From Candidatus Thermoflexus sinensis (GTDB lineage Bacteria; Chloroflexota; Anaerolineae; Thermoflexales; Thermoflexaceae): a stretch of DNA of 51,020 nt. A model generated the notes under the pieces. The model made no database searches, had not been told where the DNA came from, and was given only the letters and a program-made list of their open reading frames with translations. This document shows, one piece after another, positions 1 to 51,020 of the stretch (its first letter is position 1; each line of letters opens with the position of its first letter). The stretch spans positions 1-51,020 of the forward strand of contig JAEVEY010000159.1 in the NCBI GenBank assembly GCA_016842045.1, given 5' to 3'. A program made the translations under genes and the position numbers.

Positions 1-615
1 GCCCAGCGACGACACTACGAGGAGTTCGCCGCTTATCGAGCAGAAACCGACCGCCGCTTCGCCGAACTGGCCGAGGCCCAGCGACGGACAGAGGAGACAC
101 TACAGCGGATGAACCGACGGCTGGAGCATCATGCCACGGATCTGGGCATGCTCAAGGGGATCATGGAGGCCCAGCGACTCCGGGACCAGGCGCCCCTGTT
201 CTTCTCCGATCTCCTCCGTCACCCCCAGCCGGTGGCTCCAGAGCGCCTGGCGGAACGCCTCCAGGAAGCCCTTGGGGCGGGCCGGATCACCCGGACGGAG
301 AAGCAGGAGGCCCAGGTCATCGACCTGGTCATCGAGGGCCTCCATCCGTGGGAGGAGCGGCGGCTTTACCTGGCGGTGGAGGTCTCCTGGCAGGGTGGGA
401 CGGAGGACGTGCAGCGGGCCCATCGGCGGGCAGCGATCCTTTCCCGAGCTCTGGAGGCCGAAACATGGCCCGTAGTCGGGGCGCGGGAGATGACCCCCGC
501 GGCCCGGCGAATGGCCCGTTCGCTGGGGGTGTGGTGGGTGCAGGATGGCCAGGCCTTCCGTCCAGAGGAGATCCCGGAAGGAGAGGAACCCGAGGAGACC
601 TCGGCCCCTGGATGA
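1..615 (+). CDS. Coiled-coil protein with PD-(D/E)XK-like C-terminal domain (5' truncated by window)
   Basis: The frame is open from base 1, so the true start lies outside the window and the ATG at 109 in the ORF track is probably internal. The visible N-terminal part is rich in Glu, Arg and Ala with the spacing of a coiled coil (for example EEFAAYRAETDRRFAELAEA). The C-terminal ~110 residues contain the hydrophobic strand LYLAVEVSW preceded by a charged stretch, which resembles the DUF3782-type PD-(D/E)XK nuclease-like proteins common in Chloroflexota and Cyanobacteria. This family has no established function. The protein ends in an acidic tail. No partner is visible, since the upstream neighbours are outside the window. 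The assignment rests on overall architecture only; catalytic residues cannot be named with confidence. Confidence 0.6.
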   Translation, partial: AQRRHYEEFAAYRAETDRRFAELAEAQRRTEETLQRMNRRLEHHATDLGMLKGIMEAQRLRDQAPLFFSDLLRHPQPVAPERLAERLQEALGAGRITRTEKQEAQVIDLVIEGLHPWEERRLYLAVEVSWQGGTEDVQRAHRRAAILSRALEAETWPVVGAREMTPAARRMARSLGVWWVQDGQAFRPEEIPEGEEPEETSAPG

Positions 616-930
616 GGCCCGTCGAAGAAAGCGTTCGTCCCCCGATAGGGGCACCCCCTGTGGGTGCCCCAGCAAATGAATGCGAATGCCCTTTGCAGGG
701 GCAGGCCTCGTGCCTGTCCAGCCGGGCGCCCCCGCCCTATCCCACAGCCACCCCCGCTGAAATCCCCCCGGAAAAATTATCCCCCACCCTGGAGAGACCG
801 CCGCATGCAAACGGTTCGACAAAACCGCTCCCCTTGCTTTAGAATTCCCCTTTGGGAACGGGATGGGTCGCCCTCGGCGGCCTATACCGACCGGGAAGCC
901 CTGAGATGAAGTGCACGGAGAGCGACGAAT
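616..930. other. Intergenic region with palindromes, upstream of ttuA
   Basis: This 315-base gap holds no convincing gene; the short ORFs on the track are Pro/Arg-rich noise. It contains a perfect 9-bp stem (GGGGCACCC / GGGTGCCCC, 648-670). A second imperfect palindrome follows near 699-720 (AGGGGCAGGCCTCGTGCCTG). These may act as a terminator for the upstream gene. A weak promoter-like pair (TTCGAC near 815, TTTAGA near 838) could serve ttuA, but the match is poor. GGAG about 10 bases before the ATG at 931 is a plausible ribosome binding site. Confidence 0.5.
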
Positions 931-1905
931 ATGCGGATCCGCTGTCGGAAATGCGGCCGCGAGGCGGCCATCATGATGCGCCAGCACCGCCTGGCCCTGT
1001 GTGATGAGCACTACCTGGAATGGTTTGTGGAGCAGACCGAGCGGACCATCCGCATGTTCCGGATGTTCGACCGCTCGGAGCGCGTGCTGGTCGCAGTCTC
1101 AGGGGGCAAGGACTCCCTGAGCCTGTGGGATGTGCTGTTGCGCCTGGGCTACCAGGCCGACGGGCTCTATATCGGCCTGGGCATCGATGGAGGCATCCAG
1201 TATTCCGACCAATCCTATGAAAAATGCCGTCGCTTCGTGGAGGAGCGCTGGCCTCAAGCCCGGCTCATCGTGGTCGATGTGAAGGAAGTCTATGGCGAAA
1301 CGATCCCGGAGGTGGCCGCCCGGACCATGCGCGGCCGGGATAAGCCATGTGCCGTGTGCGGGCTGATCAAGCGCTACATCATGAACCGCGTGGCTCACGA
1401 TGGGGGCTACGCGGCCCTGGCCACAGGCCATAACCTGGATGACGAGGTGGCGGTCCTCTTCGGGAACGTCATGAACTGGCAGGTCGGTTACATGGCCCGC
1501 CAGGGCCCCGTCCTGCCCGCCTCCCGCCCGGGCTTCGCCCGCAAGGTGAAGCCCTTCTGTCGCTTCTACGAGCGGGAGACCGCAGCCTACGCGCTGCTGC
1601 GGGGCATTGATTACATCTACGACGAATGTCCATACGCTGAGGGCTCTACCAGCATCGCCTACAAGGAGTGGCTGGCAAAGCTCGAAGAAGAACGGCCGGG
1701 CACCAAGCTCCGCTTTTACCTGGGCTTCCTGAAGGCGAAGGAGGAAGGCCTGATCGCCTTCCGAACCGACGAGGCGGAACTGCACGCCTGTGAGAAGTGC
1801 GGGCAGCCGACCTCGGCGCCGGGCATCTGCGCGTTCTGCCGGCTCTGGGAACGCCGGCATCCCGCCCGTGCCACCCCAACCCCCGCCCTGACCTCGGGAG
1901 GATGA
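931..1905 (+). CDS. ttuA: TtuA-like tRNA 2-thiolation enzyme (PP-loop ATPase, Fe-S)
   Basis: 324 aa. The PP-loop motif SGGKDS (around residue 58) marks the adenylating ATP-pyrophosphatase fold of the TtcA/TtuA/Ncs6 group. An N-terminal zinc ribbon starts at CRKCGR with a later Cys/His pair, and a C-terminal ribbon is formed by CEKC and CAFC. The mid-protein cysteines in KPCAVCG and DECPYA match the three that hold the [4Fe-4S] cluster in TtuA-type enzymes. The family thiolates tRNA, in TtuA the C2 of ribothymidine-54, which stabilises tRNA at high temperature. The double zinc finger argues for TtuA/Ncs6 rather than TtcA. No sulfur-carrier partner (TtuB/TtuC) is nearby. A role in wobble U34 thiolation by a paralogue cannot be excluded. 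Confidence 0.82.
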   Translation: MRIRCRKCGREAAIMMRQHRLALCDEHYLEWFVEQTERTIRMFRMFDRSERVLVAVSGGKDSLSLWDVLLRLGYQADGLYIGLGIDGGIQYSDQSYEKCRRFVEERWPQARLIVVDVKEVYGETIPEVAARTMRGRDKPCAVCGLIKRYIMNRVAHDGGYAALATGHNLDDEVAVLFGNVMNWQVGYMARQGPVLPASRPGFARKVKPFCRFYERETAAYALLRGIDYIYDECPYAEGSTSIAYKEWLAKLEEERPGTKLRFYLGFLKAKEEGLIAFRTDEAELHACEKCGQPTSAPGICAFCRLWERRHPARATPTPALTSGG

Positions 1906-2054
1906 ACGCCTCCGGGCGGCGCGCTGTCGGGGTGAGGAGTTCCATCGTCGACCCCCTCCCCCGGTTCTCGGGTTGGGCCGGGCGCCTGATTCCAGGCTGC
2001 ACGATCCACGTCCCGCTGAAAGAGAAAACGCAAACACAGATGGGGAACAGGCCG

Positions 2055-2984
2055 ATGCGGATTGTCTCCCTGCTTCCAGGCGCCACCGAGATCATATGGG
2101 CTCTCGGGCTGGAGGACCATCTGGTGGGTGTCTCCCATGAGTGCGATTTCCCTCCGGAGGTCGTGGCCCGACTGCCCCGTCTCACCCGCAGCACGCTGCC
2201 CGAGGGGCTCACCGATCCCGCCGCCATCGATGCCGCCGTCCGGGAGAAAGCCCGTCGGGGAGAGCCCCTCTACATCGTGGATGAGGAGCAGCTGGCCGCC
2301 CTGGAGCCGGACCTGATCCTCACCCAGGCCCTGTGCGAGGTCTGCGCGGTTCCCATGGGTCAGGCCGCCCGCGCCTCCGGTCGGCTCCGCCGTCCGCCCC
2401 GCATCATCGCGGTGAACACTTACCGCCTGGAGGATCTCTTCGAAAGCCTGCAGGAGATCGCCGATGCAGCAGGGGTTCCAGAGCGCGCAGCGCGTCGCAT
2501 CCGGGAATGGCGGAGCCGGCTGGCCCGGGTGGAGGCAGCCGTCGCCGGCGCGCCCCGGCCACGAGTCCTGCTGCTGGAATGGCTCGATCCGCCTTTTTGC
2601 TGCGGCCACTGGGTCCCTGAGATGGTGGAGATCGCGGGCGGAACGGAGGTCCTGGGGCGACCGGGCGAACCCTCCCGACGTGTTCGCTGGGAGGAGGTTC
2701 TGGAAGCCGAGCCCGAGGTCATCGGCCTGATCCCGTGCGGGTATCCTTTGAGCGAGGCCGTGGCCGCCCGTCATCTCCTGGAACGCCTGCCCTTCTGGGA
2801 ATGGATCCCGGCGGTGCAAAGGGGGAAGGTCTACGCGATGGAGGCCTCCGCCTATTTCAGCCGGCCCGGCCCTCGCACCATCGATGGCATCGAGCTGCTC
2901 GCTGCCCTGCTCCACCCGGATCGCTTTCATACCCCCCTGGTGGAACAGGCGGCTCAACGCCTATCCCATCCCACCCTTTCCTGA
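2055..2984 (+). CDS. Cobalamin-type ABC substrate-binding protein without signal peptide (BtuF-like)
   Basis: About 309 aa from the ATG at 2055 (an in-frame ATG at 2040 is the alternative; the track start at 1797 overlaps ttuA and adds non-conserved sequence). The start MRIVSLLPGATEII is the classic opening of BtuF-like periplasmic-binding-protein domains (PF01497), which bind cobalamin or siderophores between two lobes. The second lobe follows a long linker helix near residue 160. No signal peptide or lipobox is present, and no permease or ATPase gene is adjacent. It therefore belongs to the solitary, probably cytoplasmic branch usually annotated as cobalamin-binding protein. The ligand is not provable from sequence. 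No cobalamin riboswitch was recognised upstream. Confidence 0.75.
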   Translation: MRIVSLLPGATEIIWALGLEDHLVGVSHECDFPPEVVARLPRLTRSTLPEGLTDPAAIDAAVREKARRGEPLYIVDEEQLAALEPDLILTQALCEVCAVPMGQAARASGRLRRPPRIIAVNTYRLEDLFESLQEIADAAGVPERAARRIREWRSRLARVEAAVAGAPRPRVLLLEWLDPPFCCGHWVPEMVEIAGGTEVLGRPGEPSRRVRWEEVLEAEPEVIGLIPCGYPLSEAVAARHLLERLPFWEWIPAVQRGKVYAMEASAYFSRPGPRTIDGIELLAALLHPDRFHTPLVEQAAQRLSHPTLS

Positions 2985-2987
2985 TCA

Positions 2988-3060
2988 GGAATTACACCGT
3001 TCGGGGTCCGCGAGAGGGGACAGAAGGGCCCCATTTCCATATATTGGGATTTCACACCAA
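2988..3060. repeat. Decayed left end of the TTACGCAGTT repeat family
   Basis: The stretch AATTACACCGTTCGGGGTCC and the following GCGAGAGGGGACAGAAGGG closely parallel the left end of the element at 42863 (TTACGCAGTTCGGGGCTCGC then GAGAAGAGGTAGAATGGC). Only the left end is recognisable; no matching right end was found before 3170. This looks like an old, degraded copy. Confidence 0.45.
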
Positions 3061-3079
3061 AAGCCCTATGAGCTATATT

Positions 3080-3120
3080 CCCCGGGAGGCGTTGTGCGCT
3101 TCGGTGCGCACCGCCCGGGG
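3080..3120. terminator. GC-rich hairpin after the BtuF-like gene
   Basis: CCCCGGG...GTGCGC pairs with GCGCAC...CCCGGGG around a TTCG-type loop, with small bulges. It lies about 95 bases downstream of the preceding stop. There is no T-tract, so it is only a possible terminator, or part of the decayed repeat just upstream. Confidence 0.4.
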
Positions 3121-3169
3121 AAACCCACCGCGCAACTCCTGCCCGAATGGGACAGGGAGGAGGTTCCGT

Positions 3170-3274
3170 ATGCAGTTCTGGCAGGACCTGATGATCTTCG
3201 CCGGAATTTATGCGCTGGTCTTCACCGTGATCTGGCGGCGGCTCCAGCGCCGGAAACATTCCGGATTCTCGTGA
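3170..3274 (+). CDS. Small single-pass membrane protein (34 aa)
   Basis: A 34-aa frame starts at ATG 3170, preceded by a strong ribosome binding site (GGGAGGAGG, about 6 bases away). The track shows it only as the tail of a longer spurious ORF. Residues ~5-22 (QDLMIFAGIYALVFTVIW) form one hydrophobic helix, followed by a basic tail (RRLQRRKHS). This predicts a membrane-anchored microprotein with the tail in the cytoplasm. It is followed by another small membrane-anchored protein, so the two may share a transcript. No family was recognised. The good SD site is the main support. Confidence 0.5.
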   Translation: MQFWQDLMIFAGIYALVFTVIWRRLQRRKHSGFS

Positions 3275-3363
3275 CACATCAATCGCCAAATCCTTAGACC
3301 GATTCCATAAGGCCCCGTCCCTGTTTGAGGCCTTCATCTCAGGACTCAGGAGGGATCGCGCTC

Positions 3364-3891
3364 TTGCTGGAAGAACGCGCGCCGCGCTTGCGGGAGCCGC
3401 TCATCGTGCTGATCGCGCTGGCCCTGGGCCTGGTGTGGGGCGTGAACGCCCTGACCAACCGGGACCCCTTCTGGTTCTGGCCCTGGTTCAACCAGCCCGC
3501 GGTGGAGATCCGGATCACCGCTGCGGGCCGCGAGTATGTGTTCACGCCCGGGATGCCCGGCTATGAACGGTTGAACGAGGCCCTGAATCGGATCCTCTCC
3601 GGCCCCAACATCGAGGGCTATGAGCCCCAGATCGGGCTCTCCGAGGCCACCCTGTCGGAATACCGCCAGGGGATGGGCGCGCTGACCGTATGGGCCCGCT
3701 ATGATCCCCCGGCTCAAATTCACACCGCTTATTTCTTTCCGAAAGCCGATTTGTTAATCATCCCCTTGAAGGGACCTCATGCGGAACTGCGCCCGGTCTT
3801 CGGCGCGCTCCGGGGTGTGATCCGTCTGGGCGCGCTGCGCCTGCGGGATCGCCGGGCGCTGGAGGAGGCTGTTCAGGAGGTGCTCCCGTGA
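3364..3891 (+). CDS. Membrane-anchored protein of unknown function
   Basis: About 175 aa from a TTG at 3364, chosen because AGGAGG lies ten bases upstream. The track start (TTG 3325) has no such site. One hydrophobic segment spans residues ~14-32 (IVLIALALGLVWGVNAL), followed by a soluble domain with regular beta-like stretches (EIRITAAGREYVF). The C-terminal region reads like a small periplasmic or cytoplasmic alpha/beta domain. The stop overlaps the GTG of the Nudix gene (GTGA), so the two are probably translationally coupled. No known family was recognised and no function is claimed. Confidence 0.65.
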   Translation: MLEERAPRLREPLIVLIALALGLVWGVNALTNRDPFWFWPWFNQPAVEIRITAAGREYVFTPGMPGYERLNEALNRILSGPNIEGYEPQIGLSEATLSEYRQGMGALTVWARYDPPAQIHTAYFFPKADLLIIPLKGPHAELRPVFGALRGVIRLGALRLRDRRALEEAVQEVLP

Positions 3892-4490
3892 ATCGTCCGC
3901 TGATCGCGCCTTCCGAGCTGGAAACCCTGACCGCCCAGTTCGGACCTCAGCCCCATCAGCACGCGACGGTCGTTGGAGATGGATGGTGGGAGGAAGTGCG
4001 CCAGAGCCTGAGCCGACGCCGCGGAGAGGTCCTGATGGTGATCCAGCGGCCGGGGGGCGAGATCCTGGTTCATACGAAAGCCTTTTATCCTCCACAAGCC
4101 TACCGGCTGCTGACGGGGGGCATTGGGTGGGAAGAGACCGCCTGGGCGGCTCTTCACCGGGAGATCGCCGAGGAGACCGGCCTGCCTGTGCGCTCGGCAA
4201 CCTGGTGGGGCCTGATCACTTACACCCTCTATCCCTCCGAGGCGGCCCGGGATCAGGGCATTCCTTTCGTTTCGTTTGTTTTCCATGTTCATACGGAAGG
4301 GGAGCCCCGGGCCGCCGATCACGGGGAGCAGATCGCCGCCTTCCGCTGGGTTCCCCCTGAAGCCCTTCCGGAGATCGCCTGTCGGCTGGAGTCCCTGGAC
4401 ATGCCATGGCGGGGCTGGGGCGCCTTTCGCGCCATCGGCCATCGCTTCGTCTGGGAACATCATCGGGAACGATTGCTTCTCGGGTCATAA
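3888..4490 (+). CDS. Nudix hydrolase
   Basis: 200 aa, GTG start overlapping the previous stop by four bases. A perfect Nudix box is visible: G-x5-E-x7-REUxEExGU appears as GGIGWEETAWAALHREIAEE followed by TGL, near residues 81-103. The three glutamates of REIAEE supply the Mg2+ site. Nudix enzymes cleave nucleoside diphosphates linked to another moiety; the substrate here cannot be inferred. The domain occupies residues ~40-180, with an N-terminal extension of about 40 residues. The C-terminal part ends in a Trp/His-rich helix. Coupling to the membrane-anchored protein upstream is the only contextual hint. It converges on mreB with a hairpin in between. Confidence 0.88.
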   Translation: MNRPLIAPSELETLTAQFGPQPHQHATVVGDGWWEEVRQSLSRRRGEVLMVIQRPGGEILVHTKAFYPPQAYRLLTGGIGWEETAWAALHREIAEETGLPVRSATWWGLITYTLYPSEAARDQGIPFVSFVFHVHTEGEPRAADHGEQIAAFRWVPPEALPEIACRLESLDMPWRGWGAFRAIGHRFVWEHHRERLLLGS

Positions 4491-4496
4491 CGATGG

Positions 4497-4581
4497 GGTG
4501 GGGGATAAAAAAGATTTTGGGGGGCGAGCCGCGCGCCTTTGGCGTGCGGCTCGCCCCCCAAAGCCCCCAGGAGAAAACAGC
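4497..4581. terminator. Strong hairpin between convergent nudix and mreB (repeat-family right half)
   Basis: A 19-bp stem with one mismatch (4519-4537 with 4541-4559, loop TTT) is built on GGCGAGCCGCGCGCC. It is preceded by AAAAAAGATTTT and followed by CAAAGCCCCCAGGAGAAAAC, the same right-hand module seen in repeat copies at 40.1 and 43.0 kb. Its position between convergent genes suits a bidirectional terminator. Confidence 0.6.
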
Positions 4582-4594
4582 GAGACCTTAGAGG

Positions 4595-5617
4595 CTATAT
4601 GGAGGACCAGAGCGTGGTCAGTGTTCGCTGAAACAGGTGAATATGCTCCAGCGCCTTTCCTGCTCCGATGGCCACACATGCCATGGGGGCATCCGCCACA
4701 TAGGCGGGAACGCCGGTTTGCTGGGTCAGGAACTCATCGATCCGCCGGAGCATCGCTCCGCCACCGACCAGCGCCATCCCCCGGTCAATAATATCCGCCG
4801 CCAGCTCCGGAGGCGTCCGTTCCAGAACGGCCCGGACCACTCCAATGACCGCCTGAAGGGGTTCCTGGATCGCCTCCAGCACCTCGTCCGAGCTCAGGAT
4901 GATGGTGCGCGGCAGTCCGGTGACCAGATCCCTCCCCTGCACTTCCATCGTCAGGGGAGGGTCCAGGGGGAGAGCGGTTCCGATCTGGATCTTCACCTGC
5001 TCGGCCGTCGGCTCTCCGATGGCCATGTTATATTTCCGGCGCACATAACCGATGATCGCCTCATCCATTCGAATGCCGCCCACCCGCACCGAGTGCGCGG
5101 TCACAATCCCCAGCATGGAAATCACCGCTGCTTCCGTTGTGCCGCCGCCCAGATCGACCACCATATTGCCCGTGGGGGTATCCACAGGCAGCCCCGCCCC
5201 CAGCGCGGCAGCCAGGGGTTCCGGGATCAGATAAACGTGGCCAGGATGGGCCCCTGCGGCCACAGCGGCCTCATGCACCGCGCGGCTTTCCACGCTGGTC
5301 ACCCCATACGGGACCGAAATCATCACGTGGGGGCGGAAAAGGCGAATGGGGCCACACACTTTGGTGATAAAATATCGGAGCATCCGCTCGGTCACATAGT
5401 AATCCGCGATCACGCCATCCCGGAGAGGTCGGATCACCTCAATGATCTCCGGGGTGCGGCCATACATCGCCCGGGCCTCCTCCCCCACCGCCAGGATCTC
5501 ATCCCCGTCCACAGGCATGGCCACCACGGAGGGCTCCTGAAGGACGACCCCCCGGCCGACCTCGTAGACTAACACATTTGCAGTGCCCAGATCGATCCCC
5601 AAACGCTTGGTCAGCAT
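4595..5617 (-). CDS. mreB: MreB actin-like rod-shape protein
   Basis: 340 aa, the usual MreB length. The N-terminal phosphate-1 loop (GIDLGTANV), the phosphate-2 motif ([10 protein letters not shown]) and the adenosine loop (ALVGGGAML) are all present, which marks the actin/Hsp70 ATPase fold. MreB forms membrane-bound filaments that organise cell-wall elongation. No mreC, mreD, rodA or mrdA gene is adjacent, so this is a solitary mreB. The gene follows the F1 operon on the same strand but is separated from it by a MITE-like element and a second perfect hairpin, so it probably has its own promoter. A TATATG-like -10 about 25 bases upstream of the start is weak. Confidence 0.93.
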
Positions 5618-5705
5618 CGTGAAGTCCCTGTGCCATATATTTCCCGAGCTGGACAGTCCACCTTCGTCAGCGTGCTGTTTTTTTGTCCAGGGGAAAGGGA
5701 ATTTA

Positions 5706-5746
5706 TGAGGTTAGAGGGCGCGCCTTCGCTGCGCCCTCTAACCTCA
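5706..5746. repeat. Perfect 16-bp inverted repeat upstream of mreB
   Basis: TGAGGTTAGAGGGCGC (5706-5721) pairs exactly with 5731-5746 around a nine-base loop. The right arm supplies the CTCAT target duplication of the adjoining MITE-like element. It could be a terminator for the F1 operon or an independent palindromic repeat. Confidence 0.7.
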
Positions 5747-5747
5747 T

Positions 5748-5886
5748 TAGGAGTTACGCAGTTGAAAGTTCTAAAGGTGGGACGGAATGGTCCCACCCCA
5801 AAATCCTTTTGGGGGCGGAGCGGGGCGCTGAAGGCGCCCCGCTCCGCCCCCAAAGCCCCCATGGGAAACGAACTGCGTAAGTCCTA
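5748..5886. repeat. MITE-like element copy C (139 bp, TSD CTCAT)
   Basis: The ends TAGGAGTTACGCAGTT and AACTGCGTAAGTCCTA are near-perfect inverted repeats. They are flanked by the direct repeat CTCAT (5743-5747 and 5887-5891). The interior carries a long hairpin (5811-5851, GGGGGCGGAGCGGGGCGC stem). There is no coding capacity. Copy D at 15685 has the same length and nearly identical ends but an unrelated hairpin. Confidence 0.8.
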
Positions 5887-5919
5887 CTCATAATGTCCGC
5901 TCACCCTTGAAGAGGCGCT

Positions 5920-6348
5920 TTACCCGGCGGACCCCTCACGACGGATTCGACGACGGCGGGCCACCTCCAGACGGACCCGGGAGCGGCGCAGGGCGGCCAG
6001 GGCAGCGTTCAGGTCAACGCCGGCCGGCCGCTCCTTCAGGATCTGCTCCGCCCGTTGACGGGCCTCCTCAGCCCGCGCGATATCGATCTCCTCCGCCCGT
6101 TCCGCCACATCCGCCAGGACGATCACTTTCTCCGGGGTCACCTCCATGAACCCCCCATGGATCGCAAACCAGAGCTCCTCGCTGCCCCTTCGGGCCAGCA
6201 ACGGCCCAATACCCAGGGCCGTCAGCAGCGGCGCATGCCCGGGCAGGATCCCCAGCTCTCCCTCCACACCAGGAGCCACCACCATATCGACGTCCCCGCT
6301 GAACAGGGCGCGCTCCTGAGTGACGATCTCCAGACGCAATGGGCTCAT
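5920..6348 (-). CDS. atpC: ATP synthase F1 epsilon subunit
   Basis: 142 aa, typical length. The N-terminal beta-sandwich is evident from LEIVTQERALFSGDV and GELGILPGHAPLLTAL, the hallmark epsilon motif. The C-terminal part (residues ~90-135) is an Ala/Arg/Glu-rich two-helix region ending in a very basic tail. Epsilon links gamma to the c-ring and can inhibit ATP hydrolysis through the C-terminal helices. The ATG overlaps the stop of the upstream nucleotidyltransferase gene (ATGA), so its translation appears coupled to an accessory gene rather than directly to atpD. It is the last gene of the F1 operon; copy C of the MITE-like repeat lies 34 bases downstream. Confidence 0.95.
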   Translation of the reverse strand: MSPLRLEIVTQERALFSGDVDMVVAPGVEGELGILPGHAPLLTALGIGPLLARRGSEELWFAIHGGFMEVTPEKVIVLADVAERAEEIDIARAEEARQRAEQILKERPAGVDLNAALAALRRSRVRLEVARRRRIRREGSAG

Positions 6349-6890
6349 CCCAGGGTTTCCTCCTTCAGGTGGGTCCAGCGCAACCGCAGCTCCGGAAGCC
6401 CCGCCTCCTCCGCCAGGCCCCGGATCGCCGTCTCCAGGTATTCGAAGTCCAGATGATCCCGCTGGGCTTCCAGCATCCCACGCACATCGTTCTGATCGAT
6501 CGGCTCCCAGCGCGCCAGCTTGTAAGCGATTAACTCCTCCGGCGCCACAAAGCGCAACGGGATTCCGAACAGAACAAACTCCCGCGCGCGGCGGATGGCC
6601 TGAACATCCAGTTGCAAGGAAGCGGATCGCAGATCCACCGAAAAGCGCCAGGTGAAGGCAAGCTTGACCGGGCGTCCCTCCTGGAGCCTTTGCAGCGCCA
6701 TCGGGCTTACCGCAAACCCTTCCTCATGAAACGCCCGCAGGAGGGCTGGCATCTGCTCCGGCGGGACGAGCAGGATCACATCCACGTCCACGGTTGTCCG
6801 GGCGATCCCCCAGAGCGCGGCCGCCAGCCCTTCCAGGATCGCATAGGGCACCCCGAGGCTTTCAAGGACGCGGTGAAGCCGCCGCAGCAT
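6345..6890 (-). CDS. Nucleotidyltransferase (AbiEii/DUF6036-like) inside the atp operon
   Basis: 181 aa from ATG 6890, which sits one base after the preceding stop; the longer track ORF reads through the neighbour in another frame. The segment LEGLAAALWGIARTTVDVDV carries the degenerate G...T-x-D-x-D signature of pol-beta-superfamily nucleotidyltransferases of the AbiEii/DUF6036 type. These often act as the enzyme of a toxin-antitoxin or phage-defence pair. The later APEELIAYKLAR helix and a DQNDV motif fit the same family. The stop overlaps the atpC ATG by four bases. Whether it is an active toxin, an antitoxin or a domesticated enzyme is unknown. Confidence 0.7.
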   Translation of the reverse strand: MLRRLHRVLESLGVPYAILEGLAAALWGIARTTVDVDVILLVPPEQMPALLRAFHEEGFAVSPMALQRLQEGRPVKLAFTWRFSVDLRSASLQLDVQAIRRAREFVLFGIPLRFVAPEELIAYKLARWEPIDQNDVRGMLEAQRDHLDFEYLETAIRGLAEEAGLPELRLRWTHLKEETLG

Positions 6891-6891
6891 C

Positions 6892-8498
<1,607 letters not shown>

Positions 8499-8608
8499 TT
8501 ACCTCCCATGAATGATCGGGGTTAGGACTGATGAGTTCCGGGAATCAGGCTGGTGTCCTCTGGCAACTTGCCGGATTGCTCCAGCCCCTCAGAGAGATGA
8601 GCAACGGA

Positions 8609-9559
8609 TTAACGGCCTGCCCCGATGCGCGGGCGAGCCTGGATCCGGGCTCGAGCAGCCTGGCGCATGGCCTCCGCCCCGCCCGCGATATCCAGCATCT
8701 CGCTGGTGATCGACTGCTGGCGGGCCTTGTTGTAGCTCAGGGTCAGCGTATAGATCAGGCCCTCCGCGTTCTCCGTCGCATTGCGCATGGCCACCATGCG
8801 GGCGGAGTGCTCGCTGGCCAGGCTCTCCAGAACCGCCTGATAAACCTGGAGCTCCACGAACCGCGGCAGGATCACCTCCAGCAATTGCGCCGGGTCCGGT
8901 TCGTAAATAAACGTTTTGTTCGCCACCGCCCGGGTGTCCAGCCGCTCGACCGCCTCAGGGACCGCCGGCTCATGGCCCTGGGTGAGGCGAAGCGGCAACA
9001 GCCGACGGACCCGCGGGCGCTGCACCATTGTGTTGATAAAGTCCGTGTAAGCAATGTAGACCTCGTCCACGCTCTCCCTCAGGAACTCCTCCATCGCCAG
9101 CCGGGCGATCGGACGCACGTCGGTAAAGCGAGGCCAGCGGGGCATCGGCGAGAAATCCGCCACCAGGGCCCCCCGCACCCGCGCCACCGCATCCCGCCCC
9201 TTGCGCCCCACGGTGAGAAAGGACACGGGTGCCCGGCTGACTGCCGCGAACCGGAAGGCCAGGCGGATGACGTTATCGTTGTAAGCGCCGCACAGGCCCC
9301 GGTCGGCGGTGATGAGGATCAACAGAACCCGCCGCACCGGCCGAACCTCCAGCAAGGGATGGAGCAGCGCGCTGGCCTCCGCCTGATGGGCAAGATGAAC
9401 CAGAACCTCCCACGCTTTCTGGGAATATGGGCGGGACGCCAGGGTCATCTCCTGGGCCCGTCGCATTTTGGAGGCCGAGACAGCTTCCATAGCCCGCGTG
9501 ATCTGGGAGATACTTCGGACCGTTCGAATCCGACGCCGCAACTCCCGCAGGGTGGGCAC
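8609..9559 (-). CDS. atpG: ATP synthase F1 gamma subunit
   Basis: 316 aa from a GTG at 9559, preceded by AGGAGGG. The track's longer start adds a non-conserved tail. The conserved N-terminal helix TRAMEAVSASKMRRAQ and the C-terminal helix with NATENAEGLI are the two strands of the rotor coiled coil. ITADRGLCGAYN marks the central domain. Gamma transmits c-ring rotation to the catalytic hexamer. Upstream lie three Uma2 genes that separate it from atpA, with only four bases between the last Uma2 stop and this start. That suggests one transcript and possible translational coupling. Confidence 0.95.
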   Translation of the reverse strand: MPTLRELRRRIRTVRSISQITRAMEAVSASKMRRAQEMTLASRPYSQKAWEVLVHLAHQAEASALLHPLLEVRPVRRVLLILITADRGLCGAYNDNVIRLAFRFAAVSRAPVSFLTVGRKGRDAVARVRGALVADFSPMPRWPRFTDVRPIARLAMEEFLRESVDEVYIAYTDFINTMVQRPRVRRLLPLRLTQGHEPAVPEAVERLDTRAVANKTFIYEPDPAQLLEVILPRFVELQVYQAVLESLASEHSARMVAMRNATENAEGLIYTLTLSYNKARQQSITSEMLDIAGGAEAMRQAARARIQARPRIGAGR

Positions 9560-9563
9560 GACG

Positions 9564-10202
9564 CTACCCTCCTGATGCCATATGTTGGATCGCCTCCCAG
9601 CATTCCAGGACGGAGGGCAAGGGCTCCTGCCACAGCCATTCTGCCCGGATCCGGAACCCGGGCACAGTCTCAGATACCACCCAGCCCTCGCGCGCCATCT
9701 CTTCATGATACAGATCTCCGGAGCCCCTTCGATCAATGATCACCACCCTTTCTTCCGGATCCACCCACCAGATCTCGGGGACTCCGATTTCCCAATATGC
9801 GTTCCGCTTCTCCCCAAGATCGTAATCACGTGTCGATTCCGAAAGGATCTCGATCACCAGCAGAGGAACCGCTTCGACTCGCTTCGCCGTGACTCGGGCT
9901 TCCCGGCTAACCGCCATCACATCCGGAGCGAACTGCCATGAGCCTGTCCGGAACAGGGCGTTCCCCCCCACCACTTTTCCTATACCATAAGCCTCCGTAT
10001 AGAACCGCAGCAGGGTTAACAGGAAGGCCTGACGGTCCTCATGGGCGAAACTGGCTGGGGAGTGCACAACCATCACTCCATGGAGATATTCCGCCTTCAG
10101 ATCTTCATCCGCGATGGCCTCAAATTCCGCTTCGCTGACCCCGTAAAGGCGAAGCAGATAAGGATGCTCAATTCGCACTTCCAGCGGGCGCGCGGCCTGC
10201 AT
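9564..10202 (-). CDS. Uma2 family (DUF820) putative endonuclease, copy 1
   Basis: 212 aa from ATG 10202, which shares a base with the upstream stop (TAATG). The Uma2/DUF820 fold is a PD-(D/E)XK-type domain. Here FAPDVMAVSR, LLVIEILSESTRDYD and the K of GEKRNAYWEIGVPEIW give the Asp...Glu...Lys pattern. Uma2 proteins are abundant in Cyanobacteria and Chloroflexota, but their biological role is not established. It is the most divergent of the three copies. It sits four bases before atpG, so its translation may influence expression of gamma. A function in DNA cleavage is family-level inference. Confidence 0.85.
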   Translation of the reverse strand: MQAARPLEVRIEHPYLLRLYGVSEAEFEAIADEDLKAEYLHGVMVVHSPASFAHEDRQAFLLTLLRFYTEAYGIGKVVGGNALFRTGSWQFAPDVMAVSREARVTAKRVEAVPLLVIEILSESTRDYDLGEKRNAYWEIGVPEIWWVDPEERVVIIDRRGSGDLYHEEMAREGWVVSETVPGFRIRAEWLWQEPLPSVLECWEAIQHMASGG

Positions 10203-10825
10203 TACCCTTCCTCCCGCATTTCCTCCCAGCATTCCAGGACGGAAGGCAAAGGCTCCTGCCACAGCCACTCCGCCCGGATCCGGAACCCGGGCACGGCCTC
10301 GGAAATCACCCATCCTTCGTGGATGATCTCCGGGCGATAATCATGACTTCGTCGCTCCACCAGCACAACCTGTTGATCCAGATCCACCAGCCAGATCTCC
10401 GGGATGGCCATCTCCCGGTAAGCCATCCGCTTCTCGTTCAAATCGTAATATCGGGTGGACTCCGAAAGGATCTCAATCGCCAGATCCGGGGCCCCATCGA
10501 CCTCTTTTATCCCCGCCCGCTGGACATCCCTCACCACCATAACATCGGGGGCAAAGCGCCGGGAACCGACATGGAACAGTGCGTTTCCCCCCAGAACCCG
10601 CCCGGGCGGATGGCTATCCAGATAGAATTTCAACAAAGCGGCCAGAAAGATCTGCCGCTCCTCATGGCGGACGCTCGCCGGCGAGTGCACGATCATCACC
10701 CCATCGATGTATTCCGCCTTGAGGTCCTCATCGGCCAGCGCCTCAAACTCCGCCTCGTCCACCCCATACAGGCGAAGCAAATAAGGATGCTCGCTTCGCA
10801 CTTCCAGCGGGCGCGCGGCCTGCAT
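10202..10825 (-). CDS. Uma2 family (DUF820) putative endonuclease, copy 2
   Basis: 207 aa from ATG 10825, overlapping the previous stop as TAATG. It carries the same core motifs as its neighbours (RFAPDVMVV, LAIEILSESTRYYD, EKRMAYREMAIPEIW). Its N-terminus and the C-terminal tail (LPSVLECWEEMREEG) are nearly identical to copy 1 and copy 3. A 108-base block spanning this gene's stop and the start of copy 1 is repeated exactly 623 bases away, which points to recent duplication or gene conversion. The middle of the protein is clearly diverged. Confidence 0.85.
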   Translation of the reverse strand: MQAARPLEVRSEHPYLLRLYGVDEAEFEALADEDLKAEYIDGVMIVHSPASVRHEERQIFLAALLKFYLDSHPPGRVLGGNALFHVGSRRFAPDVMVVRDVQRAGIKEVDGAPDLAIEILSESTRYYDLNEKRMAYREMAIPEIWLVDLDQQVVLVERRSHDYRPEIIHEGWVISEAVPGFRIRAEWLWQEPLPSVLECWEEMREEG

Positions 10826-11460
10826 TACCCTTCCTCCCGCATTTCCTCCCAGCATTCCAGGACGGAAGGCAAAGGCTCCTGCCACAGCCACTCCGCCCGG
10901 ATTTGAAAACCGGGGACTGTCCTTGAAACCACCCAGCCTTTGCGAACCGTTTCCCCCAGATACCCGCTTTCCCTCCCCTCCACGATCACTACCTGTTCCT
11001 CCGGATCGACGAACCAGATCTCCGGCACTCCGATCTCCCGATAGGCTACCCGCTTCTCCCCGAGATCATATCCTCGCGTGGACTCCGAAAGAACCTCGAT
11101 CACCAGATCCGGAGGGCCTTCGATCTCCTTCGGGCCCACCCGCGTCTCCTCCTGCACCACCATCACATCCGGCGCAAACCGCCGGGGTCCGACCCGGAAC
11201 AGAGCATTCCCGGCCAGGACGAGGCCCGCTCCACGCTGGCTTAAATGGAGATTCAACAGCGTCAACAGGAAAGCCACATACCGCTCATGACGCACGGAGG
11301 CCGGCGAGTGCACGATCATCACCCCATCGATGTATTCCGCCTTGAGGTCCTCATCAGCCAGCGCCTCAAACTCCGCCTCGTCCACCCCATACAGGCGAAG
11401 CAAATAGGGATAAAAGGGCTCAACTTCCACCCGAACCCGGGCGCCCGCAACGGCAGCCAT
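10825..11460 (-). CDS. Uma2 family (DUF820) putative endonuclease, copy 3
   Basis: 211 aa, the first Uma2 gene after atpA, starting 13 bases from the atpA stop. Motifs include RRFAPDVMVVQEE, LVIEVLSESTRGYD and GEKRVAYREIGVPEIW, consistent with an intact PD-(D/E)XK core. The N-terminus differs from copies 1 and 2 (MAAVAGARVRVEVE), while the region YIDGVMIVHSPASVRHE is identical to copy 2 and the tail LPSVLECWEEMREEG is shared. The three-gene array is therefore a mosaic. The genes follow the codon and GC style of the surrounding operon, so they are not obviously recent foreign DNA. Confidence 0.85.
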   Translation of the reverse strand: MAAVAGARVRVEVEPFYPYLLRLYGVDEAEFEALADEDLKAEYIDGVMIVHSPASVRHERYVAFLLTLLNLHLSQRGAGLVLAGNALFRVGPRRFAPDVMVVQEETRVGPKEIEGPPDLVIEVLSESTRGYDLGEKRVAYREIGVPEIWFVDPEEQVVIVEGRESGYLGETVRKGWVVSRTVPGFQIRAEWLWQEPLPSVLECWEEMREEG

Positions 11461-11473
11461 TCTGAACCCCCGA

Positions 11474-13165
11474 TCACCCGGCCAGCCAGCCGCGGTTGAA
11501 CTCCTCGATGGCCCGCCGCAGCTTCTCCTCCGTCTCCTTCGTGATCTCCTTTCGCTCAGCGATATCGCGGCCGACCTCCGGATAATTTGTAGCCATAAAA
11601 CGCAAGAACTCCTTCTCCCACTGACGCACCTTCTCCACCGGGATCGGATCCAGATACCCGTTTGTCCCGGCGAAGATCACCATGACCTGCTCCTCGAGAG
11701 GCATCGGCTCATATTGCGGCTGCTTCAGGACCTCGGTCAGCCGCTTGCCCCGCTCGATGATCGCCAGCGTGGTCTTATCGAGATCCGACCCGAACTGCAC
11801 GAAGGCTGCCAGCTCCCGGAACTGGGCCATCTCCAGGCGCAGCCGCCCGGCCACCTGCTTCATGGCCTTTGTCTGAGCCGCGCCACCCACCCGGGAGACC
11901 GAGATCCCCACGTTGATCGCCGGACGGATGCCCGCATTGAAGAGATCTGTCTCCAGGTAAATCTGACCATCCGTAATGGAGATCACATTGGTCGGGATGT
12001 AAGCCGAAACATCCCCCAGCTGCGTCTCCACGATGGGCAGCGCCGTGAGGCTTCCACCCGACCCCTTCACTTTCAGGATCTTCAGATTCTCCTTATCCGG
12101 ACGCGCCTCCAGGGCTTTCAGGGCCTCTTTGTAACCCAGGGGGCCGGTGTAAACCTTCCCGTCGATCCCCTCCTTCGTGTCCTCCGGCGCGTCCCTGGGG
12201 ACAATGATGTATTTATTCGCCAGACGGGCGGCGCGCTCCAGTAGACGAGAATGGAGATAGAAGATATCGCCCGGGTAGGCCTCCCGGCCTGGCGGGCGCC
12301 GTAGCAACAGGGAGACCTGGCGGTAAGCCCACGCGTGCTTGGTGAGGTCGTCGTAGACGATGAGGGCATCATTGACCAGCTGGCCGTCGACGATCACCCC
12401 GTTCTCCATCACCTCCTCACCCATCGCGCAGCCTGCGTAGGGCGCGATGTATTGCAGCGCCGCAGGATCGGAGGCGGTGGCCGCCACCACGATGGTGTAA
12501 TCCATCGCGCCGTAGCGCTCCAGGGTGGCCACCAGACGGGCGACCTGAGCCCGCTTCTGGCCGATGGCTACATAGATGCAAACCATCCCTTTCCCTTTTT
12601 GATTAATGATCGTGTCCACCGCGATGGCCGTCTTCCCGGTCTGACGGTCACCGATGATCAGCTCCCGCTGGCCACGGCCGATGGGGATCATCGCGTCGAT
12701 GGCCTTGATGCCGGTCTGGACCGGGGTGTCCACGTCCTGGCGCTTGGTCACCCCGGGGGCGATCCGCTCGATGGGGCGGTAGCGATCCGTCACAATGGGC
12801 CCCTTGCCGTCCAGCGGGCGCCCCAGGGGATCGACCACACGGCCCAGCAGCGCCTGGCCCACCGGCACAGAGGCGATCCGGCCAGTTCCACGGACCTTCA
12901 TCCCCTGTCGGATCCCGCTGAAATCCCCCAGGATGATCACGCCAACGTTGTCCCGCTCCAGGTTGAAGGCGATCCCCATCACCCCGTTCTCGAATTCCAC
13001 CAGCTCGCTGGCCATCACGTTGCTGAGGCCCGAGCACCGGGCGATGCCATCTCCGGCCTCGATGACCTCGCCGATTTCGGCCACTTCTACCTCAGGGGTA
13101 TAGGCTTCGATCCGCTGCTGCAGGGAAGCGATCAACTCCTGCCAGGCATCCGTCCGATCCGCCAT
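11474..13165 (-). CDS. atpA: ATP synthase F1 alpha subunit with an internal insertion
   Basis: 563 aa, about 50 residues longer than most alpha subunits. The non-catalytic Walker A ([11 protein letters not shown]) and the alpha signature [15 protein letters not shown] are intact. The extra length lies between [12 protein letters not shown] and [10 protein letters not shown], where a charged segment (including [19 protein letters not shown]) is inserted in a loop that is short in most species. The N-terminus that normally contacts delta is present. The gene starts the F1 operon, preceded by a near-consensus promoter, and is followed by three Uma2 genes before atpG. No atpH lies upstream; delta appears only as a domain fused to b elsewhere. 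Confidence 0.96.
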
Positions 13166-13228
13166 CGCTCACCTCACAGGATGTTGGAGTATTCGTCCAA
13201 AGTCCATGTGAAAAGTGTCACGCAGGTT

Positions 13229-13256
13229 ATTATAGCGGAGATTGTTATGGCTTCAA
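13229..13256 (-). promoter_or_regulatory. Sigma-70 type promoter for the F1 operon
   Basis: On the minus strand TTGAAG (13251-13256) and a perfect TATAAT (13229-13234) are separated by 16 bases, about 65 bases before the atpA ATG. The -35 box lies inside the end of the M42 peptidase gene. This shows that the F1 genes start a new transcription unit. Confidence 0.75.
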
Positions 13257-14309
13257 ACGAGCAACGGTCTCCGCATCCAGACGCTGAACCAGAGCGGTGA
13301 CCAGGGCAATGGCCCGCTCCACGTCCTCGCGATGGATAATGGCGCTATGGCTGTGGATGTGCCGCGCCGGGACGCCAATGACCAGGGTCGGAACCCCGCC
13401 TTTATGAAGGTGGATCACGCCGCCGTCCGTTGCTCCCCCTTCAATCACGGAAAACTGGATGGGGATCCCCAGAGATTGCGCGGTCTCCACCGCGAGATCC
13501 CGTAACCGGAGGTTCGGGATCATCCGCGCGTCGTAAACGACGATGGTGGGTCCTCCGCCGAGTTTCACCGGGGACTCCTCCGGCTTGATCCCGGGCACAT
13601 CCCCGGCAATGTCGGATTCCAGAATCAGGGCCACCTCCGGATTGACTTTCTCCACACTGGTGGCCGCCCCTCGCAAGCCCACCTCCTCCTGAACGGTTGC
13701 CACCCCATACACCGTGTTGGGATGGCCCTCGCGAGTTAGGCGCCGCATGACCTCCACCAGCACGGCGCAGCCCACCCGATCATCGAAAGCCTTCGCCAGA
13801 TAGGCCCGGCCACCGGCCAGGATCTGGAAAGGCGCAAGAGGAACGATGGGATCGCCCACCCGCACGCCCGCCTCTTCCACTTCCCTGGCGGAGGTCGCGC
13901 CGATATCAATGTACATGTCCTTCTTCTCAACGACCTTCTTCCGCTCATCCGGAGAAAGCAGATGAGGCGGTTTGGCCCCGATCACCCCGATTACATCCCC
14001 CTTGCCGGTTTTAATGACCACCCGCTGACCCAGGAGAACCTGGTCGAACCATCCCCCCAGGGGAGTAAAGCGAATGAAGCCCTCAGGGGTGATGTGCTTG
14101 ACCATGAAGCCGATTTCATCCATGTGCGCAGCGAGCATCACCCGGGGACCACTTTCGCCCCGCCGGCAGATCAGACTGCCGATATTGTCCTGTTCGATCT
14201 CCCCCAGGCCCGCCAGCAGCCCGCGCATCACCTCTCGGATCTCGGTCTCATAGCCAGGGATGCCATGAGCTTCCGTCAAGGTTTTGAGTAATGTGGCCAG
14301 TTCGTCCAT
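13245..14309 (-). CDS. M42 family metallo-aminopeptidase
   Basis: 354 aa from ATG 14309, preceded by AGGAGG; the track's longer start adds junk. The M42 metal and catalytic residues are visible in AAHMDEIGF (His), AFDDRVGCA (bridging Asp), TVQEEVGLRG (catalytic and binding Glu), ESDIAGD and IHSHSAII (His). M42 enzymes are large tetrahedral cytoplasmic aminopeptidases that trim peptides after proteasome or Lon-type proteolysis; some members were once called cellulases (FrvX). The substrate preference (glutamyl, leucyl or lysyl) is not readable here. Its 3' end overlaps the atpA promoter, so transcription of the two may interfere. It appears to be a single gene separate from the ABC gene upstream. 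Confidence 0.92.
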   Translation of the reverse strand: MDELATLLKTLTEAHGIPGYETEIREVMRGLLAGLGEIEQDNIGSLICRRGESGPRVMLAAHMDEIGFMVKHITPEGFIRFTPLGGWFDQVLLGQRVVIKTGKGDVIGVIGAKPPHLLSPDERKKVVEKKDMYIDIGATSAREVEEAGVRVGDPIVPLAPFQILAGGRAYLAKAFDDRVGCAVLVEVMRRLTREGHPNTVYGVATVQEEVGLRGAATSVEKVNPEVALILESDIAGDVPGIKPEESPVKLGGGPTIVVYDARMIPNLRLRDLAVETAQSLGIPIQFSVIEGGATDGGVIHLHKGGVPTLVIGVPARHIHSHSAIIHREDVERAIALVTALVQRLDAETVARLKP

Positions 14310-14383
14310 GGGTTGGGCCTCCTGACACGTTGATGGACATGTTAGCCGCCGGCGATGTCGCTTCCATAGCTTCCAGAGCGGAT

Positions 14384-15625
14384 TCAGCGAGAGAAAACCG
14401 CATGGGGGATCGAGAGCCGCTCGTGATCCCACCGCCCGTTTATCGCCATCAGCCCGTAACGTTCGGGATGCCGCCCCCGAATCACCCGGAACATATAGGC
14501 TCGATCATGATAATCGAAAATCTCCACATCCCGCTCATCCGTCGCCGATGCCGAAATCAGGTAAGTTCCTTCCAGAAGAGGGAGAGAGGGAATGGTGTAG
14601 ACAAGCTCTCCTTCTCCGTCCACCCATGGGATCTCAAAGCCCGAGAACGAGGTGTTGGGTCCGCAGATGTGAACCCCATCGTGGCGATGAATGGCCAGGC
14701 CGAAAACCGGTCTCTCGATCCGCTCTAAAGCCCGATAGTGCAGGTGAACACGCACTGTCTCGCCGGTCTCAAACTGATAACGTTCCGTCCCGGCCGCATC
14801 CGTGAGATAAACGCGTTCAATCCGCAGGCGGCCGCTCCCCCAGCGAGGGAAGGCGGCCCCCTGGTTGTGCGCTGTGAGGGTCCGCTCATCGCGACGGTGG
14901 ACATCATCCAGGTAAGCCTGCACAACTCCTGCAGGCGCTCCTTCCATCCGGATCCGACCGTGATCGAACCAGAATGCCCGATGGCACAGGCGCTGAACGG
15001 CGTCCAGATCGTGAGAAACCAGGAGGATCGTCACCCCTGAACGCTGAAGGGTGAACAGATGATCCAGGCACTTCTGCTGGAAGGCGGCATCGCCCACCGC
15101 CAGCACTTCGTCCACCAGCAGGATTTCCGCGTCCAGATACACCGAGACGGCGAAGGCCAGTCGGACATACATCCCGGATGAGTAATGCTTCACCGGGACA
15201 TCGATGTAATCCTCCAATTCGGCGAAGGCCACAATCGCATCCAGACGGCGGGCCATCTCGCGACGGGGAATGCCCAGAAAAGCCCCATTCAGGAAGATAT
15301 TCTCCCGACCCGTCAGCTCGGGATGGAAACCCACCCCCAGTTCCAGCAGAGCCGCCACACGACCCTGGACCACCACCCGTCCCGACGTGGGCTCCAGGAC
15401 GCGGGCGGCCAGCTTGAGGACGGTGCTCTTGCCTGCCCCGTTCGGCCCAATGAGACCCACGGTTTCCCCGGGTCGAATTTCAAAGGAAACGTCCCGCAAG
15501 GCCCAGAAGGTCTCAGCGGGCTGTCGCCGCCAGAGCTTCCAGCCCTCCACGAAGAGCTCATGGAAGGAACGAGGGCGCTGGCGATGGGTATGGAAACGTT
15601 TAGAGACTCGATCGAAACGGATCAT
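14384..15625 (-). CDS. Polysaccharide ABC exporter ATPase with C-terminal sugar-binding domain (Wzt-like)
   Basis: 413 aa from ATG 15625. Walker A (GPNGAGKST), the signature YSSGMYVRLA and Walker B (EILLVDEVLAVGD) are intact; the DEVLAVGD form is typical of the TagH/Wzt/RfbB subfamily. Residues ~265-413 form a beta-rich domain (RIERVYLTDAAG, FETGETVRVHL, GTYLISAS) resembling the Wzt C-terminal domain, which recognises the modified end of an O-polysaccharide. The cognate permease (Wzm) is not adjacent, so the partner must be encoded elsewhere. The presence of the C-terminal domain suggests export of a glycan with a terminal cap. Repeat copy D lies just upstream of its start. Confidence 0.88.
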   Translation of the reverse strand: MIRFDRVSKRFHTHRQRPRSFHELFVEGWKLWRRQPAETFWALRDVSFEIRPGETVGLIGPNGAGKSTVLKLAARVLEPTSGRVVVQGRVAALLELGVGFHPELTGRENIFLNGAFLGIPRREMARRLDAIVAFAELEDYIDVPVKHYSSGMYVRLAFAVSVYLDAEILLVDEVLAVGDAAFQQKCLDHLFTLQRSGVTILLVSHDLDAVQRLCHRAFWFDHGRIRMEGAPAGVVQAYLDDVHRRDERTLTAHNQGAAFPRWGSGRLRIERVYLTDAAGTERYQFETGETVRVHLHYRALERIERPVFGLAIHRHDGVHICGPNTSFSGFEIPWVDGEGELVYTIPSLPLLEGTYLISASATDERDVEIFDYHDRAYMFRVIRGRHPERYGLMAINGRWDHERLSIPHAVFSR

Positions 15626-15684
15626 TCTTCCGGTGGCCTTCAGGTTTTTTGGATGATCAGTCCTTAAAGCCCTCTTATTGTTCT

Positions 15685-15823
15685 TAGGAGTTACGCAGTT
15701 GAAAGCTCTAAAGGTGGGACGGAATGGCCCCCCCCTTTCTCCCCCCTCCCCACGGCCCTTTGGGCCGTGGGGAGGGGGGAGAAAAATCCTTGCCCCCATG
15801 GGAAACGAACTGCGTAAGTCCTA
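15685..15823. repeat. MITE-like element copy D (139 bp, TSD TGTTCT)
   Basis: The ends TAGGAGTTACGCAGTT and AACTGCGTAAGTCCTA are flanked by the direct repeat TGTTCT (15679-15684 and 15824-15829). The first ~45 and last ~25 bases nearly match copy C. The interior hairpin is different: CTCCCCACGGCCC pairs across TTT with GGGCCGTGGGGAG, extended to about 24 bp. No ORF. Confidence 0.82.
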
Positions 15824-15827
15824 TGTT

Positions 15828-15908
15828 CTGTTGCGATCCTGGCGGTGCCCGCCCGGTTTCCGCGTTTGCCCCTCCCCACGCTGCTTCGCGGCGTGGGGAG
15901 GGGGATAA
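15828..15908. repeat. Second palindromic repeat family, copy 1
   Basis: Starts CTGTTGCGATCCTGGCGGTG and ends in a hairpin of CCCTCCCCACGC with GCGTGGGGAGGG around TGCTTCGCG-like bases. A similar sequence, in reverse orientation, occurs at 42553-42631, sharing CTGTTGCGATC, CGGTGCCCGC and CGTTTGCC in the same order. It directly abuts copy D. The remaining bases to 16101 contain only a short GCCGCC/GGCGGC hairpin (16035-16049) near the sucD stop and no gene. Confidence 0.65.
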
Positions 15909-16101
15909 GTCAAGCCCCCGTTTGCAGCAGAGCACCTTCTTATCGAAACCAGCCAGGTCCGGAACTGTGAGACGCCGATCCGCCTTTCCTAACCCTCCAG
16001 AGGGAGACTACCGAACCCCTTTAAGGTCGGGAAGGCCGCCTTCGGCGGCACCTCAAACCCCAAACTCCCCGGAGGGCCCGTCAGCTGGCTCCTGGCGTAT
16101 C

Positions 16102-16980
16102 TCACGCCCGCACCCCGAGACGAGCGGCGACGATCTCAGCGATCTCCTCGGGATGGCGGGCGACCGGGATACCCACGCTTTCCAGCTTGGCGATCTTCTC
16201 CGCCGCGGAGCCCGTCCCTCCTTCAATGATCGCGCCCGCATGGCCCATCCGCTTGCCCGGAGGAGCCGTGCGCCCTGCGATGAAGGCTGTCACCGGCTTG
16301 CTCATCCGGGTGGCGATGAAGTCGGCCGCCCGTTCCTCCTCCGTGCCCCCGATCTCGCCGATCAGCACCACATGCTCGGTCTGGGGATCCTCCTCAAACA
16401 TCGCCAGGACCTCCACGAAATTGGTCCCGGGGATGGGATCGCCTCCGATCCCCACACAGGTGCTCTGGCCGATCCCACGCTGGCTCAACGCCGCAATCAC
16501 TTCATAAGTCAGGGTTCCCGAGCGGGAGACAATCCCAACGGGCCCCGGTCGGGTGATATGGCCCGGGATGATGCCCACCTTGCTCTCACCAGGGGTGATG
16601 AGACCCGGGCCGTTCGGACCGATGAGCCGAACCCCTTTGCGATCCAGATAAGCGCGCACCCGGATCATATCCTGAACCGGGATGCCTTCTGTAATACATA
16701 CGATCAGAGGGACCCCGGCGTCAGCGGCCTCGAGGATGGCATCCGGAGCGAATCGGGCGGGGACGAAGATCACCGAGCAATTGGCTCCTGTGGCCTCTAC
16801 GGCCTCTTTCACGGTGTCGAAGACTGGCACCCCCAGGATCCATTGTCCCCCTTTGCCTGGGGTAACCCCGGCCACGACCTGGGTGCCGTATTCCAGCATC
16901 TGCTGGGTATGGAACTGGCCTTCCCGGCCGGTGATCCCCTGCACGACCACGCGGGTGTTCCGATTGATCAGGATGCTCAT
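16102..16980 (-). CDS. sucD: Succinyl-CoA ligase alpha subunit
   Basis: 292 aa, standard length. The CoA-binding Rossmann domain opens with [15 protein letters not shown] and contains GVTPGKGG. The ligase domain has [11 protein letters not shown] and the phosphohistidine loop [10 protein letters not shown]. SucCD makes ATP (or GTP) from succinyl-CoA in the TCA cycle, or runs in reverse. The partner sucC is on the same strand but separated by a HEPN-MNT gene pair, with 26 bases between the MNT stop and this ATG. All four genes read as one unit in the order sucC-HEPN-MNT-sucD. Nothing suggests the inserted pair has impaired sucD. Confidence 0.96.
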
Positions 16981-17006
16981 GGGGTTCGCTCCTCCGGAAA
17001 GAGTGA

Positions 17007-17354
17007 TCAGGAACGCTGCCAGATCTTTCGACCCTCGCGCATGGCAATCCAGACCAGGGAACCAGGCTGCTGGGACAGATCCCGGACCTCACCCTCCGTA
17101 TAGACAAAGATCTCCAGGGGCAGTCCGAGGCGAAGAGGTGTGTATCGCAGAGCCCGGTCGGTGAAAGGCTCCTGCGCTTCCCGCACGACCACCAGCAGAT
17201 CCACATCGCTCCCCGGCCACTCTTCGCCCCGCGCATAGGAGCCAAAGAGCCATACCTCCTGCACCTCCGAAGCAGGCTCGATCACTTCCCTCAGCCATCG
17301 TTCCAGGCCGGCCCATACCTGCTCCCGATCAACTTTCCATATCCGAACGGACAT
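17007..17354 (-). CDS. MNT-type minimal nucleotidyltransferase (antitoxin-like) in the suc operon
   Basis: 115 aa. The motif [17 protein letters not shown] is an exact GS-x10-D-x-D signature of minimal nucleotidyltransferases. In characterised HEPN-MNT pairs this protein neutralises the HEPN RNase, in several cases by adding AMP to it. The start lies 26 bases inside the HEPN gene, so the two are translationally linked. The C-terminal helix ends [13 protein letters not shown], common in this family. Its position between sucC and sucD is unusual. Whether it regulates the host operon is unknown. Confidence 0.88.
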
Positions 17355-17712
17355 AATTCAAAATCTCCTCTGCAAGCCGGATTGCCTCCAGAGCCTCTCG
17401 ACGGGTATACAGCTCGGAAGGCGCGCCGGCGGGATGAGCGTTCGGGTAGCGGGGGCCGATGTAATACTTATCGAGGATGCGAGCCGCCTCCAGGAGATCC
17501 TCCGGGATCGTTTCACCAAGCTGCTCCAGCAGCAGGCGCACCGAGTGACCCCAGGCGATCTGGTTCCGCTTCAAATACAAAGCCTTCAGTGCTTCTTCAG
17601 CCGCCTGCTGCGCCGCAAAGCAGGCCCAGGCGTAATCCTCCAGCCGGGCGCTTTCCTGGGCATGGCGCAGATCCGCCTGGGCCTGCTTCCACCAATCCCG
17701 CCAGCGGTTCAT
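17329..17712 (-). CDS. HEPN domain protein (putative RNase toxin)
   Basis: 127 aa. The four-helix HEPN pattern is clear (WKQAQADLRHAQESARL, CFAAQQAAEEALKALYL). The catalytic R-x4-6-H motif is present as Arg49 to His56 (RNQIAWGH, six residues between). The RX4HXY form that carries an AMP-acceptor tyrosine in HepT-like toxins is not matched: the residues after His are Ser-Val. So either the control mechanism differs or the protein belongs to another HEPN branch. It starts 21 bases after the sucC stop and overlaps the MNT gene. Toxin activity is inferred from family and pairing only. Confidence 0.88.
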   Translation of the reverse strand: MNRWRDWWKQAQADLRHAQESARLEDYAWACFAAQQAAEEALKALYLKRNQIAWGHSVRLLLEQLGETIPEDLLEAARILDKYYIGPRYPNAHPAGAPSELYTRREALEAIRLAEEILNYVRSDMES

Positions 17713-17733
17713 CCCGCCCTCCGCCTCGAGAGA

Positions 17734-18891
17734 TCATCCCGGGCCGCCTCCATCCTCCGCCAGGCGCACAATTAGCTGAGCGGCCTCCACCAGCGTGGCC
17801 GCTGTGTGGAGAGCAACCCCCTGGGCTCCCTGGAGGATGGCCCGTCCCTCCTCTTCATTGGTGCCTACCAGCCGGACAACCACGGGCACCCGTGGGCGGA
17901 CCATCTCAAAGGCCGCGAGCATCCCCCGGGCCACCTCATCGCAACGGGTGATCCCGCCGAAGATGTTAATCAACACGGCCTTCACGTTCGGATCGGAAAG
18001 GATCAGCCGCATAGCGGCGGCCACCCGTTCCGCGCTGGCCCCACCCCCGATGTCCAGGAAGTTGGCCGGACGGCCGCCGTAGAGCTGGATGATATCCATG
18101 GTCGCCATCGCCAGGCCAGCTCCGTTGACCATACAGCCAATGTTCCCATCCAGCTGCACATAGCTGATCCCATACTTCCGGGCTTCCCGCTCCGTGGGGG
18201 TCTCCTCGTCCTCATCCCGCATGGCCGCCAGATCGGGATGCCGGAACAGGGCGTTGTCGTCGATGATCACCTTGCCATCCAGGGCCAGCAGCGCCGGCCC
18301 GGGCACCACGGCCAGCGGATTGATCTCCGCCAAAGTGGCATCGTTCTCCTCAAAACAGCGATAGAGGCCCAGGGCGATCTGCGCGAAGGAGGGCCAGAGG
18401 GCGCGATCCAGACCGATCCCGGCGGCCAGGGTACGGGCCTGATATTCCCGCAGGCCCAGCTCCGGTTCGACCAGCACCCGCACGATCTTCTCCGGGGTGG
18501 CCCGGGCGACCTCCTCGATGTCCACACCGCCCGCTGAGGAGGCCATGGCCACCACCCGACGCCGGGCCCGGTCGATGGTCAGGCCCAGGTAGAGTTCCGC
18601 CTGGATCTCCGCGGCTTCGTCCACGAGGACGCGGCGCACCGGCAGGCCCTTCAGGGTCATGCTGAGGATCTGCTCGGCGACCTGCTCCGCCTCCTCGGGA
18701 GTGCGGGCCAGGCGGATCCCACCTGCCTTCCCCCGCCCGCCCACAAGGACCTGTGCCTTCACCACCACCGGCTTCCCCAGCTCCTTCGCGATGGCGCGGG
18801 CCTCCTCCGGACTGGTCGCCACCTTCCCCCGCGGGATGGGGATGCCGTAACGCGCGAAGAGCTGCTTGGACTGGTATTCGTGGAGCTTCAT
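17734..18891 (-). CDS. sucC: Succinyl-CoA ligase beta subunit
   Basis: 385 aa, standard length. It opens with [18 protein letters not shown], the typical SucC N-terminus, with an ATP-grasp domain ([16 protein letters not shown]) and a C-terminal ligase domain ([24 protein letters not shown]). Beta binds the nucleotide and, with SucD, forms the cytoplasmic succinyl-CoA ligase. GGAGGG lies eight bases upstream of the ATG. It is preceded on the same strand by a lone nucleotidyltransferase and followed by the HEPN-MNT pair. The GTP versus ATP preference cannot be set from the motif alone. Confidence 0.96.
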
Positions 18892-18966
18892 TCGTTTTCC
18901 CTCCGCTGAGAGCTGGATGTCTGGGCATGCAGATGATGGAGGAATTTCTGAAAAGGGTTTCCGGTT

Positions 18967-19353
18967 TCACAGATCCACCCCCTCCTCCTCAATGCGGCGG
19001 AGCAACCGCGGGGCATCATGAATCTCCTCCACCGGAACCAGGTCCACGTGGAACTCAGGGGCCAGGTCTGCGATGGCCGCCTCGGCTTCCCCCCGGCGCT
19101 CCGGCGGGATGCCCTCCACCGCCAGATCAATGTCGGAACGCTCACGGAACCAGGGGGTCGGCAGGGAACCAAAGACCCGCACCCGACGGGCGCCGAAGCG
19201 GGATTTCAGCAGCTCGGCCGCCGCTCGGGCCACCGCCCAGGCGCGTTCCTGACGCTGCGCCCGGCGCGCCGCTTCCTCCGCCCAACGTCGCTGCCAGAAT
19301 TCCCGATAACGCTCGATTTCTTCAGGCGTCAAATCAGCGGCTGTCTTCGGCAT
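18967..19353 (-). CDS. Nucleotidyltransferase domain protein upstream of sucC
   Basis: 128 aa. VFGSLPTPWFRERSDIDLAV contains an exact GS-x10-D-x-D motif of the pol-beta/MNT superfamily, with a third acidic strand in FHVDLVPVEE. The N-terminal 45 residues form a charged helix (EEIERYREFWQRRWAEEAAR) not found in the minimal MNT protein at 17007. No HEPN gene is adjacent, so it is unpaired here. It ends 75 bases before sucC and may share its transcript. The role could be nucleotide transfer to a protein or RNA; nothing more specific is visible. Confidence 0.82.
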   Translation of the reverse strand: MPKTAADLTPEEIERYREFWQRRWAEEAARRAQRQERAWAVARAAAELLKSRFGARRVRVFGSLPTPWFRERSDIDLAVEGIPPERRGEAEAAIADLAPEFHVDLVPVEEIHDAPRLLRRIEEEGVDL

Positions 19354-19530
19354 CCCGTATCCTCGGGGAAAACCTCAGACCATAACGTCATGGAGTTCGA
19401 TGGGAGCTGGCATGGCCTTCTTCCCCAGGTTTTTGGCCTTCTCTCACTCCCCGTGGCTCAGGGGCCGTGGGGAGGGAGGATAAGACAAAAGGGAAAGAAG
19501 GGAAAGCAGGTCAGATGCGACCCGATCCGA

Positions 19531-19539
19531 ATTATAACA
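19531..19539 (-). promoter_or_regulatory. Extended -10 promoter for the nucleotidyltransferase-suc unit
   Basis: On the minus strand the sequence reads TGTTATAAT, a perfect extended -10, about 180 bases before the ATG at 19353. No good -35 box is seen. The intervening region has a CTCCCC/GGGGAG hairpin (19447-19474) related to the intergenic repeat hairpins. Confidence 0.45.
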
Positions 19540-19610
19540 CGTGATTCTCTTCACGATTTGCCTGCTTCAGGATCCCTTTCAGGAGCATGGTTGTTTTCAG
19601 CAGCCCCTGA

Positions 19611-22600
19611 TTATGGTTGCGGAACTTGAAAGGCCATCACCCGGTGCCCCCCGGCATCTACCACCCAGACTCGCCCATCCGGACCGATTGCGATCCCCTG
19701 GGGGAGCCCGAAGGAAGCGGCATCCTCCCCATACTGGCCGAAGCTGAGCAGCGGATCGCCCTGCTCGTTGAACACCAGGACCCGGAAACCTGTAGGGTCC
19801 GTCGCGAAAATCCGTCCTCGCGCATCGACCGCCACATGCGGCTTGTTCGTAACCGAGGGGTCCAGCCAACCCGCGATCTCCCAGGCCCGGACCGGCGTTC
19901 CATCGGGCATGAAGATCTGGATCCGCCGGTTCCAGGTATCCGCGACGACCAGACGGCCGTCCAGGAGGGCGGCGATGCCAACCGGTTCATCCAGCCGACC
20001 GGGCAGGACCCCTGGTCCGCCCCAGGCTTCCAGAAACCGGCCATCCGGCGTGAACACCTGAATCCGCTTGTTGCCGGTATCCGTGACGTAGAGACGATCC
20101 CCCACAACGACCAGATCCCGGGGGCCGAAAAAGAGACCGGGGTTCTCCTGTGGATCCTGAGACGCCTGAGCGAACCCTCCCCAGGCCCGGAGGAAGCGAC
20201 CATCGGGGGTGAATTGCTGGATCCGATGGTTCCAGAGATCCGCTATATACACCGAACCATCCGGGGCTACGGCGATGCCCCACGGCTCATTGAACTGCCC
20301 GGCCCCCAGCGGCATCGGCCCTGCCCCATCCGGGTCCACGCACCCTGGCTGGCCGCTCTCATATAAGGCACAGAAGGACCCCCAGGCGCGCAGGAAGCGC
20401 CCATCGGGGGCGAAGGCCTGCACGCGATGGTTCCCACCGTCCGTGATGTAGATGGTCCCATCCGGCCCAATGGCCACGTCATGGGGCGTGTTGAAGCGAC
20501 CGGGCTCAACGCCGAACCCTCCGATAACCACCGTGGCGGTGATCACCTGACGGACTTTGGCATAAGGGTCCGTTTCCGCCGGGGCCACAGCTTGCTGTGG
20601 GCGCAGTGGCCAGGCCTTCGCCGCCACGTCTTTTCGAATGAAGAGCTTGAAATCATGCGCCAGCGGCCAGGTATCGATCCGATGTTGCTTCCCGGTGATC
20701 TGATCATAGCGCGTGTAATCGCGATTCCAGAAGATATCCCAGAGCGCTGCCCGGCGTTCCGGATCCAGGAGCCAGCGCCTCAGCCGCTCCCAGGTGAGCT
20801 CCCGATAGTCCTCCATCGGCCACCAGATCAGATGGTATTGATAGGCTTCGTGGGTGTTCCGAAGGACATTTTCTACCTTATACCAGTTGGCGCTGCCCAC
20901 GATGACAATCGGCGACTCCAGGTCCTCGCGGCGAGGGTTTTCCCCGAAGTAGCGCTGCCGCCAGTCGCGGAGATACCAGGAGAACGGCCAGGAGCTATCG
21001 TTATCGTAGGCCACCACCACCTGATCCCGACCGATGGCCCGGGCGACCTCCTCGATCTGCTGCATCGCGATCTTCACCCCTGGCCCGCCATGGGCGTAAA
21101 CGCCGTGCTCGAGGGCCAGATCATAGTTGATGAAGCTGAACCGCCAGGCAACGCGCAGGGTCGCAAAAACCAGGACGATCAGGCCCGCCAGGGCGAAGGA
21201 TTGCAGGAGGCCGGAGAAACCGATGCGGGGGCGAAGGTAAATCCAGACCCCCAGGATGATCCCCATGCCCAGCGCGGCCGCGATCGCCTGGTTGGCCGCT
21301 ATCAGCGATTCCAGGGTCGCGGTCCGGAGCGCGAGACGGGCCTGAGGCCAGGCCGCGAGCAGGCCCAGGAGGGCAGCCACGAAGGGGAAGACCAGCAGGG
21401 CCGCGATCACGCCCCCACCCCGCCACCATCGCCGCCAGTCCAGGATCCCCAGAGTATCCTGAAGGAAAACGGCCGAGAGGAGGATCATCGGCACCGTCAG
21501 ATGGACAGTCAGCCAGGGCATCTTCTCCCCGGCCAGCGTGTAAGCTACCCACGACAGAACCACCCAGGCGCTCAGGAAGCCCCGGAACGCCCACCCCAGG
21601 CGGTCCGGGATCGGGGCGTCCGCGACCCATCGCCCCAGGTAATACCCCAGAGCCAGGAGGGAGAGCAGCATCGGCATGAATTCATACATCGGAGCGATCA
21701 CAAAATAGTAGAAAAGCGGCTGGCTCCCCCGCTGGACACACTGCTGGGCCAGCCAGTAGCCCAGGGAGCCGAGGTAACCGGTGGCGATGCCCGCTCCGTT
21801 GGTGAAAAACGTCGTGAACAGGGGAAGCGAGATCCCGAAGAAGATCCCGAGAATCATAGGCCAGCGGCCCGGATCCCAGGCCATCCCGATCCCGGTGCTC
21901 AGAGCCCCGAAGACCAGGAACAGCACCAGGACCCGGATCATTTCCTCAGTGACCCCGCTGAACGCCCCGCTTTCAAACAGAGACATCGAGGCGAACGGTC
22001 GACGGGCCAGCAGGAGGGAGACCGGGTTCAGCCAGACCAGGCCCGCGGCCGGAAGCATCCACAGGCTGAGCCCGCCGATGACCATCATCAGGTCAAAGGC
22101 GGGTTGCTCCCGCAATCGATCGCGTCCCCATCGCCCGACCAGCACCCAGGCCAGGACCCCGATCCCGGCCAGGGCTCCCAGCCCTCCGGCCAGGGCCATC
22201 CATTGTCCGTGCACCGGGATGTTCTCCGGCCGACACACAAAGGCCCCGGGGATCGGCTCCCGCCCGGATTCCAGCCCGAACAGCATGACCCCGCCGCCGA
22301 GGAGGAGCAACCCCGTTCCCAGCCCCAGCCACCATCGATCCTCGCGGGCGCATCGAGGATCCTGCAAGACCACCACGCTCCAGGCCAGGAAGAGCAGGGA
22401 CCCGAAGATGGCAAGATAGATAAATGCGGCCTCCATGGTGGTGTAGAACAGCGCGATCACCGCCGCCAGGCCGTACAGCCAGCGGACCTCCCGCGTTTCC
22501 AGATAGGCGAAGATCATCCAGACCGTGAGGACCGCCCACAGGGCCATCAGGCCCTCATCCCGGATATACCGGCTGTGATACAGGATCATGGGGGAGATCA

Positions 22601-22994
22601 GGAAGAAGAGGGAGGCCAGGAGGCTCCCCCACCGTCCGAGCCAGCGGCGCATGAAGAGCGGGAGCATCACCAGAGCGATCCCCGCCAGGGCCACGGGAAG
22701 CCGGCCGGAGAAATCGTCGGCCCCGAACAGGAGATAGGCCAGGGCATCCAGGTGGAACTTCAGGGGGCCATGCATGAGGGGAGTATGCTGAAAGCCATTG
22801 CCCCGAAACAGCTGCCAGGCGTAATAGACGTGCAGGCTTTCATCGTGGCTCATCACCCGATCGCCCAGGCGCCACAGGCGGGTGAACGCCGCGGCGGCAA
22901 ACAGCGTTGGATAAGCCCAGCGCTCCAGCGGCGAAAGATCCGCCCACAGCGCTCGCCATCGGGATGGCGAAGAAGGCACCGCTATCTCTGCCAT
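19611..22994 (-). CDS. Agl23-like membrane protein (TIGR03663-type) with C-terminal NHL propeller
   Basis: 1127 aa. Residues ~1-640 hold many membrane helices with the GT-C/PMT-like acidic pair in VMSHDESLHVYYAW, the feature of glycosyltransferase-39-like proteins. The family is the TIGR03663/Agl23 group shared by Chloroflexi and archaea. A soluble segment follows (residues ~650-780). The last ~340 residues form six NHL-type repeats (for example GPDGTIYITDGGNHRVQAF, APDGSVYIADLWNHRIQQF, GDRLYVTDTGNKRIQVF), enough for a six-bladed beta-propeller outside the membrane. It follows two other membrane proteins on the same strand. A role in lipid-linked glycan transfer or surface glycosylation is inference from family. 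Confidence 0.85.
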   Translation of the reverse strand: MAEIAVPSSPSRWRALWADLSPLERWAYPTLFAAAAFTRLWRLGDRVMSHDESLHVYYAWQLFRGNGFQHTPLMHGPLKFHLDALAYLLFGADDFSGRLPVALAGIALVMLPLFMRRWLGRWGSLLASLFFLISPMILYHSRYIRDEGLMALWAVLTVWMIFAYLETREVRWLYGLAAVIALFYTTMEAAFIYLAIFGSLLFLAWSVVVLQDPRCAREDRWWLGLGTGLLLLGGGVMLFGLESGREPIPGAFVCRPENIPVHGQWMALAGGLGALAGIGVLAWVLVGRWGRDRLREQPAFDLMMVIGGLSLWMLPAAGLVWLNPVSLLLARRPFASMSLFESGAFSGVTEEMIRVLVLFLVFGALSTGIGMAWDPGRWPMILGIFFGISLPLFTTFFTNGAGIATGYLGSLGYWLAQQCVQRGSQPLFYYFVIAPMYEFMPMLLSLLALGYYLGRWVADAPIPDRLGWAFRGFLSAWVVLSWVAYTLAGEKMPWLTVHLTVPMILLSAVFLQDTLGILDWRRWWRGGGVIAALLVFPFVAALLGLLAAWPQARLALRTATLESLIAANQAIAAALGMGIILGVWIYLRPRIGFSGLLQSFALAGLIVLVFATLRVAWRFSFINYDLALEHGVYAHGGPGVKIAMQQIEEVARAIGRDQVVVAYDNDSSWPFSWYLRDWRQRYFGENPRREDLESPIVIVGSANWYKVENVLRNTHEAYQYHLIWWPMEDYRELTWERLRRWLLDPERRAALWDIFWNRDYTRYDQITGKQHRIDTWPLAHDFKLFIRKDVAAKAWPLRPQQAVAPAETDPYAKVRQVITATVVIGGFGVEPGRFNTPHDVAIGPDGTIYITDGGNHRVQAFAPDGRFLRAWGSFCALYESGQPGCVDPDGAGPMPLGAGQFNEPWGIAVAPDGSVYIADLWNHRIQQFTPDGRFLRAWGGFAQASQDPQENPGLFFGPRDLVVVGDRLYVTDTGNKRIQVFTPDGRFLEAWGGPGVLPGRLDEPVGIAALLDGRLVVADTWNRRIQIFMPDGTPVRAWEIAGWLDPSVTNKPHVAVDARGRIFATDPTGFRVLVFNEQGDPLLSFGQYGEDAASFGLPQGIAIGPDGRVWVVDAGGHRVMAFQVPQP

Positions 22995-23035
22995 GCCTCG
23001 CTGGTGCTCCGCAGAGGATCCAGAACCGGAAGCGG

Positions 23036-23044
23036 ATTATAACA
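23036..23044 (-). promoter_or_regulatory. Extended -10 promoter before the Agl23-like gene
   Basis: The minus strand reads TGTTATAAT, 42 bases upstream of the ATG, in the same CGTGTTATAAT context as the site at 19531. No -35 match is evident. It would allow separate expression of the Agl23-like gene from the two upstream membrane genes. Confidence 0.45.
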
Positions 23045-23068
23045 CGATTCGCATGCCGCGATGGCTGT

Positions 23069-24742
23069 TCACGGTACTCGAACCCACAACACCGTCCGAC
23101 GCTCGATTGACCCCGCTCCCCTTCGATCCACAATGGCCGGAAACAGCCGTCCGACCCACCGATTGGGCTCCAGTGGAACCGGCATGCTCTCCGGGACAAG
23201 CCACACGTCTCCGATCTCCAGGGCTGGCGGACGGCGGTAAACAGCGACCTCGAATCCGCGGAGGGTCCACCGCCAGAAGGTTTCCTCCTCTTCGGCCACC
23301 ACCACCACGGAAAGCCCGCCGGGCCATCCATGCCGGCGCATCGCTTCCTTTCGCAGCGCGTCCACGACGTCCCGCACGGCCGGTGCGGCCATCTCGAAAA
23401 GGGAGAGCCCGGGAACCGGATCCACCTGCCGTACCAGGGCGGCGGCCCCGGCCATCTGACCCATGCCCAGCGCGAGGGCGAGGGCCCCTGCGATTCCCAG
23501 CGCCGGGGGGTTTCGAATCCAGGATCCCTGGAAGGGGCCTTCCGGAACAGAGATCCGCTTCCCACCGCCCTCTTCCCAATCCAGGGAATCCTTCTTTCCC
23601 TCCATCCTCAACAGGCCTCCTGAGATCCAGATCCCGACCCCCAAAAGCCCCAGCACGCCGATGAGGACCAGCCAGCGGGCCTCCCCGGCCTCTCCTCGGA
23701 GATTCATAAAAGCCGTTATCGTGCCCAGCCCGATCCCACCCATCCCGGCCACCTCAAGAACCGCCGTTCGCTGCGACCGCCAAACCGGCTCCGCCGCTTC
23801 CCAGATCCATTGCACCGTGGAACCAGCCAGCACAATCCATGGGATGAGCGCCACAGCATATTCGGTGAATGGAGCACTGAAGCGGATGAGCTGTAAACCG
23901 ATCCCTATCCCCGCGGCCATGATCAGCGCCGTTCCGAAACGATCCCGCCGGCGGATGGCCAGAATCCCCCCAGCCAGCCCCAGCGTTAGGGTCAGCAGCT
24001 CCCCGCGGAGGAAAGCCTGCATCGTCTCCCACCATGCCGGAAGGCCCTCCAGCGTGAAGCCCGCAAGCCACGCGGAGAGGCCATCCACCGTCTCCCTTGC
24101 TCCGCTTCCCCGCCATCCCCCCCAGGCGCCGACCAGCAGGGCCGTTAATCCGAAAAGCCCAAGGATCTTCCAGCGGGGGAAAGCGGTCTCCGGCGGATCC
24201 AGCCAGACAACCGGAAGGAGCATCAGGCACCCGGTCCAGAAGGCCGGACCAGCCGCGGCACCCACTCCCAGGGCGATCCCTAAACCGATCCAGCGGGAAG
24301 AGGGCGAGGCGCGCCATAAGGCCAGGGCCGCCGCCAGCGCCGCTGCGGCGGCGCTTCCGCCATCCAGGAAGCGGGAGGCCATCAGCGCAATGGGGGAAAC
24401 GGCCCAGAGCCAGGCTGCCCCCATTGCCCCCGCCAGGCCGATGGGGCGCAGGATCCCCCACAGGGCCACCACGACCATGGCGCCTGCCAGCGCGGCCCCC
24501 GAACGCATCCATCCCTCATCGGGCCCAAAGATCGCAAAAACCGTGGCGTTCCAGCCGGCCAGCAGCGGGCTTCCCCCAGAAGGCAAGTCACCGCCGCGCC
24601 ATGCCGCCCATGCCTGGGCCGCCTCCCCGGGAGTGGCCGGGCGGAGCCCCAGGTTCCATCCCCGAAGCAAGAGCGCCAGGACGAAGAGCCCCCCGAGGAG
24701 CAGCGCTTCCAGCCATCGGCGCTCATGAAACCCTTCTTTCAT
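23069..24742 (-). CDS. Multi-spanning GT-C-like membrane protein
   Basis: 557 aa. The first ~370 residues contain about ten hydrophobic helices. The early segment GLRPATPGEAAQAWAAWRGG and the start LLLRGWNLG match the layout of PMT/GT-C glycosyltransferases, but the usual D-E pair is not conserved (PGEA instead of DE), so catalysis is uncertain. The last ~150 residues, after one more helix, are soluble. The ATG overlaps the stop of the upstream YYY-domain gene (ATGA), so the pair is translationally coupled. With the Agl23-like gene this forms a three-gene set typical of Chloroflexi. The function is not established. Confidence 0.75.
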   Translation of the reverse strand: MKEGFHERRWLEALLLGGLFVLALLLRGWNLGLRPATPGEAAQAWAAWRGGDLPSGGSPLLAGWNATVFAIFGPDEGWMRSGAALAGAMVVVALWGILRPIGLAGAMGAAWLWAVSPIALMASRFLDGGSAAAAALAAALALWRASPSSRWIGLGIALGVGAAAGPAFWTGCLMLLPVVWLDPPETAFPRWKILGLFGLTALLVGAWGGWRGSGARETVDGLSAWLAGFTLEGLPAWWETMQAFLRGELLTLTLGLAGGILAIRRRDRFGTALIMAAGIGIGLQLIRFSAPFTEYAVALIPWIVLAGSTVQWIWEAAEPVWRSQRTAVLEVAGMGGIGLGTITAFMNLRGEAGEARWLVLIGVLGLLGVGIWISGGLLRMEGKKDSLDWEEGGGKRISVPEGPFQGSWIRNPPALGIAGALALALGMGQMAGAAALVRQVDPVPGLSLFEMAAPAVRDVVDALRKEAMRRHGWPGGLSVVVVAEEEETFWRWTLRGFEVAVYRRPPALEIGDVWLVPESMPVPLEPNRWVGRLFPAIVDRRGAGSIERRTVLWVRVP

Positions 24743-27189
24743 TCGCGCCTCCGATAGATCACGGTTTCTCCACTTCGGAAAACCGGATCCATCAATCGCT
24801 CGAACTTCTCCAGGGCCTGTGGGGGGAATTCCTGTCGTTCCGTACGGCCAATGATGACATAGATGATCCTATACTTCTCCATAAGCCTCCGGGTGTACTC
24901 GAGGTCCAGAGAGCGCCAGAGGATCTCCAGATCAGGCTCGCGACGGGCCATTTCCACGTAAGAACCCCGCCATTGATGCTCGTGGCCGGCCCATCCCAGC
25001 ACGGTCGGCAGGCCGGTATGAGCGGCGAAGCGCCCGAACTCCGGCTGGAAGGAGATCCCATGCCATCCGGGAGCCTCCAGGATCACCGGCGTCCCCTGGA
25101 CATGCTGATTCAACCATTCGATGGCTGTTAGATCATCGGGGGTCCACCGGGCGAGGTAAGCATAGCCGTCCAGGGTCGGCGGCCGGGCGAAGGATTCCGC
25201 CTTGATGGGGATCATCAGGGCCGGATAGAGCGCCGATAGCGCGATCATGCTGCCGAACAACCCGGCCAGCAGCGGGCGCGCGCGTCCTCCCCGTTCCCAC
25301 AGCGCGCCCATCCCCCAGGCCAGGGCAATGCTCCAGAGCACCCATGTCTGATAATAAAACTTAAAGACTGTGTTCATGCGAGTGCCGAAGAAATCCCTCA
25401 GGAAGACGAACTCCACCGCCCAGGCTAACACGCTTCCCCAAACCATGAGCAAGCCCACGAACGCAGACGCCTCCCGGCTCCCTCGACGCCAGAGCGTGCT
25501 GACCCCAACGGCCATCCCGGCCAGCAACATGGGCACCCATGGCCCGCTTCCAGGGAACGGCTTCCCGTTCACCAGCACCTGGCCATCGAACAATCGCCCA
25601 TACACCCAGGGCCCCAGCGCCTCCAGCGAAACCGGTACTCCGGGCAGGGGGAGCTGGATCGCCCGCGCCAGCTCATAGAGGCCCACCAGCAACCCCACTG
25701 GCACCAGCCCCAGGCCCAGAACGCCTATCAGCACCTGCTTTCCCCAGCGCTCCAGATCCCCCTTCCCACGACGGGAGGCTTCCACCAGCAGCAAGAGGAT
25801 GAGGCCCGTTACCTGAAAACCGAACATCACCAGAAACTGCGGCAGACGGGTCCCGTTATACAGATTGGGGAGGAACCCGCTGGCCTGGGAGCGGAAACCC
25901 AGATAGAACGGCAGATACAGCAACACCCCGAGCCCCAGAACGCCCCCCGCCAACCCGACGATCTCCCACTGGAAGGAAGCCAGCGGGCGCCCCGCGCTCC
26001 ATGCGCCCAGCGCCCAGGCTGTCAGCAGGAGGCCCGTGTAAATGGGGAAATCCCAGGTGTTCAGGAAAGCCAGCCCTCCAAAGACGATCGGCAGGATCCA
26101 GAACGGCGGGCCATGGTCCTGAAGGAAACGCAGGAAGGCCATCCATTCCCGAAGGGAGGAAAGGCCGGGGAACCGCCGGGCGGTCTGGAAGGCAGCCAGG
26201 GCCAGCCCAATGGCCGTTAATGTGAAGGGCAGCGCCAGCACATGGGGGTGCAGATCCCCCAGCAGGAAACTGAATTGAGGAAACTCGTCGATGACCTCCT
26301 GGTGCTGGCCATCGGGCGTATAATCCCGCACCACCCGGGAGGCCCGCCACCACGCCCACACCCGGTTCGGAGGGGGCCAGCACGAGGGCCAGGATCGAGG
26401 CGCAGGAGGCTCGTTCAGCTCCGGGATATCCAGCCAGGCCCAGAAGCCCGGATCCCGAATCCAGCCGCATGAGTGGGCCAGGTCCAGGATCGCCTCGCCG
26501 TTTCCGGCCAGGCCGACCCAGAAGGCGCTCAGCAGGGCCACCGTCCGGGCGGCTCGGGAGCGTTCCGGACGGTAGAAGGACCAGAGGTTCCATCCCAGGC
26601 CGGCGGCTGCAAGCAGGGTAAGCGCGAACCAGGAGGAAACCCCGAGGTTGAACGTGAAGCGGGTTGAAAGGCCGGAAAGTTCGGTAAGGAATCCCAGGAT
26701 GATGTAGCCGAAGTAATAGTAGCTGATAGCGAAGCCGGACAGCCAGGGATCATGAGGGGGGAAACGCTCCGCCCGGACCACCGCGTTCAGAAAGGCCAGC
26801 TCCATCGGCTTCTCGGTGTAGGTGATCTCGGGATTGTAGGCCCGGAAGAGAGTCCAGCCGAGGAAAGCGACGAGGAACAGGAGCTCGTAGAACATCGCCA
26901 GACCGGAATGAGCCCGAAGCCAGCGCCAGGGGGATTCGCCGGATCGCTGGGCCAGCCAGAGCCCCAATCCCAGAGCCAGCCCCCACGCGGCCAGGGCTCC
27001 TCCCCGCGAGGCCGGAAGAACCCCCAGGCTTCCCCCCCACCACCAGAGGAAGCTCATAATCAGGAGTCCCAGGGGGCGAGCCAGGGCCAGCCCGCGATCA
27101 GGGAGGGGGCGGAATATCGTGAACGCCAGGGGCCAGGCCGATGCGCCGATGAGGAACAGCAATAGCCACCAGAGAACAGCTGGAACCAT
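24739..27189 (-). CDS. DUF2298 / Chlor_Arch_YYY membrane protein
   Basis: 816 aa, with roughly 15 or more membrane helices. The family-naming motif is present in SGFAISYYYFGYIILGF, and DEFPQFSFLLGDLHPHVLAL is the second conserved block of this Chloroflexi/archaeal family (TIGR03662/DUF2298). The C-terminal ~150 residues are soluble. The family resembles GT-C glycosyltransferases and is usually found beside TIGR03663 proteins, as here. It is the first gene of its operon: a rho-independent terminator of the F0 operon lies 90 bases upstream. The substrate is unknown. Confidence 0.88.
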   Translation of the reverse strand: MVPAVLWWLLLFLIGASAWPLAFTIFRPLPDRGLALARPLGLLIMSFLWWWGGSLGVLPASRGGALAAWGLALGLGLWLAQRSGESPWRWLRAHSGLAMFYELLFLVAFLGWTLFRAYNPEITYTEKPMELAFLNAVVRAERFPPHDPWLSGFAISYYYFGYIILGFLTELSGLSTRFTFNLGVSSWFALTLLAAAGLGWNLWSFYRPERSRAARTVALLSAFWVGLAGNGEAILDLAHSCGWIRDPGFWAWLDIPELNEPPAPRSWPSCWPPPNRVWAWWRASRVVRDYTPDGQHQEVIDEFPQFSFLLGDLHPHVLALPFTLTAIGLALAAFQTARRFPGLSSLREWMAFLRFLQDHGPPFWILPIVFGGLAFLNTWDFPIYTGLLLTAWALGAWSAGRPLASFQWEIVGLAGGVLGLGVLLYLPFYLGFRSQASGFLPNLYNGTRLPQFLVMFGFQVTGLILLLLVEASRRGKGDLERWGKQVLIGVLGLGLVPVGLLVGLYELARAIQLPLPGVPVSLEALGPWVYGRLFDGQVLVNGKPFPGSGPWVPMLLAGMAVGVSTLWRRGSREASAFVGLLMVWGSVLAWAVEFVFLRDFFGTRMNTVFKFYYQTWVLWSIALAWGMGALWERGGRARPLLAGLFGSMIALSALYPALMIPIKAESFARPPTLDGYAYLARWTPDDLTAIEWLNQHVQGTPVILEAPGWHGISFQPEFGRFAAHTGLPTVLGWAGHEHQWRGSYVEMARREPDLEILWRSLDLEYTRRLMEKYRIIYVIIGRTERQEFPPQALEKFERLMDPVFRSGETVIYRRRE

Positions 27190-27278
27190 TCGCTACCGCC
27201 AGCGGTAGGGGATGCCTGAGTGGATTCGCATGGCCAGATTGGGCGGACAGAGCGGGATCACCGGAGCCGGAGAGCATG

Positions 27279-27316
27279 AAAAAGCGGGGGCCTTTTGGAT
27301 CTCGCAGGCCCCCGCT
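27279..27316 (-). terminator. Rho-independent terminator of the F0 operon
   Basis: On the minus strand AGCGGGGGCC pairs perfectly with GGCCCCCGCT and is followed by TTTTT. It lies 15 bases after the atpF-H stop. This is the cleanest intrinsic terminator in the window and shows that the F0 genes do not read through into the downstream operon. Confidence 0.88.
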
Positions 27317-27330
27317 GACCGGCAACTTGC

Positions 27331-28065
27331 TTAGCCCATCAGGGTCGCCCGCAGCCCTTCCATGCGGGCCCGGACACTACCATCCACGATGCGATCGCCA
27401 ACCCGGATGACCAGTCCGCCCAGGATCGTGGGATCCACCCGGAAGAGCACATCGCCCGTGAGCTCCAGGCGGTCGGAAAGCTCTTTCCGGATGTTTTGCT
27501 TCTCCTCCTCTTGCAACGGGATCGCGCTGATGACCTCCACCCGATCCCCTTTCAGCCCACGGAGCTCCTCCAGGACCTTCGGAGGAACGGTTGTAAAGAA
27601 CTCCTGGATCAGACGCCGGTGACGCGATTCATCCAGCGCGTCACTCACGACCCGATGGGCCGCGGCCAGGGCAAGGGCCGCGATCTGCATGCGCAGCTCG
27701 CCGAGGACCCGCTCCCGTTCCCGCTCCGCCTCCTCACGGGCGATCTCAAGAAGGCGCTGGGCCTCCGCCCGCGCCTCAGAGAGGATCTGGGCGCGCTGCT
27801 GTTCAGCCTGGCGGACGGCCTCCGCGACGATCCGCTGGCGCTCGGCCAGCGCTTCCTCCAGGATCCGCTGGCGCTCCGCCTGCATGCTCGCCCGCAACTG
27901 CTCCGCCGCCTTTGCATCCTCCAGCCCCTTTTCGATCAGCGCCCGCCGTTCCTCCAGCGCTTTCAGCACCCGTGGGAAGACGAGCCGGGACAGGAGGAAC
28001 CAGATCAGCAAAAAGTTGATGATCTGAGCGATCAAATAAATTGGATTGATCCCAAGGGCCTCCAA
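27331..28065 (-). CDS. atpF: ATP synthase b subunit fused to the C-terminal part of delta
   Basis: 244 aa. Residues 1-25 form the single membrane helix (YLIAQIINFLLIWFLLSRLV), followed by a long charged stalk helix (to ~165) with typical b spacing (AEQLRASMQAERQRILEEAL). The last ~75 residues are delta-like: VEVISAIPLQEEEKQNI, VDPTILGGLVIRVGD and DGSVRARMEGLR match the C-terminal domain of atpH. The helical N-terminal domain of delta (~100 residues) that binds alpha is missing, and no separate atpH is in the window. b-delta fusions are known, for example in mycobacteria, but those keep a full-length delta. It is the last F0 gene and ends 15 bases before the terminator. Confidence 0.9.
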   Translation of the reverse strand: MEALGINPIYLIAQIINFLLIWFLLSRLVFPRVLKALEERRALIEKGLEDAKAAEQLRASMQAERQRILEEALAERQRIVAEAVRQAEQQRAQILSEARAEAQRLLEIAREEAERERERVLGELRMQIAALALAAAHRVVSDALDESRHRRLIQEFFTTVPPKVLEELRGLKGDRVEVISAIPLQEEEKQNIRKELSDRLELTGDVLFRVDPTILGGLVIRVGDRIVDGSVRARMEGLRATLMG

Positions 28066-28099
28066 TGCCAGCCTCCCGAGCCGTGGGAATAAACAGGGA

Positions 28100-28387
<288 letters not shown>

Positions 28388-28535
28388 TTATTGGATTTAG
28401 GAGTTTCGGTTGAGCCGGTAGTCTACGGCCTCCCGCTCAACCCTCGAGATTTTTCTCTCCCTCTCCGCGGCCATCCCGGTCGCCGAGAGGAGAGGGGAAT
28501 CTGCTGCTCTGGAAGCGGGCAAGGCAACAGGTCAC

Positions 28536-29828
28536 CTAATGGTGGCCTTCCGAGTGTCCCTCCCCCCCATGCCCGGCTGTCGCCAGGGCGATAAACACCA
28601 TCGTGAGCATCATAAAAATGAAGGCCTGGATGAGCCCGACGAAGATCTCCAGACCGTAAAAGACCGCCGGGATTAAAAGAGGGAGCAGGAACATCATGAT
28701 CCCCAGCAACACATGGCCGGCGAAGATGTTGCCGAACAATCGGAATGAGAAAGAGAGCACCTTCGCCACCTCGCTGATCAGCTCCAGCAAACTGACCAGG
28801 AACTCAATGACCCCCATGAAACCGCGGCGGAGGGCCCTGACGTTAAAGAACTTCCAGAAGTAGCCCGGCCCCAGAGCGCGAACGCCCCACACCTGGACCA
28901 TGAACACGGCCACCAGCGCCAGCCCGATGGTGAAGTTCAGATCCGTGCTGAGCGCTCGAAGATAGGGAACCAGAACGAAACCCTCGGTCTTCGCCTCGCT
29001 GGGCTCCCCATGGCCCTCCGCCTCATGACCGGCTGCCTCCGCCGGGGCCGCTGCCGGCTCCGCCGTGAGCAGGGTGAACGGCCCCCAATGGATCACCGCA
29101 TAGCCCTCTCCATGGCCGTGAGCCGGCTCTACCTTCCCAATGGAATCGAACCCCGGGAGCAGGCCCATCCAGTTAGCGGTCAGCACCATCAGGAAGATCG
29201 AAGCCACGAGGGGAAATACCTGCCGGGCCCGGTGGCCCAGCACCACCTTCGCCAGGTTCTCATAGAGCGCCTCGACCAGGAACTCGAAGAGATTGACCAG
29301 GATCCCCAGCCCTCGAACGGGGGGTGGAAGAGGCCCCGCCCGCCGGGCCGCCACAAGGCCCAGCCCCAGCACCACCAGATCTACCAGGACCATTGCGACC
29401 ATTGTATTCGTGAGCGGAGCGCCGAAGAACAGCGGCCCGGTCAAGGGCTCTGGCTTCACCAGGATCACCGGGAGAACAGCCTTCAATGGTTTCCCATTGA
29501 TGGGGAGCCCCTGCCCCAGCGTACCGAAGAAAAGAGAGGTCCCCAGCACGAACCCCAGGATCAGGGGCATCACCACCAGCGTCTGGAAGTAGCGGATCAC
29601 CCGGGTGTCTCGCAGGCCCCACAGGACCAGCGCGATCACCAGGGCATCAATGAGAAGGATCCCGATCAAGCCCGTCGCGGAGGCCAGGAACGTCGCCCCG
29701 GCCCCTCGCAGGAGATCCCCCAGGCTGCCCAGTAACCAGAAGGCCGCCTGCCCTCCCACCCCACATGAGAGCAGGGCGATAAGTCCGAGCAGCAAATAGG
29801 GGCCCATCCGTCGGATCAGTTTGCCCAT
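28536..29828 (-). CDS. atpB: ATP synthase a subunit with N-terminal extension and His-rich loop
   Basis: 430 aa from ATG 29828; most a subunits are 220-290 aa. The essential arginine helix is intact (LSFSFRLFGNIFAGHVLL), as are the C-terminal helices. The first ~120 residues form about three extra hydrophobic segments (ATGLIGILLIDALVIALVLW and LVVMPLILGFVLGTSLFF) ahead of the usual start. A loop at ~245-300 is rich in His, Glu and Ala (AAGHEAEGHGEPSEAKTEG), and the C-terminus is again His-rich (GHGGEGHSEGHH). Start choice: MGKLIRRMGPYLL has a GGAGG about a dozen bases upstream. The 169 bases between this gene and atpE contain an imperfect hairpin but no gene. Confidence 0.92.
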   Translation of the reverse strand: MGKLIRRMGPYLLLGLIALLSCGVGGQAAFWLLGSLGDLLRGAGATFLASATGLIGILLIDALVIALVLWGLRDTRVIRYFQTLVVMPLILGFVLGTSLFFGTLGQGLPINGKPLKAVLPVILVKPEPLTGPLFFGAPLTNTMVAMVLVDLVVLGLGLVAARRAGPLPPPVRGLGILVNLFEFLVEALYENLAKVVLGHRARQVFPLVASIFLMVLTANWMGLLPGFDSIGKVEPAHGHGEGYAVIHWGPFTLLTAEPAAAPAEAAGHEAEGHGEPSEAKTEGFVLVPYLRALSTDLNFTIGLALVAVFMVQVWGVRALGPGYFWKFFNVRALRRGFMGVIEFLVSLLELISEVAKVLSFSFRLFGNIFAGHVLLGIMMFLLPLLIPAVFYGLEIFVGLIQAFIFMMLTMVFIALATAGHGGEGHSEGHH

Positions 29829-29848
29829 CGCCGTGATCGAACCTCCTC

Positions 29849-30157
29849 TCAGGATGGATATTCCTCTGATGAGCGGGAGGAACTGGATTCCGGCCTCTCC
29901 GGCTTCGGGGGTCGCTCTATGCGAAACTGTGAAGCTGCCGTCATCGCCGCACGGACCATCACCACCAGTCCCAGGGCTGCGCCCATAATCATACACGCCG
30001 CAGTAAGCACGGGCCGGGTCCCCAGACGGAGATCCAGCCAGAGCCCACACAGCATCGCCCCCACCACCGCCACCACGGGGATAAAACCGATCTGAGAGAG
30101 CGCCCCCGCCAGCGCCAGATTCCAGATCCGAATCCACCAGCGCCCAGGCGTTTTCAT
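29849..30157 (-). CDS. AtpI/AtpZ-like small membrane protein
   Basis: 102 aa from ATG 30157. Two hydrophobic segments (LALAGALSQIGFIPVVAVVG and LTAACMIMGAALGLVVMV) flank a short GLWLDLRLGTRP turn, the layout of AtpI/AtpZ proteins that precede atpB and help c-ring assembly or ion supply. The tail is Ser/Glu/Pro-rich. It is the first gene of the F0 operon, 20 bases before atpB. The identification rests on topology and position. Confidence 0.75.
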   Translation of the reverse strand: MKTPGRWWIRIWNLALAGALSQIGFIPVVAVVGAMLCGLWLDLRLGTRPVLTAACMIMGAALGLVVMVRAAMTAASQFRIERPPKPERPESSSSRSSEEYPS

Positions 30158-30202
30158 CGTCACCCTTTGTCTGTCCCTCTCATTACAAAAAGCGACCTTA
30201 AT

Positions 30203-30232
30203 ATGATACCTTCCCCCTTGTGTTTCTGACAA
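30203..30232 (-). promoter_or_regulatory. Candidate promoter for the F0 operon
   Basis: On the minus strand TTGTCA (30227-30232) and TATCAT (30203-30208) are 18 bases apart, about 45 bases upstream of the AtpI-like ATG. Each hexamer has one mismatch from consensus. Confidence 0.5.
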
Positions 30233-30286
30233 GGGCCAACCCCGAAAATCCGCCTCCGGACACCGCTTTTTGGAGAGATGACGACT

Positions 30287-31738
30287 CTAAAAAGCCTGAG
30301 CCGCCATCTGGGCCAGCAGATAAAGCGGATACACCAGCACCGTCAATAACAACACCCCTGCCACCGTGAACCACAACGTGAATCGGGCAGGGCGGGAGAT
30401 CCAGACCGGCTTTTCCTCCTCTGGCGAGCGGTCCACATACATGGCTCGAGCGACCATAATGTAGTAGTAAAACGCGATCATCGCGTTGAGCACCCCGGCG
30501 ATGGCCAGCCAGAGCAGACCGCTCTCAATTGCCGCCGCAAAGACGAACAGCTTGGCGAAGAAGCCGACCAGCGGCGGGATCCCTCCGAGGGAAAGCAATG
30601 CAGCCAGCATGGCCATGGCCAGCCCCGGCGAGCGCCGGGAGAGCCCGGCCAGATCCCGGATCTCCTCGCTTCCCGTTACGTTGGTCATGATGACCGCGAC
30701 GGCGAAGGCGGCGATGTTCGTCAGGGTGTAGATCCCCAGATAGAAGATCGAGGCGGCGACCCCCAGCGGGCTGGCCGCAGCGACCCCGATCAGGATATAA
30801 CCGGCCTGGGCGATGCTGGAATACGCCAGCAGCCGCTTGAGGTTCCGCTGCGGGATGGCCAGGAGGTTCCCCACGGTCATCGTGACAAAAGCGAGGGCAG
30901 CCATAATCGCCACCCAGTTCCCCTGGGCCGTTGGGAACGCCTCGATCATGGCCCGGATCAGGACCGCGAAACCGGCTGCTTTGGAAGCCACAGAGATGAA
31001 AGCGGTCACGGGTGTCGGTGCTCCTTCATACACATCAGGGGTCCAGAAGTGGAAGGGCACCGCGGAGACCTTAAAGCCGAAACCCACCAGGATCAGCAGG
31101 AGGGCGGCCATCACCGCGGGGGCGGGTAACCCGGCCAGGGCCTGGGCGATACGGGCGTAGGCGATCTCGCCGGTGAAACCGTAAACCAACGCCAGACCGT
31201 AAAGCATGATTGTGGAACTGAAGACGCCGAACAGGAAATACTTTAACCCGGCCTCTGCCGACCGGGGCGTATCTCGCAGATATCCCGCCAGCAGATAAAG
31301 GGCGATCCCCACCGTCTCCAGCGCCAGATACAGCGTTACCAGATTGACCGCCGCCCCCATCAATCCCATCCCAAGGATCGAGATGAGCAGGAGCGTGTAA
31401 TATTCGCCGCTCTGGCGAAGCGGGCGGAAATCCATCGAGATGGCCACGGTGAGGATCCCGGAGAGCAGGAAGATGATCCGGAACAGCATGGCCGCCAGAT
31501 CCGCCCGCACGGAGCTGCCGAATGCCTCATAGGGGATGGCGATCCCGCCGGCTAACTGGGCTGCCTGGATCACCGTCACCACCAGGGTCGCCACCATCCC
31601 ACCGATCGCCCAGTAGCCCAGCTCCCGCTTGCGCCCTTCCGGAAGCCAGGCATCCACAGCCATCATGAGAGCGGCCGCCAGCACCAGCACGATCTCCGGC
31701 AGGACCGACCAGAGATGCGCCCACCACGATAACGCCAT
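30287..31738 (-). CDS. nuoN: Complex I membrane subunit N
   Basis: 483 aa with about 14 helices. The antiporter-like core is clear: LYLALETVGIALYLLAGYL, PFHFWTPDVYEGAPTPVTAF (key loop before the proton-channel helix) and KRLLAYSSIAQAGYILIG. NuoN is one of the proton-pumping subunits of NADH:quinone oxidoreductase. It is the last gene of the nuo operon, 32 bases after the second nuoM, and there is no obvious terminator before the F0 promoter. Confidence 0.95.
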   Translation of the reverse strand: MALSWWAHLWSVLPEIVLVLAAALMMAVDAWLPEGRKRELGYWAIGGMVATLVVTVIQAAQLAGGIAIPYEAFGSSVRADLAAMLFRIIFLLSGILTVAISMDFRPLRQSGEYYTLLLISILGMGLMGAAVNLVTLYLALETVGIALYLLAGYLRDTPRSAEAGLKYFLFGVFSSTIMLYGLALVYGFTGEIAYARIAQALAGLPAPAVMAALLLILVGFGFKVSAVPFHFWTPDVYEGAPTPVTAFISVASKAAGFAVLIRAMIEAFPTAQGNWVAIMAALAFVTMTVGNLLAIPQRNLKRLLAYSSIAQAGYILIGVAAASPLGVAASIFYLGIYTLTNIAAFAVAVIMTNVTGSEEIRDLAGLSRRSPGLAMAMLAALLSLGGIPPLVGFFAKLFVFAAAIESGLLWLAIAGVLNAMIAFYYYIMVARAMYVDRSPEEEKPVWISRPARFTLWFTVAGVLLLTVLVYPLYLLAQMAAQAF

Positions 31739-31770
31739 CGGTCATCCCTCCTCTACGCGCGCTGAGCTCT

Positions 31771-33330
31771 TTAACGGATGGAGGCAACCATCGCTCCCTG
31801 GAGCAGGGCAACAATGGGCTCCACACCGGTCTGGATCATATCCGTCATGATCCGCGGGAACACACCGATCAGAACGAACCACACCGCCAGGGTGACGATC
31901 GCAACCTTATCCAGGGCGGTGACATCCTCCACGTGCGGATAGCGCTCCCGATTCAGCTCCCCGAAGAAGGTAGCCTGAAGGGCCCGCAGGATATAGGCGG
32001 CGGACAGGGCGATGCTGGGCGCCGCCAGGATGGCCACCCAGGGATACCACCAGGCAGTATCCCGCGCGGCCCATATCCCGGCGAAGACCTGGAACTCCGC
32101 CACGAACCCGGAGAAGCCAGGCATTCCCATCGCCACCAGGCCGCCCAGAATGAAGCCCAGCGTCGCCATTGGCATGGCCCGGGCAAATCCGCCCAGATGA
32201 GCCAGGTAACGGGTGTGTGCCCGATCATAGACCATCCCCACCGTCGCGAACAGAATGGCCGCCATCACCCCATGGGAGAACATCTGGAGGACCGCCCCGG
32301 TCAGCCCGGTCACGTTCATCGCCGCGAACCCGATGGTCACAAAGGCCATATGGCCGATACTGGAGAAGGCGATCACGTATTTCAGGTCTTCCTGCACCAG
32401 CGAGATCGCGGCGGAATAGAGAGCGGCGACGACGGCTAAAAAGACCACCACCGGCAGCCAGTAAACCGCTCCTCCCGGCATCAGCTCGATCCCCACCCGC
32501 AACGCGCTGTAGGCGCCAACCTTCATCACCACCCCGGCCAGGAACATGGAACCCGCCGTCGGCGCCGCCGAGTGACCATCCGGCACCCAGTTGTGGAACG
32601 GCCACAGGCCCGCTGTCACCGCGAAGCCCAGGAAAACCGGAAGGAACCAGAGATAATCGAAGCGCACCGCCTGTCCAAACACCTCCACCGTCCGGGCGAA
32701 GGCCCCCCGGGCGGCCAGCTCCCGAAGCACATCCATATCGAAGGTACGGACGGGGGAGACAAAATAGAGGGCTAAGGCGCCCACCAGGGCGATGATGGAG
32801 CCTACCAGGGTATAGAGGACCAGCTTCATCGCCGCGTATTCTTTGCGGGTGGAGCCCCAGATCGCGATCAGGAAATACTTGGGGAAAATCGCGATCTCAT
32901 AAAAGAAGAACAACAGCACCAGGTTCCGCGCCACGAAGACCCCCATGATGCCGCTGGCCAGGAGCAGCATAAAGGCAAACAACTCGTGGGGGCGATCCTC
33001 GATGTTCCAGGACACCAGCACCCCGGTGAAGAGCACAAGGGCGGAGAGCAGCACCAGGGGAAGGCTCACACCATCCACGCCAACGTAATAATGGATGCCC
33101 AGCTGAGGAAGCCACGAGATCCGCTCCACAAACTGATACCCTCCAGCTGCCCGGTCGTAGGCCAGAAACGCCCAGAGGGCCAGCAGCAGCGTGAAGCTGG
33201 AGACTGTGGCCGCGAACACCCGCGCCGCTTCTTTCCGCTGGCGCGGGATAAGCAACAAGACCAGAGCCCCGATCAGGGGCGTGAATACGATGAAGCTGAG
33301 AATCGGGATCGGCACTGCTGGGATCGTCAT
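31771..33330 (-). CDS. nuoM: Complex I membrane subunit M, second copy
   Basis: 519 aa. It shows the NuoM pattern: YYVGVDGVSLPLVLLSALV, FPKYFLIAIWGSTRKEYAAM, the half-helix loop FHNWVPDGHSAAPTAGSMFL and KYVIAFSSIGHMAFVTIG. NuoM pumps protons in the membrane arm. It is clearly different from the first nuoM (33378), although the two are collinear, so the pair is not a recent duplication. Whether both sit in one complex or define alternative complexes cannot be read from sequence. Confidence 0.93.
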   Translation of the reverse strand: MTIPAVPIPILSFIVFTPLIGALVLLLIPRQRKEAARVFAATVSSFTLLLALWAFLAYDRAAGGYQFVERISWLPQLGIHYYVGVDGVSLPLVLLSALVLFTGVLVSWNIEDRPHELFAFMLLLASGIMGVFVARNLVLLFFFYEIAIFPKYFLIAIWGSTRKEYAAMKLVLYTLVGSIIALVGALALYFVSPVRTFDMDVLRELAARGAFARTVEVFGQAVRFDYLWFLPVFLGFAVTAGLWPFHNWVPDGHSAAPTAGSMFLAGVVMKVGAYSALRVGIELMPGGAVYWLPVVVFLAVVAALYSAAISLVQEDLKYVIAFSSIGHMAFVTIGFAAMNVTGLTGAVLQMFSHGVMAAILFATVGMVYDRAHTRYLAHLGGFARAMPMATLGFILGGLVAMGMPGFSGFVAEFQVFAGIWAARDTAWWYPWVAILAAPSIALSAAYILRALQATFFGELNRERYPHVEDVTALDKVAIVTLAVWFVLIGVFPRIMTDMIQTGVEPIVALLQGAMVASIR

Positions 33331-33377
33331 CCCTCACGCTCCTGAGACAGGAATGGACAGGGCATTGCGCAACGCGT

Positions 33378-34922
33378 CTATCCAAACAATTGCATCAGCG
33401 CTGCGTTCAACGTCGGCACAATCCATGCCGGCCACAGGCCGGTGAGCAGCATGAAAAACATAAGGGGTGCCAGCGCCAGGACCTCCCGGGCGTTGATTTC
33501 GGGGAGACGCGCCCAGCGAGGGTTCAGCGGCCCGTGGAGCACTTTCTGAATTGCCTTCATAATGAAGGCCCCGGTGATCAGGAGCCCCAGCATCGCGATG
33601 GCCGTCAAGGCGGTGAACACCGGCCAGGAGCCCTGAACCACCATATACTCCGCTACGAACCCGGCCAGGCCGGGCAGGCCGACCGAAGCCATCGCGCAGT
33701 AAATCAGAATTCCCCCATATACGGGCATCCGCGTCCACAGCCCACCGTAAGCTTCCAGATCTCGTGTATGGGTCCGATCGTAAACCACCCCCACGAGGGC
33801 GAACATCGCCGCCGAGGAGAGCCCGTGGGCGAACAGTTGCAGAGCGGCCCCATTCACCGCGATCAGCGCATAATCCCGGATCGACGGGTTGCCCAGGGCA
33901 TAGCCCGCCACGGCGATCCCCAACACCACAAAGCCCATATGGTTCACCGAGGAGTAAGCCACCAGTCGCTTGAAGTCCCGCTGACCCAGCGCGGCGTAGG
34001 CGCCAAAGACAATGGCCGCCGTCGCAAGAAGGGCCAGGGCCATCGCGAAGCGGGCGGATTCCGCGGGGAAGAGCGGGAAAACGATGCGCAGGAAACCATA
34101 GGCGCCCAGCTTCAACAGGATCCCGGCCAGGATCATGGAGCCCGCCGTCGGGGCCTCCGTATGGGCATCCGGCAACCAGGTGTGGAAAGGCCACACCGGG
34201 ACCTTAATGGCGAAGGCGATGACGAAGGCCCAGAAGACGATCGCCTTCACCACCTCCATCGGAACCCCCAGTAGAGTCCCCTGGAGGGCCGGCCAGCGCC
34301 GGCTGACCTCCAGCAGATCGAAAGTCCCCCCCTGGGTGCCCCCCAGAGCCGCCCAGATCAGCTGGATGCCCAGCAGGAGACCGAGGGATCCGGCCATGGT
34401 ATAGAGAATGAACTTTAAGGCCGCATAATGCCGCCGTTCCGGCGCCCCCCAGTTGTTGATCAGGAAATACATGGGCACCAGCCCCAGCTCCCAGAACAGG
34501 AAAAACAACAGGAGGTCCAGGCTGACGAAGACCCCCAGGATCCCGGTCTCCAGAGCCAGGAAGAGAGCAAAATAGGTCCGCGGATCCTCCGTGATGTTGA
34601 ATGAGATCAGCACCCCCAGAGGGGTGAGCAGAGCGGTCAGGAAAATCAGCATGACGCTCAGGCCATCCACTCCCAGGTAGTAGCTGGCGTTCACCTGGGG
34701 GAACCACACCGCCCGCTCCACAAACTGGAAGCCGGGGCGGCTGGAGTCGAAGTTCAGCCAGAGCCAGGCGGAAAGGATGAGGGGGATCAGGCTGAAGAAG
34801 AGGGCCAGCCCCCGATGCAGACGAACGCTATCCCGCGGGGTCAGGGCGATAATCCCCGCGCCCAGCAAGGGGGTAAACGTGATCAGGGTGAGGATCGGGA
34901 TCGGATACCCGAAAAGCGTCAT
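33378..34922 (-). CDS. nuoM: Complex I membrane subunit M, first copy
   Basis: 514 aa. Motifs include NASYYLGVDGLSVMLIFLTA, FFLFWELGLVPMYFLINNWG, the loop PFHTWLPDAHTEAPTAGSMI and KRLVAYSSVNHMGFVVLGIA. The Trp-Glu-Leu (FWELGLVPMYF) motif, with its essential glutamate, is kept here; the second copy has FFYEIAIFPKYFL at the same place, also with Glu. It follows nuoL with an 83-base gap and precedes the second nuoM by 47 bases. Confidence 0.95.
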   Translation of the reverse strand: MTLFGYPIPILTLITFTPLLGAGIIALTPRDSVRLHRGLALFFSLIPLILSAWLWLNFDSSRPGFQFVERAVWFPQVNASYYLGVDGLSVMLIFLTALLTPLGVLISFNITEDPRTYFALFLALETGILGVFVSLDLLLFFLFWELGLVPMYFLINNWGAPERRHYAALKFILYTMAGSLGLLLGIQLIWAALGGTQGGTFDLLEVSRRWPALQGTLLGVPMEVVKAIVFWAFVIAFAIKVPVWPFHTWLPDAHTEAPTAGSMILAGILLKLGAYGFLRIVFPLFPAESARFAMALALLATAAIVFGAYAALGQRDFKRLVAYSSVNHMGFVVLGIAVAGYALGNPSIRDYALIAVNGAALQLFAHGLSSAAMFALVGVVYDRTHTRDLEAYGGLWTRMPVYGGILIYCAMASVGLPGLAGFVAEYMVVQGSWPVFTALTAIAMLGLLITGAFIMKAIQKVLHGPLNPRWARLPEINAREVLALAPLMFFMLLTGLWPAWIVPTLNAALMQLFG

Positions 34923-35005
34923 CGCTCGCTTCCCTCAGTTGAATGATTCAGGATAAAAGCCCTCTGCTTTCGATTCGAGGCCCCGGCAAGTTTTTATGGA
35001 ACGGA

Positions 35006-37150
35006 TCAGAACCCCCGCAACATGGGCGCCACCGTGTAAAGAACGATGAAGCCCAGGACACCCAGGACCACCACCAGCAGGTAGTTCTGGACCAGACCGG
35101 TCTGCAGGGTGCGCAGTTCACGGCCAGCGGCCTTCACCGCCTCCCCGATCCCATCGCCGATGCCGTTAACGACCACCCGATCGAAGAGGCGAAGAGCACT
35201 CCCCATCGACCAGACCGCATCGGCAATCCCATGAAGGAGGCCATCGATGAGCACGCGATCCATGAAGAAAGCCACCGCGCGCTCGGCCAGCCACAGCGTT
35301 GGACGGACGAACACAATCTGATAGAGGTCGTCGATATACCAGCGGTTTTTAAGGAAGGTGTAGATGGGCCCGAGGCGGATCAGCGGGTCGGGTTCGCCGA
35401 CGGCCAGCGGGCGACGGGCGTAAACCGCCCAGCCCAGGAAAAGCCCGGTCAGCGCGATCAGGGAGGAGAGCACAACAGGCACAGGATTGAAGGGCAACGC
35501 CTCCGGATGCTCCAGCAAAGTCCCCCCGACGAACTCATGGAACCAGTTACCTCGAGTTAGCGCCGCCAGCACCGGGAATCCCTCCGGCACTCCGACAAAA
35601 CCGCCGAAGACGGCAAAGAAAGCCAGGAAGACCAGGGGGAAGATCATGGAGCCCGGGCTCTCTTCCGCATGGGCCGCTGCAGGCGTGCGGGGCTCGCCCA
35701 GGAATGTCAGGGCGATCTGGCGCATCGTGTAAAAACCGGTCAGGATGGCCGCCGTTGCCAGCAACAGGAAGACCAGCAACGGCAGCAGCTCGCCTTTTTC
35801 GAAGGCGCCGTGAAACGCCTCCCCCAGGATCTCATCCTTGCTCCAGAACCCGGCGGTAATCAGCGGGAAGCCCGCCAGGGCCAGCCCGCCCGCCACGAAG
35901 GTCCAGAAGGTCACCGGCATACGTCGGGCCAGGCCGCCCATGTTGAACATGTCATTGGGATCGAAGGGCTCCTCGTGGCCATGCCCACGACCGGCGTGAT
36001 GATGCCCGTGCTCAACGGCGTGAATCACTGAACCGGAGCCCAGGAAGAGCAGCGCCTTAAAGAAGGCGTGAGTGATCAGGTGGAACGCTGCAGCCACATA
36101 GGCACCGATGCCCACCGCCGCCAGCATATAGCCCAGCTGGGAGATCGTTGAATACGCCAGCACCCGCTTGATGTCGTTCTGGGCCACCCCCATCGTGGCC
36201 GCCATAAAAGCGGTGAAGGCGCCGATGAGCGCCACCACCCAGAAAGCGGTCTCCCCACCCAGGCCATGCTGAGCCGCCTGGAGCAGAGGGAACATCCGGA
36301 TAGTCGTGTAGACGCCTGCCGAAACCATCGTGGCGGCGTGGATCATCGCGCTGACCGGGGTAGGACCTTCCATGGCATCCGGCAACCACACATGAAGCGG
36401 GAACTGCGCGCTCTTCCCCACTGTCCCAGCGAAAAGCAACAGCGAGGCCAGGGCGGCCACCGAGAGGCCCGCCACATAAGAGGGCGTTTCCGCCAGCGTC
36501 TTCAGCGTCTCCGGATTGCGCAGGATGTCATGGAAGTTCAACGTTCCGGTTTGGGCATAAAGGTAGGCGATGCCCAGGAGCATCAGCACATCGCCCACCC
36601 GGGTGGTCATGAACGCCTTCACGGCGGCGCGGTAGGCCGAGGGCTTTCGATACCAGAAGCCGATGAGGGCGTAAGAACAGAAGCCCATCACCTCCCAGCC
36701 GATGAACAGCATCAGGAGGTTGTCGGCCACCACCAGGAGCAGCATCGCCGCCTCGAAGAGGGAGAGCAAGGCGAAAAAGCGGCTGTAATAGGGATCCCCC
36801 GCCATATAGCCCACGCTGTAGATGAAAATCATCAGCGAAACCAGGGGCACCATGAACAGCATCACCGCCCCCAGCGGGTCCACCAGCACCCCAAACTCCA
36901 ATGGGCGGGGGCCGACCGGGAGCCAGGGGATCCGGATGGCGATCGGATGCTCCCCCAGATGCTCCGTGCGAATGGCGGTCCAGAACACGATCTGGGAGAG
37001 CACGAAGGAGATCGCCACCGAGAGGATGGCGAGGGTATGGCTGAGGCGCTTCCAGCGATTTGTAAACAGCGCAATCAGGCCGAAGGCGATAAAGGGCGGC
37101 CAGGGGATCAGAGCGACCAGCAATGGCAGGATCGTTCCCTGGGTCTCCAT
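35006..37150 (-). CDS. nuoL: Complex I membrane subunit L
   Basis: 714 aa, about 100 longer than E. coli NuoL. Key parts: NLLMLFIGWEVMGFCSYALI, HVWLPDAMEGPTPVSAMIHA and KRVLAYSTISQLGYMLAAVG. A His-rich loop (HGHHHAGRGHGHEEPFDPND) sits between helices near residue 385. The C-terminal ~170 residues contain a segment (FLKNRWYIDDLYQIV) and a final helix, the region that forms the long lateral helix in NuoL. The size is compatible with a longer lateral helix, but that needs an alignment. It is preceded by nuoK by 19 bases. Confidence 0.95.
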   Translation of the reverse strand: METQGTILPLLVALIPWPPFIAFGLIALFTNRWKRLSHTLAILSVAISFVLSQIVFWTAIRTEHLGEHPIAIRIPWLPVGPRPLEFGVLVDPLGAVMLFMVPLVSLMIFIYSVGYMAGDPYYSRFFALLSLFEAAMLLLVVADNLLMLFIGWEVMGFCSYALIGFWYRKPSAYRAAVKAFMTTRVGDVLMLLGIAYLYAQTGTLNFHDILRNPETLKTLAETPSYVAGLSVAALASLLLFAGTVGKSAQFPLHVWLPDAMEGPTPVSAMIHAATMVSAGVYTTIRMFPLLQAAQHGLGGETAFWVVALIGAFTAFMAATMGVAQNDIKRVLAYSTISQLGYMLAAVGIGAYVAAAFHLITHAFFKALLFLGSGSVIHAVEHGHHHAGRGHGHEEPFDPNDMFNMGGLARRMPVTFWTFVAGGLALAGFPLITAGFWSKDEILGEAFHGAFEKGELLPLLVFLLLATAAILTGFYTMRQIALTFLGEPRTPAAAHAEESPGSMIFPLVFLAFFAVFGGFVGVPEGFPVLAALTRGNWFHEFVGGTLLEHPEALPFNPVPVVLSSLIALTGLFLGWAVYARRPLAVGEPDPLIRLGPIYTFLKNRWYIDDLYQIVFVRPTLWLAERAVAFFMDRVLIDGLLHGIADAVWSMGSALRLFDRVVVNGIGDGIGEAVKAAGRELRTLQTGLVQNYLLVVVLGVLGFIVLYTVAPMLRGF

Positions 37151-37169
37151 CCGTCTCCACCTCGAAGGA

Positions 37170-37478
37170 TTAGCCTTTCAGGAGATCGATGTTCTCCACA
37201 TCGACCGTCTCGCGATTCCGATAAATGCTGATGATCAGCGCCAGGCCAGCAGCCGCCTCCGCCGCCGCGACAACCAGCACAAAAAGGGCGAAGGCTTGGC
37301 CGGTAGTCACGGCGGGATGGAGATACCGCCAGAACGCCACCAGGCTCAGGTTCACCGCGTTCAACATCAGCTCGATCGCCATCAGGATGGCGATCGCATT
37401 GCGCCGGGCCAGCACCCCATAAACACCGATGCAAAACAAAGCGGCAGCCACCAGCAGATACCAGGACAGAGGAACCAT
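37170..37478 (-). CDS. nuoK: Complex I membrane subunit K
   Basis: 102 aa, standard length. Three helices; the conserved glutamates are in [20 protein letters not shown] and [16 protein letters not shown]. NuoK forms part of the proton path near the junction with the peripheral arm. It lies between nuoJ and nuoL in the usual order. Confidence 0.95.
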
Positions 37479-37552
37479 CCAGGACCTCCCGATGGATACG
37501 AGATCTTAAAGGACCCGACCAGTTCGTCCAGAGCGCGAGGTCAGCCGGAAGA

Positions 37553-38053
37553 CTAACGCTTCTCCCGGGCAATGAAGATCGCCCCGATCAACGCTGCCAG
37601 GATCATCACCGAGGCCAGCTCAAAAGGCAGGGCGAACTGGTTCGGATCCACCAGGGAACGGCCCAGAGCTTCAATGGTGTCAGCGGGGACTCCCTGGGTC
37701 GTCTGGGGCCATGGGAAACCCGCGATGACCGGAGCCAGGAGGACAAAAAAGAGCCCGGCGATCACCGCAGCCGCCAGGCTCTGATTGTTCAAGGGGGGAC
37801 CCGGGTTGCGGGCCATCCCCCGGGTGAGCATCACCGCGAAAATGATGAGAATAGAAATCGCCCCGATATAGATCAGAACCTGGACCCCGGCCAGGAATTC
37901 CGCCTCCAGCAGGACAAAGAGGCCCGCCACCCCAAGCAGGGAGAGGATCAGATAAAGAACCGCATGGAAGAGATGACGGCTGAGAACCGTCAGCAACCCT
38001 GCTCCCAGGGTCAGGATGGCCAACAGAGCGAAAACGGCCTGGATCAGGGTCAT
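37553..38053 (-). CDS. nuoJ: Complex I membrane subunit J
   Basis: 166 aa. Helices are of the NuoJ type, with LSRHLFHAVLYLILSLLGVA and the conserved EFLAGVQVLIYIGAISILII containing the pi-bulge helix. It follows nuoH, but the gap between them (38054-38254) holds a repeat instead of nuoI, the usual occupant. The start at 38053 gives a typical N-terminus (MTLIQAVFALLAILTLGAG). Confidence 0.95.
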   Translation of the reverse strand: MTLIQAVFALLAILTLGAGLLTVLSRHLFHAVLYLILSLLGVAGLFVLLEAEFLAGVQVLIYIGAISILIIFAVMLTRGMARNPGPPLNNQSLAAAVIAGLFFVLLAPVIAGFPWPQTTQGVPADTIEALGRSLVDPNQFALPFELASVMILAALIGAIFIAREKR

Positions 38054-38106
38054 CGTCCGCGCGCTCCTTCGCGATTTTTAGACTGGTTGCTGAATAAGAT
38101 GAGGCG

Positions 38107-38250
38107 TTGCTCCGCTCGCCCGATCTCCCTTCCCACGGACCAAAGGGCCGTAGGAGGAGGCGAGGCTTGTTTTGGAGGGCGGGCCTGATCGCCCTCAGCG
38201 CCCAGGCCCGCCCGCAAAACCCGCAGAAGACAGTCAATGGCGTAACTGGA
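38107..38250. repeat. Degenerate TIR-repeat copy between nuoH and nuoJ
   Basis: Contains a CACGGACCAAAGGGCCGTAGG remnant hairpin and a second stem GGGCGGGCCTG/CAGGCCCGCCC. It ends GCAAAACCCGCAGAAGACAG then GGCGTAACTGG, which parallels the CCAAAACCCCCAGGAG and GCGTAACTCC right end of copy E. It lies exactly where nuoI is expected. Confidence 0.55.
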
Positions 38251-38254
38251 ACAA

Positions 38255-39469
38255 TTAATGGGCCGCCGCCGCTTCCAGCGCCTCCAGCTCCTCTTCGGAG
38301 GCCGGGGCCATGGCTGCCATCCGCGCCCGATGCCCCAGATAGCCCGGAATGGCCAGGGCACCGATCAGCATCGCCATATTGAAGACGAACATGCCGGCCG
38401 CCCAGAGCCCGCTGGTTACCCCGGCTGCCCGCAGGCCTTTATCCACCAGAGCCACTCCGATCAGATTGAGAATCATTAACGGGGTCAGGAACTTCCAGTT
38501 CAGGTTCAGCATTTGATCGATCCGAATCCGAGGAAGTGTCGCCCGCAACCAGAAGAACAGAAAGATCCCGATGCTCATCTTGATCAGTGTCCACAGATAC
38601 GGTGGCAACCAGGGCCCGCGCCACCCGCCCAGGAAGAGAACGGCAAAGAGCGCGGAGACCACCAGCGCATGGACGAATTCGCCCAGGAAGACAAGGGCGA
38701 ATTTCATGCCGCTGTATTCGATGTGGAAACCCGCCACGATCTCGGACTCCGCCTCCAGGAGGTCGAAGGGGGTGCGCCCCACCTCCGCCACCCCAGACAT
38801 CAGGAAGACCAGGGCGGCCAGGGGAAGCACAAACAGATAGGGGACATCCTGGGCGAGCACAATCCCTACCGTGGACATGGTCCCCGCGACCATCACGACC
38901 ACGACGACGCTGAGCACCGAGGGGATCTCGTAACTGATCAGCTGGGCCACCGCCCGGAAGGCACCCAGCAGCGCATATTTGTTGTTGCTGCCCCACCCGG
39001 CCATCAACACGCCCACCAGCGCCCCCGCCCCTACCGCCAGGGCATAAAGCACACCGATATTGAGGTCCGCCCCGATGGCTCCTGGTCCAAAGGGGATCAC
39101 TACCAGTGGCGCCAGGGCGCATGTAGCAATGATCAACGGCGCCAGGTTATAGACCCATCGATCCGCCCCCGCCGGCATGGTGTCTTCTTTGGTCAACAGC
39201 TTGATCCCGTCCGCCACCGGCTGCAGGATTCCATAAGGGCCTGCCACATTGGGGCCCAGGCGGTCCTGAAAGCGGGCCACGATCTTGCGCTCCACATAAG
39301 TCAGAATGGCGAACCCGATAAGGCCGAAGTTGGCCAGCAGAAAGGCCTTGATCAACCCCATCGTGAAAACGATTGCCCACTCCGGAAATCCCCAGCCCTG
39401 AAGCAGGCCACGCAGCCAGGCCCCAAGATATGGAAGCAGGTTGTAGATGAAATCATAGATCTGCGCCAT
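38255..39469 (-). CDS. nuoH: Complex I membrane subunit H
   Basis: 404 aa from ATG 39469 (GAGG six bases upstream); the track start is 23 codons longer and less conserved. Motifs typical of NuoH: TYVERKIVARFQDRLGPNVA, LQPVADGIKLLTKEDTMPAG and the quinone-site loop AEVGRTPFDLLEAESEIVAG. The C-terminal tail is Ala/Glu-rich. NuoH contacts the peripheral arm at the quinone site. It is preceded by nuoA with a 118-base gap containing a perfect 13-bp hairpin. Confidence 0.96.
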   Translation of the reverse strand: MAQIYDFIYNLLPYLGAWLRGLLQGWGFPEWAIVFTMGLIKAFLLANFGLIGFAILTYVERKIVARFQDRLGPNVAGPYGILQPVADGIKLLTKEDTMPAGADRWVYNLAPLIIATCALAPLVVIPFGPGAIGADLNIGVLYALAVGAGALVGVLMAGWGSNNKYALLGAFRAVAQLISYEIPSVLSVVVVVMVAGTMSTVGIVLAQDVPYLFVLPLAALVFLMSGVAEVGRTPFDLLEAESEIVAGFHIEYSGMKFALVFLGEFVHALVVSALFAVLFLGGWRGPWLPPYLWTLIKMSIGIFLFFWLRATLPRIRIDQMLNLNWKFLTPLMILNLIGVALVDKGLRAAGVTSGLWAAGMFVFNMAMLIGALAIPGYLGHRARMAAMAPASEEELEALEAAAAH

Positions 39470-39502
39470 ATTCAACCTCACCGGGTTGATGATTCTTCTC
39501 TC

Positions 39503-39533
39503 CCTTTCTGCGGCTCCTTGAGCCGCAGAAAGG
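39503..39533. repeat. Perfect hairpin between nuoA and nuoH
   Basis: CCTTTCTGCGGCT (39503-39515) pairs with AGCCGCAGAAAGG (39521-39533) around CCTTG. It has no T-tract on the minus strand but a run of A on the plus strand side. Within an operon it could cause attenuation or stabilise the nuoA message. Confidence 0.55.
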
Positions 39534-39587
39534 ATCAAAAACTTGTTGCGTCATTGCCCCTTTTGATCTCCCCTCCCCCAATACACC

Positions 39588-39944
39588 TTACACCCATTCC
39601 AGCGCGCCCTTCCGCCAGGCATAAAGCAGCCCTCCCAGAAGCAAAAAGAGGAAGAAGGCCATCTCCAGGGCCGCATACAGGCCTAACTGATTATAGGCGA
39701 CCGCCCAGGGGAAGAGGAAAACCGCTTCCACATCGAACAGCACAAAGATCAGGGCGAAAATATAGTATTGAGCGCGGAATTGAACCCAGGCATCCCCAAC
39801 GGTTTGAACGCCGCACTCATAGGTTTCAAGCTTGAGAGGGTTCGGCTTTTTCGGGCGCAGCAACCACCAGAGGAGCAACGTTGCCCCTAACAGGGCGAAG
39901 GACATCAGAAGATACAGGCCGACCACCACATATCCCTGAAGCAC
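39588..39944 (-). CDS. nuoA: Complex I membrane subunit A
   Basis: 118 aa, three helices. The invariant loop KLETYECGVQTVGDAWVQFR and YYIFALIFVLFDVEAVFLFP identify NuoA. It heads the operon, but nuoB, C, D, E, F, G and I are not found within the window. The promoter lies ~40 bases upstream. The absence of nuoB-D, which normally follow nuoA, suggests that the peripheral arm is encoded elsewhere. Confidence 0.96.
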   Translation of the reverse strand: MLQGYVVVGLYLLMSFALLGATLLLWWLLRPKKPNPLKLETYECGVQTVGDAWVQFRAQYYIFALIFVLFDVEAVFLFPWAVAYNQLGLYAALEMAFFLFLLLGGLLYAWRKGALEWV

Positions 39945-39984
39945 GGCCCGCCTCCCTTGTTGCAGGTGTCACAAACACGTGGCG

Positions 39985-40013
39985 ATTATAGCATGTGTCG
40001 GGATGAAGATCAA
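39985..40013 (-). promoter_or_regulatory. Sigma-70 type promoter for the nuo operon
   Basis: On the minus strand TTGATC (40008-40013), 17 bases, then a perfect TATAAT (39985-39990), about 40 bases before the nuoA ATG. A strong match and ideal spacing. Confidence 0.78.
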
Positions 40014-40052
40014 GGTGGCTTGTAACTGTTCAGCCTGGCCCCTTTCGGTCCG

Positions 40053-40210
40053 GAGCTTTTGTGAAGAGGTGGAAGGGCCCCACTCCTCTTTATCCCCCTC
40101 CCTATGACCCTCTGGGCCGCGGGAAGGGGGGATAAAGAATATTTTTTGGAGCCGAGCCGCGCGCCTCTGGCGCGCGGCTCGGCTCCAAAGCCTCCAGGAG
40201 AAAACTTGCG
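40053..40210. repeat. TIR-repeat family copy with perfect 18-bp hairpin
   Basis: The remnant GAAGAGGTGGAAGGGCCCC and a degenerate CCCTCCC hairpin are followed by ATATTTTTTGG. Then comes a perfect stem GGAGCCGAGCCGCGCGCC (40148-40165 with 40169-40186, loop TCT) and AAGCCTCCAGGAGAAAAC. The order matches copy E. The rest of the 39945-40357 gap has the nuo promoter and no gene. Confidence 0.6.
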
Positions 40211-40357
40211 TGAAACGTTCATATCCGCATTGCGTTGCGTGAGAATGGCTGAATAGTTACGGTGACTTGAGGGTATCCGAACACCGGTGATCAGGCTTTC
40301 CATGCATTCTCCAGTGGAGCCGTTTGAGGCGACCCCGTCCGCCTCAAAATGTGAGCC

Positions 40358-41473
40358 ATGAAGATCTGGATCCTGGACCCCAGGCTGACCGCCGAACGCC
40401 GGCTGTGGATCGAGGGCTGGGCCCGCTACAGCCGCCATCAGATCCTTGCGTTCACCCTTCCTCCCTCGCCCAGGATGCCCTCCGGGATTCCCTCATCCAT
40501 CGCCCAGGAACGGACAAGGCGGCTGGCCCGACAGATCCGGCGCTATCTGACAGGATCCGCCATTCGGGATCCTTCCCGTCAACCCGCAGGGCTGCCCGAT
40601 CTGGTTCTTCTGACCGATGGACTGGATGGATCAACCTTTGTCGAAGAGGCCGGCGATTTACTGACCGGGATTCCCCTCTGGATCTACTGGCATATTAGCG
40701 GGATGGCTTACATAAAAACTCTCGCATGGGAAGAAATCGCCACCGAGATCCACACTGCCCGGATCGTCCAGCGCTGCTTATTCCATGGAGAGGGCCAGCG
40801 TCAGCGTTTCCTCAACGCCCTCGCCCGATATGAGCGCGAGCTCGCTCTTCGGATTGAAAAACACGCCGTCGTGCTGCCTCCGGGTTTCGAGCCCTTCCCC
40901 CTGCCTTCTGAAACCCTGTTCTTCCACGAACCGCTGGCGCTCTGGATCCTGCGCGGCGCGCCGGAAGAAATTCCCCTGCTGATCACCGCCATCGATCACC
41001 TGGCTCTTCATCCACGCCGCTTCCAGGTGCTGCTCCTGAGCGAGCGCCCCGAAATCGAGAGGACCCGTGTTCAGCGGCTTCCTCCCCGCCTTCGCGCCCA
41101 CATCCTGGGGATCCTGAACCCGGAAGCCCTTGAGACGCGACGCTGGGCCTCTACCGCTCGAGCTGTAGTGGACGGAAGCACCTGTCTGCACTCCCCGATT
41201 CATCTGATGCGTCTATCCTTTGAGGGGCCCTGGCCGCTGGTCCCGGCGGGCTCCGGGCTTCTGGACGCCTTTCCGGAGGCGCTTCGGCCACGATGCGCCT
41301 ACGACAATCCAGAGGATCTCGCCGAGCGATTGGCGGCGCTCCTGTGGGGTCCCCCTCCGGATCCCCGGGAGATCCGCCAGGCCCTTACCGCATGGACCTG
41401 GCCTGTGCTGGCATCCCGCTATGATGAGCTCTGTGAACCCTCCTCGAGTGGCCCTCCCGGGCTCAAGGAATAG
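40358..41473 (+). CDS. Divergent DUF3524/QTMAN-like glycosyltransferase
   Basis: 371 aa. The opening MKIWILDPRLTAERRLWIEG, followed by YSRHQILAFTLPP, follows the layout of DUF3524 (tRNA-queuosine alpha-mannosyltransferase, QTMAN/GTDC1): P-x3-GSHxxxxxGW...SRHxxxxxTLP. PDLVLLTDGLD and IPLWIYWHISGMAY align with the LFATxMLD and VYFHENQLTYP blocks, but the key HENQ is replaced by HISG. The C-terminal GT-B half has a degenerate sugar-nucleotide region. So it is either a functionally shifted member or an inactive paralogue. No tgt or que genes are nearby. Confidence is limited because only weak motifs remain. Confidence 0.5.
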   Translation: MKIWILDPRLTAERRLWIEGWARYSRHQILAFTLPPSPRMPSGIPSSIAQERTRRLARQIRRYLTGSAIRDPSRQPAGLPDLVLLTDGLDGSTFVEEAGDLLTGIPLWIYWHISGMAYIKTLAWEEIATEIHTARIVQRCLFHGEGQRQRFLNALARYERELALRIEKHAVVLPPGFEPFPLPSETLFFHEPLALWILRGAPEEIPLLITAIDHLALHPRRFQVLLLSERPEIERTRVQRLPPRLRAHILGILNPEALETRRWASTARAVVDGSTCLHSPIHLMRLSFEGPWPLVPAGSGLLDAFPEALRPRCAYDNPEDLAERLAALLWGPPPDPREIRQALTAWTWPVLASRYDELCEPSSSGPPGLKE

Positions 41474-41521
41474 GGCTTGCGCGATCGGTCTCTCTGTGCG
41501 GAGAGAGTCCAAAGCCCAACT

Positions 41522-42442
41522 TCACTCGTCCCGAGCTACCTGAAAGCGTCCGTTCTCAAACACCACCTTCTGGATAATCCGCTGGTCCACCAGCGGGGCC
41601 TCCGGTCGAGCAGATACCACGATCCGCACCTGGTCCTTCAAAGGGGTGACCACCACTTTGCGGGCGAGGATCTCCTGGACCTGGAAGATCCCGGCCGAGT
41701 TGCTCAGATAAACAGCGATTTCGATCGGCACATCCTTCCCGTCCCGGATTTCCACCTCATCCACAGCCAGAGCGGATACCGAGTGAATATCAACCTTGCC
41801 CAGGTCGAAAGCCGCCCGCCCTCGCCCCTTGGTCATATCGGTTCCATCGGCGATGGCGACCACCGCTGCCTCCACCGTCAGCGGAGGTGGGGAACCGTCA
41901 TGGCTGGCAATACAGGACAGGATGAAACCCAGGATCAGCTGCTCCTGCTCCGGATCCGGGTAGAGCTCTCTCAGCCAGCGCGGCAACAGCTGGGCAGATA
42001 GCATCACGCTGTATTCGATGTGTCCAATCCGGTGGACCATGTTCCCGATGTCGTGTAACAGCTCCGCTGCCAGCACCACCAGAAAAGCGTCATCCAGATC
42101 GCCCGCCCCCGAGGTTACCACATCGAAGGCGACCCCATGCTGGGCCAGCAACCGCATCATCTGCATCGCAGCCGCGGTGGCGACGCGGGCATGGACCGGG
42201 CCGTGGTCGTTATAGTTCATCTTGTAGACTGCCATGTAGTTGGCCAGGTCCCAGCAGGCGGAGATCCGTGGATCGTGGGTGAGATAGTCATACATGCGGG
42301 CGGTTTTGGGATAGCGATCCACAATCTCCCGGATTATGGAATCTGCCCGGCTCGCGAGCTGCTGATAGTCCGGGGCGATCTCAATCACCACGCCGTGATC
42401 CCGATAAGCGATGTGGCGACGGGGCACGCGGACCTTGCTCAT
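41522..42442 (-). CDS. HD-domain metal-dependent phosphohydrolase
   Basis: 306 aa from ATG 42442, preceded by AGGAGG eight bases away. The HD motif is in AAELLHDIGNMVHR (His-Asp), with an upstream His in YNDHGPVHARV and the distal Asp in VAIADGTDMTKGRGR. The C-terminal ~90 residues are a separate beta-rich segment. HD proteins hydrolyse phosphoesters such as nucleotides; the specific substrate cannot be told. The gene is separated from mutS by a 600-base repeat-rich gap. It converges with the glycosyltransferase-like gene with 48 bases between them. Confidence 0.85.
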   Translation of the reverse strand: MSKVRVPRRHIAYRDHGVVIEIAPDYQQLASRADSIIREIVDRYPKTARMYDYLTHDPRISACWDLANYMAVYKMNYNDHGPVHARVATAAAMQMMRLLAQHGVAFDVVTSGAGDLDDAFLVVLAAELLHDIGNMVHRIGHIEYSVMLSAQLLPRWLRELYPDPEQEQLILGFILSCIASHDGSPPPLTVEAAVVAIADGTDMTKGRGRAAFDLGKVDIHSVSALAVDEVEIRDGKDVPIEIAVYLSNSAGIFQVQEILARKVVVTPLKDQVRIVVSARPEAPLVDQRIIQKVVFENGRFQVARDE

Positions 42443-42862
42443 GGAAACCTCCTGGCGGCGCTGTTGTAAATTGAGCCCTCCCTTGCCTGGAGGGCTTTCG
42501 AGTGGGGGAGTGGCCGGCGAGGCTGGCCACCCCGCCACCCGAACTGGATTGACCCCTCCTCACGCCGTGAAGCGACGTGGGGAGGAGGCAAACGCTGAGC
42601 CTGAGCGGGCACCGCCCAGATCGCAACAGGGCAGGATAAAGTTTTATGGCTGGGCCATGCACTCAAGGCACCCAACCCAGCCATCCAGAGAGGGGCAGGC
42701 TAACTGTGTAACTCCCTTTGGGATTCGAGCGAGCGTGTCCAGCACGGAAAGCGGTTTGACCCTCCCCGCGGCCCTTCGAGTCGCAGAGAGTGGGAAGGAA
42801 AACATTCCAGCGCCCGATTCCGCCTCCCAAACCCACCGAAAGAGCCAACCGTTTGGCTCCTA
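42443..42862. repeat. Repeat nest upstream of the HD gene
   Basis: No gene is visible. Contents in order: a GCCCTCC/GGAGGGC hairpin (~42475-42495) and a GTGGCC/GGCCAC hairpin (~42510-42525); a reverse copy of the second repeat family (42553-42631); then TAACTGTGTAACTCCC (42701-42716), which looks like another right end of the TIR family; and finally a degenerate CCCTCCCCGCGGCCC hairpin. Several elements seem to have accumulated here by nested insertion. Confidence 0.55.
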
Positions 42863-43043
42863 TGTGTTACGCAGTTCGGGGCTCGCGAGAAGAGGTAGAA
42901 TGGCCCCACCCCCTTTATCCCCCCTCCCCACGGCCCAAAGGGCCGTGGGGAGGGGGGATAAATATATTTTTTGGTGGAGTCGCGCGCCTTCGGCGCGCGA
43001 CTCCCCCAAAACCCCCAGGAGAAAACCAACTGCGTAACTCCTA
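42863..43043. repeat. MITE-like element copy E (181 bp, TSD TCCTA) at the mutS stop
   Basis: The left end TGTGTTACGCAGTT and the right end AACTGCGTAACTCCTA are flanked by TCCTA (42858-42862 and 43044-43048). It carries two hairpins: TATCCCCCCTCCCCACGGCCC with its complement, and GGAGTCGCGCGCC/GGCGCGCGACTCC. The right-hand target duplication includes the mutS stop codon, so the element lies directly at the 3' end of mutS. It could serve as its terminator. Confidence 0.75.
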
Positions 43044-43045
43044 TC

Positions 43046-45655
43046 CTAACTGGATGAGGACGCCGCCTGATCAACCAGCTCCTTCAGCTCATACAGCTTA
43101 TGAAGCGCCTCCAGTGGGGAGAGAGTCTCGGGATCCAGGTGGCGCAGAGCATGAACCACCGGATGCTCGGCAAAGAGGGGCAGGGGCGCGGCCGGTGGAG
43201 GGGCCTTGGGCCGCACGGCGGGCTCGCCGCGTTCCAGCCGGCCGAGCAGTTCCCGTGCCCGCCGGATGACCGGCCGTGGCAGTCCGGCGAGCTCCGCCAC
43301 ATGGATCCCATAGCTTCGATCCGCGCCGCCTGGCCGGACCTGATACAGGAAGACGATCCGCCCTTCTACTTCCGCAACGGCCATGTGCGCGTTACGGACC
43401 CGCGGCAGGTACGCCGCCAGAGCGGTCAGCTCATGATAATGGGTAGCGAATAACACCTTCGGCCGCCGCTTCGGATGGTTATGCAGGTATTCGGCCACCG
43501 CCCAGGCGATCGCCAGACCATCATAGGTGCTGGTTCCCCGCCCGATCTCATCCAGCACCACCAGGCTTTCCGTGGTGGCCTGATGCAGGATATAAGCCGT
43601 TTCGCTCATCTCAACCATAAACGTGGAACGGCCCGCCGCCAGCTCATCGTGGGCTCCGATGCGGGTGAAGATGCGATCCACTGGTCGCAGCCGGGCCCGA
43701 TCGGCAGGGACGAAGGAGCCAATCTGGGCCATCAGCACAATGAGGGCAACCTGGCGTAACAGGGTGCTCTTCCCCGCCATGTTTGGGCCGGTCAGGATCA
43801 GGATTCGCCCCTCCTCATCCAGCATGACATCGTTCGGAACGAACCGGCCGGCCAGGGCCTGCTCCACCACCGGATGCCGTCCACCCCGGATCTCCAGGAC
43901 ATCCTCGTCCACCAGCTCCGGGCGCACATACCGATAGCGAGCCGCAGCCTCCGCCAGCGCGACCACCACATCCAGATGCGCGATCGCCGCCGCGATCTCT
44001 CGCAACCGGGGCGCTGCTTCCCCAACCTGACGGCAGAGCTCCCGGAACAGCTCCGCCTCCAGTTCCGCCTGGCGGGCCTCTGCGTTCAGGACCAGGGTCT
44101 CGTATTCCTTTAACTCCGGGGTGATGAACCGCTCCGCGTTGACCAGCGTCTGTTTTCGGATGTAATCAGAAGGCACCTGCCGGGCTGCCGCCTTCGAGAC
44201 CTCGATGTAATATCCGAAGACCTTGTTGTAACCCACCTTCAATGTGCGAATGCCTGTGCGCTCCCGTTCCCGTTGCTCCAGATCCGCCAGCCAGGCCTGC
44301 GCCTCCTTCGCCATAGCCCGCCAGCGGTCCAGCTCCTCGGAGAAACCGGGCCGGATCACGCCCCCCTCCTGCAACGTGGCCGGAGGGTCCTCCACCAGCG
44401 CCCGCGTCAGCTGATCCAGCAACTCCGGGAGGGGATCCAGGCGATCGGCCAGCGACCGGACAGCCTCCGCTCGCGGCCCCTCCATCCGGTGGAGGAGCGC
44501 CCGGATTTCCGGTAACAGCCCCAACGCGCGACGCAATGCGGCCAGATCCCGAGGGGAGGCCAGGCCGCTCCGGGCCCGCCCGGCCAGCCGTTCCAGATCC
44601 GGGAGCCCCCGCAGCCGCTCCGCCAGCCGCTCCCGGGCAATGGGATCTTCCACAAACGCCTCCACCTGGTCCAGCCGGGCCTCAATGGCCGCTCGGTCTC
44701 GCAGCGGTTGAGAGATCCACGCGCGCAGCAGCCGGCCCCCCATCGGGGTGCGGGTAAAGTCCAGCACGGAGAGCAGCGACCCTTTGCGAGCGTCCCCGGC
44801 CATGCGCTCGATCAGCTCGAGGTTGCGGCGGGTGGCTGGATCCAGGACCATATAGCCAGCCGTGGTGTAGGTTTCCAGCGAGGTCAGGATCGAGAGAGCC
44901 TCCGGGCGGGTTTCCCGCAGATATTGAACGATGGCCCCTGCGGCCCGCAGAGCCAGTGGTTGATCTTCCAGGCCGAAGGCATGCAGCGAAACCACCTGAA
45001 AATGTTCCTGCAGGGCCATACGGGCGACCCCGAGTTCGAAGCGATACGCGGGGAATGGTGTGAAATGAATGGATACGCGGTCCACCGGCAGGGCCAGCGG
45101 GGGCGTAGATGGCTCCCCTGGAACGCTCGGATAGAGACATTCCCGGGGATCCAGCCGCAGCAACTCCGCTTCCGCTTCCCGTCGGGCGTCCGGGCCCGTC
45201 CACTGGGTTGCGGCGAAATCCCCGGTGCTAACTTCGCAATATGCCAGCCCGATCCCCTCTTCGGTCTCGATCCACGCCGCCAGATAATTCGGCTTCCGTT
45301 CGTCTAACAGGGTGGGCTCCAGGGCGGTCCCAGGGGTCACCACCCGCACGACCCGGCGAGGCATCAACCCGTTTACAGGCTCGCCGACCTGTTCCGCAAT
45401 GGCCACCCGATAGCCTCTCTCCACCAGGCGGGCAAGGTAAGGCTCCAGGGCGTGATAGGGGATGCCCGCCATCGGGACCCGCTGCCCCTTCCCCACCGGA
45501 CGGGAGGTCAGCACCAGGTCGAGCTCCCGGGCCACGATCTCCGCATCTTCGTCAAAGGCCTCGTAGAAATCGCCCAGTCGAAAGAACAGGATGGCATCCG
45601 GGTATTGACGTTTAAGCTCCAGATACTGACGGCGGATGGGCGTGAGATCCTCCAT
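43046..45655 (-). CDS. mutS: DNA mismatch repair ATPase MutS
   Basis: 869 aa from ATG 45655 (GGAG upstream). It opens with LTPIRRQYLELKRQYPDA and the mismatch-reading FFRLGDFYEAFDEDA (Phe-x-Glu intact). The ATPase has Walker A GPNMAGKST, Walker B-like LVVLDEIGRGTSTYDGLAI and ATHYHEL, with a C-terminal helix-turn-helix region. MutS recognises mismatches and recruits MutL. It is divergent from the response regulator and mutL, which lie to the right, an arrangement that keeps mutS and mutL close but on opposite strands. TATACT about 40 bases upstream of the start is a possible -10. A repeat element sits at its 3' end. Confidence 0.97.
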   Translation of the reverse strand: MEDLTPIRRQYLELKRQYPDAILFFRLGDFYEAFDEDAEIVARELDLVLTSRPVGKGQRVPMAGIPYHALEPYLARLVERGYRVAIAEQVGEPVNGLMPRRVVRVVTPGTALEPTLLDERKPNYLAAWIETEEGIGLAYCEVSTGDFAATQWTGPDARREAEAELLRLDPRECLYPSVPGEPSTPPLALPVDRVSIHFTPFPAYRFELGVARMALQEHFQVVSLHAFGLEDQPLALRAAGAIVQYLRETRPEALSILTSLETYTTAGYMVLDPATRRNLELIERMAGDARKGSLLSVLDFTRTPMGGRLLRAWISQPLRDRAAIEARLDQVEAFVEDPIARERLAERLRGLPDLERLAGRARSGLASPRDLAALRRALGLLPEIRALLHRMEGPRAEAVRSLADRLDPLPELLDQLTRALVEDPPATLQEGGVIRPGFSEELDRWRAMAKEAQAWLADLEQRERERTGIRTLKVGYNKVFGYYIEVSKAAARQVPSDYIRKQTLVNAERFITPELKEYETLVLNAEARQAELEAELFRELCRQVGEAAPRLREIAAAIAHLDVVVALAEAAARYRYVRPELVDEDVLEIRGGRHPVVEQALAGRFVPNDVMLDEEGRILILTGPNMAGKSTLLRQVALIVLMAQIGSFVPADRARLRPVDRIFTRIGAHDELAAGRSTFMVEMSETAYILHQATTESLVVLDEIGRGTSTYDGLAIAWAVAEYLHNHPKRRPKVLFATHYHELTALAAYLPRVRNAHMAVAEVEGRIVFLYQVRPGGADRSYGIHVAELAGLPRPVIRRARELLGRLERGEPAVRPKAPPPAAPLPLFAEHPVVHALRHLDPETLSPLEALHKLYELKELVDQAASSSS

Positions 45656-45821
45656 CCCCCAACTCCTCTCCTGCGAGCTGGTTTCAGTATACACTTAGGA
45701 GGCGAAGATGCTCCGTTGCGAACAGGAGTCGTCCTGGGATTTCTGTGCGGGGCGGGCTGCTTACGCGGCCCGTCGGAAAGACACCGGCCCACCCATTCTG
45801 ATCGATGGAGGGGCGGTTCAA

Positions 45822-46907
45822 ATGCCAGGCGGACAACCGGGAAAGGGCGGGGGACGCCCGCCTCGCGTGCTGATCATTGAGGACAACCCTCATGAGGCGA
45901 AGGCGCTCCATGATCTGCTGGTCTGGAACGGCTTTGAGGCCATGGTCGCCCCAACGGCCCGCCAGGGATGGAGCCGGCTTCGCTCCTGGCGCCCCGATGT
46001 GGTGATCCTCGATCTGGGCCTTCCGGATGCGGATGGGCTGACCGTGTGCCGGGCCATCAAAGCGGACGCGCAGCTCCGGGACATCCCGGTGCTGATCCTC
46101 ACCGGACGGTCAGCCATTGCCGAACTGGTGGAAGGCCTCCGGATCGGCGCGGAAGATTACGTGACCAAGCCCTACGATCCCCGCGAGGTCCTGGCCCGAC
46201 TCCATACGCAGCTCCGCCTGGGACAGCGGATCGCCTCGCTCAAGACATATCATCTCCGCTGGTGGAACCTGTTGCGATCCTTTATTCCTGCATCGATCCT
46301 GCGGGTTTTGCAAAAGGCTCCCCATGAGATCCTGGGCCCCGTCCGGGCCCAGCCCCTGAGCATCCTGGCCGTATCGTGGGGCGGGCTTCGGGAGAGAATT
46401 CAGGAAGCGATGCGTCCCGATGGTCTTCCCTCCGGGACCCTGCACCAGGTGTTGAACCGTCATCTGAGCCTCTTTTATGAAAGCGTGCAGGCGGAAGGGG
46501 GAACGCCCTCCCCGATGATGGATAGCGCGACCATGGGGTGGTTCAACGCGCCGATCCCATGCCCGGATCACTCCGTGCGGGCCCTGCGGGCGGCCCTGGC
46601 CCTTCGGGAGCGAATCCGCCGCCTGCATCGGGAGCTCCCTCCGCCGTTGCGGCTGTCCCCCCGTTTCGCCCTGCACCGGGGGACGGCGCTGATCGGGCTG
46701 ATCGGGGGATCGGTTTATCTTCACTACACGCCGATGGGCGAGGTGGTGGAAACCGCCCGGCGGCTGGCCCTCCTGGCCCCGGAAGGGGAGATCCTGCTCA
46801 CACCAGCCTTCCACGAGGCGATCCAGGGCCTTATCCCGGTGCGGCCGTGGACGGAAGCACCGACGTTTATCCAGATGCCGCTCTATATAGTGGGGATGCG
46901 CCGGTAA
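45822..46907 (+). CDS. Response regulator with degenerate nucleotide-cyclase output domain
   Basis: 361 aa from ATG 45822 (GGAGGGG eight bases upstream); the track start is 38 codons longer. The receiver domain is complete: VLIIEDN acidic pair, phospho-Asp in DVVILDLGLPDADG, Thr in ILTGRS and Lys in YVTKPYDP. The second half aligns with adenylate/guanylate cyclase domains (SILAVSW, DSATMGWFNAP, PMGEVVETARRL). However, the first metal Asp is replaced (AVSW for xADI), and the GDxVNxAxRL motif is GEVVETARRL. It is thus probably non-catalytic, perhaps a ligand or protein-binding output. It lies 101 bases before mutL. No sensor kinase is nearby. Confidence 0.82.
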   Translation: MPGGQPGKGGGRPPRVLIIEDNPHEAKALHDLLVWNGFEAMVAPTARQGWSRLRSWRPDVVILDLGLPDADGLTVCRAIKADAQLRDIPVLILTGRSAIAELVEGLRIGAEDYVTKPYDPREVLARLHTQLRLGQRIASLKTYHLRWWNLLRSFIPASILRVLQKAPHEILGPVRAQPLSILAVSWGGLRERIQEAMRPDGLPSGTLHQVLNRHLSLFYESVQAEGGTPSPMMDSATMGWFNAPIPCPDHSVRALRAALALRERIRRLHRELPPPLRLSPRFALHRGTALIGLIGGSVYLHYTPMGEVVETARRLALLAPEGEILLTPAFHEAIQGLIPVRPWTEAPTFIQMPLYIVGMRR

Positions 46908-47008
46908 CGGGCATACCATATCGATGTCCCGGACGCTGGGTCTGGAGGGCCTCCAGCCCCGGATCCTGCATCTGAAAATTTCCAGGTCAGGAGCGGGATG
47001 CATTCGAG

Positions 47009-48670
47009 ATGTTCGAGAGGAAGCAATCTTCCGAAGAGCTCCCTGTGATCCGGGTTCTCAGCCCGGATGTGGCGGCCCGGATCGCGGCGGGGGAAGTGAT
47101 CGAGCGACCCGCCTCGGTGGTGAAGGAGCTGATCGAGAACGCGTTAGACGCGGGGGCGACTGCGATCCAGATCGAAGTCCAGGAAGGGGGCTTTACACGG
47201 ATCCGCGTGGCTGACAATGGCCATGGCATCCCCCGGGATCAGGCATCGCTGGCCCTGGCCCGCTTCGCCACCAGCAAGATCCAAACCGCGGAGGACCTGA
47301 GCCGCGTGCACACACTGGGTTTCCGTGGGGAGGCATTGCCCAGCATCGCCGCCGTGGCCCGTGTGGAGATCCTCACCCGCACCGCCAGGGAGACGGAAGG
47401 GACCCGCGTGATCGCGGAGGAAGGGCGCTGCACCGTGCACCCGGCGGCCAGCCCGGTGGGAACGGTTGTAACGGTCCGGGATCTGTTCTACAACACCCCT
47501 GCCCGACGCCGCTTCCTCAAATCTCCCCTGCGGGAAGCCGAACGGATCCGGGAAACCGTATACCGCTATGCCCTGGGTTACCCTCACGTGGCGTTCCGAT
47601 TGATCCTCGATGGACGGGAAGTCCTGATGGCGCCGCCCGGGACCCCGCTGGAACGGGCAGCTGTGATCTGGGGGCGGGAGGTCGCTGACGAGCTGATCCC
47701 GGTATCCTGGGAGGCGGCGGATCTCCGCATCCATGGTCTGATCTCCCGGCCTACCCTGGGGCGGGCTTCCCGGGCCTTCCAGCACTTTTATGTGAACGGG
47801 CGACCGGTGCGCAGCGGCTTGCTGGCTGTGGCGCTGGAGCGGCCTTACGCCGGGCGGTTGCCTGCCGGCCGCTACCCCCTGGCCATTCTCCACATCGATC
47901 TTCCCCCGATGTTCGTCGATGTCAACATTCATCCTCAAAAGGCGGAGGTGCGATTTTCTCAGGAACGCTCGGTTTACTGGGGGGTCAGCCAGGCGGTCGA
48001 AGCGGCCCTTGCCGGGTTCCCTCGTCCGGAAGGGGCCGCGATGGGATGGCCCTTTGAGGAAGCACAACTGCCCGCTTCGCGGCTGGCGGAGCCTTCGGCG
48101 GAATACGGCCGTCCTCCCCGATGGCGGGCGCTTGGCCAGTTGCTCCAGAGCTATATCCTGGCCCAGAGCGAGGAGGGACTGATTGTGGTCGATCAGCACG
48201 CCGCCCATGAGCAGGTGATCTTCGAGCGGCTATGGGCCGGAAGCGCTTCCACCCCCCTGCCCTCCCCGGCAGTCCTCCCGCTCTCCGCCCGGGAGGCCGA
48301 GCAGCTGGAAGCCGAGTTAGAGACATTGCGAAGCCTGGGGATCGATATCGAGCCTTTCGGAGGAAACACGTTCGTGGTCCGGGCCCTTCCTGCCCCGCTG
48401 GCGGGTATATCGGTGAACGAGCTGCTCAACACCGTGCTGGAGGAGATCCCCGCGCTCCGGCGCGGAGGCGGTGATCCCCGAGAGCGGATCGCGATGCGCC
48501 TCGCCTGCGCGGCCGCCGTCAAGGCCGGTGATGGTCTCTCCCTTGAAGAGATGCAAGCTCTTTTGGATGCCCTGCTGGAAACCTGGTCTCCCTCCACCTG
48601 TCCTCACGGCCGTCCAGCGTGGTTCCTCCTGAGCCGGGAGGAGATCGAACGCCGGTTCCTGCGCCGTTGA
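47009..48670 (+). CDS. mutL: DNA mismatch repair endonuclease MutL
   Basis: 553 aa. The GHKL ATPase motifs are intact: ELIENALDAGA, VADNGHGIP and LGFRGEALPSIAAV. The C-terminal domain has the endonuclease signature VDQHAAHEQVIFERL (D-Q-H-A-x2-E-x4-E) plus ACAAAVKAGD and CPHGRP, which bind the metal. So this is a nicking MutL, as found in bacteria without MutH. It is read in the same direction as the response regulator and divergent from mutS. It converges on the VapC-like gene, with 29 bases between the stops. Confidence 0.96.
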   Translation: MFERKQSSEELPVIRVLSPDVAARIAAGEVIERPASVVKELIENALDAGATAIQIEVQEGGFTRIRVADNGHGIPRDQASLALARFATSKIQTAEDLSRVHTLGFRGEALPSIAAVARVEILTRTARETEGTRVIAEEGRCTVHPAASPVGTVVTVRDLFYNTPARRRFLKSPLREAERIRETVYRYALGYPHVAFRLILDGREVLMAPPGTPLERAAVIWGREVADELIPVSWEAADLRIHGLISRPTLGRASRAFQHFYVNGRPVRSGLLAVALERPYAGRLPAGRYPLAILHIDLPPMFVDVNIHPQKAEVRFSQERSVYWGVSQAVEAALAGFPRPEGAAMGWPFEEAQLPASRLAEPSAEYGRPPRWRALGQLLQSYILAQSEEGLIVVDQHAAHEQVIFERLWAGSASTPLPSPAVLPLSAREAEQLEAELETLRSLGIDIEPFGGNTFVVRALPAPLAGISVNELLNTVLEEIPALRRGGGDPRERIAMRLACAAAVKAGDGLSLEEMQALLDALLETWSPSTCPHGRPAWFLLSREEIERRFLRR

Positions 48671-48699
48671 CGAGATGCTCCCAGAGATGCCCCACGACT

Positions 48700-49137
48700 T
48701 TAACCAGTCTCGCCCAGCCAGCGAATGACCGGGAAGGCCTCCCGGATAGCGTTATAGAGTCGCTCATCCGCCGTCCAGAATTCACCGCCCACGATCTCTG
48801 TCAGAGCCAAGTAGAACATATCATGGGTGGTAGAACGATTTAGGCGAGCCGCTAAGTCAAAGGCCCGGAGGGGAAGCTCAGGCGGATCCAGGAACTGGAT
48901 GTCCAGAGAGAGAACCGCCTCCAGGGCCTGACGCGCGTCCTCCGCGTGCATCAGGCCACGGACCACTTTACGCCAGAGGGCGGAGGTCACCTCGTAACGC
49001 AACAGATAGGGAGCGACCACCTCTCTGTCCGAATCCATCCAGCTGGCCCAGAGGCTCAGCGCCCGCCCGCTCTGGCTTTCCGGGGTCACCAGGGCTACCA
49101 CAAGGCTAGCATCCACACAGACTGGCAAGTTCGGCAT
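48700..49137 (-). CDS. vapC: PIN-domain toxin (VapC-like)
   Basis: 145 aa. PIN acidic residues are visible: CVDASLVVALV (first Asp), LLRYEVTSALWR (Glu), TTHDMFYLALTE (Asp) and FWTADERLYNAI (Asp). VapC toxins are Mg-dependent RNases, often cutting tRNA or rRNA. The start lies 32 bases inside the upstream antitoxin gene, as in many vapBC pairs. The target is unknown. A single copy lies beside mutL. Confidence 0.88.
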   Translation of the reverse strand: MPNLPVCVDASLVVALVTPESQSGRALSLWASWMDSDREVVAPYLLRYEVTSALWRKVVRGLMHAEDARQALEAVLSLDIQFLDPPELPLRAFDLAARLNRSTTHDMFYLALTEIVGGEFWTADERLYNAIREAFPVIRWLGETG

Positions 49138-49378
49138 CCCGTTCCTCTCGCATCCGGCGGATTTCTTCAGCGGAATCGGGGAGCTGACCGTATTTGGCCT
49201 GCAATTTCTGCTGAAGCATGCGCAGTTGCTCCACGCTCCTTATCCGCTGGCGGCGTCGGATTTCCCGTTCCGTCGCCCAGGCGATGACTCGAGACCGTTC
49301 CCCCGGAGGGATGAGCCGCTTGACCTCTTCCCAGAGCACACGAGGGAAGACCAGGGTAACCCGAACAGTATCTTTCAT
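49106..49378 (-). CDS. vapB: Antitoxin of the VapBC-like pair (ribbon-helix-helix type)
   Basis: 90 aa. The N-terminal 45 residues (VRVTLVFPRVLWEEVKRLIP then RSRVIAWATEREI) resemble a ribbon-helix-helix DNA-binding domain, followed by a charged helical region and an acidic tail that would bind the toxin. A good site (AAGGAG) precedes the ATG. The upstream 60 bases are unusually AT-rich (TGATATATAATTAATG), suitable for a self-repressed promoter. The ISKra4-like insertion ends 73 bases upstream and may have displaced regulatory sequence. Confidence 0.75.
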   Translation of the reverse strand: MKDTVRVTLVFPRVLWEEVKRLIPPGERSRVIAWATEREIRRRQRIRSVEQLRMLQQKLQAKYGQLPDSAEEIRRMREERDAELASLCGC

Positions 49379-49450
49379 GCATACTCCTTATTCATACAAA
49401 TTTTCCACATTAATTATATATCAAATCTCTGTCCACTGATTAGGAAGAGG

Positions 49451-50893
49451 AGGTGCATTTCAGTTTTATGGCGAGTTGAGGGATAATGGGGGGCAAACCA
49501 ATGCTCCAGGAGGAGACAATGGAAAGCGAACGGGAACGGATAAAGAAAGCGTTGTTGGCAGAAATTGAGGGGATGATGGAGGAGATGCTGGAGTGGGAGG
49601 AGAAACATTCTGCACCGACCCTGGTGGAGATTGAGGAGGTGGTATTGAAGATTCGCCAACGGGTGGGGCAGCGGCTGGCCCAGTTCCTGGTGGAGCGACA
49701 GGGGGCGGCGCGGCCTGTGCCCGGGCCCGTCTGTCCGCATTGCGGAAAGGAGATGCGATACAAGGGGAGCAGTCCAGTGACCGTGGGGAGTCGGGTAGGC
49801 CCTCTGGACATCCGGCGGGGGTACTACTACTGTGAACGCTGTCACAGCGGGCTTTTTCCCCCTGGACCAGCAACTGGGATTGAGGAATTCCCACTGGAGT
49901 GAGGGGGTGGTGAAGGAAGTGGTCCGGTTGAGTGCGCTGATGCCCTATGAGCAGGTTGCGGAGACGTTGGAGAGGATCGGTCAGATTCCCATTTCGGCTT
50001 CTACCGCCTAGCGTTTGGCCCAGGAGAGGGGGGAACGGTTTCGGCAGTGGGAGGAGATGGAACGGCGGGCGGCGAATGCCCTCCCATCCGAGGAGGGGAG
50101 GTCGGAGCGGCGGAGGCATCGGAAAGGGAAACGGATGGGGGTGGCGATGGATGGGGGGATGATCCCTATTCGTGGAGAGGGATGGAAGGAAGTAAAGGTG
50201 GGGGCCGTCTTTGAGGTGGCGCGGCGACAGGTGGTGGATGAGGAAACCAGGGAGCGGGTTGAAGTGGGCTGTGCGGTAAAGCAGAGTTATGTGGCCCACC
50301 TGGGAGGGCCAGAGGCGTTTGGGGAGAAGTTGTGGGCCGAGGCCAGCTGGCGGGGATGGAAAGGGAGTTGGGAGACCGAGGTGTTGGGGGACGGAGCGGT
50401 CTGGATTTGGAATCTGGCAGCGGATCATTTCTACGACAGTTATCAGGTGGTGGACTGGTATCACGCCCGGGAGCACCTGGCCTATGCGGCCAGTCTCTTG
50501 AAGGGGGAAGGGACAGAGGAAGCCCGGCAGTGGCGGAAGCAGAGGGAAACGACCCTGTATCAGGGACACGCCCTCCGGATTGCCCAGGAGTTGGAAGGGG
50601 AAGTGGAGAGGAGGCCGCAACAGGCGGAGGAACTGCGGCGGGAGGCCGGTTACTTTCGCAACAATGCTCGGCGGATGAACTATATGGAGATGCGGGAGGA
50701 AGGGTGGGTCATCGGCAGTGGTGCGGTAGAGAGTGGCGTCAAACAGATCAAGGAGCGTTTTGCGGGCCCAGGGATGCGCTGGAGCCGGATCGGCGCCGAG
50801 CGGCTTCTGCCGGTTCGGACGGCTGTGATGAGCCAGCGCTTTGACCAAATCTGGTCAGAACTCTATGCCCTGCCATGAAACTGAAATGCACCT
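49451..50893 (+). mobile_element. ISKra4-like insertion sequence with 8-bp target duplication
   Basis: Terminal inverted repeats AGGTGCATTTCAGTTT (left) and AAACTGAAATGCACCT (right) extend to about 22 bp with one mismatch (position 17). The element is 1443 bp and is flanked by GGAAGAGG (49443-49450 and 50894-50901). The single-ORF DDE transposase layout and zinc-finger N-terminus match the ISKra4 group. The intact ends and exact duplication indicate a fairly recent insertion. Confidence 0.85.
49519..50878 (+). pseudogene. ISKra4-like transposase, broken by a frameshift and a stop codon
   Basis: Starts at ATG 49519 (GGAGGAG upstream). The N-terminal part includes a zinc ribbon (CPHCGKEMRYKG and CERCHSGLFP). 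At TTTTTCCCCC (~49852-49862) the frame is lost: CCCCCTGGACC should read CCCCTGGACC, a one-base insertion that shifts to frame 2, where LDQQLGLRNSHWSEGVVKEV continues. Then TAG at 50009-50011 replaces a Trp codon (STA-stop-RLAQ). The remainder (from 50015) is a full DDE core: GVAMDGGMIPIRGEG, FYDSYQVVDWYHAREHL and GSGAVESGVKQIKERFAG. With both lesions, no complete transposase can be made here, so movement would need help from another copy. Confidence 0.85.
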
Positions 50894-51020
50894 GGAAGAG
50901 GCCCTGTGGCTATCCCCAGGCGTCCACGGGGTGTTCCTATGTAACCGGTTTGGCCTTCGCCCCACACATAGCTCTTCTCTCCCCCTCAACATAGCTGCAG
51001 GGAGGAGGAGTGAAGGAACG

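Follow-up and report, generated by a model that had tools for sequence, protein, structure and literature searches.

The Uma2 proteins are a greatly expanded family in cyanobacteria and Thermus, and their role is unproven. The family (Uma2/DUF820/COG4636, PF05685) has a PD-(D/E)XK nuclease fold, and migration of the active-site lysine has been reported for COG4636 (PMC1189080). Uma2 proteins have been proposed to act as solo toxins, mostly encoded in paralogue cassettes (Makarova et al. 2009, PMC2701414), and PADLOC holds a related single-gene defence candidate, PDC-S03. A precedent for a small conflict-type gene inside a housekeeping operon comes from Thermus thermophilus HB8, where an MNT-HEPN module has inserted into the lysine operon (PMC2701414). 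Here, we explored a window of 51,020 nt from the heat-loving Candidatus Thermoflexus sinensis (Chloroflexota; contig JAEVEY010000159.1, the whole stretch of DNA analysed), in which a set of Uma2 genes lies within the ATP synthase operon. As in the described cassettes, adjacent Uma2 paralogues stand in tandem on one strand with no partner antitoxin; the Thermoflexus set differs in lying inside a core operon, in its apparent translational coupling, and in segment-wise gene conversion. With the wider family it shares sequence, fold, the conserved D/E residues, and the migrated K; what sets it apart is its genus-wide retention in an ATP synthase operon. All three proteins match the PDC-S03 models (E 3.8e-26 to 7e-23), yet PDC-S03 would be expected among other defence genes, whereas the flanks of the cassette are atp genes. 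The HB8 insertion, for its part, is a strain-level event in another family, while the Thermoflexus cassette is genus-wide and old. Our literature search found no paper joining Uma2 and ATP synthase. The cassette is thus real, conserved, and without an earlier report that we could find: a novel arrangement of a known family, not a new system.

Results

The three Uma2 genes that an earlier note had placed between atpA and atpG were verified on the minus strand, together with their flanking gaps (13 nt from atpA to Uma2-A, 4 nt from Uma2-G to atpG) and the two TAATG overlaps that chain them (table 1). Their assignment to Uma2/DUF820 also held, all three exceeding by far the PF05685 cut-off of 27 bits; a search of NCBIfam with the same proteins gave no match. 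An assembly artefact is ruled out, given that the arrangement recurs in several Thermoflexus species, one of them represented by a single-contig genome (G005, with two copies at the junction). Two other features of the atp region deserve mention. A DUF6036 nucleotidyltransferase-like gene (below the Pfam cut-off) lies between atpD and atpC (window 6345-7007), with a 4-nt overlap with atpC; it has long matches in genomes G002 and G004, shorter ones in G001, G005, and G008, and none in G003 and G007. In addition, the atp genes do not form a single cluster, as atpB is found on the same strand at 28590-29402, some 15 kb upstream of atpA.

Table 1. Features of the Uma2 cassette and its neighbours (window coordinates)
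Feature	Position	Strand	Evidence and remarks
atpA, ATP synthase alpha subunit	11474..13165	-	PF00006/PF00306/PF02874; neighbour upstream of cassette
Uma2-A, 211 aa, A-type copy adjoining atpA	10825..11460	-	PF05685 121.3 bits; fold matches to Uma2/DUF820 structures
Uma2-A/Uma2-M TAATG stop/start overlap, GGAGG just 5'	10823..10827	-	Sequence
Uma2-M, 207 aa, middle copy	10202..10825	-	PF05685 116.9 bits
Uma2-M/Uma2-G TAATG stop/start overlap, GGAGG just 5'	10200..10204	-	Sequence
Uma2-G, 212 aa, G-type copy adjoining atpG	9564..10202	-	PF05685 111.5 bits
atpG Shine-Dalgarno, AGGAGG-type, in last codons of Uma2-G	9567..9573	-	Sequence; shared by eight Thermoflexus genomes
atpG, ATP synthase gamma subunit, GTG start	8609..9559	-	PF00231 307.7 bits; neighbour downstream of cassette
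Promoter-like site 5' of atpA (weak evidence)	13229..13256	-	TTGAAG-16-TATAAT, 10/12 match

The AlphaFold model of Uma2-A (mean pLDDT 71.8, pTM 0.74), in which the C-terminal half reaches about 90 and the N-terminus is poor, matches the Uma2/DUF820 structures 6okh, 9y1l, 3ot2, and 1wdj (Foldseek, E 4e-13 to 5e-8); the predicted protein has the restriction-endonuclease-like fold of 1wdj and 3ot2. Four residues, D98, E122, D132, and K136, are invariant among 14 copies from six genomes. K136 corresponds to the migrated Lys, located on the following helix, and a K aligns with it in 9y1l and 6okh. D98, E122, and K136 are the probable PD-(D/E)XK catalytic residues, and the three proteins appear to be intact Uma2 enzymes of this class with a predicted nuclease activity.

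In every Thermoflexus genome that can be read across the atpA-atpG junction, Uma2 genes occupy it, three of them in G000 and G002 and a pair in G001, G004, G005, and G008. In G003 a contig break falls inside the array; each of the two ends carries a partial copy, and as these differ, the array has at least two genes. The G007 contig stops 25 nt short of atpG, and its cassette tail is the same as that of G003. No atpG was found by our search of G006. The synteny survey that the earlier note had called for placed Uma2 at this junction in Thermoflexus only: tblastn and a profile derived from 40 Uma2 proteins of Thermoflexus gave no hit there in 96 other Anaerolineae, a sample of the class in which nearly every genome represents a different genus. 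In these the gap between atpA and atpG has a median of about 41 nt. A scan of contigs with the Uma2 alignment returned matches in Thermoflexus loci only, and so no outside donor was found. The copies at the atp locus form one clade among Thermoflexus Uma2 proteins (support 0.815), which splits into a G-type and an A/M-type group, both crossing species boundaries. Given this single clade, the simplest history would be one insertion on the Thermoflexus stem, followed by local duplication and vertical descent. According to the earlier note, finding the same genes solely in unrelated contexts would speak for chance insertion; instead, the closest relatives found occur only in Thermoflexus atp loci, and the insertion is genus-wide.

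The description of these genes as mosaic proved apt, since blocks in which neighbouring copies are nearly identical are interspersed with others in which they differ as much as orthologues do. Over codons 121-200 the copies of G001, G004, G005, and G008 differ by 0.01-0.04 within a genome, against 0.18-0.29 between species, third positions included. Codons 17-56, in the N-terminal part, are also homogenised in G004 and G005, as well as between the A and M copies of G000 and G002; codons 57-120, on the other hand, are not, and here copies group by position rather than by genome. The longest identical runs of adjacent paralogues were reached by none of 2000 permutations, while those of orthologues from distant species mostly fell within the permutation range. 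Neighbouring copies thus undergo gene conversion, chiefly in their C-terminal halves, with a middle segment that stays copy-specific. In this segment G000-A is closest to G001-A and G008-A (0.28-0.30), and G000-M is marginally nearer to G004-A (0.34) than to G000-A (0.37), affinities that would be explained by an ancestral three-gene array from which different members were lost. Elsewhere in G005, two three-copy Uma2 arrays (L156, 2948-4659; L159, 2973-4696) have near-identical N-termini, which suggests that gene conversion may be general for the Uma2 arrays of Thermoflexus.

Between distant species, orthologues of the atp-locus Uma2 genes show dN/dS of 0.165-0.195 (pairwise NG86, with dS near 1 and gene conversion present in the data), compared with 0.03-0.08 for atpG. 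The Uma2 orthologues are thus constrained yet fast-evolving, under purifying selection and changing faster than atpG. All eight Thermoflexus genomes have the GGAGG 5' of the atpG GTG; six have it in the closing codons of the last Uma2 gene, and in G004 and G005 it lies just past the stop of that gene. Junctions inside the arrays of these genomes consist of TAATG, TGATG, or 23-nt overlaps, or of a 3-nt spacing. Terminator-like sites show no excess over chance in the cassette region, and promoter-like sites were little above it (2 found, 0.9 expected by shuffling). Overlapping junctions, no excess of terminators, and a promoter-like site before atpA make co-transcription of the Uma2 and atp genes likely.

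As the earlier note supposed, Uma2 genes are abundant in such genomes, with 27 genes in 19 loci of G005 and 10 matches in G000, often in tandem. Single-copy loci are common in Thermoflexus, and many of the G005 loci are species-specific and some fragmented. The placement had also been called unusual, which stands as far as the atp junction of other Anaerolineae is concerned; it is not one of a kind, however, for other core operons carry Uma2 too. Such genes are found inside nusA-Uma2-ylxR-infB, nusG-Uma2-rplK, def-Uma2-trxB, and other operons, and beside mnmA and a mevalonate-decarboxylase gene. The nusA/ylxR-infB insertion, of one or two genes, is as universal in Thermoflexus as that of the atp operon: it occurs in all eight genomes with a readable ylxR (L038, 4033-5289 of G000:C86; L205-L212) and the nusA-ylxR junction of 22 non-Thermoflexus relatives lacks it. 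The nusG-Uma2-rplK arrangement, in a ribosomal-protein operon, was seen in two Thermoflexus genomes (L164, 2999-3520 of G005; L199 of G006). Uma2 genes recur near translation genes (nusA-infB, nusG-rplK, def, rsgA, mnmA), a pattern picked post hoc. An enrichment between co-directional genes is not claimed, about 10 of the 19 G005 loci, these operons among them, being roughly the random expectation. At one G005 locus (L147, 4430-6034), TnpB-like and serine-recombinase-like genes, IS607-type as judged by eye, lie near Uma2 and a nucleotidyltransferase gene. The atpA-atpG junction itself receives other inserts: family f39 of Anaerolineae has two tandem Pro/Thr-rich lipoprotein-like genes there (L122, L105, L118, L128, L100), and G027 (L060) and G055 (L067) a single Pro/Thr-rich lipoprotein-like gene. 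A permissive junction and the presence of Uma2 in several core operons together argue against a role specific to ATP synthase.

Discussion

Our findings support a model where one Uma2 gene entered the atpA-atpG junction in the Thermoflexus ancestor and duplicated in tandem, the array then growing and shrinking by recombination between copies while being inherited vertically. This course of insertion, duplication, expansion and contraction, and vertical inheritance is documented by the comparison of genomes. The Uma2 genes would very probably be read off the atp transcript by coupled translation, as judged from their junctions, with atpG taking its ribosome-binding site from the cassette end. 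Since the genes appear to encode intact enzymes under purifying selection, selection has probably retained a function of the proteins themselves, most likely a nuclease-based defence against foreign nucleic acid, for which the core operon would offer steady expression and a position that can be deleted only at a cost. Co-expression and nuclease activity are presumed here, as is the defence role, against which count the candidate status of PDC-S03 and the fact that the atp locus is no defence island. Overall, we give about even chances to a co-expressed Uma2 nuclease cassette with a defence-like role that uses a core operon for its expression.

The main rival is passive retention, in which a passenger of no use at this site, from a proliferating, possibly selfish family, inserted by chance and was kept because the ribosome-binding site of atpG now depends on the cassette end and recombination restores the array. 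The scatter of species-specific and partly fragmented Uma2 loci over G005 would fit such a history, as would the copy number varying between two and three at the junction, the unrelated inserts of other lineages, and the overlap of the atpG ribosome-binding site with the cassette end. Yet such a passenger should not show an unchanged set of predicted catalytic residues and dN/dS of about 0.17-0.2, nor at least two copies in every readable genome when one ribosome-binding site would be enough; we consider this explanation rather unlikely, although mere linkage to that site could account for part of the retention. Uma2 has been proposed as a probable solo toxin encoded in cassettes of paralogues (PMC2701414), which raises the further prospect of an addiction module, with a stabilising toxin-like element whose paralogues restrain each other. 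Distinct middle segments joined to shared C-terminal halves could be expected of such copies, but a type II system would have a cognate antitoxin next to it, and only Uma2 paralogues and atp genes adjoin, while single-copy loci are common in the genus; we find this improbable.

A link to ATP synthase, in which gamma-subunit expression is tuned, or the atp mRNA processed between atpA and atpG, by the insert or the proteins it encodes, draws on the genus-wide position, the tight coupling, and the long inserts exactly at this junction in other Anaerolineae. Those inserts are, however, unrelated lipoprotein-like genes, 86 of the 96 other genomes lack any insert of at least 700 nt, and Uma2 occupies many other loci, making such a link very improbable. 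A subunit or assembly factor would be expected beside atp genes in more than one lineage; with no case among the 96 and many unrelated loci, Uma2 as an ATP-synthase-specific gene is rejected, the proteins are presumably neither subunits nor assembly factors, and we found no evidence tying them functionally to the enzyme. The least probable reading that we entertained, a very long shot, is that the two or three proteins form a hetero-oligomeric nuclease whose supply is tied to ATP synthase expression, coupling energy status to nucleic-acid defence, as the nusA-infB Uma2 would do for translation; it draws on homogenised, shared C-terminal halves and copy-specific middles that might give different recognition.

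A fixed genus-wide address, several natural copy-number states, and segments delimited by recombination make this copy set a useful entry point to the role of the Uma2 family. At the atp address expression is predictable, orthologues and paralogues can be distinguished, and the part that remains different from copy to copy is a candidate for determining specificity. Core operons such as atp and nusA-infB can carry fast-evolving, conflict-type genes for long times.
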